The translations under genes and the position numbers were made by a program. A DNA stretch of 64,000 nucleotides from Nodosilinea nodulosa PCC 7104. Its GTDB lineage: Bacteria > Cyanobacteriota > Cyanobacteriia > Phormidesmidales > Phormidesmidaceae. Numbering within the stretch: position 1 is the first letter of the stretch; every line of letters begins with the position of its first letter. Location: contig NZ_JH976537.1 in the NCBI RefSeq assembly GCF_000309385.1, positions 957,426 through 1,021,425 of the forward strand. The letters are read 5' to 3'. Positions 1 through 64,000 of this stretch are shown in pieces. Below the pieces are notes generated by a model. That model saw only the letters and a list, made by a program, of their open reading frames with translations. It made no database searches and had not been told where the DNA came from.

Positions 1-124
1 GGTAGGGCCAGGTGAGGCCGTCCAGCAGAGTTACGCTCAGGTCGTAGCCCTGGCCCTCAAGCTCGACTAGGGCGGCGTCAATACCGTCGACGGAGGTGCC
101 GCTAATTAAACCAATCACGCGCAT
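1..124 (-). CDS. anmK: anhydro-N-acetylmuramic acid kinase, N-terminal fragment (cut by window edge)
   Basis: The reverse strand from the ATG at 124 reads [20 protein letters not shown] and stays open to the window edge. The [12 protein letters not shown] block is the N-terminal ATP-binding signature of AnmK, which phosphorylates anhydro-MurNAc during cell-wall recycling (family knowledge). Only about 41 residues are visible, so completeness cannot be judged. It starts 3 nt after the stop of the upstream NAD-binding channel regulator, so the two are probably co-transcribed although they are functionally unrelated. Confidence 0.8.
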
Positions 125-127
125 GGG

Positions 128-832
128 CTATACCGGTAGACGTTCCAAACCTTTGTTGCTGCCAATCACCACCATCAGCCCCCCGGCCTTAAGGCGGGTG
201 ACAGGGCTGGGGTTGATCTCAAATTTATCGGGTTCATTTTCGTGGCTGAGGGCCAGCAGGGTGAGTTCGTAGCGGTTGCGCAGGTCGAGGTCAACGATGG
301 TTTTTTGATCAAAGGCCTTGGGCACAATCACTTCGGCGATGCAGTGATCGGGGTCGATCTCAAAGCGATCGAGAATGCCGGGGGTGGTGAGCGATCGCGC
401 CAGTTCGCAGCCCATCTCGTGCTCAGGAAAGACCACGTGGTCGGCCCCGACGCGATCGAGCAGCTTGCCGTGGATCTCTGACGATGCCTTGGCGACCACG
501 TTCTTAACCCCGGCCTCCTTGAGGTTGAGGGTGGTGATAATGCTTTCTTCGACGTAGTTGCCGATCGCCACGATCACCGTGTCAAAGTCGGTGATGCCCG
601 CCTCGCGCAGGGCCGTGGGCTGGGTGGTGTCGAGTTGGAGAGCGTGGGCGGCAATCTGGTCGGTGAGGGCCTGGCTGACCCGGCGTTCGTCATTGTCGGC
701 GGCCAGCACCTCATAGCCCAAATTGTTGAGGGTGCCGCACACCGCCCGGCCAAAGCGCCCCAGGCCAATCACGGCAAACTGGCGATTGGGCGATCGCATT
801 TTGCGCAAAAACGTCAGCGACGACAGATTCAC
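128..832 (-). CDS. Trk/Ktr-type potassium uptake regulatory protein (TrkA-N/TrkA-C)
   Basis: A 234-residue cytoplasmic regulatory subunit of a K+ uptake system. Residues about 17-135 form a Rossmann RCK_N domain with the dinucleotide motif VIGLGRFGRAV and an acidic residue ending strand 2 (AADNDERR). Residues about 150-234 fit RCK_C. Length and order match KtrA/KtrC-type proteins that gate a KtrB/TrkH channel by NAD(H)/ATP binding. No channel gene is in view, so the partner is elsewhere. The start is GTG at 832 with AAGGA a few bases upstream. An ATG at 799 (MRSPNRQF) is an alternative without a visible ribosome site. Confidence 0.85.
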   Translation of the reverse strand: MNLSSLTFLRKMRSPNRQFAVIGLGRFGRAVCGTLNNLGYEVLAADNDERRVSQALTDQIAAHALQLDTTQPTALREAGITDFDTVIVAIGNYVEESIITTLNLKEAGVKNVVAKASSEIHGKLLDRVGADHVVFPEHEMGCELARSLTTPGILDRFEIDPDHCIAEVIVPKAFDQKTIVDLDLRNRYELTLLALSHENEPDKFEINPSPVTRLKAGGLMVVIGSNKGLERLPV

Positions 833-1012
833 AATCCTTTTTCCCCGCTAAAAATGGTGCTCTGGTCGTGCTCTGGCCCGAGCCTGACCAATCTTATCAC
901 CCACCGCCGGTATCCCTATTGTCAGCGGGGTTCCAGCCCAATGGCTATACGGCAAGAATTCTTTTTTGCTAGGCTAACCTAATGGTTTTGGCCCAGAGGG
1001 TAAAGTAAGCAC

Positions 1013-2176
1013 GTGAATATACAACTTGGTCGCGGCAAAGTAGTCCGCAGAGCATACGGCATTGACGAAATTGCCCTGGTCCCAGGGCCGAGAACTCTGG
1101 ATCCAAGCCTGGCCAATACCCGTTGGCAGATCGGCGGCATCGAGCGCGATATTCCGATCATCGCCAGCGCCATGGATGGGGTGGTCGATGTGGCCATGGC
1201 CATTCAGCTCTCTAAGCTGGGAGCGCTGGGGGTGCTGAACCTGGAGGGCATTCAAACCCGCTACGACGATCCCAACCCCATTCTCGACCAAATCGCCTCG
1301 GTAGGCAAAGACGAGTTTGTGGGGCTGATGCAGACCCTCTATGCCGAACCCATCAAACCGGAGCTAATCACCAAGCGCATTCAGGCGATTAAAGCCGAGG
1401 GTGGCGTCGCCGCTGTGAGCTTGACCCCCGCCGGAGCGGCTCGGTTTGGGGCTACCGTTGCCGAGGCGGGGGCCGACCTGGTGTTTGTGCAGGCCACGGT
1501 GGTGTCGACAGCCCACCTGTCTCCGGCAGATATCGAGCCGCTGGATCTGGCGGCCTTTTGTACCGAAATGCCGATGCCGGTAATTTTGGGCAACTGCGTC
1601 ACCTACGAGGTTGCCCTCAACCTAATGAAGGCCGGGGCCGCCGCCGTGATGGTGGGCATTGGCCCTGGGGCTGCCTGCACCTCGCGCGGGGTGCTGGGGA
1701 TTGGCATTCCCCAGGCAACGGCAGTGGCCGACTGCGCCGCCGCCCGCGACGACTTCTTTGCCGAAACTGGCCGCTACGTGGCGATCGTCGCCGACGGCGG
1801 CCTGGTGACCGGCGGCGACATTTGCAAGTGCATTGCCTGCGGTGCCGATGGAGTGATGATCGGCTCGCCCTTTGCCCGCGCCGCCGAAGCGCCGGGGCGC
1901 GGCTTCCACTGGGGCATGGCTACTCCCAGCCCGGTCCTGCCTCGAGGTACCCGCATCAAGGTGGGCACCATCGGCACCCTAGAGCAAATTCTGCGCGGCC
2001 CTGCCGGCCTCGACGACGGTACCCACAATTTCCTGGGAGCGCTGCAAACCAGCATGGGCACCCTGGGGGCCAAAGACCTCAAAGAAATGCAGCAGGTGGA
2101 GGTGGTGATTGCTCCCTCACTGCTGACCGAGGGGAAGGTCTACCAGAAAGCCCAGCAGCTCGGCATGGGTAAATAG
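1013..2176 (+). CDS. guaB3: GuaB3-type IMP dehydrogenase
   Basis: A 387-residue (beta/alpha)8 barrel protein of the IMPDH/GMP reductase family. It has [12 protein letters not shown] near the N-terminus and the catalytic-loop motif [13 protein letters not shown] with the nucleophilic cysteine, then [21 protein letters not shown] for phosphate binding. The CBS pair of classical IMPDH is absent, and length and sequence match the cyanobacterial/actinobacterial GuaB3 group. Established knowledge: a cyanobacterial GuaB3 has been shown to oxidise IMP to XMP. The start is GTG at 1013. It stands alone, with no purine genes adjacent. Confidence 0.88.
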
Positions 2177-2322
2177 GCAAATCTGGCAGAGCCTCAACAG
2201 TTTGAGAAATGGCTTTTGGGACTTTAGAGTTTCAAAAGCCATTCTTTTGTCGAATTCAAGGCCTCTAGCTCTTTGAGTGTCGGCAGCCGTGGCAGAATTG
2301 GTGAAACAGCTGGAGACAACCC

Positions 2323-2652
2323 ATGGTTGACATGCAGCAAATTGAAGCACTGGGTCGGCAAATTGCTGAGCAGTTCAAACCCGATCGCATCATTCTGTTT
2401 GGCTCCTACGCCTATGGCGAACCCACCGAAGACTCTGATGTAGACATCTTGGTTGTCTTACCTTTTGAGGGATATCCCGCCCGAAAAGCCGCTGAGATTC
2501 GTTGTCAGGTTAAGCCTGGGTTTGCGCTTGACTTGCTGGTGCGAACGCCTGAATATTTACTTCAGCGCTTGGCTATGCAGGACTTTTTTTTAGAAGATAT
2601 CGTCAACAACGGCAAAGTGTTGTATGACAGCGACAATACAGGAGTGGGTTGA
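2323..2652 (+). CDS. MNT-type minimal nucleotidyltransferase (partner of HEPN protein)
   Basis: A 109-residue protein with the pol-beta-fold signature GSYAYGEPTEDSDVDILV, i.e. GS-x10-DxD, plus a third candidate acidic residue near FALDLLV. In HEPN/MNT modules such proteins act as antitoxins, some by AMPylating the HEPN RNase; whether that applies here is inference. The stop overlaps the start of the next gene by 29 nt, which indicates translational coupling. ATG start at 2323; an internal ATG at 2332 is possible. Confidence 0.85.
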   Translation: MVDMQQIEALGRQIAEQFKPDRIILFGSYAYGEPTEDSDVDILVVLPFEGYPARKAAEIRCQVKPGFALDLLVRTPEYLLQRLAMQDFFLEDIVNNGKVLYDSDNTGVG

Positions 2653-3007
2653 TAAGGCTGAGGCAGATTTTGGCACAGCTAGCCGAGAATTGCAGGTTCG
2701 GCAGCTGCCAAATTACGATGCCGTTTGTTTCCACACTCAGCAGTGTGTCGAAAAATATCTCAAAGCAAGATTGTTAGCCGCTAACATTCCCTTCCCTAAA
2801 ATCCATGACCTGACTGCTCTGCTAACTCTACTCAATCCAGTAGAACCTGACTGGGAGCGCTTTCGCCCAGCTCTAGCATTGCTGACCGACTTTGCGGTTG
2901 AAGTTCGCTATCCAGGCTTTTCTGCTGATCAAGAAGTCGCCGAAGAAATGTATGAACTTTGCGCCGAGGTACGGCAAGCGGTACGTCAAAGCTTGGGTTT
3001 GGCATGA
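2624..3007 (+). CDS. HEPN domain protein (partner of MNT nucleotidyltransferase)
   Basis: A 127-residue, mostly helical protein. Visible features are HTQQCVEKYLKARLL, IHDLTALLTLL and FAVEVRYPGF, the arrangement of PF05168-type HEPN domains. The strict R-x4-6-H RNase motif of HepT-type HEPN toxins is not evident: VRYPGFSADQE has no histidine. Toxicity is therefore uncertain. It overlaps the MNT gene by 29 nt, and a second MNT/HEPN pair lies near 19 kb on the other strand. A loop-less palindrome follows downstream. Confidence 0.83.
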   Translation: MTATIQEWVDKAEADFGTASRELQVRQLPNYDAVCFHTQQCVEKYLKARLLAANIPFPKIHDLTALLTLLNPVEPDWERFRPALALLTDFAVEVRYPGFSADQEVAEEMYELCAEVRQAVRQSLGLA

Positions 3008-3127
3008 GATGTATTAAAAGCCGAAATAGCAGGGTTTGCTGGGGCAATTGCCAGTGAGCCTTGGCACATACGTAGAAGCCCTGTTTCTTGCCTTAGGATA
3101 CCGAGAATTAGGCCATAAAAAGCAAAA

Positions 3128-3159
3128 ACTGGCTTTGACAAAATTTTGTCAAAGCCAGT
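3128..3159. terminator. 32-bp perfect palindrome between convergent genes, probable chlP terminator
   Basis: The two 16-base halves (ACTGGCTTTGACAAAA and its exact complement) abut with no loop. On the minus strand the hairpin is followed by TTTTGC and TTTTTA, so it can terminate chlP. On the plus strand it lies about 120 nt after the HEPN gene without a strong T-tract. Confidence 0.7.
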
Positions 3160-3198
3160 CGATTTAGGGGTCTAGCGAGGAACCGAACAATCGCTAAC

Positions 3199-4434
3199 TT
3201 ACCAGCTGCGGGTGGGCGCTAGCGCATGGCCGCGAATCAGGCTGCCTACGGTTTTGGCGGTGATTTTCATCTGCACCAGGGGGTTGGCGGGCACCACGGT
3301 TTTGTAGAGGTAGCTGTCGAAGGTGAGCTTCTGCACGTCCATGTCAGAGCACATTTCGACGAAGGCCTCGCGGGTGGCGTCGGAACGGTAGAACACCGTT
3401 TGCAGCAGATCTAGCACTTTGTAGGTCATGCCGTACTGCTTATCCCAGCGCTTCAGGTAGACCTTGAGGTCGGCTTCGGTGGGAATGCGCTGGCCGTTGT
3501 TGGAGAATTCCACAATGGTTTCGGCGCACATGCGGGCCGACTTGGCCGCAAAGTAAATGCCCTCACCGGAGGATTTGGTGACGGTGCCTGCCGCGTCGCC
3601 CACCAGAGCCACCCGACCAACGACGCGGCGAGGTCTGGGATGTTCGGGGATGGGGTGAGCTTCCACCTTGATGATTTCGCCGCCTTCTAAGCGCTTGGCG
3701 GCGCGAGCGCGAATGCCCGCCTGGAGGCCCTTGATCTTGGCCTGGTTGACCCGCATGGTGCCGGTGCCGACGGCGACGTGGTCGTACTTGGGGAAGACCC
3801 AGGCGTAGAAGTCGGGGGAGACGTCGTTGCCCACGTACATTTCGGCCAGGTCTTCGTAGTAGGCCATTTTGTCTTCGGGCAGGCGAATGCGCTCCTGGAA
3901 GGCGATCGCGTAGTTATAATCCCCCGCCTTGATCGCCTTGGCGACGCGGGAGTTGGCCCCGTCGGCCCCAATCACCAGGTCCACCTGGAGGGATTTGTTT
4001 TCACCCACCAGCCCGTCTTCGGTGTGGGCGGTGTAGTGCAGGGTATAGGCCCCACTCTCGCTGGTGGGAATTTCCAGGGTGTGAACGGTGCCGTTGATTA
4101 GCTTGGCCCCGTGCATGGCGGCGCGATCGCGCAAAAACCCATCCAGCACTTCGCGGCGGCACATGCCGATGTACTCGTCATCTTTGAGAGTGCTGCCGAT
4201 GTTGACCTCAACGTTGGAGGGGGAGATCATCTTCATCTTGCGCACGCGGCGATCGATGATTTCAGGCGGTAAGTCAAACTCTTCCACCATGCAGAGGGGA
4301 ATGGCCCCGCCGCAGGGCTTGGCGTTGTCTAGCTTGCGCTCGAACAGGTACGTTTCAATACCGGCTTTAACTAACGTCTCAGCAGCCGAGGAGCCTGCTG
4401 GACCTGATCCTACTACTGCTACCCGAAGTACCAA
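3199..4434 (-). CDS. chlP: geranylgeranyl reductase
   Basis: A 411-residue flavoprotein that reduces the geranylgeranyl chain to phytyl for chlorophyll a and tocopherol synthesis, at the thylakoid membrane. It opens with the FAD motif VAVVGSGPAGSSAAE. It continues with FERKLDNAKPCGGAIP and VIGADGANSRVAKAI (conserved DG), and has the second flavin motif VGDAAGTVTKSSGEGIYFA. Length matches cyanobacterial ChlP. It is monocistronic on the minus strand, with a T-rich palindrome downstream. A 323-residue open frame on the opposite strand is a coding shadow. Confidence 0.95.
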   Translation of the reverse strand: MVLRVAVVGSGPAGSSAAETLVKAGIETYLFERKLDNAKPCGGAIPLCMVEEFDLPPEIIDRRVRKMKMISPSNVEVNIGSTLKDDEYIGMCRREVLDGFLRDRAAMHGAKLINGTVHTLEIPTSESGAYTLHYTAHTEDGLVGENKSLQVDLVIGADGANSRVAKAIKAGDYNYAIAFQERIRLPEDKMAYYEDLAEMYVGNDVSPDFYAWVFPKYDHVAVGTGTMRVNQAKIKGLQAGIRARAAKRLEGGEIIKVEAHPIPEHPRPRRVVGRVALVGDAAGTVTKSSGEGIYFAAKSARMCAETIVEFSNNGQRIPTEADLKVYLKRWDKQYGMTYKVLDLLQTVFYRSDATREAFVEMCSDMDVQKLTFDSYLYKTVVPANPLVQMKITAKTVGSLIRGHALAPTRSW

Positions 4435-4591
4435 GGGTGCCTACTCCACTATTGCAAAAAGCTACGGATGCATCGTATCACGCGACTTTCGGGATTTTGG
4501 CCCACTCTCGCGGGTTGTAACTCGATTGAAATACTCGTTTACATTGAGATACCCAGGCAGGTCTCAATCTATTCCCTGGCCAGAGAGAATT

Positions 4592-4993
4592 CTATGCCTC
4601 TCTTTGCGAGCGGTTCAGCTCGATGCCCAGCTCATCGGCCAGCCAGTTGATTACCTGCTGCCGTTCGCCGGGAGTAAGGTAAAAGCGGCCCGTCTGGCGC
4701 AGGCGATCGTTCATATCCTCGGTGTCGGCCAGGGTAAACAGGCCAGCGATGGTGCCCAGGGTGCAGAGAATATCGTCCCGACTCTGCTGGTCGAGGTTGC
4801 CGTAGCGGTAGCGGGCAATATGCTTGCCGAGACGATTGAAGTCGTAGCTGTCCTGGGCGAGCCGCTGCTTTTTGTCGTCAGGGATGGGTTCTCCCGCCGC
4901 GATTTTGGCGTAGTCGGTGTCCAGCATATCGAGATGGATGATGCGGGGCTGGGAACTCAAGCTGCCTCCTTTAGCCGGGCTGGGCCAGAACAT
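4592..4993 (-). CDS. conserved hypothetical protein
   Basis: A 133-residue soluble protein with no motif I recognise. It is helical and charged (YDFNRLGKHIARYRYG, SRDDILCTLGTIAGLF, LTPGERQQVINWLADELGIE). There is no signal peptide or membrane segment. ATG at 4993; an internal ATG at 4927 (MLDTDYAKI) is an equally plausible start since neither has a clear ribosome site. It lies between chlP and peptide deformylase on the same strand with about 150 nt gaps. Function unknown. Confidence 0.6.
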   Translation of the reverse strand: MFWPSPAKGGSLSSQPRIIHLDMLDTDYAKIAAGEPIPDDKKQRLAQDSYDFNRLGKHIARYRYGNLDQQSRDDILCTLGTIAGLFTLADTEDMNDRLRQTGRFYLTPGERQQVINWLADELGIELNRSQREA

Positions 4994-5135
4994 CTAGCCA
5001 GGGTATGTCTATTAGCGCTATCAGGGTCAGCGCTACCGGGGCCAGAGGTTCCAGAGTAACGGAAGGATTTGAGATAGGCCTGTTTCGATCGGATATTTTT
5101 CAGAAATGGGCCGGAGAATGGAACAGAGCGTCTGC

Positions 5136-5720
5136 CTAGCCCAGGTCAGCAATTTCCATCGCCTGGTAGGCCGCCTCCGACATTAAATCGGTTTCTGACT
5201 GCACCCGATCGAGAAACACCTTGCCCTCCAGATGGTCGGCCTCGTGCTGAAAGATGCGGGCGACAAAGCCTTCCCACACCTGATGCCGGGGCTGGCCGTG
5301 GCGATCGCAGTACTCCACCTCGACCACCCGATGGCGAGGCACCCGGCCTCGCACCCCCGGCACGCTGAGGCAGCCCTCCCAGCCCAGCTCCAGCTCGTCG
5401 CTGGCGGAGACTAGACGCGGATTAATCATCACCAGCGGCTCCATCAAAGGGGCATGGGGATAGCGCAGGTTAGGGCGCGACGCCACCACCAGCACCCGCA
5501 GCGAATGGCCCAGCTGCGGGGCTGCAATACCGACACCGCTGGCGCTGCGCACCGTATCTAGCATGCGATCGATGAGCTGTTGCAGGCGGCGGTCATCCAC
5601 AGACTCCACGGGCTGGGCGACCTGACGCAGCACCGGATTGCCAAGGGTCAACACCGCAGCCGACGGGGACTGGTTTGGGGACCCTGGCGGGTGCCATTGA
5701 GGGGAGTCTGGCATAGTCAT
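5136..5720 (-). CDS. def: peptide deformylase
   Basis: Removes the N-formyl group from nascent proteins. All three catalytic motifs are intact: GVGIAAPQLG (motif 1), EGCLSVPG with the metal-binding Cys (motif 2) and QHEADHLEG with the HExxH metal ligands and Glu (motif 3). The frame extends upstream to a TTG at 5810. The ATG at 5720, preceded by CTGGAG at a suitable distance, gives 194 residues, closer to the family norm, so I chose it; ATG 5714 is also possible. It is divergent from dnaA. Confidence 0.92.
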   Translation of the reverse strand: MTMPDSPQWHPPGSPNQSPSAAVLTLGNPVLRQVAQPVESVDDRRLQQLIDRMLDTVRSASGVGIAAPQLGHSLRVLVVASRPNLRYPHAPLMEPLVMINPRLVSASDELELGWEGCLSVPGVRGRVPRHRVVEVEYCDRHGQPRHQVWEGFVARIFQHEADHLEGKVFLDRVQSETDLMSEAAYQAMEIADLG

Positions 5721-6123
5721 TGCGCTCCAGTAGGGGCAAATAGTGGTTTGTCGATAGATACTGTAGTCATTGTATACATGCTCCCCAGGGGCCGGAGAGC
5801 TGTGCTTCAATAGACCAGCGGGACGCCACCGGCGCCTGACTCAATGGGGCACTACGGGATCCGATTTTTGCTGAAACGCTATATGTGGAATCAGGGACAT
5901 TTTTTCGCCATATATCTAGTACCCTAGAGATCCCTAAGGCGGGGCGAGCTGGGCTGTCCCAGTCTGCGGCCAAGGGCCGAGAGAGCAGTTACACCTCCTT
6001 GGAGAACCCCCAGTTCGGGCGCCGGTTCTGGTGCCAGAATGCTAGCGGGAGGGAGGGCTCGCCCGATTGGCTAAACCATGCGCTATGTCTGCCCTCGGGC
6101 AGCGGTTGTTTAAGAGGTAAACC
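5721..6123. other. intergenic region between def and dnaA (divergent promoters)
   Basis: About 400 bases without a gene, holding the 5' regions of two divergent genes. I see no run of DnaA boxes (TTATCCACA or close variants), no iterons and no AT-rich unwinding element, so there is no sign of an origin here. A small TGTATACA palindrome sits at 5771-5778. Confidence 0.5.
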
Positions 6124-7539
6124 GTGGATCAGGCCCTGAATCGGTTGTGGGAAGAGGTGCTGAGCCAGCTTCAGGTGGAGCTGAGCCGCCCTACCTTTGA
6201 AACCTGGATTAAGCCCGCCCAGGCGCAAACCCTGAGCGATCGCGCCCTGGTGATCTCAACCCCCAACCCCTTTGCCCGCAACTGGGTGCAAAAGCACTAT
6301 GCGGGCACCATTACCCAGGTGGTCAACAATATTTTGGGCAAGGCGATTGAGCTCCAGGTGACCGTGGTGCCCGATGGCGACAGCGCCTCGGCAGCGCTGC
6401 TGCCCATGGCGGAGGTCAACTGGCCCACCCAGGCGCCGGCCCTGCCGACTCGTCCGCTGCCGCCCACGCGGCAGGCTCCGATCGATCTACCGAGCTCGAC
6501 CCAGGAAGCCTATAACGACCTCAACCCCAAGGCGGTGTTTTCGCGCTTTGTGGTGGGGGCCAACAACCGCATGGCCCACGCGGCGTCGCTGGCGGTGGCC
6601 GAAGCCCCGGGCCGCGAGTTTAACCCGCTGTTTTTGTGCGGCGGGGTAGGCCTGGGCAAAACCCACCTGATGCAGTCCATCGGCCACTACCGCCAGGAGA
6701 TTGCCCCCCAGGCGCGGGTGGCCTACGTCAGCACCGAGCAGTTCACCAACGACCTGATCACCGCCATTCGCCGCGACAGCATGCAGCACTTTCGCGCCCA
6801 CTACCGGGACGTGGATATTCTGCTGGTGGACGACATTCAGTTTATTGAGGGCAAGGAGTACACCCAGGAGGAGTTTTTTCACACCTTTAATACGCTGCAC
6901 GAGGCGGGCAAGCAGATCGTGCTGGCCTCTGACCGACCCCCCAACCAGATTTTGCGCCTGCAAGACCGGCTGATCTCGCGCTTCTCGATGGGGCTCATTG
7001 CCGACATTCAGCCCCCCGACTACGAAACCCGCATCGCCATTCTGCAAAAGAAGGCCGAGTACGAGCAGGTGCAGATTCCCCGCGAGGCGATCGAGTACAT
7101 TGCCGCCAGCTACACCTCGAATATTCGCGAGCTGGAGGGGGCGCTGATCCGCGCGATCGCCTACACCTCGATCTCGGGCCTGCCCATGACCGTGGAACAC
7201 CTGACGACGGTGCTCAACCCGCCCGCCGACAAAATTGAGGCCTCACCCGGGGCGGTAGTGGCCGCCGTCGCCGAGCACTTTGGCGTCTCTGTAGAAGATC
7301 TCAAGGGCGCGTCGCGGCGGCGCGAAATCAGCCAGGCCCGCCAGGTGGGCATGTACCTGATGCGGCGGCACACCGGCCTCAGCCTGCCCAAAATTGGCGA
7401 TGCCTTTGGCGGCAAAGACCACACCACGGTGCTCTACAGCTACACCAAGATCGAAAAGCTGCTGAAGCGCGATCTGGACCTGGCCCAGACGATTCGGCAG
7501 CTGGGCGATCGCATTAGCGTCGTTGAGCGGGGGGGGTAG
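6124..7539 (+). CDS. dnaA: chromosomal replication initiator protein DnaA
   Basis: A 471-residue AAA+ initiator that binds DnaA boxes. Residues 1-75 are domain I ([22 protein letters not shown]). About 80-135 is a Pro/Thr-rich linker (domain II). About 140-345 is the ATPase, with Walker [12 protein letters not shown], Walker [10 protein letters not shown] and sensor [11 protein letters not shown]. The C-terminus is the DNA-binding domain with the signature [19 protein letters not shown] start at 6124. The gene is complete. dnaA is often remote from the origin in cyanobacteria and may be dispensable in some species (established knowledge). Confidence 0.96.
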
Positions 7540-7556
7540 GGGCGTGGGAGCGTCGG

Positions 7557-7577
7557 GGCTCAGGCCAGGCCTGAGCC
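7557..7577 (+). terminator. hairpin downstream of dnaA
   Basis: GGCTCAGGC and GCCTGAGCC form a 9-bp GC-rich stem with a CAG loop, 17 nt past the dnaA stop. No T-run follows, so it is a terminator candidate or an mRNA 3'-end structure. Confidence 0.45.
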
Positions 7578-7626
7578 AGCAGTGGGATGGGATAATCAGG
7601 TATGACTTTGATTGCCCTATGCCAGT

Positions 7627-8220
7627 ATGGCTGCCGAACCTCCCGAAAACTCTATTCAGGTTGCGAGCCGGGCTGAGTGGCGCGATTGGCTGGCGGCTAA
7701 TCACGATCGCCCGGAGGGGATCTGGCTGATCACCTTCAAAAAACGACCCGGCCAGCCCTACGTCTCCTACGACGACGTGGTAGAAGAAGCGCTGTGCTTT
7801 GGCTGGATTGACAGCAGGCCCAACCGCCTCGATAACGAACGCACCATGCTGTGGTTGGCCCCCCGCAAGCCCGGTACCGGCTGGTCGGCGCTGAATAAAA
7901 AACGCATTGAGGCCATGACTGCGGCGGGGCTGATGATGCCCGCTGGGTTGGCCAAAATTGAGGCCGCTCAGCAAGATGGCTCATGGGAATCGCTGGATGC
8001 GATCGAGCGGCTGGAGATCCCCCCCGATCTGGCGGCAGCGTTGGCAGAGAGCGATGTCGCTAGGGCCAATTTTGATGCCTTCCCGCGATCGGCCAAGCGC
8101 GGCATCCTGGAGTGGATTGCCAGCGCCAGGCGGGCTGAAACTCGAGATCGCCGCATTGCCGAAACCGTCAGCCTCGCCGCCCAGAACATCCGCGCCAACA
8201 GCTGGCCCCGCCGCCCCTAG
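7627..8220 (+). CDS. YdeI/OmpD-associated family protein
   Basis: A protein of about 197 residues matching the YdeI/OmpD-associated (bacteriocin-protection-like) family. Diagnostic stretches are SRAEWRDWLAANH, GIWLITFKKRPG, YDDVVEEALCFGWIDS and RRIAETVSLAAQN. The family is widespread, soluble and of uncertain biochemical role, so the name should not be read as function. The frame also has a TTG at 7612, but ATG 7627 is preferred. The gene ends just before a CCATCACCCC minisatellite and converges with the following minus-strand operon. Confidence 0.78.
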   Translation: MAAEPPENSIQVASRAEWRDWLAANHDRPEGIWLITFKKRPGQPYVSYDDVVEEALCFGWIDSRPNRLDNERTMLWLAPRKPGTGWSALNKKRIEAMTAAGLMMPAGLAKIEAAQQDGSWESLDAIERLEIPPDLAAALAESDVARANFDAFPRSAKRGILEWIASARRAETRDRRIAETVSLAAQNIRANSWPRRP

Positions 8221-8236
8221 CCAAGGGTCTCTAACT

Positions 8237-8324
8237 CCATCACCCCATCACCCCATCACCCCACCACTCCATCACCCCATCACCCCATCACCCCACCACT
8301 CCATCCCCCCATCCCCCCGTCCCT
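8237..8324. repeat. CCATCACCCC minisatellite
   Basis: A 32-bp unit starting CCATCACCCCATCACCCC is present twice, identical and adjacent (8237-8268, 8269-8300), followed by degenerate CCATCCCC runs. The array lies between convergent genes, and the minus-strand REC-GGDEF-EAL gene takes its last codons and stop from it. Similar C-rich tracts recur elsewhere in the window. Confidence 0.85.
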
Positions 8325-10533
8325 CACCCGCCCGCTGGCCGTGCCAACCCCGCAGCACCTCACTAGCCGCCGCCAGCGGCAGGGGCCGAGCAAACAGGTA
8401 GCCCTGGGCAGCTTCGCAGCCGAGCGCCTGGAGCTGCGATCGCTGCTCTTCGGTTTCCACCCCCTCGGCAATGCAGTCCATCTCCAGGTTGTGGGCAAGG
8501 TCAATGATGGCCTGCACAATGCCCTGGCGGTGGGGCTCTAGCTGGCTGACAAAGGAGCGATCGATCTTGAGGGACTGCACCGCAAACTGGCTCAGGTATC
8601 GCAGCGACGAGTAGCCGGTGCCAAAGTCATCAATGCTGAGCTGTATGCCGCGGGCGGTAATTTCGGCCAGGGTGTGGGCAATGCTGTCGGACTGCTCCAG
8701 CAAAACCCGCTCGGTGATCTCCAGCTTGAGGCGATCGCCCCGTACGCCAGTTTCAGCCAAAATTTGGTCGATGGTGGCAAGAAAGGTCGGATCGCGAAAC
8801 TGCTGACCCGAAACGTTGACGCTGACCCGAAACCCCTGATCCAGCAGGTCATCGTGCTCCCACTGTTTAAGCATCTCACACACCTGGCGCAAAATCTGGC
8901 TGCCGATCGGCTTGATCAGGCCGGTGTCTTCGGCCAGATCGATAAAATCCCCCGGCATAATTAGGCCCCGATCGCGGTGCTGCCAGCGGGCCAGGGCCTC
9001 AAACCCCAGCAGGGTCTGGGTGGGTATCGCCACGATGGGCTGAAAATAGGTGATAAAGTCCCGCTGCCGAATGGCCAGGCGCAGATCGTTTTCCAGGTTA
9101 AGCAGTGCGATCGCCTCCTGGTACATCTCCAGGCCAAAAATTTCGTAGCGGTTGCGACCCGACGCCTTCGCCCGATACAGGGCAATGTCCACATCCCTAA
9201 AGATTTCGTTGCTGGTTTTGTAGGCGCTATTGCCCATGAGAATGCCGATACTGGCCGAGGTAAAAATAATCTTGCCATCCACCTCAATCGGGCTTTCCAG
9301 GGCAGTTTTGATTCGTTCTGCCACCTGAATGGCCTCTTTGAGATCGGCAATGCGGTCTAGAAAAATCACAAATTCGTCGCCGCCCCAGCGCGACACCATA
9401 TCGATATCGCGCACACAGCCCTTGAGCAGATTGGTGACGGCAATCAGCAGCTTGTCGCCAGTCAGGTGGCCCAGACTGTCGTTGACCGCCTTAAAGCGAT
9501 CGAGATCGATCATCAGCAGGCCAAAGCAGTTCTGGCTGTAGCGCTGGCACTGGAGAATTTCTAGCTCCAGACGTTTGGCTAACCAGTCGCGGTTGGGCAG
9601 GTGGGTGAGGGCATCGTGGAGCGAGTCGTAGCGGAGCTGCTTCTCCATTTTGACCCGGCGAGTCACATCCCTGGAGCTAGTGACAAGGCCCGTCACCCGG
9701 CCACCTCGATCGAGCACCGGCTTGGCCAGGGTTTCCAGCCAGAGGTAGCGCCCCGATTGACAGCGAAATCGGTAGCAGCTGGTCATCGATTCAGTCGAGG
9801 TCAGGGGCGTTTGAAACTGGAGCTGCAGGTACTCCCTGTCGTCGGCATGGCAAAAGTCAACGATCTGCTTGCCGATCAGGGTCTCGGGGTCGTGGCCGAG
9901 CAGCGGCTGAGCCGACGGGCTGACGTAGAGAAACTGCCCGCCAATGTCGTGCAGGCAGACTAAATCCCCCATGTGGTCGGCAATCAGTCGGTAGCGCATT
10001 TCGCTGTCGCGCAGCTCTTGCTCCACCTGCCGGCGCATCTGAATCTCGACCTGGAGCGATTGGTTAACCTCACCTAGCTCGCGGGTACGCTGCTGGACCT
10101 GCTCCTCCAGCGATTGGTTAAACTGCTCAAGCTGCCGCTGGGCCTGCCTCAGGCTGAGCTGAGTGCCCACCCTGGCCATGACTTCGGCGGTTTTAAAGGG
10201 CTTGGTTATGTAGTCAATACCGCCGACGGCAAAGGCCTTAACCTTGTCTAACGCCTCGTCTAAGGCGCTGAGAAAAATCACCGGAATGGCCTCGGTGGCC
10301 GCATCTGCCTTGAGGGTTTGACAGACGGTGTAGCCATCCATATCGGGCAGCATGATATCGAGCAAGATCAGGTCGATGGGGGTAGAGCGGGCTACGGTCA
10401 GGGCCATGGTGCCAGTCAGTACCCCCCGTGTTTCGTAGCCCTGGGCGCTCAGCTCGCGGGTCAGCAAATGCAGGTTATCAGATATATCATCGACCACCAA
10501 AATAGTGGGTTTAGGGCTGCGAATGGTGCTCAT
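8272..10533 (-). CDS. response regulator with PAS, GGDEF and EAL domains
   Basis: A 753-residue c-di-GMP turnover protein. Residues about 9-125 are a receiver (VVDDISDN, phospho-acceptor [12 protein letters not shown], Lys in ITKPFK). A coiled linker runs to about 175 and PAS covers about 178-300. The GGDEF domain has an intact RWGGDEF and an RxxD inhibitory site (RDID) five residues upstream. The EAL domain has [32 protein letters not shown] and AEGVETEEQ, so both activities look possible. The last about 18 residues (Gly/Trp-rich) are encoded by the minisatellite. The gene starts inside the 3' end of the upstream histidine kinase (23-nt overlap), so kinase and regulator are almost certainly a cognate pair. 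Confidence 0.93.
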
Positions 10534-13500
10534 CGTCCCTGGGAGTGAGGGTCATAATTTTGTCAAACTGGAAATTGCCAATCCAGCCTTGAAGGGTTTG
10601 GTAAACCTGCGATCGCGCTGGCGGCAGCGCCTCGATCAGCTGAAGTAAGGTTTGCTGATCGGCCTGGCTGGCGGCCTGATAGAGGCGATCGCACCAGGCG
10701 GGCGGCATACCCTCTAGGCTACCCATCGGCAGGTTGCCGTCCCCAGGAGCAACCGCCGCTGCCCCCGGTTCGGGCTGGGCGTAGACAAATTTGGCCCCTA
10801 GGTGCTGGCCCAGCTTCTCGACGATCACCGCCTGCTGAAACGGCTTTCTAATAAAGTCATCGCACCCGGCGGAGAGCACCAGCGATTTTTCTTCATCGAA
10901 GACGCTGGCGGTGAGAGCCACGATGGCGGTGGCCTGCCCCTGCATCTGCGCTTTGATTTGGCGTGTGGCCTCGTAGCCATCCAGGATCGGCATCCGCATA
11001 TCCATCCAGATCAAATGGGGCTGCCAGGACTGCCAGGAGGCGATCGCCTCCTGGCCGTTGCAGGCTTCGCGGACCTCAAACCCCAGATCGGTCAAGAACT
11101 GGGTGAGCAGGCGGCGATTGCTAAACTGGTCATCGACCACCAGCAGGCGATAGGGCGGCTGGTCGGGGGCCAGCCCGGTGGCCTGGCGGGCAGGCGCAGC
11201 AGGCATCAGCTGATCGGCAGTGGCCCACTGCACCGGCACCACAACGCTAAACTGCGACCCCTGGCCCGGCTGACTCTGCACCTCAATGGTGCCGCCCATC
11301 AGCCGGACAAACTGATCGCTGATGCGCAGCCCCAGGCCGGTGCCCTCGTGGCTAGCCCGCCCGGTCTCGGTTTGCGAGAACGCCTGAAACAGCAGCCCCA
11401 TCTCCTCGGGGGAAATGCCGGGACCGGAGTCGATTACCTCAAACCGCAGCCAGCAACCCCGCTCGGCGGGGCCGGGAGAGCGCAGCACCCGCAGGGTGAC
11501 GTGCCCCGCCTGGGTAAACTTGACGGCGTTGTTGAGCAGGTTGATCAGCACCTGGCGCAGCTTGCGCTCATCGGCTTGAATAAACGGCGGCAGGTCGGCA
11601 TCGCGCTCGATGGTGAACCGGATCGACTTGATCTTGGCCCGCAGCGAAAAGATACTGTCCAGATTGTCAACAAAGTCGGAGAGGCTAAAGGCGGTGGCGC
11701 TGAGACCCATGCGTCCGGCTTCAATTTTGGCCAGATCGAGAACATCGTTAATCAGCTCTAGCAGATGTTCCCCGCTGGATTTGATCAGATCTAGCTCGGG
11801 GTGGTGAGCCGCCAGGGCGGCCTGGCGGCGCAGCAAATCGGTAAAGCCGAGGATGGCGTTGAGAGGAGTGCGCAGCTCGTGGCTCATATTGGCCAAAAAC
11901 TCGCTTTTAGCCTGGTTTGCCACCTCGGCGGTTTGCTTGGCCCGCTGCAGCTCCTGAAATTTATCGGTCAGGGTGGTGGCCATCTGCTGGAAGTTTTGCA
12001 CCAGCGATCGCAGCTCCAGCACCGGACTGCTCGGCCACTGAATCACCCGCCGCCGCTGCACCTGGGCGGGCAGGTTTGTCGTTACCTGGGCCAGCTCAAA
12101 GAGCGGGTCCACAAAGCGACGGCTGAGCCAGGTGGCAATGGCCAGGGCCAGCCCCGTCACCCCCAGAAGCACCAGCAGGCTCCTGGCGTGCTCCCGCTGC
12201 ACCTGCTGAGCCTGGGCCTGGGCCGGTGACTCGATGACCAGCATCCAGTCGGCGATCTGCCGTACGGGGGACTCTTGCACAAACCGCGAGTTGCTCCAGC
12301 GGACAACGTACAGGGGGCTGTCGGCGGTGGGCAACCACTGGTAGGCGCCGTCGCCGAGGGGCACCACTTCCCCGGTCTGGCGCAGATCAAAGACCGTACC
12401 CCAGGGGCGATCGGGGTCTGTGCTGATGATTACCCGTCGGCTGGCATCGATCAGGGCTACCCGAAAATCCAGCGCGGCGGCGGTTTCTGCCAGCATTACC
12501 TGGAGATCAGACAGGTCAATCTCACCCCATACTCGCCCCTGTACCTGCCCCTGGTTGACAATGGGCTGACTCAGCAGCAGACTACGTTCTGGCGCAATAT
12601 CGTTCCCCAGGCGATCGGGGGACAGAGTTGGACTGAGGCCGGCGGCATAGTCCACGGAGGGTAGCCGGATGCCCTGCGCGGAGCTGTGGTCGCTGGCCGC
12701 CTGCACCACAATCTCATCGGCGCCATTGGTCACAAGCAGGTGGTGAAAATCTGGCACCAGCGCCCGAATGATTTCAGCCTGAGCCTGTAGCGTTGTTTGG
12801 CTTTGGGCCGAGAGGGGAGAAGCAGCGGCGGCGCGGGCCGCGATCTTGGCCAGGGTTGCGGTGGCATCGGCATGGCGTTCGTACCAGTTGTCAATGCGGG
12901 CTTCCAGCGGTTGAGAAACCAGGCTGAGGTGAATTTTCTCTTCGGCTATCACATCGGCCACAACCCCGTGGCTGGCCTGGGCCATCAAAATCAGGGTGGG
13001 GAAAAAGGCCGCCGCGACCAGGAGATTAAACAGAGTTTGCTGTAGCGATAGGGCACTGGTGGCCTGGGGCCGCCCCAGCCAGCGGTGAATCGGCGTATAG
13101 GCCAGCAGCAGACTTGCCACCAGGGCATTAAAAATGCCGTTGACCGCCTGCTTGAGCATAATGATTTGGGTCTGGTCAGGGTTTAGCCCCAGCACCTGAC
13201 CGTAGAGCAACCACACCAAAGGCACGCCCAAAAATGCCCAGTACAGCGCGCAGAGCAGCACCAGATTGTGCTGGCGGCGGCGGGCAAGACCCGCTACCAG
13301 CAAAAACTCTGCACAAAAAATGACAATGGCGTAGGGGTGATGCCACAGAACGTAGGTGTAGCTAGCCGCTACCAGCGCGGCGATCGCCCCCCAGCGCACC
13401 CCGTAGAGACTGAGCACGAGCCAGACGGCAATGGTGCCAAACAAAAAGTCGATATGAAAAAAAAACGACCAGCGAAAATAATTACCTAAAACCCCTAAAC

Positions 13501-13603
13501 CAAGCAGGAGTGCCAGCCCCGCCCCGCTCTGCCGCTGCCCTAAGCTCTTTTTTAGTAGTGATGGTTTCCATGGCGCATGACCCATCGCTCCCGACTGTTG
13601 CAT
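10511..13603 (-). CDS. membrane-bound hybrid histidine kinase (sensor, HAMP-like, HisKA, HATPase, REC)
   Basis: About 1030 residues. The N-terminal about 200 residues hold a multi-span membrane block ([47 protein letters not shown] and others). An extracytoplasmic sensor of Cache character follows, then another membrane span and a HAMP-like segment. HisKA has [17 protein letters not shown]. The ATPase has NNAVKF, DSGPGI and GTGLGL. The C-terminal receiver has [14 protein letters not shown] and [14 protein letters not shown]. The frame is open up to a TTG at 13678; ATG 13603 with GGGAG upstream is my choice. It is operonic with the downstream c-di-GMP regulator. Ligand unknown. Confidence 0.9.
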
Positions 13604-14553
13604 TAACTCCCAACCCCGCTGGCAGGATAACGGACCCGAACGCCTCTCCCTTGGCATCGGAGATGTAAGCCATCTCAACCCTCGGCCAATGCCGCTTTAG
13701 AGCGGTACAGCACAACCATCTCCTAGATTTAACGTTCCCTAGGGAAGGCGAAACGCCCTGGAGTATAAAGAAATTAATCTACGGAGCCAGATGTTTTGTC
13801 AGACAACCTTTGGCAGCTTTTAAGGTTAATAATTATTATTTTTCTTGCCCAAAACGGGCCTGGCCAGTGACGTGAGCTAGCATGAAAAGCGATCTTTTTC
13901 CGCCAGCGGGCAGCATCCTGTGGCCTAGGCCGTTACAGCCTGGGTAGAGCCAGATCCTCTCGGAGGCTGTGCCCTCAGAGGCCCAACCCATCCTGATATG
14001 AATAGGATTTAATCAGGCGTCAAAAAGAAATTTTGGTGGTGCTCTACTAGGCTTAAATGATTGCACCAGAGCGTGTTTGCTCTCGTTTAACCAGGCGATC
14101 TGGCCCGGACTATAGATTGAATTTTAGTTGCCAGTATTTTGCTGAAACCTGGCTTACCGGGAAGTTAGACCCAGGAAAATCTAGCTAGTGCTCGAAGGCT
14201 GAAATATCTCCACCACTTTGGTGCGCTTGGCTGCCTAGCTTGCAGAAATAGTTCCTAACTTCCGCCTCATAGCACCAGCGCAGCGCCAAGCTTAAGAATT
14301 TGGGCTCTGGCAAGCTGGGAACAGCGGAGTGAAATCCAGCAGCGGTAAGTCTCGTTGGGGCCTGCGATCGCGCCACCCAATCTACAAATTTAGGTTTGAC
14401 AGACCGCTGGGGCGATCGCCAGCGCTCCGCCCCTGTTCCACCAGTAGGGGCAACCGAACCTGCTTGGTACAGAAATCGCCGCTTGTGAATTCTGGTCGCA
14501 GCGTCAAAGATTGGTGTAGGCAAACTGTCATCCAAACTCATCACCGAACCGCC
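13604..14553. other. 950-base intergenic/leader region upstream of htpG
   Basis: No convincing coding frame: the htpG frame opens at 14329 but this extension has no family similarity. It holds the start region of the kinase operon (minus) and the htpG promoter (plus). A locally AT-rich stretch (about 13770-13850) and a 54-base dispersed element at 14186-14239 are visible. No CIRCE-type inverted repeat (TTAGCACTC-N9-GAGTGCTAA) was found. An unannotated small RNA is possible but not shown. Confidence 0.5.
14186..14239 (+). repeat. 54-bp dispersed element, copy A
   Basis: Aligns without gaps to 36907-36960, identical at 41 of 54 positions. The two ends are conserved (TAGTGCTCGAAGGCTGAAA, and CGCTTGGCT followed by CCTAGC) and the centre is variable. 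It lies about 315 nt upstream of htpG. Confidence 0.7.
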
Positions 14554-16533
14554 ATGACGACGATTCTGGAACAGGGTAATATCTCGATCCACACCGAGAA
14601 TATTTTTCCGATTATCAAAAAAGCGCTCTACTCCGAGCACGAGATTTTTCTGCGGGAACTGGTGTCAAACGCCGTCGACGCCATCAAAAAGCTCTCCATG
14701 GTGGCCCGTTCTGGAGAGTACTCCGGTGACATCAGCAGCCCGGAAATCGAAATCAGGCTCGACAAAGACAAAAAGACCCTCACCGTCTCCGACACCGGCA
14801 TCGGCATGACCGCCGATGAGATCAAGCAGTACATCAACCAGGTGGCCTTCTCCAGCGCCGAAGAATTTATTACCAAGTACAAAGACAGCGCCGCCGAAGA
14901 CCCCATCATCGGCCACTTTGGCCTGGGTTTTTACTCTTCGTTTATGGTGGCCTCCACCGTTGAAATCGACAGCCTCTCCTACAAAGACGGGGCCGAGCCG
15001 ATCCACTGGAGCTGCGACGGCACTACCCAGTTTGAGCTGAGCGCCTCGGAGCGCACCGCCGTTGGCACCACCATCACCCTGCACCTGATGGAGGGCGAGG
15101 AAGAATACCTGGAGCCCGCCCGGATTCGGCAGCTGATTAAAACCTACTGCGACTTCATGCCGGTGCCGATTAAGATCGACGGCGAGGTGGTCAACAAGCA
15201 CGAAGCGCCGTGGAAACAGTCGCCCAGCAGCCTCACCGACGAAGATTATCTAGAGTTTTATCGCTACCTGTATCCGTTCCAGGAAGACCCGCTGCTGTGG
15301 ATTCACCTCAACACCGACTACCCCTTTGTGGTCAACGGCATTCTCTACTTCCCCAAGCTCAAGCCCGATATCGACATCACCAAGAGCAGCATTAAGCTCT
15401 ACTGCAACCAGGTGTTTGTCACCGACAACTGCGAGGAAGTGGTGCCCCGCTTTTTACTGCCCCTGCGCGGCGTCATCGACAGCACCGACATTCCGCTAAA
15501 CGTGAGCCGGAGCTTCTTGCAGGGCGATCGCACCGTGCGCCGCATTGCCGACTACATAGCCAAAAAAGTGGGCGACAGCCTCAAGGCCCTGTACCGCGAT
15601 AACCGGCCTAAGTACATCGCCAGCTGGCAAGACCTGGGCAACTTCGTCAAGTTTGGCTCCCTCAACGACGACAAGTTCAAAGAGCAGGTCAAAGACATCC
15701 TGATCTTCCGCACCACGGCCAAGCTGGGCGAGGCTGAGGAAGCCCCCAAGGTGGAAGTGCAAACCGACGAGGGCGACGCCTGGTCAGAGGTCTCTGAGGC
15801 CGCTAAGCCCGCCACCGACGCCAAGGGCAACTTCTACACCACCCTGGGCGAATACCTGGAGCGCAACAAAGACAAGCACGAAAACCGCGTCTTTTACGCC
15901 ACTGATGAAGTCTCCCAGGCCACCTATATCGAGCTGTTCAAGAGCCAGGGCCTGGAGCTGCTGTTCATGGATTCGTTCATCGACACCCACTTTATTCCCA
16001 CCCTGGAGCGCGAATACTCCGACGTTAAATTTGTGCGGGTCGATGCCGATCTAGACGACACCCTGCTCGACAAAGAAAAGCAGAGCGAAATTGTTGACCC
16101 CGCCACCAACAAGACCCGCGACGACGAAATTAAGGAGATGTTTGAGCAGGCGATTGGCTGCCCCCGCGTGAACGTCAAACCCCAGGCGCTCAAGGGCGAA
16201 GGTGCGCCCCCGGCCATGGTGCTGCTGCCCGAAGAAGCCCGCCGCATGCAGGAAACCATGGCGATGATTCAGCAGCAGGAAATGCAGTTTCCCGATGACC
16301 ACGTGCTGATGGTAAACACCGCCCACCCGCTGATTCAAAACCTGCTCTCGCTGAGCCAGAGCACGATTATTGGGGCCGATGGCGGCAGCTCCCCGGCGGG
16401 CGACCTGGCCAAGATGATCTGCAACCAGGTCTACGACACGGCGCTGATGGCCCAAAAGGGCTTTGATGCGGAGGGGATGAAGACCTTTGTGGAGCGGTCT
16501 AACACCCTACTGACCAAGCTCACCGAGCGTTAG
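14554..16533 (+). CDS. htpG: molecular chaperone HtpG (Hsp90)
   Basis: A 659-residue Hsp90 family ATPase that assists folding under heat and light stress. It starts MTTILEQGNISIHTEN. The N-terminal GHKL ATP site has ELVSNAVDAIKKL, VSDTGIGMT and IGHFGLGFYSSFMVA. The middle domain has PLNVSRSFLQ with the catalytic Arg region, and the C-terminal dimerisation domain follows. The middle region around 405-430 (KVEVQTDEGDAWSEVSEAA) is somewhat acidic. The upstream in-frame extension to 14329 is rejected because it lacks Hsp90 similarity. A strong terminator follows. Confidence 0.95.
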   Translation: MTTILEQGNISIHTENIFPIIKKALYSEHEIFLRELVSNAVDAIKKLSMVARSGEYSGDISSPEIEIRLDKDKKTLTVSDTGIGMTADEIKQYINQVAFSSAEEFITKYKDSAAEDPIIGHFGLGFYSSFMVASTVEIDSLSYKDGAEPIHWSCDGTTQFELSASERTAVGTTITLHLMEGEEEYLEPARIRQLIKTYCDFMPVPIKIDGEVVNKHEAPWKQSPSSLTDEDYLEFYRYLYPFQEDPLLWIHLNTDYPFVVNGILYFPKLKPDIDITKSSIKLYCNQVFVTDNCEEVVPRFLLPLRGVIDSTDIPLNVSRSFLQGDRTVRRIADYIAKKVGDSLKALYRDNRPKYIASWQDLGNFVKFGSLNDDKFKEQVKDILIFRTTAKLGEAEEAPKVEVQTDEGDAWSEVSEAAKPATDAKGNFYTTLGEYLERNKDKHENRVFYATDEVSQATYIELFKSQGLELLFMDSFIDTHFIPTLEREYSDVKFVRVDADLDDTLLDKEKQSEIVDPATNKTRDDEIKEMFEQAIGCPRVNVKPQALKGEGAPPAMVLLPEEARRMQETMAMIQQQEMQFPDDHVLMVNTAHPLIQNLLSLSQSTIIGADGGSSPAGDLAKMICNQVYDTALMAQKGFDAEGMKTFVERSNTLLTKLTER

Positions 16534-16551
16534 CAAACGCCTTCTGTAGCC

Positions 16552-16588
16552 AGAACCCCGGTTTCTTGAAGGAGCCGGGGTTCTTTCT
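16552..16588 (+). terminator. rho-independent terminator of htpG
   Basis: AGAACCCCGG and CCGGGGTTCT form a 10-bp stem with a 13-nt loop, 19 nt after the htpG stop, followed by TTCT. Confidence 0.8.
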
Positions 16589-16837
16589 AGTTGACGGTGC
16601 AGGCACGCCGCAGGCTACCGGAGATTTTGCCCGGTGGCAGCGCACAGCCCCTGTTGTTGTCTAACCCTTAGGATGGAATTAGACATTTGAGTTCTGGCGC
16701 GGTCGATGCGCCGTCACGCCCCTGCCCCTGGGGCATTGAAACTGATACTTTGAACTCACTTGGGTGAAATGAGTATCCAGATGGTTCGATGACGGCTCTG
16801 CTCTGCTTGCCCAGATGCTGTTTTCCCACCATGAGCT
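16589..16837. other. intergenic region downstream of htpG
   Basis: About 250 bases between the htpG terminator and the next gene. I see no gene, repeat or clear promoter here. Confidence 0.4.
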
Positions 16838-17803
16838 ATGGCACCCCACACCTACAAGCCCCCCGTTGACGCCCTGCTGCACTACGGCGAATGCCAGGGT
16901 TTCAGCCCCAAAGATTGGCCCAACTACGTGCAGGAATTGAGCCTGACCGCCGACCATGTTCCCGCCCTCATTCAGATGGCACAGGACGAGCAGCTGTGGG
17001 CGTTTTTTGAGTCGGACTACGAGCGCGAAGTCGAGTTCCAGGCCGCAGGCATCGATCCAGATGAGGCGCTGTGGGCACCGATCCACGCCTGGCGATCGCT
17101 GGGGCAGCTGCAAGCCGCCGAGGCGATCGCGCCCCTGGCTGAGGTGTTGCAGCGCTACGACTTTGACTGGTGCTGGGAGGAAATTCCCCAGGTCTTTGGG
17201 CTAATCGGTGAGGCGGCGATCGCCCCCCTGGAGGAGCTGCTGGCCACCAAAATCAGTTACAACACAAAGATCTTCTTGGTCGGCGGGTTTGGCCGCATTG
17301 CCGAGACCTTTCCAGAACTGCGCGATCGCTGTGTGGAGGCGCTCACCCGGCAGCTCAGCCAATACAAACACCACCACCGCTCCGTCAATGGTGCCCTGGT
17401 GACTGAGCTGTTTAAGCTCAAAGCCACCGAGCCAGAATCTTTGGCGGCAATGGAAGCGGCCTACAGCGCTAAAAAAGTGGACGAAATGTTCGTTGGCTCC
17501 TGGCCCAGGGTGCAGGTCGATCTGGGCCTCAGGCAAGAATCTGACTTCACCGCTGAAGAACTGGCGATTCACTACACTCCCCAGCAGGAGGAGATGATGG
17601 CCAATATTAAAGCCTCGCTGGAGCAGCCCCCCCTGCCGCCGTCGCAGCGCTTGCCCAAAAAACTGGGAGCCTACGGTCTGGAAAAGCCGCCAGAATTTAA
17701 AGATATTGCGGCCCAGAGAGGCAGCAAAAAGCTACCCGAAAAATCTGGCTTTGGCGGCGGAGCGGCATCAGGCTCCAAAAAACGCGCGAAAAAGAAAAAG
17801 TAG
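16838..17803 (+). CDS. HEAT-like repeat protein with Lys-rich tail, unknown function
   Basis: A 321-residue soluble protein. The N-terminal two thirds contain helical repeats resembling HEAT/DUF1186-type scaffolds (AAEAIAPLAEVLQRYDFDW, GEAAIAPLEELLATK, FPELRDRCVEALTRQL). After residue about 250 it becomes Pro- and Lys-rich and ends in KKRAKKKK, a basic tail that could contact nucleic acid or acidic surfaces (inference). No catalytic motif is evident. ATG 16838. It stands alone, about 300 nt after htpG. Confidence 0.7.
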   Translation: MAPHTYKPPVDALLHYGECQGFSPKDWPNYVQELSLTADHVPALIQMAQDEQLWAFFESDYEREVEFQAAGIDPDEALWAPIHAWRSLGQLQAAEAIAPLAEVLQRYDFDWCWEEIPQVFGLIGEAAIAPLEELLATKISYNTKIFLVGGFGRIAETFPELRDRCVEALTRQLSQYKHHHRSVNGALVTELFKLKATEPESLAAMEAAYSAKKVDEMFVGSWPRVQVDLGLRQESDFTAEELAIHYTPQQEEMMANIKASLEQPPLPPSQRLPKKLGAYGLEKPPEFKDIAAQRGSKKLPEKSGFGGGAASGSKKRAKKKK

Positions 17804-17831
17804 CGCTCAATGCCCTGGGAACTACCAGCCC

Positions 17832-18161
17832 CTAATCCCTCGGCAAATACTTAATCAGGGCTTTCATGACTTCGTCGGGCCGAAACTGGATTAGCCTATC
17901 GGCATTGGGGGCGCTGAGAAAGTCTGTCCACTCAAAGATTTCGGCAAAGCCGAGCTGGTGAAGGGCAACAACGATAGAGCTAACCGAGCGCTTGCTGCCG
18001 ATGACGAGAATTTTGACAGGCTCGCGATCAGGGTTGGGGTAGCTGTGGAGCTTGAGGGTGAGTTCGAGGTGAACTTGGCCAGAATCGGCTGACTCTGAAC
18101 CAGTGGCAGGGTCTGGGGTAATGATGCGGGCACTGTAGCGGGCGGTGGAGTTGGGCTGCAT
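17832..18161 (-). CDS. conserved hypothetical protein
   Basis: A 109-residue protein with alternating strands (ARIITPDPATG, VHLELTLKLHSYP, PVKILVIGSKRSVSSIVVAL) and a charged C-terminus (FRPDEVMKALIKYLPRD). I do not recognise a family. It is transcribed divergently from an XRE regulator gene. The 101-nt gap holds two operator-like dyads, so both genes may share control. Confidence 0.55.
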   Translation of the reverse strand: MQPNSTARYSARIITPDPATGSESADSGQVHLELTLKLHSYPNPDREPVKILVIGSKRSVSSIVVALHQLGFAEIFEWTDFLSAPNADRLIQFRPDEVMKALIKYLPRD

Positions 18162-18193
18162 GGTGCGTCAACAAAAACGATGACAGCATCATA

Positions 18194-18227
18194 GTCAACA
18201 AGTTAGTTGCCGTCAACAGATCAGTTG
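18194..18227. promoter_or_regulatory. two tandem operator-like dyads between divergent genes
   Basis: GTCAACAAGTTAGTTG (18194-18209) and GTCAACAGATCAGTTG (18212-18227) are direct repeats with an 18-bp period, 13/16 identical. Each is a dyad of CAAC and GTTG half-sites. They sit 36 nt before the XRE gene and 33 nt before the divergent gene, a typical autorepressor arrangement (inference). Confidence 0.6.
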
Positions 18228-18262
18228 TTTACGTGCCTATGCTGGTCTGACACCATGAAGGC

Positions 18263-18499
18263 ATGGGAAAAGCAGGACAGGTGCTCAGGCAGGTGCTTGA
18301 GGAATACGAGGTGAGCCAATACAGCCTCGCGGCGGCTCTCGATATTGAACGCAACAGCGTCTATCGATGGGCGAATGAAAAGAGCGATCCATCCGGCGAG
18401 ACGATTGTGGAAATTGTCAGAGCCTTAAAAACGCTGCATCCTTTGGCGGCCAAGGCTTTTGTAGAGCGCTACTTAGGTGAAGAGGTCAAGGATATTTGA
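18263..18499 (+). CDS. XRE-type helix-turn-helix regulator
   Basis: A 78-residue protein made almost entirely of a HTH_3/Cro-CI-like domain. RQVLEEYEVSQYSLAAALDIERNSVYRWANEKSD-type spacing places the recognition helix near residues 27-36, followed by PSGETIVEIVRAL, typical of small phage or plasmid-type regulators. ATG 18263 with GAAGG just upstream. It is followed after 30 nt by a small antidote-like gene. The dyads upstream are its probable operator. Confidence 0.85.
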   Translation: MGKAGQVLRQVLEEYEVSQYSLAAALDIERNSVYRWANEKSDPSGETIVEIVRALKTLHPLAAKAFVERYLGEEVKDI

Positions 18500-18529
18500 G
18501 ACCTGTCTGTACCCAGGAAAGAGGTGAAC

Positions 18530-18724
18530 ATGCCAGTGAGAGATTATCGGGCCGATCTACTGGTTCAGTTGGCTGACTCAGACTATGCTGCCCTGTACAT
18601 AAAGGCGTCACTAGACGAGACGCTGAAGGATCGCGATTGGGAAGCTTTTTGGCTGGCGATCGAAGATGTGGTTGAAGCTAGGCAGACAGCGGCGGCGGCG
18701 GTGATTAATATCAAGTCCGGCTAA
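18530..18724 (+). CDS. short antidote-like protein (HI1420-family N-terminal part, no HTH)
   Basis: 64 residues: VRDYRADLLVQLADSDYAAL, then YIKASLDETLKDRD, then WEAFWLAIEDVVEARQTAAA. This pattern (short helix, residues YL/IxASL, then DxxAFxxALxDVxxAR) resembles the N-terminal half of HI1420-type addiction-module antidotes. Those normally continue into a helix-turn-helix that is missing here. No toxin gene adjoins. It could be a decayed antitoxin, or could act together with the XRE protein that supplies the HTH in trans (inference). ATG 18530 with GAGG 5 nt upstream is preferred over GTG 18524. Confidence 0.6.
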   Translation: MPVRDYRADLLVQLADSDYAALYIKASLDETLKDRDWEAFWLAIEDVVEARQTAAAAVINIKSG

Positions 18725-18800
18725 TGAACCCAAGAATTGTAGGCCGCTAACCCTTGCTTCTTCTGAGACCATAGTGCGGTCGATTAAGCGGACTTGATAT
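18709..18800. repeat. 12-bp perfect inverted repeats flanking 68 bp
   Basis: ATATCAAGTCCG at the 3' end of the antidote-like gene and CGGACTTGATAT about 68 bp later are exact inverted copies. They delimit a small non-coding segment and may mark an inserted element. Confidence 0.55.
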
Positions 18801-18838
18801 GACGGTGATGATACGCTGTCGATCAGCCCCTGAAACGG

Positions 18839-18863
18839 CCTTGGGGGTGGGAAAACCCCAAGG
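18839..18863 (+). terminator. hairpin downstream of the XRE/antidote-like genes
   Basis: CCTTGGGG and CCCCAAGG form an 8-bp stem around GTGGGAAAA. There is no T-tract, so the terminator role is uncertain. Confidence 0.4.
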
Positions 18864-18871
18864 CTGGAGCA

Positions 18872-18980
18872 GCCGTAGGTTGGATTAGCTTTAGCGAAAC
18901 CCAACAAAACCCTTACTGGTGTTGGGTTTCGCTTCGCTCAACACCAACCTACATCAGGACTTTTGCCAGTCAATCAGGAC
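18872..18980 (+). repeat. nested palindromic repeat element, copy 1 (GTAGGTTGG / GCGAAACCC family)
   Basis: Outer arms GTAGGTTGG (18875-18883) and CCAACCTAC (18944-18952) enclose inner arms GCGAAACCCAACA and TGTTGGGTTTCGC. The segment from CGCTTCGCTCAACACCAACCTAC to CAGTCAATCAGG (18930-18978) is shared, reverse-complemented, with the element at 27677-27774. This is a MITE/REP-like family common in cyanobacteria. Confidence 0.75.
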
Positions 18981-19018
18981 AATACCTTCACCGACTCATC
19001 CTGGCAGTGCAATCGCTC

Positions 19019-19414
19019 CTAGCCCCCCGCCAAACTCACCTGGCTAGCCGCCGCAGCATACAAGCTGTTGGCGAGTGCGATCGCACCCTCCCGGTCAATA
19101 GGTTCATCCGCCTCTAGCAGAGACTCGTATCTGATTTGTGCAGCAAACGCGCTGTACTGTTGCAACGCCTCAAACGAGTCCATGTTGTAGCCCCTTTCTT
19201 CCAGCGATCGCAGCAAAATCCCCAGGTCGTGAACAAATGGATAAATGTCTCCAATAGCGGCGATCCAAGCCTTCAGACATTTCTCAGTAGCCTGCTGCAT
19301 ATGGAATCCAAAAATCTCATCGGCAAAAACCTCTGCATCCCTCATTCCCTCAAGGGCGCGGAGATCTCTCAAGGCGGCTTTCAGCAAGACCTTAGCCTGA
19401 TCCACATCGTTCAT
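19019..19414 (-). CDS. HEPN domain protein (second MNT/HEPN pair)
   Basis: A 131-residue helical protein with HMQQATEKCLKAWIAA, VHDLGILLRSLEERG and FAAQIRYESLLEADEP, the layout of PF05168-type HEPN proteins. As in the pair at 2.3-3.0 kb, the strict R-x4-6-H ribonuclease motif is not evident. ATG 19414 overlaps the 3' end of the MNT gene by 23 nt, so they are translationally coupled. Function as a toxin or as a substrate-binding partner cannot be separated from sequence. Confidence 0.83.
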   Translation of the reverse strand: MNDVDQAKVLLKAALRDLRALEGMRDAEVFADEIFGFHMQQATEKCLKAWIAAIGDIYPFVHDLGILLRSLEERGYNMDSFEALQQYSAFAAQIRYESLLEADEPIDREGAIALANSLYAAAASQVSLAGG

Positions 19415-19745
19415 AGATCACCCTTCCCTCCTGCAAGGCCCTTGTGGTGATATGGTTGCGGCTGCCCTGCCAGCCCTCTACCTCCTGCTGGCTGTAGAGC
19501 AAAATATCCGTCGGCACCCCAAACCTGCCCACCGCCTTTGAAATGCGGGTTATCTCCTGTCTGCGGCTGCGGTGCGGCCCAAACCCCGCCGCCGTCACCA
19601 CCAGCAAATCTACATCCGAGTGCGGCCCTGCATTTCCCCGCGCCCTCGAACCAAACAGCACAATTTGTTCCGGGGCCACTGCCTGCACAATGGCCTCCGT
19701 CATCTGCTCCAGCAGTTCTGGAGTCAGTAAAGGAAGAGCTGCCAT
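19392..19745 (-). CDS. MNT-type nucleotidyltransferase (second MNT/HEPN pair)
   Basis: About 117 residues with the signature GSRARGNAGPHSDVDLLVV (GS-x10-DxD) and a third acidic candidate at VPTDILLYS. In characterised modules the MNT protein neutralises the HEPN partner, sometimes by adding AMP groups. ATG 19745 chosen; GTG 19751 is in frame. It is the first gene of the pair, downstream of the MshEN-like gene on the same strand, about 25 nt away. Sequence divergence from the 2.3-kb MNT argues against a recent local duplication. Confidence 0.85.
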   Translation of the reverse strand: MAALPLLTPELLEQMTEAIVQAVAPEQIVLFGSRARGNAGPHSDVDLLVVTAAGFGPHRSRRQEITRISKAVGRFGVPTDILLYSQQEVEGWQGSRNHITTRALQEGRVIYERCGSG

Positions 19746-19770
19746 GCCCACAGTTTAGCCACTATTCCGT

Positions 19771-20334
19771 TTAGCCAGCCCAGGAAATATCATCCGGTTG
19801 GGGTTTAGATGGCGCGTCGGCCTGTAGGTCTGTAGCCATTTTTGGCTGCGGCTGACTAGCCGGGCTGCCGCGATGGTCAGAGACTGGCCCGGCAGGGCCA
19901 TCGCCATTATTCACCTGCTTCCGCTTGATGAAGGCAGAAGAGGCAGACTCCTCCGGGGCCAGCGATCGCAAAAACCAATCGAGCGTCTCCTGGGAAAGCC
20001 AGCCGTGCAAAACCGCCAGCGCCCCAATTCGCAGCCCCGCCTGCGCCTGCTCTTTCAGTAGAGCTTCGACCTGGTGAGCATCCAGCAGCCCCGCCTGCTG
20101 AAAGTAGTACCCGATGGGGCTATCTCGACCGACCGCGACCAGCTTCGGCCACTGTTCAGCGAAAAACTCAATGGCGTCGCGCTTGACCCACCCGCGCAGC
20201 TCCAGAATGTCGCCTATTCTCAGATCGGGCTGCCACTGCTGATCTCGAAGCACCACATCAAGCTGAGCCTGGGAGAGCAACCCCGCCCGCTGCAACATTT
20301 CTCCAAGGGGCCTGGTTTTGGTATGGGCTGGCAT
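19771..20334 (-). CDS. protein with two MshEN-like repeats, unknown function
   Basis: 187 residues. Two copies of a helical MshEN/GspE-N-like unit are visible: LGEMLQRAGLLSQAQLDVVL with DLRIGDILELRGWV, and GYYFQQAGLLDAHQVEALL with GLRIGALAVLHGWL. In secretion ATPases such units bind c-di-GMP; here there is no ATPase, and the c-di-GMP consensus cannot be confirmed by eye. The C-terminal about 60 residues are Pro/Ser/Asp-rich and disordered. The presence of two c-di-GMP operons in the window makes a ligand-binding role worth testing. Confidence 0.65.
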   Translation of the reverse strand: MPAHTKTRPLGEMLQRAGLLSQAQLDVVLRDQQWQPDLRIGDILELRGWVKRDAIEFFAEQWPKLVAVGRDSPIGYYFQQAGLLDAHQVEALLKEQAQAGLRIGALAVLHGWLSQETLDWFLRSLAPEESASSAFIKRKQVNNGDGPAGPVSDHRGSPASQPQPKMATDLQADAPSKPQPDDISWAG

Positions 20335-20365
20335 GGCTAACGATCGAAACAGACGGCAATAACCT

Positions 20366-22273
20366 CTATTCTACCGTTACGCTCTTGGCCAGGTTGCGGG
20401 GCTGGTCCACATCCAACCCGCGCCGGGCCGCGATGTGGTAGGCCAGCAGCTGTAGCGGAATCACCGCCACAATCGGCGACAGCAGCTCATCGACTACGGG
20501 CACCGGCAGCAGGCGATCGAAGGTTTCGGCGGCGTCGGTGTCGTTCATGGGCACCACGCCGATGAGCTGGGCATCGCGGGCCTTGGCCTCCTGGGCGTTG
20601 GAGAGCACCTTGTCGTAGACGCTACCGGGCATGGCGATCGCCACCACGGGCACCTTGGCATCCAGCAGGGCGATCGGCCCGTGCTTCATTTCGCCCGCCG
20701 GGTAGCCCTCGGCGTGGATGTAGCTGATTTCCTTTAGCTTCAACGCCCCCTCCAGGGCGATGGGGAAGTTGATGCCCCGGCCCAAAAAGATAAAGTCCTG
20801 GGTCTCGTTAAACTCGTGGGCCAGCTCCTCGATATAGCGCTCCTGACTTTCGAGCACCTGCTCGATGTGGGCGGGCAGCTGGTGCAGCCCGTTGAGAATG
20901 GCCTCGATGCGATCGCCCGGCAGGGTCTGGCGGCGGTAGGCCAGATCGAGGGCTAAAAAGTAGAAGGCCATCACCTGGGCGGTGAAGGTTTTGGTGGCGG
21001 CCACGCCAATTTCAATCCCCGCATGGGTGTCAATAATGTGGGGCACCAGCCGCGACAGAGAGCTTTCGGGTCGGTTGGTGATGCCCAGCATGCGGGGGGC
21101 AAAGCGGGGATCGGGGTGGGCGGCGCGGCGGTTTTGCTCCATCTCCAGGGCGGCCAGGGTGTCGGCGGTTTCGCCCGACTGGGTGACGCCAATGGTGAGG
21201 GTATTGGGTATCAGCGGCGTGGGCGAGTAGCGAAACTCCGAGGCGTACTGCACCAGCACCGGCAGGTTGGCCAGATCTTCGATCAGGTACTTGCCCACCA
21301 GGGCGGCGTGCCAGCTGGTGCCGCAGGCAACGATCTGGAGGTGATCGAGACCCGTGAGCAGGTCGTCGGGCAGGCCCAGGCCCAGGGGAGAAGGAGAGGT
21401 GTTAGCAGCGTCGGCGGTCCAGGTGTTGTCGATGTAGGTCTCCAGGGCCGTGCGCACCACGCCGGGCTGCTCGTAAATTTCCTTCAGCATGAAGTGCTTG
21501 AACCCCTGCTTCTCCACCATGATGGGGTTCCAGTTCAGGGTGATGGGGTGCTTGCGCTGGCGATCGCCCGCAAAGTTGTACACCTCTACCCCCAGGGGCG
21601 TCAGGCTGGCCAGTTCGCCGTTTTCCATCGGCAGCACGGCGCGGGTGTGGGGCACAATCGCCGGGGTGTCGCTGGCGCAGAAAAACTCCCCCTGGCCAAA
21701 GCCAATCACCAGAGGTGCCTGCTGGCGCACCACCACCAGCTCGTCGGGGAAATCGGCGGAGATAATCGCCAGGGCAAAGGCCCCTTGCAGGTCGTTGGCG
21801 GCCAGGCGAGTGGCCTCCAGCAGACGCGATCGCCCCTGGGTGCTATCGACGGCCAGGTTGCTCAGGTACGAGGCAATCAGGTGGGGCACCACCTCGGTAT
21901 CGGTGTCAGAGACAAACTGGTGGCCCTTGGCCTTGAGGGTTTCGCGCAGCTCGCGGTAGTTTTCAACGATGCCGTTTTGCACCACCGCCAAACGGCCAGA
22001 GCCGTCGCGGTGGGGGTGGGCGTTGTACTCTTCGGGTTTGCCGTGGGTGGCCCAGCGGGTGTGGCCAATACCCAGGCGAGCCGGGTTGTCGTGGCCGTCG
22101 AGTTTATCTTGCAGATTTTGCAGCTTGCCCTTGGCACGCACGCAGTGCAGCTCGCCTTCGAGCACCGTAGCAAGGCCAGCGGAATCGTAGCCGCGATATT
22201 CCAGCTTGCGCAGGCCATCCATTAGAATGTCGGCGGCGGGCCGGGTGCCGATGTATCCCACAATGCCACACAT
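20366..22273 (-). CDS. glmS: glutamine--fructose-6-phosphate aminotransferase
   Basis: Makes glucosamine-6-phosphate for peptidoglycan and lipid A synthesis. The ATG at 22273 gives MCGIVGYIG, where Cys2 is the Ntn-amidotransferase nucleophile. Residues about 1-240 are the glutaminase (GHTRWATHGKP). About 310-640 hold two SIS sugar isomerase domains (ACGTSWHAALVGKY, GVTQSGETADT) ending NLAKSVTVE, the family-conserved C-terminus. It is 635 residues. An in-frame extension to 22336 is rejected because Cys2 must be exposed, and AGGAG lies 8 nt before 22273. Confidence 0.97.
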   Translation of the reverse strand: MCGIVGYIGTRPAADILMDGLRKLEYRGYDSAGLATVLEGELHCVRAKGKLQNLQDKLDGHDNPARLGIGHTRWATHGKPEEYNAHPHRDGSGRLAVVQNGIVENYRELRETLKAKGHQFVSDTDTEVVPHLIASYLSNLAVDSTQGRSRLLEATRLAANDLQGAFALAIISADFPDELVVVRQQAPLVIGFGQGEFFCASDTPAIVPHTRAVLPMENGELASLTPLGVEVYNFAGDRQRKHPITLNWNPIMVEKQGFKHFMLKEIYEQPGVVRTALETYIDNTWTADAANTSPSPLGLGLPDDLLTGLDHLQIVACGTSWHAALVGKYLIEDLANLPVLVQYASEFRYSPTPLIPNTLTIGVTQSGETADTLAALEMEQNRRAAHPDPRFAPRMLGITNRPESSLSRLVPHIIDTHAGIEIGVAATKTFTAQVMAFYFLALDLAYRRQTLPGDRIEAILNGLHQLPAHIEQVLESQERYIEELAHEFNETQDFIFLGRGINFPIALEGALKLKEISYIHAEGYPAGEMKHGPIALLDAKVPVVAIAMPGSVYDKVLSNAQEAKARDAQLIGVVPMNDTDAAETFDRLLPVPVVDELLSPIVAVIPLQLLAYHIAARRGLDVDQPRNLAKSVTVE

Positions 22274-23784
<1,511 letters not shown>

Positions 23785-23941
23785 CGTAGATGTGTGGATG
23801 GGTAGAGGGGTAGAGGGGTAGATGAGTTGCTTGAACGTCACTCCCAGATGTTCTCTCGCTACCTCAAATGCTCCCTAAATCCATCCACCCGCCCCCCCAT
23901 CCACTCGCCCCCCCATCCACTCGCTCACCCCCGAAGTCCCT
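23785..23941. repeat. short low-complexity tracts between sqdB and sqdX
   Basis: A GGGTAGAGGGGTAGAGGGGTAG run (about 23800-23822) and CCATCCACTCGCCCCCCC-like units (about 23880-23932) flank a short unique stretch. The two tracts are roughly complementary, and the second belongs to the C-rich family seen at 8.2, 35.7 and 36.9 kb. Confidence 0.65.
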
Positions 23942-25075
23942 ATGCGAATTGCTCTCTTTACCGAGACTTTTTTGCCGAAAGTTGACGGCATTGTTACCCG
24001 TCTCAAGCACACCGTTGACCACCTGCAGCGTCAGGGTAATCAGGTGTTAGTGTTCTCCCCCGAGGGCGGCTTAACGGAGTATCGGGGAGCCAAAATTCAC
24101 GGCGTGTCTGGGTTTCCGCTGCCCCTGTACCCAGAGCTAAAGCTGGCGCTGCCCCGCCCTTCAATCGGGGAGGCGCTGGAAGATTTTCAGCCTGACTTAG
24201 TGCATGTGGTAAACCCGGCAGTCCTCGGACTGGCGGGCATTTACTATAGCAAGACCCTGGATGTGCCCCTGGTGGCCTCGTACCACACCCATCTGCCCAA
24301 GTACCTGGAGCACTACGGCCTCGGCATGCTCGAAGGGCTGATGTGGGAGCTAATCAAGGCCATGCACAACCAGGCCCAGATCAACCTGGTCACCTCCACG
24401 GCTATGCAGACCGAGCTGTCGGAGCACGGCGTTGAAAATATTGAGGTGTGGCAGCGCGGGGTTGACAACGAGCTGTTTCGCCCGGAGCTGGCCAGTGCCG
24501 AGATGCGCGATCGCCTGTCGGCGGGCCACCCCGATGCGCCCCTGCTCCTCTACATTGGCCGCCTCTCCGCCGAGAAAGAAATTGACCGTATCAAGCCGGT
24601 ACTCGAAGCCATTCCTGGAGCGCGGCTGGCGCTGGTGGGCGATGGCCCCTACCGCGCCGAGCTAGAGGCCCACTTTGAGGGCACCCACACCAACTTCGTC
24701 GGCTATCTGGCTGGGGAAGATCTGGCCTCCGCCTACGCCTCCGCCGATGCCTTTGTCTTCCCCTCCCGCACCGAAACCCTGGGGCTGGTGCTGCTGGAGG
24801 CGATGGCGGCGGGCTGTCCGGTAGTGGCAGCAAACTCCGGCGGCATTCCCGACATCGTTACCGACGGCATGAACGGCTTTCTCTTTGACCCGATGGATGA
24901 GGCGGGCGCGATCAGCGCCACCCGCCGCCTGATTGAGGCCAAAGCCGAGCGCGAGCTGATGCGCCGCAATGCCGTTGCGGAGGCCGAGCAGTGGGGCTGG
25001 GCGGCAGCCACCCGCCAGCTGCAGCAGTTTTACCGTCAGGTGCTAGCCCAGCGATCGCTGCCCATGGCCGCTTAA
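23942..25075 (+). CDS. sqdX: sulfoquinovosyltransferase (GT4)
   Basis: A 377-residue glycosyltransferase that transfers sulfoquinovose to diacylglycerol, completing SQDG synthesis at the membrane. It begins MRIALFTETFLPKVDGIVTR, typical of SqdX/SQD2 and mannosyltransferases of GT4. SYHTHLPKYLEHYG, NIEVWQRGVDNELF, LLYIGRLSAEKEI and the nucleotide-binding PSRTETLGLVLLEAMAAG are GT-B hallmarks. Adjacency to sqdB supports the assignment over a generic GT4. Confidence 0.94.
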   Translation: MRIALFTETFLPKVDGIVTRLKHTVDHLQRQGNQVLVFSPEGGLTEYRGAKIHGVSGFPLPLYPELKLALPRPSIGEALEDFQPDLVHVVNPAVLGLAGIYYSKTLDVPLVASYHTHLPKYLEHYGLGMLEGLMWELIKAMHNQAQINLVTSTAMQTELSEHGVENIEVWQRGVDNELFRPELASAEMRDRLSAGHPDAPLLLYIGRLSAEKEIDRIKPVLEAIPGARLALVGDGPYRAELEAHFEGTHTNFVGYLAGEDLASAYASADAFVFPSRTETLGLVLLEAMAAGCPVVAANSGGIPDIVTDGMNGFLFDPMDEAGAISATRRLIEAKAERELMRRNAVAEAEQWGWAAATRQLQQFYRQVLAQRSLPMAA

Positions 25076-25124
25076 GCTCCTAAAATAGAGGCTCAAGCCC
25101 ACGCTACTCTCCGCGAGGTTGGCC

Positions 25125-25265
25125 ATGGTCGCCGCGTCCTCAACATCCTTGGTTGGGGAGGCTGAGAAGAGTGAGCAGGAGCGCCAGCGGGCCGAGCAAG
25201 AGCGCCAGCGGGCTGAACGACTGGCGGCCCAGCTGAGAGCAGCAGGTCTTGAACCCGAAGCATAG
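25125..25265 (+). pseudogene. 46-residue ORF resembling the C-terminal tail of an Uma2 endonuclease
   Basis: ATG at 25125 opens a frame ending at 25265 that reads GEAEKSEQERQRAEQERQRA then ERLAAQLRAAGLEPEA. The charged coiled-coil ending in LAAxLRxxGLEP matches the usual end of Uma2 (DUF820) proteins, which are abundant in cyanobacteria. The catalytic PD-(D/E)XK body is absent: the frame is closed upstream by a stop at 25086. I read it as a deletion remnant; a real micro-protein cannot be excluded. Confidence 0.55.
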
Positions 25266-25338
25266 CCGCTGACTTACCTTGCTTTAGGTCGAATAATCGC
25301 GCCAAAATAGAGCTATAACAACGGCGATCGCTGACTCT

Positions 25339-26622
25339 ATGACGGCTACCACTCCGCAATTCGTCTCCCCATCCCCCGCCCAGCAGATTCAGCCAGAGCT
25401 CACAGGGTCAGAGCTGGCCGTAGACGTAGCTATTGTTGGCGGCGGCATTGTGGGGCTGACCCTGGCAGCGGCCCTGGCCCCCAGCGGCATGGCCGTCGCG
25501 GTGATTGAAGCCCAAACGGCAGCGGGGGCAGCCGCCCGGCAGCGGGCCTACGCTTTTTCGCTAACCTCAGCCGATATTTTCAAGGGGCTGGGGCTGTGGC
25601 CCAAAGTGGGGCCGCAGATCTGCCATTTTGACAAGGTGCAGCTCTCCGATGGAGACTACGGCCAGGTAGTGCGGTTTTTGCCCGAGGATTTGGGCACTGA
25701 GGCGGTCTACTACGGAGCTGAGCACGGGGTGCTGATGGCGGCACTGCAAGGGGCGATCGCCGCCGCCGCCAACGTCTACTACCTGTGCTCGGCCACCCTG
25801 GAGGAAATGCATGACCAGGACGACTCGGTTATCGCTGAGGTCAGTACTCCAACAGGTAGATTCAGAGTGCGATCGCCGCTGGTGGTCGCCGCCGACGGCA
25901 AAGGTTCACCGCTGCGGCAGCGGGCGGGCATCGGCAGCGTCGGCTGGCGCTACCGGCAGTCCTGCGTGACCACTGTTTTAGAACCCGAACATTCCCACCA
26001 AAACACCGCCTACGAGCGGTTTTGGCCCAGCGGTCCCTTTGCCATCTTGCCCCTGGCCGATGGCCGCTGTCAGGTGGTCTGGACGGCACCCCATGCTGAG
26101 GCCCAGGCAATTCTCGATCTGCCCGAAGCCGAGTTCATGGCCGAGCTAGAGCAGCGCTACGGCACCCAGATGGGGCAGCTCAAGCGACTGACGGCCCCGG
26201 CGATGTTCCCGGTACAGCTAATGCAGTGCGATCGCTACGTACAGCCCCGCCTCGCCCTGGTTGGCGACGCCGCTCACAGCTGTCACCCCGTCGGTGGGCA
26301 GGGTCTCAACATGGGCATTCGCGATGCAGCGGCGCTAGCAGAAGTGCTAACCGACGCCTACCAGCGAGGGCAAGACCTGGGCGACGTAGCGGTACTGCGG
26401 CCCTACGAACGCTGGCGGCGGCTGGAAAACTGGGTCATTTTGAGCTTTACCGATGTGCTGACCCGCACCTTCTCAAATCAGATTTTGCCGGTGGTGGTGG
26501 TGCGGCGGGCAGGCCTCTGGGTTCTCAGCTCGGTGCCCCTGCTCAAGCGCCTGGCCCTGCGACTCATGACTGGACGGCTGGGGCGATTGCCTCGCCTCGC
26601 TCGTCTGGGGCAGCTTAAGTAG
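25339..26622 (+). CDS. UbiH/Coq6-type FAD-dependent hydroxylase
   Basis: A 427-residue class A flavoprotein monooxygenase. FAD motifs are VAIVGGGIVGLTLAAAL, the DG site VVAADGKGSPLRQRAG, and LVGDAAHSCHPVGGQGLNMG with the RDAAALAE that follows, diagnostic of UbiH/UbiF/VisC. Cyanobacterial members are annotated as ubiquinone hydroxylases, although these organisms make plastoquinone, so the substrate is uncertain. The first about 25 residues are Pro/Gln-rich, and the C-terminus is basic and hydrophobic. It stands alone, with a loop-less palindrome downstream. Confidence 0.88.
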   Translation: MTATTPQFVSPSPAQQIQPELTGSELAVDVAIVGGGIVGLTLAAALAPSGMAVAVIEAQTAAGAAARQRAYAFSLTSADIFKGLGLWPKVGPQICHFDKVQLSDGDYGQVVRFLPEDLGTEAVYYGAEHGVLMAALQGAIAAAANVYYLCSATLEEMHDQDDSVIAEVSTPTGRFRVRSPLVVAADGKGSPLRQRAGIGSVGWRYRQSCVTTVLEPEHSHQNTAYERFWPSGPFAILPLADGRCQVVWTAPHAEAQAILDLPEAEFMAELEQRYGTQMGQLKRLTAPAMFPVQLMQCDRYVQPRLALVGDAAHSCHPVGGQGLNMGIRDAAALAEVLTDAYQRGQDLGDVAVLRPYERWRRLENWVILSFTDVLTRTFSNQILPVVVVRRAGLWVLSSVPLLKRLALRLMTGRLGRLPRLARLGQLK

Positions 26623-26698
26623 AGGTCCGTGGCAACTTACCTATCGGCGCAAGGGGGTTGCCGAAAACAGGTATTAACCAAAAATCAGCGCTTCTCGT

Positions 26699-26722
26699 AG
26701 GGGAAAATGGCCATTTTCCCCT
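26699..26722. terminator. 24-bp perfect palindrome between convergent genes
   Basis: AGGGGAAAATGG abuts its exact complement CCATTTTCCCCT, with no loop. It lies 77 nt after the hydroxylase stop and before the 3' end of the next minus-strand gene. Probable bidirectional terminator or cruciform. Confidence 0.6.
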
Positions 26723-26838
26723 GCCCAAATTCATACCTCAATTCAGTGATGCCGCCGCAAGCACTGCGCAACCAAGTCGTTAAATGGGAGCATGGTGCGC
26801 CACGGCCATGCATCGCACACCAGCTTATTTAAGCTCAT

Positions 26839-27048
26839 TTAATACTGGTACTGTGCTGCCGATCGCGTGTAATCGCGCAGAGGAATGGCATAGTTCAGCG
26901 CCATATTTTTGGCAAACTTAAACAGGCTATCGTAGTTGCGCTGCCGACAGACCAGGCGGCCATCGCCGGAATACTGGTTGCCGTCGTCACGTAACTCAAT
27001 GGCAAAATCAGACACGTACACAGAAAAAATTCGAGTTGCAGCGTTCAT
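26839..27048 (-). CDS. small hypothetical protein
   Basis: 69 residues from ATG 27048 (MNAATRIFSVYVSDFAIELR), ending YTRSAAQYQY. It is rich in Tyr/Arg, with no signal, membrane segment or known motif. The frame continues upstream to a TTG at 27111, but this is not needed. The surroundings are AT-richer than the rest of the window, suggesting acquired or fast-evolving DNA. No ribosome site is obvious. Confidence 0.5.
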   Translation of the reverse strand: MNAATRIFSVYVSDFAIELRDDGNQYSGDGRLVCRQRNYDSLFKFAKNMALNYAIPLRDYTRSAAQYQY

Positions 27049-27190
27049 GATGGTTTGCGACTTGTTTAAGGATTGTTGAGTGAAGTAACCATTACTCACA
27101 CTCAGCTTCAAACCGAAGGCGAGGCCCAGAAAAACCTGGTAAAACCCTGTCTAGGGTCAGAACCTGAAGTTGGACAAAAACCCGGCGGAA

Positions 27191-27379
27191 CTATTGAGAA
27201 GTCTTGATATTGGCGGGATCTACGTAGTAGCAAGCGGCACTGTCCAGGCAGATATGTGCCCAGCCAGCATCGCTAATATCGACGAGTTCGTAGGTCGTTT
27301 CTTGAACAAAAAAGCCTCGGTGATCTCGGGTGCCGGGAAGCACAGAGAACCGATAATCGTGACCGTTTGAGGTGTTCAT
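27191..27379 (-). CDS. small hypothetical protein
   Basis: 62 residues from ATG 27379 (MNTSNGHDYRFSVLPGTRDH), with GFFVQETTYELVDISDAGWA and CLDSAACYYVDPAN. It reads like a compact beta-rich domain; I do not recognise it. It is the upstream neighbour of another tiny gene on the same strand (142 nt apart), and both could be one transcript. No clear ribosome site. Confidence 0.5.
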   Translation of the reverse strand: MNTSNGHDYRFSVLPGTRDHRGFFVQETTYELVDISDAGWAHICLDSAACYYVDPANIKTSQ

Positions 27380-27864
27380 GGTGTTTTTTATCAGAGGTTT
27401 TAAATAACTGGCCGAGAACTTTCCCCACACCTTAAAGTTTATATGAAGCAAGTGTGAGGTAAGTCTATTTTTTGCGAATTAATTTGAATCTTTACCTTCG
27501 ATCGCCAAATTGTTGTTACAAATACGATTTCTAAAAAAGGTTCATAAATAAGTTTTAAGCATTAGCTCTCCCAAAGCTCCAAAATGCGTCTTTATGTCCT
27601 ATTACGGTCAATTAGAGGTGGCGGGCGCACTTCACGGAAATACACAACCTGCTTACGACTCTTGGCTGCTACCTGATTGACTGACAAAAGTGCTGCTGTA
27701 GGTTGGTGTTGAGCGAAGCGAAACCCAAAACCAACCTACAGCAGCATAAGGGTTTTAAGGGTTTTGTCAGTCAACCAAGGCCGCTACGTTGGCCTAGCAG
27801 ACTGCGGCATAGGTTTTTGTGACTATGGCCAATCGCAAGGGGTTAGTGGGGCTAGGGTGCCAGG
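27380..27864. other. AT-rich intergenic region with MITE-like element
   Basis: 485 bases without a gene. 27440-27600 is strikingly AT-rich for this window, and the rest holds the palindromic element at 27677-27774. No tRNA or other RNA gene was recognised. Confidence 0.5.
27677..27774 (-). repeat. MITE-like palindromic element, copy 2
   Basis: Terminal inverted repeats TTGACTGACAAAA (27677-27689) and TTTTGTCAGTCAA (27762-27774) are exact. Inside, TGCTGCTGTAGGTTGGT (27691-27707) and ACCAACCTACAGCAGCA (27730-27746) form a perfect 17-bp stem around a GAGCGAAGCGAAACCC loop. There is no coding capacity. It is related to the element at 18.9 kb. Confidence 0.8.
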
Positions 27865-28728
<864 letters not shown>

Positions 28729-28775
28729 TCCCGTCCATTCAAAACCTCGCTGAGTTTACTGTATCTGGCCCGGCC

Positions 28776-29057
28776 TCAGGCGCGACCTGTACTCAGCCCG
28801 TGGATGCCAACTGCGGCCAGAAGGGCGCTCAGCAATGTCCAGGTGCCGTCGGCAAAGAGGTTGATGCGGTGAATATTCTGACTTGCGTGGGCGACAAAAA
28901 TGGCCTCTAGTCCGCTGTTCTGGTCAATAACGGCCTCGTAGTTCTGGTAGGCCAGCTGTAGAGCGTCCCAATCCACCAGGGCGTAATAGCCAAAGACCAC
29001 GACCCCAACCGTCCCTGGAATGATGGCGCAAACAATAAGCAAAAGTTTTCGGGCCAT
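28776..29057 (-). CDS. small membrane protein, unknown function
   Basis: 93 residues from ATG 29057 ([20 protein letters not shown]). Two hydrophobic segments are visible, residues about 4-25 and about 70-90 ([14 protein letters not shown]), with a polar loop between ([20 protein letters not shown]). Longer upstream starts would run into the ndhH promoter, so the internal ATG is preferred. It is upstream of rsmH and divergent from ndhH with a 99-nt shared promoter region. Not recognised. Confidence 0.6.
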
Positions 29058-29156
29058 TGGCAATCTCAATATCTGCTTTCTATGCCAACTGAGGCGATAC
29101 CCATTAAGATACTCAAAGACACAGCACAACAGTACTTCGGCCATTGGGTAGCCCCT

Positions 29157-30341
29157 ATGTCAATCATTGAAACTAAGACCGAGCCCATGGTGCTCAACAT
29201 GGGTCCACACCACCCCTCCATGCACGGGGTGCTGCGGCTCATCGTCACCCTCGACGGCGAAGACGTGCTCGACTGCGAGCCGGTGATTGGCTACCTGCAC
29301 CGGGGCATGGAAAAAATTGCCGAAAGCCGCACCAACGTGATGTTTGTGCCCTATGTGAGCCGCTGGGACTACGCGGCGGGCATGTTTAACGAAGCGATCA
29401 CCGTCAACGCCCCCGAGCGACTGGCCGACATTGAGGTGCCCAAGCGGGCCAGCTACATCCGCGTCATCATGCTGGAGCTGAACCGCATCGCCAACCATCT
29501 GCTGTGGCTTGGCCCCTTTTTGGCCGACGTCGGTGCCCAAACTCCCTTCTTCTATATTTTTCGCGAGCGCGAGATGATCTACGACCTGTGGGAAGCCGCC
29601 ACGGGGATGCGCCTGATCAACAACAACTATTTCCGCATTGGCGGCGTTGCTGCCGACCTGCCCTACGGCTGGATCGATAAGTGTCTCGACTTCTGTGACT
29701 ACTTTTTGCCCAAGGTCGATGAGTACGAAAAGCTGATCACCAACAACCCTATCTTCCGCCGCCGGATCGAGGGCATTGGCACCATCAACCGCGACGAGGC
29801 GATCGCCTGGGGGCTCTCGGGTCCCATGCTGCGCGGCTCGGGCGTCAAGTGGGACCTGCGCAAGGTCGACCACTACGAGTGCTACGACGACTTTGACTGG
29901 GATGTGCAGTACGAGACCGCAGGCGACTGCATGGCCCGCTACCAGGTGCGGGTGCGCGAAATGCGCGAGTCGGTAAAGATTATTAGACAGGCCTGCAAAG
30001 GCTTGCCGGGCGGCCCCTTTGAAAACCTGGAGGCCAAGCGGATGTCTGAGGGACCCAAGTCAGAGTGGAACAGCTTCGACTACCAGTTCATCGGCAAGAA
30101 AATTGCCCCCACCTTCAAAATCCCCGCTGGGGAGCACTACGTGCGCCTGGAAAGCGGCAAAGGCGAGCTGGGCGTCTTTATTATGGGCAACGACAACGTT
30201 TTTCCCTGGCGGTTTAAGATTCGCGCCGCAGATTTCAACAATCTGCAAATTTTGCCCCACATCCTAAAGGGGGTGAAGGTGGCCGACATCATGGCTATTC
30301 TGGGCAGCATCGACATCATTATGGGATCTGTAGATCGCTAG
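29157..30341 (+). CDS. ndhH: NAD(P)H-quinone oxidoreductase subunit H
   Basis: A 394-residue 49-kDa-type subunit of the thylakoid NDH-1 complex, which drives cyclic electron flow, respiration and CO2 uptake. It begins [66 protein letters not shown] and the C-terminal [16 protein letters not shown] are family signatures. The ATG at 29157 gives the standard length; the upstream ATG at 29082 adds 25 unrelated residues. No other ndh gene is adjacent, as usual for ndhH in cyanobacteria. Confidence 0.97.
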
Positions 30342-30545
30342 AGATGGGGCCACACCCCAGGGCAGATTTTTGGGTCGATGGATTAATATAGCGATGGCTT
30401 GATTTTTGCCTTACCTGGAAAAACAGGCAGGGCAACGATCGCGGGCATAGCTTCTTTGCAGGGGCTAGATCGCCCCCACGGGGCAACTGCCCCCAACCCA
30501 GGCTAGCCGCAGCTAGTCTCCCTGTTCCTGCTCAGATCGCCGCCT

Positions 30546-31268
30546 GTGACCTCACTGCCCTCAAGCCCATCTCGCCATCTGATCCGACAGCGCCGTATGC
30601 AGCAGGCAAAGCGACGGCGGGCAGCGGCCATTGCGCTGCTGCTGCTGCTGGGAGTAGGTGTATTGGGCGTGCGATCGCTGCCGCGCATCTCCCTGCGGCA
30701 GCTGCAAAAAGCAGTGTGGGTTAGCCATCCCGAGCCGCTGGCTATGACCGGAGGCGATCCCTACATTCGCGCGCTCATGCGCACTATTTCTGCCGCCGAG
30801 TCAAACACAGATCAGCCCTATAACGTGCTCTACGGCGGTGCCGTTGTGCAGCAGCTCAACCACCACCCCAATATCTGCGTTGAAATTGTCGCCGGGCCAA
30901 ACCAGGGGCACTGCACTACCGCCGCCGGGCGCTACCAGTTTTTGGCCGATACCTGGAAAGAAAAAGCCCTTCACTATCACCCCAGAGCGTCTAGCTGGTT
31001 CAAAGCCTGGGGAGACTACAGCTTTGACCCCGAGTCCCAGGACCTAGTGGTCTACTACTGGCTTAAGGATTCCTCCGCCTGGGGCATGGATATCCCTACC
31101 GCTCTGCGGGATGGCCGCCTGGAGGCGGTGCTGCACCGCCTCTCTGGCACCTGGACTAGCCTTGGCTACGGCATCGAGTCAAACAGCATGACGGCTCGGC
31201 TGCCCCACATCTACGACAACCTGCTCAAAGAAGAGCTAAAGTCGTCGTCCTCTGGCCAGCTGCCTTGA
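30546..31268 (+). CDS. membrane-anchored lambda-endolysin-type (GH104) murein hydrolase/transglycosylase
   Basis: 240 residues. A basic N-terminus (RQRRMQQAKRRRAA) and one hydrophobic segment (IALLLLLGVGVLGV, about 28-43) suggest a membrane anchor or uncleaved signal. The catalytic region lines up with phage lambda R. It has MRTISAAESNTD with the likely catalytic Glu, YNVLYGG, HP, TAAGRYQFLADTW, FDPESQDLVV and LSGTWTSLGYG. Such enzymes cleave glycan strands, here probably from the periplasmic side for wall remodelling. There are no phage genes nearby, so this is a resident gene. GTG start at 30546. Confidence 0.8.
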   Translation: MTSLPSSPSRHLIRQRRMQQAKRRRAAAIALLLLLGVGVLGVRSLPRISLRQLQKAVWVSHPEPLAMTGGDPYIRALMRTISAAESNTDQPYNVLYGGAVVQQLNHHPNICVEIVAGPNQGHCTTAAGRYQFLADTWKEKALHYHPRASSWFKAWGDYSFDPESQDLVVYYWLKDSSAWGMDIPTALRDGRLEAVLHRLSGTWTSLGYGIESNSMTARLPHIYDNLLKEELKSSSSGQLP

Positions 31269-31281
31269 GGATATTCTAAAA

Positions 31282-31317
31282 ACCCCGCCCCTGGTATGCG
31301 CATACCAGGGGCGGGGT
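31282..31317. terminator. 36-bp perfect palindrome between convergent genes
   Basis: ACCCCGCCCCTGGTATGC abuts its exact complement. On the minus strand it is followed by TTTTTAG, so it is a strong terminator for the secreted repeat protein gene. It also lies 13 nt after the murein hydrolase stop on the plus strand. Confidence 0.78.
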
Positions 31318-31422
31318 GACTCAACTTCAACTTCGCCGAGAAACACTACAGCGTCATTCACGGCCATTCCATAAAGAACATCTGCTTTTTGCTCAAGGTT
31401 GTCTAACCGGACGCTGGAGTGC

Positions 31423-31761
31423 TCAGGCGGCGTTTGCTTTGTCGAGGTTTTCCTGGCGCAGACGCTCGAAGTTAACGGCGTCTTTGTCGAGGTTTGCCTG
31501 GCGCAGCTTGCCGAAGTCTACCTTGTCAAGGTTTTCCTGGCGCAGACGCTCGAAGTTAACGGCGTCTTTGTCGAGGTTTGCCTGGCGCAGCTTGCCGAAG
31601 TCTATCTTGTCGAGGTTTTCGTTGCGCAGCTTGCCAAAGTCTACGGCAGATTTGTCGAGGTTTGCCTGGCGCAGTTCACGTAGATTATAGGCGGCAAACG
31701 CTGGGGAGACTGTAGCGGCAGCGATCGCAGCAGTCAGAATGAAGAGAGCGGTGCGTTTCAT
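31423..31761 (-). CDS. secreted protein with six LRQxNLDK tandem repeats, unknown function
   Basis: 112 residues. Residues 1-23 are a clear Sec signal peptide (MKRTALFILTAAIAAATVSPAFA, AxA cleavage). The mature part is entirely repeats of 13-15 residues with consensus F-G/E-K/R-LRQ-A/E-NLDK. Alternate units differ (DFGKLRQANLDKDAV, NFERLRQENLDKV), giving a higher-order 28-residue period that is also visible as an 84-bp DNA repeat. It is predicted helical, highly charged and cysteine-free. The gene has AGGAG 8 nt before ATG and a strong downstream terminator, suggesting real expression. Not a pentapeptide repeat; no family recognised. Confidence 0.78.
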   Translation of the reverse strand: MKRTALFILTAAIAAATVSPAFAAYNLRELRQANLDKSAVDFGKLRNENLDKIDFGKLRQANLDKDAVNFERLRQENLDKVDFGKLRQANLDKDAVNFERLRQENLDKANAA

Positions 31762-31956
31762 AATTTCAGCTCCTATGGATCTCAGAGGTGTGTCGAATTG
31801 CTCGACTTGAGTTCCATAGTGCTGGAGGCAACTGAGCAGAAACCTTCCACCATCTGAGCACCCCTTAAAGGCTGGCTGAGAAAACTGAGCGACCCTTGAT
31901 AGCCCCCTGAAAGTACAGCCGTAGCCAATTTAGCTAAGACCAATTCCCCAAAAAAC

Positions 31957-31980
31957 GCTCAACCGCTCAACCGCTCAACC
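31957..31980. repeat. three tandem GCTCAACC units
   Basis: An 8-bp unit is repeated three times exactly in the gap between the secreted repeat protein and the AEC transporter. Confidence 0.6.
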
Positions 31981-32022
31981 GTCTCTGAACGTCCTAATCT
32001 AAATAACTACAGCTACAAACAC

Positions 32023-32919
32023 CTAAGACGCCAAACGCCCCAACATCGGAGTCATGACGACCAGGTATAGCGGTATCGCCACCGAAATAAAGCTGATCAC
32101 GAAGCTCGTTTCCAGGCCATTCTCCTGGGCAAAGAACAGCGTCAACAAGCTGGGAGGCAATCCTGCACCCACCAGCACGGCAGACCGCTCTACCCCATGC
32201 AGGTCAAAAGCCGTTACAGCTACCCAGCCAAGGCCCAGACCGCAGCCGATCTTGGCCAGCGCTACCAACAGGTAGAGGTAGCCCCCCCTGCGCGGCACCT
32301 CAAACTCCATGCCTATCACCAGCAGCACCAGCAGCAAAAAACTATTTCCCAAAATATCCAGCAGGCCCAGCACCACTCCGTGGGTTATCCCCAGCCCGTT
32401 CAGCAGCAATCCCAGCAAAATGGCCCAGAAAAAAGGTGTTTGCCCCAGTCTTTTTACCACTGCTCCAGTCGTTACCCCGGTCTGGCCAAACCAGGCCGAA
32501 AGACAGTACACCACCGTTAGCAGGTAAATGGCCTGGGCCAGGTCAAACAGGACAATGCGGCTCAGTCCCACCTCACCGAAGGCCAGCAGCATCAGCGGGT
32601 AGCCCACCGCACCTCCCTCGAAGGTAGGGAATGTGGTCATCAAGGCTCCGGCTTTTACCTTCTCCCACCGCAGCCAGCGATTGGCCAAAAGGCCAATTGC
32701 CGTCAGCCCCAGCACCACGACCAGCGCCGACAGGGGCAGGTAGATTAAGTCGGGGCTTAGCTCAGCCGTAGCCAGGGCTTTAAGAATAACGGCGGGCAGG
32801 GCCAAATGGGTGAGCAACTTGCCAATTACCTCCGCCTCCGGCGGCCCCAGCACCCCAGCCCGCTTGAGGCTATAGCCGATGCAGCAGACCAGCACCATCG
32901 GCAAAATTTGAACAAGCAT
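32023..32919 (-). CDS. AEC family transporter
   Basis: A 298-residue integral membrane protein with about 10 hydrophobic segments in two halves. LVQILPMVLVCCIGYSLKRAG starts the first and FWAILLGLLLNGLGI the second. The pattern, including GPPEAEVIGKLLTHLALPAVI and the Pro-containing cross-over helices, fits the auxin efflux carrier/malonate permease superfamily. Bacterial members export organic acids or uncharacterised solutes, so the substrate is unknown. ATG 32919 has AAGGAG 5 nt upstream. Confidence 0.85.
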   Translation of the reverse strand: MLVQILPMVLVCCIGYSLKRAGVLGPPEAEVIGKLLTHLALPAVILKALATAELSPDLIYLPLSALVVVLGLTAIGLLANRWLRWEKVKAGALMTTFPTFEGGAVGYPLMLLAFGEVGLSRIVLFDLAQAIYLLTVVYCLSAWFGQTGVTTGAVVKRLGQTPFFWAILLGLLLNGLGITHGVVLGLLDILGNSFLLLVLLVIGMEFEVPRRGGYLYLLVALAKIGCGLGLGWVAVTAFDLHGVERSAVLVGAGLPPSLLTLFFAQENGLETSFVISFISVAIPLYLVVMTPMLGRLAS

Positions 32920-33014
32920 ATGACTCCTTACCTGAAGTACACCCCCATGGTGTACAACGTTTTGGCAAAAGCCTATGGCTTTAGCTAAACCGTCTAGAAC
33001 GGCTTGCTCTGGAG

Positions 33015-33254
33015 TTAGGGCACCTGTTGCCCAGTTTGCTGAAGCTGCCCGGCCTGCTGCTCGGCTTGCTGCTCGATCGCCTCAGCGGCTCCCGTCTGCT
33101 GCTGCTCCATGATGTCTGCGGCTTCGTTGACTTTCTCAATCGCCCCGGTGGGAAGGGGTTGCTCGGCCTCGGGCGACGGCTTCAGTTGGTTAAACATCAG
33201 CACTCCTACGGCCCCAGTGCCCACCAGTAGCCCAATCAAAGACAGTCCACGCAT
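33015..33254 (-). CDS. small single-span protein with Gln-rich tail
   Basis: 79 residues. An N-terminal hydrophobic segment (LSLIGLLVGTGAVGVLMF) is followed by a Glu/Gln-rich tail (EAADIMEQQQTGAAEAIEQQ, AEQQAGQLQQTGQQ) that looks helical and may be coiled. Possibly a membrane-tethered periplasmic helix. Unknown function. It is transcribed just upstream of the AEC gene on the same strand. Confidence 0.6.
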   Translation of the reverse strand: MRGLSLIGLLVGTGAVGVLMFNQLKPSPEAEQPLPTGAIEKVNEAADIMEQQQTGAAEAIEQQAEQQAGQLQQTGQQVP

Positions 33255-33719
33255 CGGTTTTACCTATTTCATAACTGCCAATACTTGGCGGCAGTTTCCT
33301 AATCTCAAAATACCCCTGCAGAGCGGTGGCCTTATCCAAACGAGATGGCTAGCACCCGCTGGGCCAAAACTCCGCCGGGATTTTTGCAAAGTCTGCTAAG
33401 AATTTTTGGGTATGGCGCTTCTGTAGATGCTTCAGGGGCCGAAAAACAGCTGGCCAAAACAGACAGTTAGCTCGTCACTACAGCTAGCCCATCGCCTTTG
33501 GTTTACAGACTTTGGCTCGCATGCATAAGACTTAACCTGGCTCAAGGGATAGCCCTGAGCCAGGTCAAACGTCGGTTTCACTTGCTCTAAAGCTGGCTAG
33601 CGCAAGCTTAGACTACAGATCTAGATCGGTTTAGAGCAGCAGCCTGACGAATTCGGTTTGCTTTGTCGAGTTCGCTTGTTTGGGGCGATCGCAGCCCCAA
33701 GATGGTAACGGCAGCCCAT
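33255..33719. other. intergenic region downstream of the PRC-barrel gene
   Basis: 465 bases without a gene. The only structure I see is the hairpin at 33535-33565. Confidence 0.45.
33535..33565. terminator. strong hairpin, possible terminator of the PRC-barrel gene
   Basis: ACCTGGCTCAAGGG pairs with CCCTGAGCCAGGT, with one bulged A and a 4-nt loop. It lies about 155 nt past the minus-strand stop. There is no T-run on either strand. Confidence 0.4.
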
Positions 33720-34388
33720 TTAGCTGCCCTGGCGTCGCGCCCGCAGCCGCTCTTCGTAGGAGCGCAGAGGGCCGTGGTTATCTTCTTCGCTCAGCCCGTA
33801 GTAGCCGGTTTCCTGATCGTAAATGCTGGGGTGGGCAGCGGTTGGGCGCGCGCTTTCACCGATAGGCCCCATACGCCGCAGATCTCCCTCTCGGGTGGGG
33901 TCTGCAATGGTTGCGGTGTTGCCCAGGGGAGGCATACGCCGTAAGTCTCCGGCTAGAACTTCGCTTTGCCCGTTGGTGACGGTGTAAGTATTGCCCATAA
34001 ACTGACGGGTAGAGCGTCCCTTGGCTATGGGTTGATAAACACTCCTGACGTTGTTCTCATAGGTGTCGTCTACCACCATGTCATCGTTGTATTCTGGCAG
34101 GTGCTCGACCTGAGATTTGGTCAGACCGTCAACATAGACGCGGGTTTGATTGTAGTCAAACTTGGCTAGACCAATGGGCAGCAGCACGTTTTTGCCAAAA
34201 ATCCACGGCCCAGTGTCGACCACCAGGTAGCGAAAGTGGCCGGAATCATCGACCAACAGATCTTTGGCTGTGCCTACTTTGTCGTCTCCCTCGGTGTAGA
34301 CAGAGTAGGAGCTGATTTTGTCCATTTGGCCATCGACCAGGGTTTCGCGATAGTCAGGATAGTAATCTTTGAGTCGATATAAAGGCAT
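33720..34388 (-). CDS. PRC-barrel domain protein
   Basis: 222 residues from ATG 34388 (MPLYRLKDYYPDYRETL), preceded by an excellent AAGGAGG site at 6 nt; a 20-residue longer frame is rejected for that reason. The N-terminal about 110 residues contain a PRC-barrel-like fold (KVGTAKDLLVDDSGHFRYLV, KNVLLPIGLAKFD). The C-terminal half carries two similar motifs (LAGDLRRMPPLGNTATIADP, EGDLRRMGPIGESARP) and a charged end. PRC-barrel proteins bind RNA, photosynthetic complexes or other proteins; the role here is unknown. Confidence 0.8.
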   Translation of the reverse strand: MPLYRLKDYYPDYRETLVDGQMDKISSYSVYTEGDDKVGTAKDLLVDDSGHFRYLVVDTGPWIFGKNVLLPIGLAKFDYNQTRVYVDGLTKSQVEHLPEYNDDMVVDDTYENNVRSVYQPIAKGRSTRQFMGNTYTVTNGQSEVLAGDLRRMPPLGNTATIADPTREGDLRRMGPIGESARPTAAHPSIYDQETGYYGLSEEDNHGPLRSYEERLRARRQGS

Positions 34389-34547
34389 ATCAGCCTCCTT
34401 TAGTTTGATCTTACTTAAGATGCTAGCGAGGCAGCTTTTCTTCTCCATCGCTCAAGGGATGGACAGAGGCGTCTTCGGCGGGCATACATTTAGGTGGCAA
34501 ACAGTTAAGTTGGCGAGCACAGTTAAGTTGGCGAGTAGCGATAGGCC

Positions 34548-36809
34548 ATGATGCAGACTCAATCAATCCTTGCTACGGATGTTGTCCTGGTGGGCGGTGG
34601 CCACACCCACGCGCTGGTGCTGAGGCGGTGGGGCATGGCACCCCTGTCCGGGGTGCGGCTGACGCTGCTGACCGACCTGGTGGATACGCCCTACTCGGGG
34701 ATGCTACCCAGCTACGTCGCCGGGCGCTACAGCTTTGACGAGGCCCATATCGATCTGCGGCCCCTGACTCGCTTTGCCCAGTGTGGGCTGGTGGTCGATC
34801 GCGCGGTAGGGCTCGACCTGGCCCGGCAGCGGGTGCTGTGCGCCAATCACCCGCCGATCGCCTACGATGTGCTGTCGATCGACACGGGCAGCACTCCGGC
34901 AACGGTGGCCGTGCCCGGGGCCGCCGAGTACGCGATCGCGGCCAAACCCGTGCCCACGCTGCTGCGCCAGTGGCAACAGATTGTGGAAGCTGTCGAAGCG
35001 AATCCCCAAGCGCCTCTCACGCTGGGGGTGGTGGGCGGTGGGGTGGGCGGCGTGGAGCTAACCCTTGGTCTCCACGAGCGGCTGGCGGAGTTGCTGACCC
35101 GCCTGGGGCAACCCGTCTCTAGCCTCACTCTGCATTTGTTTCACCGGGGCAGGGAGCTGGCGGCAGAGCGCAACCGCTGGACGCGCCACCGCCTGGAGCG
35201 GGTGCTGCGATCGCGCGGCATCCACCTCCATCTCGACGAAGCGGTCGTTGAGGTGTCTCTGGATGACCAGACCGGGCAGCGGATTGTCCATGGATCGTCG
35301 GGATTGACGGTGGGCTGCGATCGCCTCTTCTGGGTCACCAGCGCCGCTGCCCCCACCTGGCTGCAAACCTCTGGCCTATCTCTGAATGACAAGGGGTTTA
35401 TTCAGGTGGGCGACACCCTGCAAACCCTCTCCCACCCCAACGTGTTTGCCGCCGGGGATGTGGCGACCATGGTGCACCACCCCCGCCCCAAGGCCGGGGT
35501 CTTTGCCGTGCGCCAGGGGCCGCCCCTGAGCGAGAACCTGCGCCGCTACGTGCGGGGCGAGGCGCTCAAACCCTTTCGCCCCCAAAAAGAGTTCCTTACG
35601 CTGATCGAAACCGGCCACGGCAGGGCGATCGCCTCTCGCGGCCCCTTTGCGATCGAAACCTCCCTGGCCCACCGCTGGAAAGACCACATCGATCGCAAGT
35701 TCATGGCCCGCTTCCGCGATCTGCCCGTGGGTCAAATGTCCCCCATCCCGTCCCCCCGTCTACCCATCCCCCCATCGCCGCCGCCCTGCGCGGGCTGTGG
35801 ATCCAAGGTGGGCAGCGACGCCCTTACCACCGCCCTCGGTCGCGTCCGCCAGGAGTTTCCTGCGGTGGCCAGCGACGCGGTGCTGATCGGCCTGGAGGAT
35901 CCAGATGATGCCGCCGTGGTCGCTGTGCCCCCCGGCTTAGCCACGGTGCACACCGTCGATTACTTCACCGCCCTGATTGACGACCCGTTTCTTTTTGCCC
36001 AGATCGCCCTGAAGCACTGCCTCAGCGATCTCTACGCGATGGGGGCAAAGCCTCACACCGCACTGGCCATAGTGCAGGTACCCTACGCTACCCCCGCTAA
36101 GCAGGCCGAAATGCTGTACCAAATCCTGGCGGGTACCTTTAAGGGGCTGCTGGTCAACGACGCGGTTTTGATTGGGGGCCACACCACGGTCGGGTCCCAA
36201 CTGGCCCTGGGCTTTGCCTGCAATGGCCTGGTCCAGCCCGATCGGCTGCTGCGGAAGGGGGGGATGCAGCCGGGAGATGTGCTGATTCTGACCCAGCCGC
36301 TGGGCACCGGCACCCTGTTTGCCGCCGACATGCAGGGCCAGGCCAGGGGACGGTGGATTGAGGGAGCGATCGCCCATATGCTGACCCCCAACCGGGCTGC
36401 CGCCGACATTTTTCGCGCTCACGGAGCCACCGCCTGCACCGACATCACCGGCTTTGGCCTGGCCGGGCACCTGCTGGAAATGGTGCAGGCCGCCGGGGTT
36501 TCTGCCACCCTCAGGCTCGATGCCCTGCCGATTTTAGCTGGGGCCACCGACACCCTGGCCGCTGGCATCGTCAGCACGCTCCAGCCCCAAAACCTCCAGG
36601 CGGCCAAATTTGTCGATCCTGCCGCGAGGGATCACCCCCGCTACCCGCTGCTGTTTGACCCCCAAACCGCTGGCGGGCTACTCGCTGCCGTCCCCGCCCC
36701 CAGCGCCCAAACCTGTCTGGCGGCGCTCCAGGGCCAGGGCTATGGGGCCGCTGCTGTGGTGGGTGAGGTGCGCGCTGGCACCGATACAGCCTGGCCCTTG
36801 AGCCTATAG
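34548..36809 (+). CDS. selD: oxidoreductase-SelD fusion: selenide, water dikinase with N-terminal FAD/NAD domain
   Basis: 753 residues, two enzymes in one chain. Residues about 1-390 are a pyridine-nucleotide-disulfide-type oxidoreductase (VVLVGGGHTHALVLRRWG, LGVVGGGVGGVELTL, VFAAGDVATM). Residues about 415-753 are SelD, which makes selenophosphate from selenide and ATP. The active-site CAGCGSKVG has Cys and Lys aligned with E. coli Cys17/Lys20, and ATP/Mg motifs include VHTVDYF, DPFLFAQIALKHCLSDLYAMGA and GGHTTVG. The linker (SPIPSPRLPIPPSPPPC) is Pro-rich and encoded by a CCATCCCC-type tract. The fusion is known in cyanobacteria and suggests the flavoprotein supplies reduced selenium. No selA/selB is in view; tRNA selenouridine is the likely use (inference). 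Confidence 0.92.
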   Translation: MMQTQSILATDVVLVGGGHTHALVLRRWGMAPLSGVRLTLLTDLVDTPYSGMLPSYVAGRYSFDEAHIDLRPLTRFAQCGLVVDRAVGLDLARQRVLCANHPPIAYDVLSIDTGSTPATVAVPGAAEYAIAAKPVPTLLRQWQQIVEAVEANPQAPLTLGVVGGGVGGVELTLGLHERLAELLTRLGQPVSSLTLHLFHRGRELAAERNRWTRHRLERVLRSRGIHLHLDEAVVEVSLDDQTGQRIVHGSSGLTVGCDRLFWVTSAAAPTWLQTSGLSLNDKGFIQVGDTLQTLSHPNVFAAGDVATMVHHPRPKAGVFAVRQGPPLSENLRRYVRGEALKPFRPQKEFLTLIETGHGRAIASRGPFAIETSLAHRWKDHIDRKFMARFRDLPVGQMSPIPSPRLPIPPSPPPCAGCGSKVGSDALTTALGRVRQEFPAVASDAVLIGLEDPDDAAVVAVPPGLATVHTVDYFTALIDDPFLFAQIALKHCLSDLYAMGAKPHTALAIVQVPYATPAKQAEMLYQILAGTFKGLLVNDAVLIGGHTTVGSQLALGFACNGLVQPDRLLRKGGMQPGDVLILTQPLGTGTLFAADMQGQARGRWIEGAIAHMLTPNRAAADIFRAHGATACTDITGFGLAGHLLEMVQAAGVSATLRLDALPILAGATDTLAAGIVSTLQPQNLQAAKFVDPAARDHPRYPLLFDPQTAGGLLAAVPAPSAQTCLAALQGQGYGAAAVVGEVRAGTDTAWPLSL

Positions 36810-36847
36810 CAATAGTCGCGTTGGTTAGGACATCCAGAAATTCTATG

Positions 36848-36869
36848 AACGTTCAAACGTTTGAACGTT
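36848..36869. promoter_or_regulatory. 22-bp perfect palindrome downstream of selD
   Basis: AACGTTCAAAC abuts its exact complement GTTTGAACGTT. It is AT-rich with no T-tract context, so it looks more like a protein-binding site or cruciform than a terminator. It sits 38 nt after the selD stop in a gap between convergent genes. Confidence 0.5.
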
Positions 36870-36906
36870 TACAGGAGACATGGCTTAACCAGACTGGCTA
36901 CAGCCA

Positions 36907-36960
36907 TAGTGCTCGAAGGCTGAAACATACTGACTATTCCAGCCCGCTTGGCTCCCTAGC
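36907..36960 (+). repeat. 54-bp dispersed element, copy B
   Basis: Gapless match to 14186-14239 (41/54 identical, conserved ends). It is followed directly by a C-rich CTCCCTCGCCCCC tract (about 36960-37022). Confidence 0.7.
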
Positions 36961-37022
36961 CCCCCACTCCCTCGCCCCCCTGCCCCCTCGCCCCCGTGCT
37001 CCCTCGCCCCCCCGCTCTCTCG
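36960..37022. repeat. CTCCCTCGCCCCC low-complexity tract
   Basis: Repeated CCCTCGCCCCC-type units form a long pyrimidine-rich run between convergent genes. It resembles the tracts at 8.2, 23.9 and 35.7 kb. Confidence 0.7.
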
Positions 37023-37096
37023 CAATTGACAATAGCCGTCACCCTTTTGCCGCAGTCTACTAAAACCTGGAACATAGACCACTTGGAGGCTCAGGC

Positions 37097-39241
37097 TCAA
37101 GAATTCAGGCTTTGGGTAATGGTGGCGCCATCGATCGCCCTGGCAAAGAAATAGCCCTGGCCATACTCGCAGCCCAAATCCAGCAAAATATCGTGCTGCT
37201 GAGCGGTTTCGATGCCCTCGGCGGTCACCGCCATGCCCAGGGTGTGGCAGAGACCAATGATGGCGCGCACAATCTCTAATTTTTCGGAGTCGATGTCCAT
37301 ACCCTGAATGAAGGAGCGATCGATTTTGACAATATCGATGGGAAACTGGTGCAGATAGCTGAGGGACGAATAGCCCGTACCAAAGTCATCCAGGCAGATC
37401 TGAACGTCGAGCTGCTTGAGCTGGGTGAGCATGGCGGCAGCCTCTTTAGCATTCTCAATAAAGACGCTTTCGGTAATTTCCAGCTTTAGGTCATCACCGC
37501 TCAGGCCGGTGTCTCGCAAAATTTCGGCAAAGGTGTCTACTAGATTTTTTTGGGTAAAGTGATTGCTCGACAGGTTGACGTTGATCGCCATGGTGGGGGA
37601 TGGGCTGGGGCTGTTGGGCAGTCTGGTGATGCGGCCGTCCACCATTGCCCAGGCCCCTGTTCCCAGGTGCTGCCAGGCTCGGAGCTGCTGGCAAGCCTGC
37701 CGCAACACCCACTGATCGATGGTGGCGATCGCGCCCATTTCCTCGGCCAGGGCGATGAACTGATCGGGGTAGATCAGCCCATCTCCTGGTTTTTGCCAGC
37801 GCACCAGGGCTTCTAAACTGGCGATGTTCTGGGTGGCTAGGGAAACAATCGGCTGATAGTGCACCCGCAGCTCATCGTGGGCGATCGCCTGGGTTAGGGC
37901 CTGCTCGCGCTGCATCAATGCCAGCGCCTGCCTGTGCATAACGGCATCGAACACCTGGTAGCATCCCCGCCCCTGTTCCTTGGCTCGATACATGGCAATG
38001 TCGGCATCGCGCAGTAAATCGGTTGTGTTTTCGTAGGGAATTGAACTCTGCACGATGCCAATACTGGCGCTGATCAGCAGCTCATAGTTGTTGATCAAGA
38101 AGGGCTTTTTGAGTTCATCGACAATTCGTTCGGCGGTGTAGCAGGCGGTGGTTACATCGGTTATATCTTCTAAAAGGACGGCAAATTCGTCTCCGCCAAA
38201 GCGAGCTACGGTATCTACCGTTCGCAGGTGAGATTTTAACCGGGGCGCAATCTCCATCAGCAGCCGATCGCCCAGCAGGTGGCCCAGGGTATCGTTAATC
38301 ACCTTGAAGCGATCGAGATCGAGCAGCATGACCACAAAGCCAAACTCCGGCAATCGCCGGGCGCGATCGATCGCCTGCTGCAGCCGATTCAAAAACAGAG
38401 CGCGATTGGGCAACTGGGTCAGGGCATCGTGCAGGGCGTTGTGCTCCAGCTGGGCCTCCATGCGCCGCTGTTCAGTGCTGTCGCGCACCACCATCACAGA
38501 TCCCTCCACCAGACCTCGCTCGTTGCGAATGGGAGAGGCGCTGTCGGAAACGGGGGTTTCATGCCCCAACCTGGTCCGCAGCAGGGCATTCTCGGGCAGG
38601 TGGATAGTATTGCCGTCCTGGAGCGATTTCAGCAGCGGGTTTTCGATCAGGCTGCGGGTGAACTCATCAATGAATTGAAACACCTCCGTGGGCGATCGCC
38701 CGATCGCCTCAGTCTGAGACCAGCCGGTTAAGGCTTCGGCCACCGGGTTCATAAACTTAATCAGACCACTGGCATCACTGGCGGCCACCCCCTCACTGAT
38801 GCTGTTGAGCACCGTCAGCAGCCACTGGCGATTCTCTCTGAGGTTTTTCTCGATGCCGTGTTTGTAGAAGGCAATATCGATATTGGCCCGCAGCTCTCTG
38901 GCCTCAAAGGGTTTGAGAATATAGCCAAAGGGCGTCGTCAGGCTGGCCCGCTGGAGGGTTTCTTCATCGGCATAGGCGGTCAGGTAAATGACCGGAATAT
39001 CTAGGGCTTGGGTAATTTGGGCAGCGGCATCAATACCGTCAACGGCATCGCTGAGGTGAATATCCATCAGCACCAGGTCGGGACGCAGCTCTAGGGCAAC
39101 CTGAACGGCCATTTCGCCGGAGGTGACGATGGTGGGCACCGCGTGGCCCAGGTCAATCAGTGTGGCCTGCAGGTCCATGGCAATGACGACTTCATCCTCT
39201 ACAACCAGGATTGTCTTGCGATCCACGTTCTCCACAGTCAT
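37097..39241 (-). CDS. response regulator with PAS, GGDEF and EAL domains (second c-di-GMP regulator)
   Basis: About 714 residues from ATG 39241 (MTVENVDRKTILVVEDEVVI), whose ATGA overlaps the stop of the upstream kinase. Receiver: VVEDE, LVLMDIHLSDAVDGID, LKPFEA, of the type paired with HWE/HisKA_2 kinases. PAS about 130-265. GGDEF: RFGGDEF intact, with RTVD as the RxxD inhibitory site. [34 protein letters not shown] and AEGIETAQQ, all present. Within EAL, before NVNLSS, there is an extra stretch (MVDGRITRLPNSPSPSPTM) not usual for the family. Both synthase and phosphodiesterase activity are possible. Confidence 0.93.
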   Translation of the reverse strand: MTVENVDRKTILVVEDEVVIAMDLQATLIDLGHAVPTIVTSGEMAVQVALELRPDLVLMDIHLSDAVDGIDAAAQITQALDIPVIYLTAYADEETLQRASLTTPFGYILKPFEARELRANIDIAFYKHGIEKNLRENRQWLLTVLNSISEGVAASDASGLIKFMNPVAEALTGWSQTEAIGRSPTEVFQFIDEFTRSLIENPLLKSLQDGNTIHLPENALLRTRLGHETPVSDSASPIRNERGLVEGSVMVVRDSTEQRRMEAQLEHNALHDALTQLPNRALFLNRLQQAIDRARRLPEFGFVVMLLDLDRFKVINDTLGHLLGDRLLMEIAPRLKSHLRTVDTVARFGGDEFAVLLEDITDVTTACYTAERIVDELKKPFLINNYELLISASIGIVQSSIPYENTTDLLRDADIAMYRAKEQGRGCYQVFDAVMHRQALALMQREQALTQAIAHDELRVHYQPIVSLATQNIASLEALVRWQKPGDGLIYPDQFIALAEEMGAIATIDQWVLRQACQQLRAWQHLGTGAWAMVDGRITRLPNSPSPSPTMAINVNLSSNHFTQKNLVDTFAEILRDTGLSGDDLKLEITESVFIENAKEAAAMLTQLKQLDVQICLDDFGTGYSSLSYLHQFPIDIVKIDRSFIQGMDIDSEKLEIVRAIIGLCHTLGMAVTAEGIETAQQHDILLDLGCEYGQGYFFARAIDGATITQSLNS

Positions 39242-42200
39242 GCTCCCTGCAATGGAAAGGTAATCTGAAAGACTGCACCAGTGAACTGTGGTGAAGTCGG
39301 CCCAGGCTGATGGCAAGCCTGCGCTGGGTAAAGAGGCTGTGCCGACGGAGCGGCAGCGCTAGCGGCTATCTCAACCTCTCCGTGGATCTGTTTGGCCAAG
39401 TTTTGTACCAGACGCAGCCCCAGGGAAGACGTGCAGCGTAAATCAAAGTCTTCCGGCAGGCCAACCCCATTATCTTGCACCGTAAGCAGAATTCGATCGC
39501 TGGCGCCGGGACAGGAGGTGATGGCAATTTCACCCAGCCTACCGTCTGGAAAAGCGTACTTAAGGGAGTTTGAGATCAGCTCAGTCAGCATTAAACCGCA
39601 GGGCAGCGCCGTTTCAATATCAAAACTGTAAGGCTCAACCTCGATCCGCAGAGAGATGCGATTGTGGCTGGACAGATAGGTTTCAAGCAGGCTGTGGGCC
39701 AAACTATGGATGTAGTCAGCCAGATTGATGCGGGTGAGATCTTCGGATTTGTAGAGTTTTTCGTGCACCAGGGCCATGGCCCTAACGCGGCTTTGGCTGT
39801 CTCGCAGCACCGAGAGAGCCGCCGGATCGGAAACATTGCGCATCTGAAGGTTGAGCAGGCTGTAGATCACCTGGAGGTTGTTCTTGACCCGGTGGTAGAT
39901 TTCTTTAAGCAGCAGTTCTTTTTCTTTGAGCGAGGCCTGGAGCCTTTCCTGGGATTCTTTGCGATCGCTGATGTCCTGCTGCACCGCCACCAGCACCGTG
40001 CCGTACTCGGGATGCTCAAACACCGAGGTGGTGGCGGTACACCAAAACGGCGTGCCGTCTTTTTTGACGTTGTGGACTTCGTAGGTAGACTCCCGATTGG
40101 CCAGCACTGACTGGCGAATGGCCTGGTTAACGTCTTCAGCGCTGATCGCCTCGGTGGCGTAATTCACGATCGACACATGCTGGCCGTTTAGCTCGCCGGG
40201 GCCATAGCCAAACATCTGCTCAAACTTGCGGTTGGCGTAGGCAATTATGCCATTGTCGGCCCTCACCACGCAGATTCCCCCGGCCATGTTGCGGGTAATC
40301 ACCGCCTGAAATTCTTGGTTTTGCTCGGCCTGCTTGAGCTCGCTGATGTCGATAATTACCCCCAGCATGCGCACGGGCTGCTGGTCTGCGTCGTACAGGC
40401 CTCGGCCCCGGCCCACCAGCCATCGCAGGGTACCATCGGGGTAAAACACCCGATACTCGGTTTCGTAATCCGTGCGCTGGTGCAGGGCATCCTGCAGCGC
40501 CTGCTCGACCCGGCCCAGATCGTCGGGGTGAATGGCCTGGCGCCAGCTCTGATAGGGATCGTCCGTGGCGCTGGGATCTAGCCCCAGCAGCTTGAAGTGG
40601 TTGTCATTCCAGACCACAGTATTTTGCTGTAGGTCCCAGTCCCAGGTGCCGATGTGGGTGAATTCGAGGGTCAGCCGCAGCTGCTCTTCGCGGTGGGCCA
40701 GGGTGGCCTCGGCCCGCTTGCGATCGGTAATGTCTTCGACAATGTACGAAAACCGGGGATATCTGCTGGGACTGTTAGCAATGGGGCATACGCTGCCCGA
40801 CAGCCAGCGATCGCCAGATGGATTCTGGCGGCAGTATTCAAACCGCACAGGGGCCTGGGTGCGCTCGGCCGCCTGGCAGTAATCGATCCAGCGCTGAATC
40901 GTAGCGAGGGATGTGCCCAGTTCGCTGGCCAGCCGATTCTCCATCACCTCAGGGGTTGCACCTAACACCTCGGCGGCGGCCCAGTTGTCGGAAATATGCA
41001 AAATGTCGTTGTGGCGCAGTTCAATCACCCCCATGGGCATGGCGGCACTGTTAAAAAAACTGCGCAGAATCGATTTTCGCTGGTGCAGGTCGGCGTTGAT
41101 GCACTGCAGATCGGCGGTACGTTCGGCCACCCGCTGCTCTAGCTCGGCTTTGGCCTGGTGCAGGTCATTCAAAGCCTGCTGCCGCTCTGCCTCAATCCGC
41201 TTGCGATCGGTCACCTCTTCGCAGACGGTGCTAATGCCGATGACGCGATCGCCGTCCTTGAGTGGCCAAAAGCTTTCTACCCAGGTGCGCTGCACGCCGG
41301 GCTGAGCCGGGGTCTCGCCGCTAATTTCCACATTCAGCAGCGGCACCCCGGTCTCCAGAATGGGGCGCAGCATCGCCTCGGCCTGGTCGGCCAAATCGGG
41401 CAATAGTTCCCGCACCGTACGGCCCAGGTGAGCCTCTATGGGCAGACCGTTCATTTCGGCCAGCCGCTGGTTCACCCGTATAAAGCGCAGCTCGCGATCG
41501 ATCACGTTGAGGCCAATGGGGGCCGACTGGTAGATGGTCTCGATTTCGGCGAGCTGCTGCTGGAGCTGGGCCTGCTGGGCCTGAAGACTGTTTTCAATGC
41601 GTTTGCGCTCCGCCTCTAGCCGTTTGCGTTCGGCTTCTAGCCGTTTGCTCTCGCTAATATCTCGAAAGAAAATATTCAGCCCGCCCGGATGGGGATAGGC
41701 CCGAATCTCGAGCCACACATCATGGTCGGGCGGTTCGTAATAGTGGCGCGAGAAATAGGCCGGCTGCTGCTGGGCGATCGCTTTTCGGTACAGGCTCTCC
41801 AAATTGCTGTTGAGGGCGGCGGGCCATTCTTCCCAGAGGGTCTTGCCCAAAACCGCCAACCGCGGCTTGCCGTTGATCTGCTCGCCCGCCGCATTTTGAT
41901 AGGTAATTCGCCAGTCGCGATCCACAGCTACAAAGGCATCGCCCATGCCCTCCAAAACCTGGGTTAACCGAATCGAAGCCGTCTCGGCCAGGGCAACGGT
42001 GGGCTGGCATGTGGTTTCACAGGCTGGCCTAGGGGCGATCGCAGCGGCCCCAGACTGAACTGCTTCGCTGCACAAACAAAACAGACCGCCCACCCCACCG
42101 CTCTCGTCATGCACCGGGCTAAGGTCAACGGTGAAATCCTTGCCCGCCCCATCTATTGCAGCAATCAGCACTGACGCCTCGTCTGGGTCAACCGCCAGCT

Positions 42201-42486
42201 CGGGCCATACCTCCGGGCCGGGTCGCCCCAAAGCCCAGGGGTGCCGATCGCCCAGCAGCAGTCGGCAGCTGTCGTTGTAGAGCATGGCCCGCTGTGGCCC
42301 CCACAGGGTAAACAGGGGAGCGCGCGAATTCAGCACAATGCTGAGCGTGGTGCGCAGGCTCTGGGGCCATCGATCGACGGGGCCTAGGGGAGTATTGGCC
42401 CAATCGTGCGATCGCATCAGGACGCCCATTTCTCCTGCCCCGCCAAAGAGGTTTGCAGCACTATTCACGCTGTCGGCTTGGGCCAT
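39238..42486 (-). CDS. multi-PAS sensor histidine kinase (HisKA_2 type)
   Basis: 1082 residues, soluble. An N-terminal GAF/PAS-like region (RSHDWANTPLGPVDRWPQS, which resembles bacterial photo- or redox-sensor N-termini) is followed by several PAS/PAC units, each separated by RKRxEAE coils, e.g. WDLQQNTVVWNDNHFKLLGL and EVHNVKKDGTPFWC. The kinase core starts at EIYHRVKNNLQVIYSLLNLQ, the HisKA_2 phospho-acceptor histidine, and ends with an HATPase carrying LISNSLKYAFPD and VQDNGVGLPEDF. ATG 42486. It is translationally coupled to the downstream REC-GGDEF-EAL gene, hence a cognate pair. No membrane segments, so it senses a cytoplasmic cue. Confidence 0.92.
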   Translation of the reverse strand: MAQADSVNSAANLFGGAGEMGVLMRSHDWANTPLGPVDRWPQSLRTTLSIVLNSRAPLFTLWGPQRAMLYNDSCRLLLGDRHPWALGRPGPEVWPELAVDPDEASVLIAAIDGAGKDFTVDLSPVHDESGGVGGLFCLCSEAVQSGAAAIAPRPACETTCQPTVALAETASIRLTQVLEGMGDAFVAVDRDWRITYQNAAGEQINGKPRLAVLGKTLWEEWPAALNSNLESLYRKAIAQQQPAYFSRHYYEPPDHDVWLEIRAYPHPGGLNIFFRDISESKRLEAERKRLEAERKRIENSLQAQQAQLQQQLAEIETIYQSAPIGLNVIDRELRFIRVNQRLAEMNGLPIEAHLGRTVRELLPDLADQAEAMLRPILETGVPLLNVEISGETPAQPGVQRTWVESFWPLKDGDRVIGISTVCEEVTDRKRIEAERQQALNDLHQAKAELEQRVAERTADLQCINADLHQRKSILRSFFNSAAMPMGVIELRHNDILHISDNWAAAEVLGATPEVMENRLASELGTSLATIQRWIDYCQAAERTQAPVRFEYCRQNPSGDRWLSGSVCPIANSPSRYPRFSYIVEDITDRKRAEATLAHREEQLRLTLEFTHIGTWDWDLQQNTVVWNDNHFKLLGLDPSATDDPYQSWRQAIHPDDLGRVEQALQDALHQRTDYETEYRVFYPDGTLRWLVGRGRGLYDADQQPVRMLGVIIDISELKQAEQNQEFQAVITRNMAGGICVVRADNGIIAYANRKFEQMFGYGPGELNGQHVSIVNYATEAISAEDVNQAIRQSVLANRESTYEVHNVKKDGTPFWCTATTSVFEHPEYGTVLVAVQQDISDRKESQERLQASLKEKELLLKEIYHRVKNNLQVIYSLLNLQMRNVSDPAALSVLRDSQSRVRAMALVHEKLYKSEDLTRINLADYIHSLAHSLLETYLSSHNRISLRIEVEPYSFDIETALPCGLMLTELISNSLKYAFPDGRLGEIAITSCPGASDRILLTVQDNGVGLPEDFDLRCTSSLGLRLVQNLAKQIHGEVEIAASAAAPSAQPLYPAQACHQPGPTSPQFTGAVFQITFPLQGA

Positions 42487-42816
42487 AGTGTCTATCCGAA
42501 CATCGGCAAAAATTCGCTTCCTTGAGCGCCTAGAACCGCACCCCCAGCCCCTCCCCTAGCCCCCGGCCTCAGCCATCAGGCTCAGGCTCCCGGTCAGGCC
42601 CTGTTCAACAAGAGGCAGGCTTTTACATAGGATTCCCGAGTACAGCAGCAGCCCCTATGTTCTCGACAATAAACTTACAATAGGCAACAGAGCTGAGGGG
42701 CAAAAATGGCCTAAAAAAGCCAAAATCCCCGACTCAGTTCAGAGGGGCACCTCTAACGCGAGCAGGGGATTCTGGTTAACTGGCCGGGAGTAGATTAAAT
42801 CCGTCAAGTCCGCAGC
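42487..42816. other. intergenic region upstream of the multi-PAS kinase
   Basis: 330 bases, no gene. It holds the kinase promoter area and a terminator-like structure at 42709-42771 for the gene that ends at 42817. Confidence 0.45.
42709..42771 (-). terminator. probable terminator structure
   Basis: On the minus strand AATCCCC/GGGGATT arms (42724-42730, 42765-42771) enclose a smaller AGAGG/CCTCT stem and are followed by GGCTTTTTTAGGCC. Confidence 0.4.
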
Positions 42817-43215
42817 CTAGGTCGTGGCAGCCTTGTAGGCCGCCCACCCGCCGTAGGCCGAAATATCGGGCCAGCCGTGCTCGTCAATCAGCGCTTTGGG
42901 ATACAGAAACGCGATCGCCGTGCCCCCGTCGGCCAGCTTCACCTCGTGGGGATACATGTGGGGCGGCTCGTTGTCCTTCAGGTAGGCGTACTGCTCCGCC
43001 GTCATCACGTACAGCTCTCCCGGAATGGCAATACCGTCGGCCTCGACTTCGTAAATGCCAGGATGCCAGCCATCCTTCACCGCGTGTAAACGGTAGATGG
43101 GAGACGTCTCGGTGGCCCCCACAAACGCTGCATCTTGCAGATTTTGGTTGTCGGGCTGGCCGCGCAGAGCCGAGCCGCAAATAAATACGGTAACGTTTTC
43201 GGTCGTGTCAGTCAT
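42817..43215 (-). CDS. gamma-glutamylcyclotransferase-like/AtzF-C-like protein
   Basis: 132 residues from ATG 43215 (MTDTTENVTVFICGSALRGQ). The opening VFICGSALRGQ and later GIYEVEADGIAIPGELYVMT match the BtrG/GGCT or allophanate hydrolase C-terminal fold, in which a loop binds a carboxylated substrate. The catalytic Glu of true cyclotransferases is not certain (candidate in PGELYVM). There is no amidase or urea-carboxylase gene nearby, so substrate and activity are unknown. A longer TTG start at 43257 is unlikely. Confidence 0.65.
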   Translation of the reverse strand: MTDTTENVTVFICGSALRGQPDNQNLQDAAFVGATETSPIYRLHAVKDGWHPGIYEVEADGIAIPGELYVMTAEQYAYLKDNEPPHMYPHEVKLADGGTAIAFLYPKALIDEHGWPDISAYGGWAAYKAATT

Positions 43216-43323
43216 GGCGAGCGTTCCAGTGCCAGGGGTAGCGCAAAAGGTTTCCAATTTACAACCTTAGAGGATCACGCCGCCCTCAACACATTTTTTT
43301 GCATACAGTCTTCAGCTTGACCG

Positions 43324-43932
43324 TTAGACCATGCGGCCATTGGGTTCCAGCAGCGCCAGCGTAAATGTAGGTGGTTCAATGACCAGCAGCGTTTCATCCC
43401 CCCGGCGAGCCAGCTTGGCCGCAATATCCAGCACCTTCACCGCATCGGTATCCTGCTTAAAAAAGCTGTAGTAGCGATTGTTGTAAGTCAGCGCCATTAG
43501 GGGCTTGGTCACATCGGGCACCTGCAGGCGGCAGGTTTGGTAAGCGTTCTCGTCGGCCACCATCAGACAGGGCTGAGGCCCCAGCATTGGCCGAATACCA
43601 TAGCCCTGCTGCCGGGCGGGGGGCGCATAGCGGGCACCGACCTCGTGGGCCCATACCGCATAGCCCCGGCGCGTTTGAGTGATAGCGGCAATGGAATCTC
43701 GCTTGCCTAAACGCATCACCACATCGATGGCCTTACGGGCCTCGGGTACGACTTTGAGAAAGCTGTAGAACTGGTTATCTACGTAGATGGCCGACAGGCG
43801 GTGGTCGGTATCGGGTACCCGAATGTGGCAAGGGGTATACAGGTCGCGGTCAAACAGAAGCTTACAGGCAATGGCTGAGGTTGACGCAGCCGTCAGGGAA
43901 GCCAGGGAATCGAGGCGGGGGGAGACGCTCAT
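43324..43932 (-). CDS. conserved hypothetical protein with internal duplication
   Basis: 202 residues from ATG 43932 (MSVSPRLDSLASLTAAS). Two copies of a unit of about 65 residues are visible. CHIRVPDTDHRLSAIYVDNQ with FYSFLKVV, KAIDVVMRLGKRD and AVWAHE in the first lines up with CRLQVPDVTKPLMALTYNNR with YYSFFKQD, KVLDIAAKLARRGDE and ALLEPNG in the second. The unit is mixed alpha/beta with no catalytic motif that I recognise. The frame is open upstream to 44211 but this region has no protein-like composition. Divergent from chlD. Confidence 0.65.
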   Translation of the reverse strand: MSVSPRLDSLASLTAASTSAIACKLLFDRDLYTPCHIRVPDTDHRLSAIYVDNQFYSFLKVVPEARKAIDVVMRLGKRDSIAAITQTRRGYAVWAHEVGARYAPPARQQGYGIRPMLGPQPCLMVADENAYQTCRLQVPDVTKPLMALTYNNRYYSFFKQDTDAVKVLDIAAKLARRGDETLLVIEPPTFTLALLEPNGRMV

Positions 43933-44267
43933 AGGGCAGGAGAAGTTGCGGTGAGTGGGGCCGTCACCAGGGCCGTAACCCCAGCAACACAGTAGGTTTA
44001 CCCAATAGCATGGGGGATGGTCAGTAATTTCCCAATGTTGAAATAACGGAGGTTTCGCGGCCTCAAAAAAGGGTTGGCCAGGGAAAATACGGAGACTTTT
44101 GGCTGTTCGCAACACAACGCAACACAGCACGGCTCCCGGGCGGATCGCTGGCCCGCCGCTCAGCTCCCAGCTCTGCTTTAGCCAGGTCAAGCGAAGCGTA
44201 GGGTTGGGCAATTCCTGATATGGTGAAAGTCTGAACCCTTGCCGATCTTGAGTACGCTGCCCCCGCT
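43933..44267. other. divergent promoter region upstream of chlD
   Basis: 335 bases with no gene and no repeat that I see; it must hold the promoters of chlD (plus) and the duplicated-unit protein (minus). Confidence 0.45.
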
Positions 44268-46313
44268 ATGACAGCCACAGTAGATTCCCCAATTCCGGTT
44301 GTGTTTCCCCTGGCGGCGGTGGTCGAGCAGGGGGCGATCAAAATGGCCCTGCTGCTGGCGGCGGTGGACCCCAGCCTGGGCGGGGCGGTGATTGCCGGAC
44401 GTCGGGGCACCGCTAAATCGGTGATGGCTCGGGCGCTGCATCAGCTCTTGCCCCCCATCGAAGTGATTGAGGGGTCCTGCTGCAATGCCGACCCCGCCGC
44501 CCCGCCGCTGTGGGACGATCAAACCCGCGATCGCTTCGGCGACAGTTTTGATGTTGCCGACCTGCCTACCCGCGTTATTCCGGCCCCCTTTATACAGATT
44601 CCGCTTGGGGTGACCGAAGATCGGCTGTTGGGCTCCGTCGATGTGGCCCGCTCCATTCAGGCTGGCGAGAGCGTGTTTCAGCCGGGGCTGCTGGCCGCCT
44701 CCAATCGGGGGGTGCTCTACGTCGACGACATCAACCTGCTTGACGATCAGGTGGCCAACCTGCTGCTGGCTGCCCTCACCGCCCGCCGCAACCAGATTGA
44801 GCGGGAAGGGCTGAGTTTTCAGCACCCCTGCGAGCCGCTGCTGATCGCCACCTACAACCCTGAAGCCGGGCCGCTGCGGCAGCATTTGTTAGACCGCATT
44901 GCGATCGCCCTCTCCGCCGACGGAGCCATGACCCTAGGCGATCGAGTCACGGCAGTGGAGCAATCCACCCAGTTTGCCAACGATCCCCAGGCGGTGATCG
45001 CCGCCTACGCCGACGAAATCGACGCCCTCAGGACCCAGATCATTCTGGCGCGGGAATGGCTCAAGGATGTCACCATCAGCCGCGAGCAAATTCAGTACCT
45101 GGTTACCGAGGCCCTGCGGGGAGGCATTCAGGGCCACCGGGCCGAGCTGTTTGCGGTGCGGGTAGCCAAGGCCCACGCCGCCCTAGAGGGCCGCGCCGAG
45201 GTGACAGCCGACGACCTGCGAGTGGCGGTGGAGCTGGTGATTGTGCCCCGCTCTCTGCTGCCCCAGGAGCCACCCGACGAACCGCCGCCGCCGCCCCCGC
45301 CGCCGCCCTCCGACCCCGACCAGGAAGAACCCCAGGACAATACTGAGGAGCAAGACACAGACGAGGACGACGAGGACGATACCCCCGACGAAGACGACAT
45401 CCCCCCCAGCATCCCTGAGGAGTTTATCTTCGACCCAGAGGGCGTCATCATTGACCCATCAATGCTGCTGTTTGCTCAAACCATGGGTCGCCAGGGCAAG
45501 TCGGGCAAAGCTAACCTGATTTTTTCCGAAGAGCGGGGCCGCTACATCAAGCCCTTTTTGCCCCAGGGGCCGGTGCGCCGGATTGCGGTAGATGCCACCC
45601 TCAGGGCCGCCGCCCCCTACCAAAAATCTCGCCGCGAGCGCGAACCCGGTCGCCGGGTGATCGTGGAGCAGGGCGATATTCGCGCCAAGCGCCTGGCCCG
45701 CAAAGCGGGTTCGCTGATTATTTTTGTCGTCGATGCCTCAGGCTCAATGGCGCTAAACCGGATGCAGTCGGCCAAGGGGGCGGTGCTGGAACTACTGACC
45801 GAGGCCTACCAAAACCGCGACCAGGTGGCGCTCATTCCATTTCGGGGCGAACAGGCGGAGGTGCTGCTGCCCCCGACTCGCTCCATTGCCATGGCGCGGC
45901 GGCGGCTAGAGCGCATGCCCTGCGGCGGCGGCTCGCCCCTGGCCCACGGTCTGACCCAGGCGGTACGGGTGGGCATCAATGCCCAGCAGTCGGGGGATGT
46001 GGGCAGCGTGGTGATCGTGGCGATTACCGACGGTCGCGGCAATGTGCCCCTGGCCCGCTCCCTGGGCGAAATGCCCGAGCCCGACGCCCCTAAGCCCGAC
46101 ATCAAGCAGGAACTGCTGGAGATTGCCGGTCGCATTCGCGGCGTTGGTTATCAACTCCTGATTATTGATACTGAGCGCAAGTTTGTCTCCACTGGATTCG
46201 GTAAAGAGTTGGCCAAGACCGCCGGAGGCCGCTACTACCAGCTGCCCAAGGCCACTGACCAGGCCATTGCCGCCATGGCCCGAGGGGCGATCGCCGATAT
46301 GAAGACTGGGTAA
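44268..46313 (+). CDS. chlD: magnesium chelatase subunit D
   Basis: 681 residues. ChlD, with ChlI and ChlH, inserts Mg2+ into protoporphyrin IX, the first committed step to chlorophyll. The N-terminal about 330 residues are a ChlI-like AAA+ module ([15 protein letters not shown], a modified Walker A, and [13 protein letters not shown]). A linker of about 80 residues is extreme: Pro runs then Asp/Glu runs ([10 protein letters not shown]-like, then [14 protein letters not shown]). The C-terminal VWA domain carries the MIDAS motif [13 protein letters not shown]. Length matches cyanobacterial ChlD. Monocistronic. Confidence 0.96.
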
Positions 46314-46406
46314 ACAGTTCTGGTTCCGGCCTCTATTTAGCGCATCGGAGGGTCTAGACGGGCAATATGTAAGGTATAAGCGTCTGGGGGGCTGTCCGCC
46401 CTAGAT

Positions 46407-48341
46407 ATGGCCCACATCTGCTGTGCACCACCGCGAGTCGCCATGGAACGTCGAGTGTCATCGTTATCCCAGGGGCAACGCCTGCTCGCCGCTATCATGA
46501 TTACCGACGCGGTGGGGTTTAGCACCCGCATGTCGGTCGATGAAGAGCGCACGCTAAGGCTGATCGATCGCGACCTTACCCTAATTGGCGACATCTGCCG
46601 AGAGTTTGGCGGTACGGTGCTCAAGTCCACTGGCGACGGCCTGCTGATTTATTTCCTCAGCGCGGTTGAGGCGGTCTCCTGCGGGCTAGAGATGCAGCGA
46701 CGGCTGGTCGATCTGGCCGAAGGCCTGGAGCCTCACCAGTACCTGGATCACCGCATTGGCATTCACCTGGGCGATATTCTGGTCAGCGAGCAGGATGTGA
46801 TGGGCAACGGGGTAAACATTACCGCGCGGCTGCAAACCTACTCCAAACCCCGAGGCCTGTGTGTATCGCGCACCATCTACGACGTGGTCAAGGCCCGGCT
46901 GAATCTGCACACTACCTTTTTGGGGCCGCTGCACCTCAAAAACATCGAAGAGCCGGTGCCCGCCTACCAGCTGGCCCTCCAGGCCGAAGAGACCGAGGCG
47001 GGGCCGCAGGGGTCTGAGGATCATACCTGCACTCTGCCCATGACCACCGAGGCCCTGCTGGCCAACGCCGTGCGCACCCTCAGTACCCACACCCACAGCC
47101 TGCGGATTAAAAAACTCGTGTTTGCCACCTACCAGCAGGCCTGGGAGAACGACCCAAAGGTGTTGGAGCAGTTTGATCTGCGGGTGCTGCTGCTCTCGCT
47201 GCGCGATCGCTATCCCGCCCTGGCCGATCTGGAAGACCAGCTGCAGCGAGTGGTAGCTGGGCTAAATCGCCGAGATTTTTACAACGAAGTAACTGAGATT
47301 ATTCTCAAGCAGCTCCAGCCCTGGTACGGGCGATCGCTGTTTCAAAATTCTGAAACCGCCGATCCTGAGTTTACTCAGCTGACGGTGCGATCGCTGGAAG
47401 AACGCTGCCAGGCCATTGCCGAAACGTTCGACCAAAGCCCCGACGCGCTGCGGCTGCGCAAGCTCATCCACTGTCTCTGCCACGGCGGCTGGGAGAACGA
47501 CCCCACCTGCCTTAACCAAATCTATTTGCCAGGGCTGATTCAGCAGACCTTAACCATGGCCCCCACCACCCAGGACCTACGCTATCGGCTGGGCCGTATT
47601 GTTAAACACCTCAACCGACGGCAGCAGTACACCCGCTTGGCCAACCAAATTGTCTTGGGCTTTCAGCCGTTGTACCAAAGCCAGCCGGAGGCGTTATCCG
47701 GTGCTACGGCCCTGGTCGAATCGACAGCACTAGGGGATGCTGCGGCTCTGGCCGAACCATCCGGCCCCTCAGTCCAGAGCGTTGAGGGAGGCTATACCAC
47801 CCTCACCAGTTTGGCTGGACCTGATCAGCCCGCCGATTTGACCACCCTCCACGGTACGCTCTCCCACCCCCTGAGCTTTGAGACTGAAAATAGTGGTCCC
47901 CGGCACGATCGCTCGTCCCTGTTTGACCTGCGGAGTGAAATTCTTCAGTACGCCAACCCGCTGCGGGCCAAAATTCTGCTGTACTCTTGCCTGTACGGCC
48001 CCTTCGGCTACACCTCGCAAGACTGGTCTAACCTCAATCGCCGCACCCTCAACGATTTACTTCAGCAAACCTTTGAATATTGCCCCACCTATACTGATTT
48101 AGACAGTAAGCTATCCATTATTGCCCACTGCCTAGGCCGGGCCGGCGACGGCGGGCAGGCGGCTAGCGCCATTACCCAAGCCATGCGGGCCTACTATCCC
48201 CAGGACCCTAACGCAGCGCTAGAGCCTGCGGGAGTATCTGTCCAGAGTCAGTCATCCCCCCTTGAAAAGGGCCGGGAGTTAACTAACCTCAGCGATCGCC
48301 CTGCCGTAGTGGCCCAATCCTCCGTCCGCTCCTCTGCCTAA
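46407..48341 (+). CDS. class III adenylate cyclase with three C-terminal helical modules
   Basis: 644 residues, cytoplasmic. The cyclase homology domain (about 28-190) has both metal aspartates (D34 in MITDAVGFS, D77 in KSTGDGLL). Lys73 and D130 fit adenine recognition, and Asn137 and Arg141 (VNITARL) fit ribose/transition-state roles, so cAMP rather than cGMP is predicted. After an MTTEALLANAVRTL linker come three related helical modules of about 75 residues at about 233-307, 349-423 and 519-597. They share WENDPxxL, PT/PA-xxDLxxxL and LNRRxxY-type positions and are separated by low-complexity linkers. Their role is unknown; regulation or partner binding is inference. ATG 46443 is an alternative start. 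A pentapeptide gene begins 13 nt after the stop. Confidence 0.88.
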   Translation: MAHICCAPPRVAMERRVSSLSQGQRLLAAIMITDAVGFSTRMSVDEERTLRLIDRDLTLIGDICREFGGTVLKSTGDGLLIYFLSAVEAVSCGLEMQRRLVDLAEGLEPHQYLDHRIGIHLGDILVSEQDVMGNGVNITARLQTYSKPRGLCVSRTIYDVVKARLNLHTTFLGPLHLKNIEEPVPAYQLALQAEETEAGPQGSEDHTCTLPMTTEALLANAVRTLSTHTHSLRIKKLVFATYQQAWENDPKVLEQFDLRVLLLSLRDRYPALADLEDQLQRVVAGLNRRDFYNEVTEIILKQLQPWYGRSLFQNSETADPEFTQLTVRSLEERCQAIAETFDQSPDALRLRKLIHCLCHGGWENDPTCLNQIYLPGLIQQTLTMAPTTQDLRYRLGRIVKHLNRRQQYTRLANQIVLGFQPLYQSQPEALSGATALVESTALGDAAALAEPSGPSVQSVEGGYTTLTSLAGPDQPADLTTLHGTLSHPLSFETENSGPRHDRSSLFDLRSEILQYANPLRAKILLYSCLYGPFGYTSQDWSNLNRRTLNDLLQQTFEYCPTYTDLDSKLSIIAHCLGRAGDGGQAASAITQAMRAYYPQDPNAALEPAGVSVQSQSSPLEKGRELTNLSDRPAVVAQSSVRSSA

Positions 48342-48354
48342 GCCCCCTATCAAT

Positions 48355-49347
48355 ATGAACGCCCGTGAACTGCTCGATGCCTACGCCCGTGGCGAGATGG
48401 ATTTTAAGGGTGAGGCCTTAGTTGGCATTGATCTGGCTGGAGCCGATCTGATTGGGGCCAACATGGTGCAGGCCGACCTCGAAAACGCCAACCTGATGCT
48501 GGCCTTTCTCACCCGAGTCAGGTTTCGTCAGGCCAACCTCTCGCGGGCGCGCCTGGGTGGAGCCAACCTCAATCAGGCGGACCTGTCGGCGGCCATGCTG
48601 CGCGATGCCGACCTGCACGGCGCCAGCCTGCAAGGAGCCGACTTACGCAGTGCCAACATGGCTCTGGCCGACCTGCTAGACGCCAACCTCACTGGAGCCG
48701 ACCTGCGCAATGCCGACCTCAGCGGTGCTAACCTGACCGGAGCCTGTCTGCGAGGAGCTAACCTGCGCCAGGAAAACCGCAAATATGCCACCAACCTGCG
48801 CGGGGCAAAGCTGCGCCTGGCCGATTTGCGAGGCACTAACCTATCGGGTGCCGATCTGGCCTACGTTGACCTCAGCGGGGCCAACCTGAGCGAAGCGGTG
48901 CTGCGCGATGCCAGCTTAAAGGGGGCCAACCTGCAAGGGGCCATCTTGTGCAACGCCAACCTCAGCGATGTCGACCTCAGCCAGAGCTGTTTAGAGTCGG
49001 CGGATCTGACCTATTGTCGCTTTCCCCGCAGCAACCTCAGTCAGGCAAACCTCAACCGTGCCAATGCCAGGGGGGCCGACTTTAGCGATGCCGTTATGGC
49101 CCTGGCCAAAATGGATGACTGCGACCTGGCCAACTCTCGGTTTAGCCGGGCCGACCTGAGCCGGGTAAGCCTGCGCCGATCTGTTCTTACCAAAGCCCTA
49201 CTGGTCGAAGCCTACCTAGGCCGGGCCGATCTCACCGATAGCAACTTGAGCGAGGCTATTCTAGAGCGAGCCGAAATCAGCAGTACCACGCTGAGCAACG
49301 TCATTCTGACCGGAGCCACCATGCCCGATGGTAGTATTCACGGATAG
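48355..49347 (+). CDS. pentapeptide repeat protein
   Basis: 330 residues, almost all A(D/N)LxX repeats, e.g. LIGANMVQADLENANLMLAF and LSGANLTGACLRGANLRQEN, predicting a long right-handed quadrilateral beta helix. One break near residue 140 (RQENRKYATNL) separates two blades. There is no signal peptide or catalytic domain. Such proteins are very common in cyanobacteria and usually of unknown function. The 13-nt gap to the cyclase gene suggests co-transcription, so it may be a partner or effector of that signalling protein (inference). Confidence 0.9.
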   Translation: MNARELLDAYARGEMDFKGEALVGIDLAGADLIGANMVQADLENANLMLAFLTRVRFRQANLSRARLGGANLNQADLSAAMLRDADLHGASLQGADLRSANMALADLLDANLTGADLRNADLSGANLTGACLRGANLRQENRKYATNLRGAKLRLADLRGTNLSGADLAYVDLSGANLSEAVLRDASLKGANLQGAILCNANLSDVDLSQSCLESADLTYCRFPRSNLSQANLNRANARGADFSDAVMALAKMDDCDLANSRFSRADLSRVSLRRSVLTKALLVEAYLGRADLTDSNLSEAILERAEISSTTLSNVILTGATMPDGSIHG

Positions 49348-49361
49348 TTAGCAAGTCGTCT

Positions 49362-49421
49362 ATACCCTCTAGGCACATACCCTCTAGGCACATACCCTCC
49401 AGGCACACATTCTCCAGGCAC
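49362..49421. repeat. four tandem 15-bp repeats
   Basis: Units 49362-49376 and 49377-49391 are identical (ATACCCTCTAGGCAC). 49392-49406 differs at one base and 49407-49421 at a few. They lie between the pentapeptide gene and the DUF389 gene, 40 nt before the latter. Confidence 0.85.
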
Positions 49422-49461
49422 TACTTCAGTGACCCTGGCACCGTTAGCTGAGGACTAAGTC

Positions 49462-50583
49462 TTGAAGTTTGATCAATCCAAACTGCGGCTGTGGCTGCGG
49501 CTCGTTGGGCAGTATGGCTACCGAGGCTGGCTCGCAGTTCAGGTCTGGCTGTGGGATACCCTCCTGGGCGCAGCGGCCTGGGTTGAGAACGCCCTGTCGC
49601 CCAGGCGGCGTTTGGTTGCAGCGGGCGACTTAACTCGGCTCCGGCAAGACCTGAAAGAAGAGTCTCAGCTGAGCTGGCACTACCTGGTGCTGGTGGTGGG
49701 ATCGTGCATTATTGCTACCTTAGGGCTGCTCTCTAACAGCGCCGCCGTGATTATTGGGGCCATGCTGATTGCGCCTCTAATGCTGCCTATTCGCGGCGCA
49801 GCCTTTGGCATTCTAGAGGCGGATCGCCCCCTGATTCGCACCAGCCTTCTCGCCCTGACGGTCGGTTCGCTGCTGGCGGTAACCATCTCTGCTCTGTTGG
49901 GGGCACTGACCGGGGTAGCCCAGTTTGGCAGCGAGGTGATGGGCCGCACCCAGCCCACCCTGCTCGATCTGGGCATTGCGGTTACCGCTGGGGCGCTGGC
50001 GGGGGTCGCTAAGGTAGAGCCAAAATTGTCGAGCACCGTTGCGGGTACGGCGATCGCGGTTGCCCTCATGCCGCCCATCTGTGTCGTGGGGCTGTGGCTC
50101 GGCCAGGGCAACCTGTCGCTCAGTCTGGGGGCTCTGCTGCTCTACCTGACCAACCTGTTTGGCATTACGCTGGCCTGCATGGTGGCCTTTGTGCTGTTTG
50201 GCTACTCTATGGTGCATCGCGCCCGGCGGCCCCTGGGCATTACGCTGATCTTTACGGCGCTGCTGGTTGTCCCCCTGGGGGCCAGCACCCTGCAACTGCT
50301 CCAGCAAAACCAGCTAGAAGCGAGCATCAGAACAGCCCTGCTCGATCGCACGCTTACCTTTCAGCGCGTCACCCTGGTAGATATGGACGCCAACTGGTTG
50401 ACCACTCCGCCCGACATATCCCTCACGGTACGCTCCTCAGAGCCAATTTCCCCTAAGCAGGTGGAGCTACTGGAGCAGTTCTTAACTAAGGAAATGGGCC
50501 GCCCCTACAGGCTTACATTTTTGGTAAGCCAGGTAGAGGCGATCACAAGCAGCCCACCCGCAGCGAACAGCGACGGGCAGTAG
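49462..50583 (+). CDS. DUF389 family membrane protein
   Basis: 373 residues. After a basic N-terminal stretch, the DUF389 core has about six spans (YLVLVVGSCIIATLGLL, AVIIGAMLIAPLMLPI, SLLALTVGSLLAVTISALLG, LLDLGIAVTAGALAG, VALMPPICVVGLWLG, LLLYLTNLFGITLACMVAF). Signature blocks are SNSAAVIIGAMLIAPLM and ALMPPICVVG. The C-terminal about 90 residues form a soluble alpha/beta domain. Function unknown. The start is TTG 49462 with GAGGA 8 nt upstream; no nearby ATG fits. It converges with the next gene: stops are 4 nt apart. Confidence 0.85.
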   Translation: MKFDQSKLRLWLRLVGQYGYRGWLAVQVWLWDTLLGAAAWVENALSPRRRLVAAGDLTRLRQDLKEESQLSWHYLVLVVGSCIIATLGLLSNSAAVIIGAMLIAPLMLPIRGAAFGILEADRPLIRTSLLALTVGSLLAVTISALLGALTGVAQFGSEVMGRTQPTLLDLGIAVTAGALAGVAKVEPKLSSTVAGTAIAVALMPPICVVGLWLGQGNLSLSLGALLLYLTNLFGITLACMVAFVLFGYSMVHRARRPLGITLIFTALLVVPLGASTLQLLQQNQLEASIRTALLDRTLTFQRVTLVDMDANWLTTPPDISLTVRSSEPISPKQVELLEQFLTKEMGRPYRLTFLVSQVEAITSSPPAANSDGQ

Positions 50584-50587
50584 AGGC

Positions 50588-51511
50588 TCAATAGTCCAGC
50601 TCTTCTTCGTACTCGGTAACTTTTTTCTTTTGGGGAATATTGAGGGGTTTGGCCTGGTAGGGATGGCCCTCATCTTCCTCGGTCCAGACATCTTCGGTGA
50701 CATCCTGGAAGTCGGCTTCGTAGGCTTTGTAGCCGCTCTGATCGTCGAGGGTGGCGGCCTGGTAGCGCTCGGCGGGCTGCTGGGCCTGGAGCGGTTCTTC
50801 GATGCGCTCGGGTTCACCCCAGTCGTCATCACTCCAGCGCTCTTCGGCGGTGGCGGGGCGAGCCTTAGAGAACTCGGCGGGCACCTGTACCCCAGAGGGC
50901 AGCTGGTTGGCGGTTGACACCGGCATGATGTACTCGCTGTCATCGTTGCGGTCCCAGGGGGCGCTGCCGATACCGAGGCGCTCCAGCAGGCCAACGCTGA
51001 GCTGCACCATTTTTTCTTCGGCGCCCTCAAAGACAATTAGGCGATCGGGACCGCTGCTGACGACCTCATCGATGGAGAGTTCGTAGGTGCTAATCACCTG
51101 GTCAGGAATTTGGGGCAGCCCAAAGGAGGCGATCACAATGGTTTCTATGCGCCCGTTGGTGACGTCAAATTTAAAGCCGCGTACCCGGCCCAGGGGCTCA
51201 CCGGTTTCGGTAATCACTTCGCAGTTGACTAGGGTGCTGTAGGGGGCCACGCTGATCTCGTCTTCCATGGCGGCCTCGTCATCGACCAGAATGACGTCGC
51301 CAATTTGGCGGATGTTGGTTAGGGGCATGACCTGCTGGGTGCTTGAAACCAGCCCAGACATAATATTTTCCCGCAGGCCAATGGCCACGACTTCTCGCTG
51401 GTCTACATCAACCCAAACCTGGCTGACAATCCCTAGTCGCTGGCCCGAGTTGCGGGTAATGACCTGCGTACCTAAGAAGTCAGAGCGAAGACGATATTTG
51501 TCTAAGGTCAT
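50588..51511 (-). CDS. protein with two PRC-barrel domains
   Basis: 307 residues from ATG 51511 (MTLDKYRLRSDFLGTQVITR). First barrel about 5-80 (GQRLGIVSQVWVDVDQREVV). Second about 95-170 (GEPLGRVRGFKFDVTNGRIE). The C-terminal about 110 residues are acidic and disordered (EERWSDDDWGEPERIEEPLQ), ending VTEYEEELDY. It is a conserved cyanobacterial type, with a role in photosynthetic membranes suspected only from family distribution. The 29-residue upstream extension of the frame is rejected. It is downstream of nothing on its strand, and smc lies further upstream. Confidence 0.8.
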   Translation of the reverse strand: MTLDKYRLRSDFLGTQVITRNSGQRLGIVSQVWVDVDQREVVAIGLRENIMSGLVSSTQQVMPLTNIRQIGDVILVDDEAAMEDEISVAPYSTLVNCEVITETGEPLGRVRGFKFDVTNGRIETIVIASFGLPQIPDQVISTYELSIDEVVSSGPDRLIVFEGAEEKMVQLSVGLLERLGIGSAPWDRNDDSEYIMPVSTANQLPSGVQVPAEFSKARPATAEERWSDDDWGEPERIEEPLQAQQPAERYQAATLDDQSGYKAYEADFQDVTEDVWTEEDEGHPYQAKPLNIPQKKKVTEYEEELDY

Positions 51512-51747
51512 GTTTAATCCATCTCGTGGACCGAGACAACAGAGCGCTGGTGAAGCCAGGCATCCGGTAGACCGCATTACCCAAGGTAAATTTGGCACCT
51601 TAACCTGAATAGCTATCTTAACCAGAATCGTCTAATTCTACAGGAGGAAAGACCGAACTACCAGACGCAATCGAAGCACCCTAACCCCCCAAACACAGCC
51701 CTCTTGCCACCACCCCTCTCCGGGCCGGAGTTATCTAGGCAGAAGAG

Positions 51748-54700
51748 CTACAGCGTTGCGCCCTGGGCCTCCAGGTCGATGCCGAGCACCTGGGTGTAGG
51801 CACCCCGCGCCTGGGTGACGCCGATGGTGCGCTGGGCCGCCTCGATCATGGGACGGCGCAAACTGACCACAATGAACTGAGCCTGTTCAGCCTGGCGCTT
51901 AATCATGCGGGAGAGGCGTTCTACATTGGCCCCGTCGAGAAACATGTCTACCTCGTCGAAGGCGTAGAAGGGAGAGGGGCGATAGCGCTGGAGCGCAAAG
52001 ATAAATCCCAGAGCGGTGAGGGATTTTTCGCCCCCCGACATCGAGGCCAGCCGTCGCACGGGCTTACCCTTGGGGTGGGCCACTAGGTTGAGACCACCGT
52101 TGAAGGGGTCTTCGGGGTCTTCAAGCTGGAGATGGCCGTCGCCGTCGGAGAGTTCGGCAAAGATAGTCTGAAAGTTTAGGTTGACAGCGTCGTAGGCTTC
52201 GGTGAAGGCCTGGCGGCGCAGGGTGGTAAAGGTTTCGATCCGCAGCAGCAGCTCGGTGCGCTCTTCTTCTAGGGTGGTGAGCTTGTGGGTAAGTTCGCCC
52301 AGGCGCTCCTCGGTGCGGTTGTATTCTTCCAGGGCCAGCATGTTGACCGGCTCCATAGCTTCCATGCGGCGCTGGAGCGATCGCAGCTCTTTGCGCAATT
52401 CCTCTAAGTCGGTTTCAGGGGGAATCTCCGGCAGTGGATCGGGGAGCTCAGCCGCCTGGGTGGCCAACAACTCCTGGGCCTCGGCTAGCTGCTGACGCCG
52501 CTCCTGCTGGGTTTCGATCAGTTTTTGGCGCTCCCACTCCTGCTGCTGGGTTTGGGTACGCTGGGTGCGTAGCCGCCCTTCAAGCGCGTCGCGGGCGGCT
52601 TTTTCGGCGGCCAGGGTTTGGTCGAGGACGGCCATGGACTGGCGCAGCTGGGCGATTTCTTGATTTAAGACAGCCTGCTGCTGCTGGAGCTGGGTGAGCT
52701 GCCGGTCGCGATCGCCCTGCTGCTGGGTCAGGGCCGTGAGGGTCTGCTGGGCCTGGTCGAGGGCCAAGGTGAGCTGCTGGCGCTGGTTATGCAGATCTTG
52801 CAGGCGCTGCTCGGCGGCCCGGAGCTCCTGCTGGCGACCGCTGAGCTGGGCCTCTAGCTGCCCCACGGCAGCCTGGGCCTGCTGCCATTCGCTGTGGGCC
52901 TGGGACTGCTCTAGCTGGCTGAGGGCCTGCTGCTGACGGTCAATTTCAGCCGCTTGGATCGGTAGGGATTCTGCTAACTCTTGCAGGCGAGCCTGGGTGC
53001 TGGCAAGCTCTTGCTGATGCTGACTGAGCTGCCGGTCGAGCTGAGCACGCTGCTGGGCCTGCTGCTGCTGCTGACTCTGCTGCTGCTCGCCCGCCAGCTG
53101 AAGCTCGCGGTACTGCTGACGCTGGGCAATCAGCGTTTGAGAGAGGGTTTGCAGCGTGCCGGAGGTGGTGTTGAGATCGCGATCGCAGCGCTCCAGCATC
53201 ACCTCAATATCCCCCAGCCGCTGGCGCAGGGCCTGGGCCTCGGTAGATTCTGCCGGTTCAACGGTGCCAAAGTGCAGGCTGCCAGAGCGCGACGACACAT
53301 TGCCCCCGGTCATGGCGCCGCTGGTTTCCAGAATTTCGCCCTCCAGGGTGACGATGCGGTAGTCGCCCAGGTGCTGCCGAGCTGACTGGAGCGTGTCGAA
53401 CACCACAGTGCTGCCAAAGGTGTAGCCAAAAATATCGCGATAGCGCGGGTCGCAGTCGATCAGGTTGACGGCGTAGTCGAGAAAGCCATCGGGGCGCTTC
53501 CAGTCGGGCACCGGCGTAAACCGGGGGGCGCGAATTTTGTTGAGTGGTAGAAACGTAGCCCGCCCTGCCTTGCGCTGTTTGAGGAACTGGATGCCCTGGG
53601 CCGCCACCTGGTCAGTTTCGACAACCAGGTAGCCCAGCCGCGCCCCGGCGGCGATTTCCAGGGCTAGCTGATACTTGGGATCGACCTTGCCCAGCTGAGC
53701 CACCAGGCCGCTGATGCCCGCCAGGCCGCTCTCTAGCAGTAGCCGGGTGGCGTGGGTACCCTGGCTTTCTTGCATCGCCTGGGTTTGGGCTTCAAGTTTG
53801 TCGAGCTCGCGCTGTTTGTCGCGCTGTTCTCTGAGCAGGCGGGTCTGGGTGTCGCGCTGAACCGCTAGCTCGGCCTCGGCGGCGGCAATGCTGGCGGCGG
53901 TGGCCTGGATTTCTTTTTCTGCCGCCCCCAGCCGCTGGGGCAGCCCCGAATCTTCAGATACTAGCGGGGCTTCTCCCAGGCTGCGGTGCTGCTCGGTGAG
54001 CGCTTCGATCTGCTGCTCTAGCTGGCGCAGCCGCTCCTGGAGCCGAATCTGCTCGGCCCGCTGGGGCTCGATCGCCTGGCGCAGGGTTTCGATCGCCTGG
54101 CGCAGCTGGGTTTGCTGCTGAAGGCTGGCCTGGGACTGGGAGGCGATCGCCAGGGTGGCCTGACGGCGCTCTTCTAAGGACTGCTGCACCTGGTTTTTGG
54201 CCTCAGTCAGGGCGACTAGCTCGCCCGTGGTCAGCGACTCAATGGATTGCCCCACCTGCTCGAGGTCGCGCTGCTGCTGCAATTGGGCGATCTCGGTGTC
54301 GCGGCGCTGGGCGGCGGCCTGGTTCGTAGCCGCGCGGTTCTCCTGCTCCTGGCGCTGGAGCTGGCGCAGCTCGGCCTCGTGGGTGGCAACCTGGGCCTGG
54401 AGGGCCAGGTGCTCGTCTTCGCCCATGGCCCGAATGCGCGCGTTCAGGCTGGCCAGTTCGGCCTCCAGGGCCGCGATCGCCCCCTGCCCCTGGGCGATCG
54501 CCTGGGCCAGTCGGGCTGACTCGGCTTCGCCCTGCTCTAGGGTTTGGCGCAGAGCCGCGATCGCCCGCTGCTGGTACTGCCACAGCAGCACCGCCTCCCA
54601 CTGGCTCTTGGCCTGAAAGGTGTCCTTCAGGCGTTGGTATTTCTCGGCCTTTTGCCGATCCTGGGCCAGACGTTCGAGCTGGGTTTGCAGCTCGCGCTCC

Positions 54701-55470
54701 ACGATGCGAAAGCGATCTTCGTGATCGCGCACCGCCTCCAGTTTGCCTCGGGCCTGGTCAATTTTGCGATCGAAGGCCGCCACTCCGGCCAGCTCATCAA
54801 TGATCTCCCGGCGCTCGCGGGAGTTCATCGAAATAATGCTGGTGACATCCCCCTGAAGCACCACGTTGTAGCCTTCGGGGTAAACGTGGAAGCGCTGCAG
54901 CTGCTCGTGGAGCTGGTTGAGGGTGCAGGGCTCGCCGTTGATATAGTAATTGGAGGTATAGGTACCCTGACTGGTAACCCGCAGCCGTCGGGTCACGCTC
55001 CATTCGCGGCCCACGGGCAGAGGAACAATATTTTCAGCCGCGTCCCCAGGTGCCGAAATGTCTAGGCCGGGGGCATGGCCGTCGGTACTGTGACCATTGG
55101 CACTGTTGCTATTGACGCTGTGGCCGTTAGCGCTGGCCAGACTGGCGCTGCCGCTGGAGGCTGCGGCTCCGTCGTCGCTGCCCTCCATCAGCAGTTCGGC
55201 GGGTACGTCGCTGAGGTCGAACGTGACGGTGACGCTGGCCTCGGAGGTAGCCCGCCGACTCATCTGGTTTTGGTTGACCAGATCGGGCAGGCGATCGGCC
55301 CGCATCCCCTTGGAGCTGGCCAGCCCCAAACCAAACAACAGCGCGTCTAGAATGTTCGACTTACCCGAACCGTTAGGCCCAGACACAACAGTAAACCCAG
55401 GCAGCAGTGGAACCTGGGTCGTACCCCCAAACGATTTGAAGTGCGATAACTCGACACGCTTGATGTGCAC
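51748..55470 (-). CDS. smc: chromosome segregation protein SMC
   Basis: 1240-residue ATPase of the bacterial condensin. N-terminal head with Walker A VSGPNGSGKSNILDALL. Long heptad coils about 190-510 and 690-1030, very Gln-rich, surround a hinge about 535-660 (GISGLVAQLGKVDPKYQLAL). The C-terminal head has the ABC signature SMSGGEKSLTALGF and Walker B FYAFDEVDMFLDGANV. Unusual: between FDLSDVPAELLM and EWSVTRRLRV there is a Ser/Asn/Gly/His-rich insertion (ANGHSVNSNSANGHSTDGHA). GTG start. scpA/scpB are not adjacent. Confidence 0.96.
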   Translation of the reverse strand: MHIKRVELSHFKSFGGTTQVPLLPGFTVVSGPNGSGKSNILDALLFGLGLASSKGMRADRLPDLVNQNQMSRRATSEASVTVTFDLSDVPAELLMEGSDDGAAASSGSASLASANGHSVNSNSANGHSTDGHAPGLDISAPGDAAENIVPLPVGREWSVTRRLRVTSQGTYTSNYYINGEPCTLNQLHEQLQRFHVYPEGYNVVLQGDVTSIISMNSRERREIIDELAGVAAFDRKIDQARGKLEAVRDHEDRFRIVERELQTQLERLAQDRQKAEKYQRLKDTFQAKSQWEAVLLWQYQQRAIAALRQTLEQGEAESARLAQAIAQGQGAIAALEAELASLNARIRAMGEDEHLALQAQVATHEAELRQLQRQEQENRAATNQAAAQRRDTEIAQLQQQRDLEQVGQSIESLTTGELVALTEAKNQVQQSLEERRQATLAIASQSQASLQQQTQLRQAIETLRQAIEPQRAEQIRLQERLRQLEQQIEALTEQHRSLGEAPLVSEDSGLPQRLGAAEKEIQATAASIAAAEAELAVQRDTQTRLLREQRDKQRELDKLEAQTQAMQESQGTHATRLLLESGLAGISGLVAQLGKVDPKYQLALEIAAGARLGYLVVETDQVAAQGIQFLKQRKAGRATFLPLNKIRAPRFTPVPDWKRPDGFLDYAVNLIDCDPRYRDIFGYTFGSTVVFDTLQSARQHLGDYRIVTLEGEILETSGAMTGGNVSSRSGSLHFGTVEPAESTEAQALRQRLGDIEVMLERCDRDLNTTSGTLQTLSQTLIAQRQQYRELQLAGEQQQSQQQQQAQQRAQLDRQLSQHQQELASTQARLQELAESLPIQAAEIDRQQQALSQLEQSQAHSEWQQAQAAVGQLEAQLSGRQQELRAAEQRLQDLHNQRQQLTLALDQAQQTLTALTQQQGDRDRQLTQLQQQQAVLNQEIAQLRQSMAVLDQTLAAEKAARDALEGRLRTQRTQTQQQEWERQKLIETQQERRQQLAEAQELLATQAAELPDPLPEIPPETDLEELRKELRSLQRRMEAMEPVNMLALEEYNRTEERLGELTHKLTTLEEERTELLLRIETFTTLRRQAFTEAYDAVNLNFQTIFAELSDGDGHLQLEDPEDPFNGGLNLVAHPKGKPVRRLASMSGGEKSLTALGFIFALQRYRPSPFYAFDEVDMFLDGANVERLSRMIKRQAEQAQFIVVSLRRPMIEAAQRTIGVTQARGAYTQVLGIDLEAQGATL

Positions 55471-55803
55471 TGGCCAGCGTTACCTCAGGCTTGAGACAAG
55501 TGTACTACAGGGCAGGGGGTTTGACCACCCTTTCTGGCAATCAGGATCCACAGCGCCGTCTGGGGTGCTGCCGCCGACTAAGTTTAGTGCAAAGCGAAGG
55601 TTTTGTACGCCCCATGGCAGGGCCGCCCCCGGTCCCATGGCCAAGCGGAGGGATTGTGCCTCCCCGTTTTCTACGCTGTGGCGAAGGGCACCCGGAACCT
55701 AACGCAAAGCCCTCATCTTGGGCGCCAGAGGGGGGCGCTGCAACTTTCTGGGCGAATTTGGTCTAGATGGCACAATAGAGGGGACCTTCAACCCCCTGCC
55801 CCT
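55471..55803. other. intergenic region between smc and the yqgF-like gene
   Basis: 333 bases between divergent genes. The plus-strand frame is open through most of it but shows no protein similarity. No repeat or RNA gene recognised. Confidence 0.4.
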
Positions 55804-56241
55804 GTGAGTCAGCCTACCCCGCCACCCCTGTCTCAGCCTGTGATTTTGGGTTTTGATCCTGGCCGGCAAAAGTGTGGTCTGGCCGTTATGGGGCTGGACC
55901 GAATGCTGTGCTATCAGCAGGTGGTCGCCGCCGATGCGGTGATGGAGGAGATTGCTGCCTTACGCCAGCGGTTCCCGATCTCAATGATTGTGCTGGGCGA
56001 TCAAACCGCCTCCGGGGGCTGGAAAGATAGGCTTGGCCAACTGCCCGATCCGCCGCGCATCATGCTGGTAGATGAGCGATATACCACGCTGGAGGCGCGC
56101 GATCGCTACTGGCAGATGTATCCCCCCAAAGGATTAGCAGGGCTCATGCCGCAGCCATTGCGCAAAATCCCCCGCCCCATCGACGACATTGTGGCCATTT
56201 TGCTGATCGAGCGCTATCTGAGCCGTTTGACAGGGGAATAA
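55804..56241 (+). CDS. YqgF/RuvX-like RNase H-fold nuclease
   Basis: 145 residues from GTG 55804 (VSQPTPPPLSQPVILGFDPG). GFDPGRQKCGLAV carries the first catalytic Asp of the RNase H/RuvC-like fold, DERYTTLEARDRY the second acidic site and IDDIVAILLIERYL the third. Family members process pre-16S rRNA or resolve branched DNA. This is the short, cyanobacterial-type branch, and another more typical yqgF may exist elsewhere (inference). The start is chosen because residues upstream are Pro/Arg-rich filler. A small membrane protein gene follows after 30 nt. Confidence 0.78.
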   Translation: MSQPTPPPLSQPVILGFDPGRQKCGLAVMGLDRMLCYQQVVAADAVMEEIAALRQRFPISMIVLGDQTASGGWKDRLGQLPDPPRIMLVDERYTTLEARDRYWQMYPPKGLAGLMPQPLRKIPRPIDDIVAILLIERYLSRLTGE

Positions 56242-56271
56242 CTGAATACAGCAAGTTTCCACAGGCAGTAT

Positions 56272-56844
56272 ATGGACCCCGAGCAACGGCTAGATTACCT
56301 CTACAGGGAATACGTTCGTCTCAGTGAGCAGGCCGAGAACTACATCAAGAGTGCCTTTGAAGACCTGAGGCTAATGGGCGTGATTGGGGCAACCATAGCG
56401 CTTTGGAAGCCCATCGCAGACATCGTAGTTCTGGTAAATCCAGGTGTCGACTACAGCGGGCTGTTGTTTCTGGGGTTTTTGAGTCTGCTGCTAATTATTT
56501 CTATCATTGGCTTCTGGAACTTGATCAAGCAGTCCTTTATTATCTTTTTTGCCGATAACCTCCAGGGCTACGAAGAGGAGATCAGAAAAACGCTAAATGC
56601 CCTGGAAGATCCCAGGGTTTTTGGCTTGAATCTGGAAAAAGAGGCTAAGCTGCTGAGCAGCTACAGAACCACCTTCGCCGCCTTTTTGGGCTTGTTTGGC
56701 CTGGCAACAACTGTCATTCCTACCCTGATCCTGGCTTCTTTTCAAACCGCATACGCAACTGTTTACTTCACGCTGTCCCTGGTCATCTTCGGCATTTATT
56801 TTCGAGTCCTTAAAAAGTCGACCCGAAAATACCTGAAACGGTAG
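56272..56844 (+). CDS. membrane protein of unknown function
   Basis: 190 residues with four hydrophobic segments arranged as two hairpins (LMGVIGATIALW, LLFLGFLSLLLIISIIGFW; then FAAFLGLFGLATTVIPTLIL, VYFTLSLVIFGIYF). A charged loop lies between (NLQGYEEEIRKTLNALEDPR) and a basic C-terminus (KKSTRKYLKR). No recognised family; the topology recalls SLATT-like/effector-type two-hairpin proteins but no motif proves it. The 30-nt spacing suggests co-transcription with the nuclease gene. Confidence 0.65.
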   Translation: MDPEQRLDYLYREYVRLSEQAENYIKSAFEDLRLMGVIGATIALWKPIADIVVLVNPGVDYSGLLFLGFLSLLLIISIIGFWNLIKQSFIIFFADNLQGYEEEIRKTLNALEDPRVFGLNLEKEAKLLSSYRTTFAAFLGLFGLATTVIPTLILASFQTAYATVYFTLSLVIFGIYFRVLKKSTRKYLKR

Positions 56845-56874
56845 TGGAACGGCCTGTAGCCCTTCAAATCCGCT

Positions 56875-57135
56875 CTACAGCTTTGCCCGGATGGTAAACG
56901 AGTAGTCGCCGCCCGGTTCAAGCTGATAGTCAAAGCGCTCCAGAAAGCGGCTGAGGGGCTCGCAGATCAGCGCTCGGCCCAGCGATGGCTCGACCCTCAG
57001 CTGGCCCTGGCGAAAGCGCCACTGAAACTGCCACTCGTAGGTGCTGGCCCGCACTTCCCCTTCAATGCGGCCCTGGCTCCACGACTGGTGGGTAATGCGA
57101 ACGTAGGCGGTAGTTTCAGATTGGCGACGGGTCAC
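56875..57135 (-). CDS. DUF3146 family protein
   Basis: 86 residues. TTAYVRITHQSWSQGRIEGE, YEWQFQWRFRQGQL, PSLGRALICEPL and DYQLEPGGDYSFTIRA are the conserved blocks of the cyanobacterial DUF3146 family, predicted all-beta. Function unknown. ATG 57135. It converges with the preceding membrane protein gene. Confidence 0.75.
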   Translation of the reverse strand: MTRRQSETTAYVRITHQSWSQGRIEGEVRASTYEWQFQWRFRQGQLRVEPSLGRALICEPLSRFLERFDYQLEPGGDYSFTIRAKL

Positions 57136-57449
57136 AGCGATAAAGGCAAACCAGTAAAAACAGCAGGTGGGCAGTGGGTTGGGCCAGCCCCCACAGGTAC
57201 GATAACCGTAGCGTAGGCCGTGGTCTACCCCAATATTGTGGGCATCGATACGACCAAAGGCCCGAAATGCATGGGATAGCGAAGCAATTCAATCGGGGGC
57301 TGTTTAACCCTAGACGAAAAAACGGTAGCCTAGGGGGAAGGTAAACTGTGATCCCCTCTGGCGTTTTCCTTGGCGTGTTCGGCATCTTAGCGGGTGTAGG
57401 ACGCGTTTTGTTCACCCATCTGCACCGATTGTAAGGTTGGACCCTGCCT
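57136..57449. other. divergent region upstream of nadK
   Basis: 314 bases without a gene. It holds the promoters for the DUF3146 gene and nadK. I see no repeat or RNA gene. Confidence 0.4.
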
Positions 57450-58367
57450 GTGCCCAAGGTTGGCATTATTTACAACGACGTTAAACCTGTGGCCTGTCAG
57501 GCTGCTCTCGAATGGGAGGAGAAGCTGACTCGGCGAGGCTGCACCGTGAGTCTGGCTACGGGTATGGGCGGCATTTTGGGCTATTCTCAGCCCGATCGCC
57601 CGGTTTGTCATACCCCCCTCGGCAGCCTGGTACCGCCTCACTTCAACGAGGACATGAGCTTTGCCGTAGTGCTGGGGGGCGATGGCACCGTGCTCTCGGC
57701 CTTTCGCCAGCTGGCCCCGATTGGGGTGCCCCTGTTAACGGTAAACACTGGCCACATGGGTTTTTTGACCGAAACTTATATGAACCAGCTGCCCCAGGCG
57801 ATCGAGCAGGTGCTAGAAGGCAACTACGAAATTGAAGAGCGGGGCATGATGGCCGTCCGACTCTTCCACCGCAGTGATCTGGTCTGGGAGGCGCTGTGCC
57901 TGAACGAGATGGTGCTGCACCGCGAGCCCCTGACCAGCATGTGCCATTTTGAAGTGGCGATTGGCTGTCACTCGCCAGTGGACATCGCCGCCGATGGCAT
58001 TATTTTGTCAACCCCAACGGGGTCTACGGCCTACTCGCTGTCCGCCGGGGGGCCGGTGATCACGCCGGGAGTAGAGGTCACGCAGCTGATCCCCATTTGC
58101 CCCCACTCGCTCGCCTCGCGGGGGCTGGTGTTCCCCGATCGCGAGCAGGTGACTATTCGCTCGGCCAACCCAGATCCCCTGGTGCTGATTGTGGACGGCA
58201 ATGCGGGCTGCTACGTGATGACCAAAGACGAGGTAAAAACCTGTCGCGCCCCCTACCCGGCCCGGTTTATTCGCCTCAAACCGCCTGAGTTTTTTACGGT
58301 GCTGAGGGAGAAGCTGGGCTGGGGGCTGCCGCACATTGCTAAGCCAACCTCGGTGGAGCTGCCCTGA
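57450..58367 (+). CDS. nadK: NAD+ kinase
   Basis: 305 residues. Phosphorylates NAD+ to NADP+. [13 protein letters not shown] is the GGDG phosphate/metal site, [11 protein letters not shown] and [10 protein letters not shown] are conserved, and [20 protein letters not shown] is the NE/D-type NAD-binding block. GTG start ([14 protein letters not shown]). Cyanobacteria commonly carry two nadK types; this length and the C-terminal [12 protein letters not shown] fit one of them. A GT2 gene follows after a G-rich low-complexity spacer. Confidence 0.94.
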
Positions 58368-58368
58368 G

Positions 58369-58428
58369 GGGAAGGTGGGGAAGGTGAGGAGATGGGGAAG
58401 GTGGGGAAAGTGGGGGGAGAGGGTGGGA
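58369..58428. repeat. GGGGAAGGTG low-complexity tract
   Basis: Repeated GGGGAAGGT-like units lie between nadK and the GT2 gene. Complement-wise they match the CCATCMCCC-type family. The frame through this tract adds a false MGKVGKVGGEGG N-terminus to the GT2 gene. Confidence 0.65.
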
Positions 58429-58460
58429 ATACTGGTCTGAGTCCTACATCCCCTGCCGCT

Positions 58461-59438
58461 ATGGATTGGCCCACCCTTGCTGTGATCATCCCGACGTACC
58501 AGCGGGAGGCGGTGCTGTGCGACACCCTGCGCAGCGTGCTGGCCCAGGACTACCCGGCCTACCAGGTGGTGGTGGTCGATCAAACCCAGCGCCATGAGCC
58601 GGAAACCCAGCGATCGCTGGAAGCCTGGGCAGAGTCGGGGGCGATCGCCTGGCACCGGGTGCCCTGGGCGAGCCTGCCTGCGGCGCGAAATTTTGGCATT
58701 GAGCGCAGCCGTAGCGACATCGTGATCTTCATTGACGACGATGTGGTGCTGCCCCCCGGCTACCTCTACGCCCACGCCCGCACCTTGATGGAACGGCCCG
58801 AGGTGGGGGCGGTAGCCGGGCGGGTGTTTGACCGCATGAAGCTGGCAGAGCAGAAAGAACTGGAAATCGACTACCTGCCACCAGCGGCCATGGACCCCGG
58901 CATTGCCTGGTATCACCTGGATTTGGTGCACACGACTCAGCCCCAGCAAGTGCTGACGGCGCGGGGCTGCAATATGTCGTTCCGGCGAGAGCTATTCGAT
59001 CGCCACGGGCTGCGGTTTGACGAGCGGTTTTACGGCAGCGCCGTGCGCGAAGAGTCTGACTTTTGCCTGCATATCCGCTCTACCGGCTATATCATCTGGT
59101 ACAACCCCGAGGCCCATCTGGTGCACCTGGGGGAAGAGACGGGCGGCTGCCATGACATTGCGACGCGATCGCTCAACTACCAGATGAACTTTTACCACAA
59201 CCACTTTTTGCTAGCCCTAAAAAACCTCACCCTAAGCCAAAATCTGCGCCTCTACGGGCGGCTCTTCAACTGTCATGTGCTGGGGCGCCCCCCCTGCAAC
59301 AAAGATGGCAATCCGCTAAAAGTGCTCAGTCGGGGGGGATTTTTTGTGGCGGGATGGCTCTACACGGTCTACACCCTGATCACCACAGCGGGCAAACGCG
59401 GACGACTTTATGCGGAGAAGACATCAAAAGCGCTGTAA
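58461..59438 (+). CDS. family 2 glycosyltransferase
   Basis: 325 residues from ATG 58461 (MDWPTLAVIIPTYQREAVLC). GT-A fold: VVVDQTQRHEPET, SLPAARNFGIERSRSDIVIF and the DxD-type IDDDVVLPPGYL. Acceptor-side REESDFCLHIRSTGY has the catalytic-base type ED. A C-terminal segment (GGFFVAGWLYTVYTLI) may anchor the protein in the membrane. Probably used in cell-surface polysaccharide or glycolipid synthesis; the acceptor is unknown. The next gene encodes a giant membrane protein, 93 nt downstream. Confidence 0.88.
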   Translation: MDWPTLAVIIPTYQREAVLCDTLRSVLAQDYPAYQVVVVDQTQRHEPETQRSLEAWAESGAIAWHRVPWASLPAARNFGIERSRSDIVIFIDDDVVLPPGYLYAHARTLMERPEVGAVAGRVFDRMKLAEQKELEIDYLPPAAMDPGIAWYHLDLVHTTQPQQVLTARGCNMSFRRELFDRHGLRFDERFYGSAVREESDFCLHIRSTGYIIWYNPEAHLVHLGEETGGCHDIATRSLNYQMNFYHNHFLLALKNLTLSQNLRLYGRLFNCHVLGRPPCNKDGNPLKVLSRGGFFVAGWLYTVYTLITTAGKRGRLYAEKTSKAL

Positions 59439-59531
59439 TCCTTGTAATCCTTGACGTTAAGAATCTGGGGCTGGGGAATCTGCTCTGCGTGCCAGCCTCC
59501 ATAATCCTAGAAGTTTCCCTAAGGGCAGGCT

Positions 59532-62500
59532 ATGGCTGACGATCGAGACTCCACCATTCGATTACAGCTCGATCTGTCGTCCGACCAGCCGGGGCTGCTG
59601 GAAGGGTTAGACAGCTGGCTGCGCCTGGGGCTGATATCCGAGCGGCAGGTGCAAGAACTTTGCCGGACTCACCTCAGCTGCGACCTGTCGCCAGCGGTGG
59701 CGGCGGTTTCGGAGTCGGAGCTGAGCGGGGTGGTAAATCCCTTTGCTGAAAATCCCTTTGTCGAACCTGAAACGGCGATCGCCGCTGAGGATGCGCCAGG
59801 GCCGGAGCCGGCCGCCGGAGCTGCGCCGATTACCGATTTTATTCCGGCGGATTCGCCACCGCGATCGCGCCGCCCGAGAGCCGCCCGCGATCGCCAAAGC
59901 ACCCCATCGGCTGCCCCTGCCGCGCCCGCTGCGCCGCGATCGCCCTCCCCTAGCAGCCTGTGGCTCAGCCGCCTCATGAGCGAGCTAAGCGTGATCTGGC
60001 TGCTGGGGCTGGGGGTGTTCCTAGTGGTGCTGTCGTCGGCAGTGCTGGCGGCCACCCAGTGGACCCGGTTCAATGCGGCGGGGCAGTACCTGGTGCTGCT
60101 GGCCTACACGCTGGCGTTTTGGGCGGTGGGGCTGTGGTGCCGCCGCAGCGCCAATCTACAGCTGACCGCTAAAACCCTGCAAATGATTACCCTGCTGCTG
60201 GTACCGCTGAACTTTTGGGCCTTAGATGGGCTGGGGGTGTGGCAGGGAGGCGGTTTTGTGGTGGCGGCGATCACGGCAACGGTCCTCACCCTGGCGGCCC
60301 TGCAAGAGCTGCGCCAGCACCAAAGCACTCCCTTGGAGCAGGCCAATGCCCTGGGGCTGGCCTACCTGCACACCGGCTGGGGCCTAGGAGCTGTGCCCAT
60401 TCTGGCGGTCTACGCTGGGGTCGCGGGCAGTGCTGCCGCCACGGTCTACGGTCAGCGGCAGCGAGGGATGTCCTCGGGTCTGCGCTGGCCCACCATCGCC
60501 ATCACCGCAGCCCTGGGGCTCCTGCTGGCGCGAGGGCTCACCGCTGTAGAATCCCAGGAGCTGGGACTATTTGGCCTCGCCTTTGGTCTGTACGGCGCGA
60601 CCTGGGTGGGGCTGGGCCAGCGGCGACTGGTGCCTAAACCAGCGGCAGAGGCAAATCCAGAAGATGCTGCAACGCCGGAATCTCACGGCGATCGCACCGC
60701 TCGGTGGGGCATTGTCGCAGGCAGGGGGCTGCTGTGGTGGGGCTGGCTGATGGCGATCGGCGACTGGCTGGCCCAGGCCTTTGGGGTGAGTTTGCTGGGC
60801 CTGGGGCTGCGCCTTCAGGCCCTGGGCAAGCTGGGCCAGCGGCGCGATCTGCTGATTGCCTACGCGATCGCCGTACAGCTCGCCTTTGTCGGCTGGGAGC
60901 TGCTGCCGGGCTCGCTGCGGCAAACCATCGTCACCCCGCTGGCCAGTTGGGGGCAAATCAGCGGCGGCAGCGACGCGCTGCTGGGAATTTCTCTGTTTCC
61001 CTACGTGGTTGGCATGGTGGCCCTGGGCGACTGGTATCTGCGCCAGGGCAAGCCCAAGCTAGGGCAGTTTAGCGATGGTTTGGCCCTGGGCAGCAATGTC
61101 CTTCTCACCGGCCTGAGTCTGCTCAGCAACCCGGTGCTGGTCGTAAATTTGGTGGCCTCTACCATCACCGCGCTGGTGGTGACCCGGCGGCGATCGCCCC
61201 TGGCCCGCTGGCGCATTGTCGTCACCTACGGCCTGGCCCTGGTGACCACCCTGGTGGCGATCGGCAACCGCTGGCCGGGGCTATCCCTCAATCGCTGGCT
61301 GGTCGTGGTTGTTGTTTTGGCTACGGTTGCCCTGCTGCTCAGCAAAGCGCTGCCCGGGCTGTGGGGCAGCAGCGCCTGGCTCTACGGCGTGGGGCTGTCG
61401 GCGATGACCTATGCCCTGCTGTGGGGATACCTAATTGACGACGGGTTTTCCTTTGAGCTGAGCTGGCTGGGGCTGGTAATTCCGGTGGTGCTGGCGCTGA
61501 TTGGTCGCCATCCGGCCAGCGTGTTAACTACGGGGATTGCTCTGCCCTTTACCCTAGGGCTGCCCTTAACCCGGCTGGTGGGGCTGGGCACCGCCACTGT
61601 GCTGACGGGGGTAAACAGCCGTTTTTACCGACGCCCTGGGGTAGCGTTTTTGGCCGTGGGCTTTGGGCTGGGCTGGGTTTACAGCAGCCTGGAGGATTGG
61701 ATACCGGACCTGCCGCGCTCTTTGGCCGCTTGGGGATTGGTCACCGTGGGGCTGATGGCGGTGCTGTGGGGAATCTGGCGATCGCTGGCTAGAATCAGTC
61801 TCGACCCATCGCCTCTCGCCCATCAGGAAAACTCCGCCCCCCCTGCCCTATCTGCCCTGTATCGGGTGGCCTGCGATCGCTGGGGCCACATCCTCGCCGT
61901 TGGTGTGCTAGTTCTTTCAACGATCGCGATCGCCTGCTATTACCTCGACTGGCGCGAACCCCGACCCCTGATCGTCGCCGTTCTGGCGACCTTTTTGCTG
62001 GCCCTCACCCTGCGCTACTGGGGCGATCTTCGCCCTCTGGCCGTCTACCTCGCGGGCTGGGGGGTAGAACTGCTGGTGTCGGGGATGCTCATCGAGCGCT
62101 ATCCCGAGCCGGTTGCCCTGGCGGTGCCGACCCTGGGCCTGGGGGCGATCGCCCTAGCCTCATCCGCGGCGATCGCCCGTTCCCGCCCAGCCCTCGCTCC
62201 CCCGCTGCACAATCTCACCCTCGCCTACGCCGGGCTGGCCCTGGCCCTGCGGGCCTACACCGCCACCGCCTGGACGGGCTGGCTGGTCGTGGGCGCAGCG
62301 CTGCTCCTTCTGGAAGTAGGCCGACGCATGCAGTCTCCCCCCACCCGCTGGCTGGCGCTGGGCCTGCTGTCGGTGGGCTGGTACGAACTGGTGATTTACC
62401 AGATGCTGCTGGGCTCTGGGGGAGAAACCGCCGATGCGCTGCTGGTGCTGGCCGGGGTGGCGGCGCTAATTATGACCGGGTACCGTCTAATGGCGGGACA

Positions 62501-63512
62501 GATCGATCGCACCCTCGGCATTCCCCAAACCGAGCTGGTCTGGGCCGCCCACCTGCACTGGCTGATCGCCAGTCTGCTGATGCTGGGGGGGGGACTTGGC
62601 CTTGGCTTTGGGCAGGCAACCCTGGGATGGTTGGGACTGGCGATCGCGGCCAGCCTGATCGTTTACGCCCTCAGCCAGGGGCGGTTGGCCAACCCCGACG
62701 CCAGTCAATCCGCCTGGGTCTACGCCGGGCTAGGGGAACTGGTGGGCTGGTTCGCCCTGGGGCGATCGCTCTTTCCAGCGCTAGGATCTCTGGATCCCTG
62801 GTGGGGCGTGGTGGCCTGTGCCGTGGCGGTGCCGGTGTACTGGGTGCCCTGGCCCACCTGGGGCTGGCCCCAGCGGCCCTGGCGGGTGATGGCGGTGGGC
62901 GTTCCCCTGGCGATAACGCTGCTCACGGGCGGATTTGATCACATTCCCACACTCTGGGTACTGACCGGGTTCTACGGCTGGCTGGCCTGGCACAGCGGTA
63001 AAATTCGCGTCTCGTATCTCTCTGTCTTTTGTGCTGCCTGGGCGATCTGGGTCTGGCTAGAGAATCGCTCCATTGACGATAGCCTCGCCTGGGTGCTGCC
63101 CCTGGGTCTGGCCCTGCTCTACATCGCCCGGGTTGACCCAGCGCTGAAACGGCCCGAAGGCAAAGAACAGCGTCACTGGCTACGGGTAATTGCCCTAGGG
63201 CTTATTCTGCTGACGGCCCTAATGACAGAACGGTGGGCCGGGCTGCCGGTAGGGGCCATGGCCTTGGGGGCGATCGCCGCTGGGCTGCTGCTGCGCCTGC
63301 GCGCTCCGCTCTACGTAGGCACGGTGATCTTTGCCCTCAACGCCCTCAATCAGCTGGTGCTGCTCAATTCGGCCTTCCCATTCATCAAGTGGGTGGTGGG
63401 CATCGTCGTGGGCATCGCCCTGATCTGGATTGCCGCCGATGTGGAGCGCCGCCGCGACCAGTGGCTCCAGCTCACCCAGAACTGGGGGCAAGATTTAGAC
63501 GATTGGCAGTAA
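59532..63512 (+). CDS. giant polytopic membrane protein, unknown function
   Basis: 1326 residues. The N-terminal about 130 residues are soluble: a helical pair (LEGLDSWLRLGLISERQVQE) followed by a Pro/Ala/Arg-rich linker. The rest is more than 30 hydrophobic helices, densely packed, e.g. VIWLLGLGVFLVVLSSAVLA, MALGAIAAGLLLRL, with few polar loops. It ends in a short charged tail (ERRRDQWLQLTQNWGQDLDD). The general form, short cytosolic N-domain then very many spans, resembles DUF2157-type cyanobacterial membrane proteins, but I cannot confirm the family. No transport motif recognised. Confidence 0.75.
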   Translation: MADDRDSTIRLQLDLSSDQPGLLEGLDSWLRLGLISERQVQELCRTHLSCDLSPAVAAVSESELSGVVNPFAENPFVEPETAIAAEDAPGPEPAAGAAPITDFIPADSPPRSRRPRAARDRQSTPSAAPAAPAAPRSPSPSSLWLSRLMSELSVIWLLGLGVFLVVLSSAVLAATQWTRFNAAGQYLVLLAYTLAFWAVGLWCRRSANLQLTAKTLQMITLLLVPLNFWALDGLGVWQGGGFVVAAITATVLTLAALQELRQHQSTPLEQANALGLAYLHTGWGLGAVPILAVYAGVAGSAAATVYGQRQRGMSSGLRWPTIAITAALGLLLARGLTAVESQELGLFGLAFGLYGATWVGLGQRRLVPKPAAEANPEDAATPESHGDRTARWGIVAGRGLLWWGWLMAIGDWLAQAFGVSLLGLGLRLQALGKLGQRRDLLIAYAIAVQLAFVGWELLPGSLRQTIVTPLASWGQISGGSDALLGISLFPYVVGMVALGDWYLRQGKPKLGQFSDGLALGSNVLLTGLSLLSNPVLVVNLVASTITALVVTRRRSPLARWRIVVTYGLALVTTLVAIGNRWPGLSLNRWLVVVVVLATVALLLSKALPGLWGSSAWLYGVGLSAMTYALLWGYLIDDGFSFELSWLGLVIPVVLALIGRHPASVLTTGIALPFTLGLPLTRLVGLGTATVLTGVNSRFYRRPGVAFLAVGFGLGWVYSSLEDWIPDLPRSLAAWGLVTVGLMAVLWGIWRSLARISLDPSPLAHQENSAPPALSALYRVACDRWGHILAVGVLVLSTIAIACYYLDWREPRPLIVAVLATFLLALTLRYWGDLRPLAVYLAGWGVELLVSGMLIERYPEPVALAVPTLGLGAIALASSAAIARSRPALAPPLHNLTLAYAGLALALRAYTATAWTGWLVVGAALLLLEVGRRMQSPPTRWLALGLLSVGWYELVIYQMLLGSGGETADALLVLAGVAALIMTGYRLMAGQIDRTLGIPQTELVWAAHLHWLIASLLMLGGGLGLGFGQATLGWLGLAIAASLIVYALSQGRLANPDASQSAWVYAGLGELVGWFALGRSLFPALGSLDPWWGVVACAVAVPVYWVPWPTWGWPQRPWRVMAVGVPLAITLLTGGFDHIPTLWVLTGFYGWLAWHSGKIRVSYLSVFCAAWAIWVWLENRSIDDSLAWVLPLGLALLYIARVDPALKRPEGKEQRHWLRVIALGLILLTALMTERWAGLPVGAMALGAIAAGLLLRLRAPLYVGTVIFALNALNQLVLLNSAFPFIKWVVGIVVGIALIWIAADVERRRDQWLQLTQNWGQDLDDWQ

Positions 63513-63521
63513 GGACAGCCG

Positions 63522-63586
63522 AGAAACCCGGTTTCTGGGCCAAAAACAGAAGTTAATGGTACGTCCCAAAAAGAAACCAGGTTTCT
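63522..63586. repeat. two AGAAACCNGGTTTCT palindromes
   Basis: AGAAACCCGGTTTCT (63522-63536) and AGAAACCAGGTTTCT (63572-63586) are near-identical odd palindromes 50 bp apart between convergent genes. They may act as a terminator pair or be members of a dispersed cyanobacterial repeat. Confidence 0.7.
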
Positions 63587-63598
63587 GTTCCCCCTTAG

Positions 63599-64000
63599 CT
63601 AAGCTCCCACAACTCCAGCCGCTGCCACCGCATCCAGCAAGTCCCGATGGATTTTCTCAGAGCTGCCAATCACCATGCCGGGGCGCAGGTAATCGTTACA
63701 AGTATGCAGCGGCGGCGGCGGCTCGCCCGTAAACGTAGTGACGATATAGCCCATTTCCTGGGCCATAAAGGCCAGGGCCGCGCCGTCGATAAACTGCCCC
63801 CGCGCCAGCACGGCACCGCACAAATCGCCACTGAGCAAGCCGTTGAAGTTGGGAATTTGGGTGGCCTTAGAATAATCGGTTTTGGTGTGATAGACCCGGT
63901 AGCCATTCCCGCAGGGATCGCTTCGCGAAGCGCTCAAATGCGGCACCATTTCGCCCATCTGCCAGCCCAGACAAACAGCTAGCGGAGGACTATCAACGGT
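63599..64000 (-). CDS. inositol monophosphatase-like protein, C-terminal part (cut by window edge)
   Basis: The frame runs open from the edge (TVDSPPLAVCLGWQMGEM...) to the stop at 63599. FNGLLSGDLCGAVLARGQ followed by FIDGAALAFMAQEMGYIV lines up with the C-terminal WDxAA block of IMPase-family phosphatases, with Ile in place of Trp. HTCNDYLRPGMVIGSSE is the trailing segment. The catalytic metal-site motifs lie outside the window, so activity cannot be judged. An ATG at 63958 is internal and not the start. Confidence 0.55.
   Translation of the reverse strand, partial: TVDSPPLAVCLGWQMGEMVPHLSASRSDPCGNGYRVYHTKTDYSKATQIPNFNGLLSGDLCGAVLARGQFIDGAALAFMAQEMGYIVTTFTGEPPPPLHTCNDYLRPGMVIGSSEKIHRDLLDAVAAAGVVGA

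Follow-up and report, generated by a model that had tools for sequence, protein, structure and literature searches.

The window, by which we mean the whole 64,000-nucleotide stretch of DNA analysed, carries at 46407..48341 (+) a gene for a 644-residue fusion protein in which a class III adenylate cyclase domain (C) is followed by three helical units, two of a subtype that we call A and one of a subtype that we call B (architecture C-A-A-B). The open reading frame of the preliminary description at these positions was confirmed. The ATG used may be 12 codons early (46407-46443), since Met13 is closer to the starts of some homologous open frames; those at loci L061 and L068 start only about 10 residues ahead of the cyclase domain. 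A second gene on the same strand, starting 13 bases past the stop of the fusion gene, encodes a pentapeptide-repeat protein (PRP) of 330 residues (48355..49347, +), which matches PF00805 in 8 stretches (Pfam Pentapeptide, E = 1.3e-74) and thereby belongs to the pentapeptide-repeat superfamily, whose members carry A(D/N)LXX repeats in tandem, at least eight of them. Between 46250 and 49500 there are two promoter-like sites (shuffles: 1.0 +/- 0.9), and no terminator-like site was found there. A gene for a ChlD-like magnesium chelatase subunit (44268-46313, +) ends 93 bases upstream of the fusion gene, on the same strand, and probably lies outside the system described below. For an open reading frame at 43324-44211 (-), neither Pfam nor NCBIfam gave a match; judged by eye, it belongs with a family located near the array of units, on the opposite strand, in 15 of 95 loci.

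The cyclase catalytic domain spans residues ~20-195 (46464..46991, +) and is identified by Pfam, by solved relatives and by its conserved residues. The protein scores 30.4 bits against PF00211 (cut-off 21.9), placing the domain among the class III cyclases by homology, and the nearest solved relative is PDB 3mr7 (E = 1.1e-26). The preliminary description called the domain apparently complete, and all six canonical catalytic residues are indeed kept: D34, K73, D77, D130, N137, and R141 are identical in every gap-free row of an alignment of 50 distinct array-linked cyclase domains, one row having a gap at D34 and K73. Following the mammalian pattern, we take D34 and D77 to be the metal-binding Asp, K73 and D130 the purine-binding Lys and Asp, and N137 and R141 the transition-state Asn and Arg. 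Judged by these residues, the cyclase is catalytically complete and looks active.

Unit 1 (subtype A, residues ~218-310, 47058..47336, +) and unit 2 (subtype A, residues ~334-428, 47406..47690, +) are separated by a low-complexity linker (47694..47918, +) from unit 3 (subtype B, residues ~505-603, 47919..48215, +); six helices are predicted in each of the first two. The claim of three diverged copies of about 75 residues thus stands as to homology and not as to extent, the units being ~95-100 residues long and beginning earlier. The alignment score between units 1 and 2 was 120, compared with 24.5 +/- 4.3 for shuffled sequences, and was reached by none of 2000 shuffles; the score between units 2 and 3 was 71 (0/2000 shuffles as high) and that between units 1 and 3 was 44 (3/2000), ruling out chance or low complexity as the source of the repeat. 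An iterated unit profile, from which the boundaries were taken (shifted by 9 residues preceding the ATG), picked up 142 units among 50 open reading frames from the first 58 loci. Units 1 and 2 are assigned by this profile as well as by the shuffles, and unit 3 by profile comparison and the structural model. Because subtype A (104 sequences) matches subtype B (52 sequences) in a profile-profile comparison with probability 98.7 and E = 3.8e-16 over 91 columns, we regard A and B units as true copies. The WENDP and LNRRxxY positions, first described as common to all three copies, are shared by units 1 and 2 only, and unit 3 is of a distinct subtype. The consensus of subtype A is RIKKLL...WENDP...PT..L...L....LNR..Y; that of subtype B is FDLR.EIM.YTNPLRAKILLFS.LY.PF....DW, also written FDLRxEIxxYxNPLRAKILLxSxLYxPF...DW.

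An AlphaFold2 model of unit 2, built on an alignment with 103 other units, has six helices (mean pLDDT 92.4, pTM 0.84), and a model of the 390-residue array predicts the same helix series in all three units (pTM 0.44 overall). The structural check proposed beforehand therefore returned one common predicted helix pattern. The linkers between units are predicted to be disordered, as their low complexity had suggested: pLDDT falls below 50 at residues 97-110, 212-235, 240-259, and 261-278 of the 390, and is mostly below 50 in the linker between units 2 and 3. In the model the array is a set of beads on a string, and the mutual placement of the beads is not fixed by it. The preliminary description had named two outcomes that would speak against a new unit, different folds of the segments or a match to a domain such as TPR or HEAT, and neither was found.

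The further claim that the unit fits no named domain held when Pfam and NCBIfam were run on the window protein and 20 diverse relatives, and Pfam on 104 single units. At E up to 1, Pfam returned for the window protein only Guanylate_cyc (residues 29-187, E = 3.7e-07, above cut-off), and the NCBIfam matches lie in or mostly in the cyclase domain. Among the first 25 of 117 families ordered by members, no Pfam family was common to more than five of the 104 units at E up to 1, the commonest scattered match being DUF4110 (5 units, best E = 0.00057). PHROGs, searched with the window protein only, has no family for the unit. Against solved structures, the sequence profile (A4) gave only chance-like coiled-coil or helical matches (best E = 0.04), Foldseek gave no PDB match at E below 1 (the lowest E was 1.0 with the unit as query and 2.0 with the array), and the VIA fold search gave a best Z of 3.8. 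A pyrin-only entry, at rank 2 in the Foldseek search with the unit, which has six predicted helices, is a weak match (E = 1.5, TM = 0.37). The missing fold match hints weakly at a new fold and does not prove one. On sequence criteria, the unit is an undescribed helical domain family of two subtypes, which has no family in the libraries searched.

Scanned with a single peptide pattern from the B unit, a limited probe of the reach outside the cyanobacteria, the genomes of 84,980 species gave 92 confirmed places; all of the 80 listed are cyanobacterial by title. The array had no match in plasmid and phage records (limits E = 0.001 and 0.01). Over 188 loci the architectures are AAB (65), C-AAB (64), AB (29), C-AAAB (11), A alone (5), B alone (2), kinase-AAB (2), kinase-AB (1), AA (1), and a truncated C-A (1). 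These counts, like those by architecture given below, are redundant between collections, the gene in the window being in twice (L001 and L164); the set of 80 loci and the 292-genome sample below are less redundant than the sets of 188 and 95 loci. The cyclase is present in 36 of the 80 listed loci (27 C-AAB and 9 C-AAAB) and absent in 44, so that it belongs to part of the family and is not, as first supposed, the defining part of a new architecture; the constant partner of the array is the PRP. On a quick tree of 54 PRP rows, the cyclase label requires three changes, whether gain or loss.

The units recur beside other output domains, as the preliminary description had expected: a Ser/Thr kinase, ComFB, and a WD40 protein. 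A protein kinase is fused to units at L056 and L173 (by Pfam) and at L179 (by similarity to L056). Six proteins of 227-378 residues, from five genomes (L213, L216, L219, L221, L222, and L223), have an A unit fused ahead of a ComFB domain; in these five genomes the PRP ortholog lies elsewhere. An 833-residue open frame (L172:1970-4468, +) joins an A unit to a CHAT-like middle part, at 15.5 bits below the CHAT protease cut-off of 24, and to WD40 repeats. At eight further loci (L169-L171, L174-L176, L053, and L058), A or B units share an unnamed C-terminal region, for which Pfam at E = 0.1 returned no family in L169, L174, and L058; by eye, it has a helical part and mostly also an alpha/beta part (AIAxLxNxxLxPKGI...LHVxLES...HGRxxGxK). 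This range of fusions has the modularity typical of an adaptor domain.

The association of the array with the PRP appears first in gene order. In a set of 95 loci, partly redundant between collections and assembled with no preselection of a partner, 88 have a member of the PRP family at position +1, on the strand of the array, and the second most conserved neighbour, the ChlD-like gene at -1, is found in 25. The scan keyed to the array alone gives the same picture, with the PRP immediately downstream in 78 of the 80 listed loci; the contigs of the other two stop 8 and 62 bases past the array. Among the matches listed, the gap between array and PRP at the 78 loci has a median of 26 nt, with one above 200, and stop and start overlap by four bases (ATGA) at six of the 78, which together suggest that array and PRP are made together. 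The length of the PRP is nearly fixed: of the same 78 listed matches, 54 have 330 residues and another 18 fall within 329-334 (72/78 in total), the remaining six being cut, mis-started, or differing. Mean column identity of the PRP is 67% in 54 rows, with residues 81-140 best conserved, and the array sequences are far more divergent. Because of this difference, the PRP may have other, more constraining partners.

Broken down by architecture, the PRP gene is downstream in 64/64 C-AAB loci, 10/11 C-AAAB loci (the sequence of the miss ends at the array), 63/65 AAB, 25/29 AB, and 1/2 B loci. Of the four A-B proteins with no PRP downstream, three had room for it, and one of these has a PRP on the other side. 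The PRP is downstream in none of the kinase-fused (0/3), A-only (0/5), AA (0/1), and truncated C-A (0/1) loci, among which one kinase-fused locus has only 664 bases of sequence beyond it and one A-only locus is a broken remnant. Since kinase-fused, A-only, and AA proteins have no PRP downstream, a PRP gene linked to the array is not required for A beads to act.

Joint inheritance was assessed in 292 genomes drawn evenly over the phylum; the scans for unit A, unit B, and the PRP (ortholog defined by a profile match at E <= 1e-70) were taken as one sample, since their handles and total agree. Unit A was found in 78 genomes, unit B in 76, and the PRP ortholog in 74. All 74 PRP genomes have both A and B, and 214 of the 292 have neither unit A nor PRP. 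Four genomes have A and no PRP, and hold only fragments or frames with stops: a 59-residue frame (G076), a 32-residue match in an 83-residue frame (G169), a match with two stops (G207), and a remnant split over two frames (G280). The two B genomes beyond the 74 are G207, with its stops in the A match, and G313, which has no PRP and whose B match (C1:2728916-2729197, -), interrupted by six stops, is a decayed unit. These exceptions argue for the link between array and PRP, because the genomes that have no PRP hold only broken units. A Fisher value of 4e-65 for co-occurrence of A and PRP is descriptive only, because the genomes are related and it overstates their independence. Some members lacking both genes occur inside genera (e.g., g41, g47, and g69). 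The PRP lies within 4 kb of the nearer unit, A or B, in 67 of the 74 genomes, the distance in four of the genomes examined (G105, G055, G327, and G166) being taken from the mutually nearest matches of unit and PRP, which are not always the best-scoring ones. In the other seven (G191, G142, G126, G107, G225, G138, and G292), PRP and units are unlinked, either distant or on another contig, and both are kept. Genomic distribution of this kind suggests that array and PRP work as a pair.

On balance we lean towards the view, drawn from gene order and joint inheritance, that the array serves as an adaptor, docking on the PRP rod and bringing with it the fused enzyme, here the adenylate cyclase. The upstream protein would supply six-helix beads, one to three of type A and a terminal one of type B, on flexible linkers, and the downstream protein a stiff rod, a pentapeptide beta-helix whose length hardly varies. 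The beads would dock on the rod, the B bead and the rod forming the conserved contact, and whatever is fused to the beads would be carried to the site of action of the rod. The B bead is the likeliest contact because its presence tracks that of the PRP most strictly (76 vs. 74 genomes). In many lineages the beads have no catalytic domain fused to them, and in some a Ser/Thr kinase bears them; for the lineage of the window, the expectation is that arrays bound to the rod would produce cAMP locally, or would do so only once assembled. We infer the docking, the control of the cyclase by docking, and the physiological role, including the site of action. The preliminary description had proposed a docking or sensing scaffold, and docking is the better guess for the array.

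The main rival holds that array and PRP belong to one pathway and make no contact, the array binding some other, unlinked target and the PRP acting before or after it. We regard this as rather unlikely, although linkage and co-occurrence show a functional tie only, and the A-only and kinase-fused proteins have no linked PRP gene. What weighs against it is the close coupling described above, namely the ATGA overlap in 6 of 78 loci and the median gap of 26 nt among the matches listed, together with the finding that only broken arrays remain where the PRP is gone.

EADs are the best-known bacterial adaptors with such modular fusions, and the unit might also be a homotypic EAD or death-like adaptor of a defence or cell-death system that recruits cyclase, kinase, and WD40 or CHAT-like effectors. 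A small, all-helical, non-enzymatic unit beside varied signalling domains agrees with this, as does the presence in some genomes of two or more proteins with the unit, and it follows the EAD logic set out in the accessible portions of PMC7159879 and PMC8195603. Like death-like adaptors of this type (PF19955, EAD1), A and B are small helical units shuffled among signalling enzymes; unlike them, they have a fixed operon partner and no detectable EAD1 homology. EAD1 was the EAD family compared: hhalign against 13 cyanobacterial EAD1 domains gave probabilities of only 2.7 (A) and 0.6 (B), so that no kinship with EAD1 was found, and EAD1 has no match in the genome of the window. PADLOC matches of the window protein, including weak ones to PycC, lie in the cyclase domain only, the array has no match in the phage or plasmid records searched, and one fixed partner is kept over distant lineages and not swapped. 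An origin of the unit in such a system is accordingly improbable in our judgement.

Slightly less probable again, and much less so than docking on the rod, is the reading in which the array mainly serves to regulate or oligomerise the cyclase, as a sensing scaffold, with the PRP as a passenger. Cyclase and array do form one protein in 64 CAAB and 11 CAAAB open reading frames of the redundant set, and in 36 of the 80 listed loci; cyclase-free arrays are no rarer (the redundant set has 65 AAB and 29 AB, and they make up 44 of the 80 listed loci), and the PRP stays where the cyclase is absent (63/65 AAB and 25/29 AB). That an ordinary TPR, HEAT, or ARM repeat was misread as new is very hard to credit: the units are all-helical and in tandem, and weak matches exist to ARM (one of 20 relatives, E = 0.0083), HEAT (one of 20, E = 0.034), and TPR (three of 104 units, best E = 0.031), but none of the three models matches the window protein at E up to 1, no family occurs in more than five of the 104 units (first 25 of 117 families), structure searches gave no PDB match at E below 1 and a best VIA Z of 3.8, and the prediction is of separate six-helix beads on disordered linkers, the absent fold match itself excluding nothing.

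Docking of the array on the PRP rod can be placed within a larger proposal that we put forward tentatively, with somewhat less confidence than the docking: a cyanobacteria-wide, obligate two-protein system may consist of a bead domain (A and B) and one fixed PRP of ~330 residues, serving as adaptor for cAMP synthesis, kinases, c-di-nucleotide receptors, and a WD40 protein. We rate the pair a system of its own kind whose proposed mode, scaffolded signalling, is familiar. The window protein shares with known class III adenylate cyclases (PF00211; 3mr7) the whole catalytic domain with its six canonical residues, and differs from them in its C-terminal bead array and its pentapeptide partner gene. 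The downstream gene is, like those of HglK, HetL, Alr5209, and other cyanobacterial PRPs, a plain pentapeptide-repeat protein, and stands apart in being one particular ortholog of ~330 residues that is inherited together with a helical array. For Synechocystis, slr1819 is a possible PRP. The ComFB domain of the A-unit fusions is that of the ComFB/CdgR c-di-nucleotide receptors, which bind c-di-AMP and c-di-GMP; the fusions differ in the added A unit and their length of 227-378 residues, the studied Slr1970 having a monomer mass of 20.4 kDa (from partial text of PMC12313861).

Of the known pentapeptide-repeat sequences, 26.9% are from cyanobacteria, where, according to the sections of PMC8145042 at hand, the biochemical functions of PRPs are almost completely unknown. 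One unnamed PRP is in a co-occurrence module with a kinase in the excerpted PMC5862535. The PRP of PMC7464499, as far as its available text goes, is another protein, with eight repeats and a signal peptide. A literature search, with most subscription journals outside it, found no description of the bead array, its cyclase architecture, or the array-PRP pair. If the proposal is right, the PRP would be the hub of a second-messenger signalling scaffold, and the pair would give a first handle on the role of this rod-shaped protein. The fused domains would name its signalling outputs (cAMP synthesis, phosphorylation, and c-di-nucleotide binding), and a PRP with a co-inherited partner would turn the open question of PRP function into a matter of binding and knock-out experiments in laboratory cyanobacteria. 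With the unit, the annotation of the phylum would also gain a domain family that has no name yet, subtype A being present in 78 of 292 genomes.

Within its own genome, the cyclase domain has its nearest relatives in two larger proteins, which we read by eye; their identities to it over the domain are 58% and 48%. In the first (L007:2285-4321, -), a Ser/Thr kinase comes after the domain, and a different short repeat (C...L.RCIGPMA...) stands in two copies at the C-terminus. The second, a protein of 1380 residues encoded on a second contig (L008:1396-5538, -), has an N-terminal segment ahead of the cyclase domain; beyond the domain come a region resembling an NTPase, a short stretch of pentapeptide-like sequence, and WD40 repeats.
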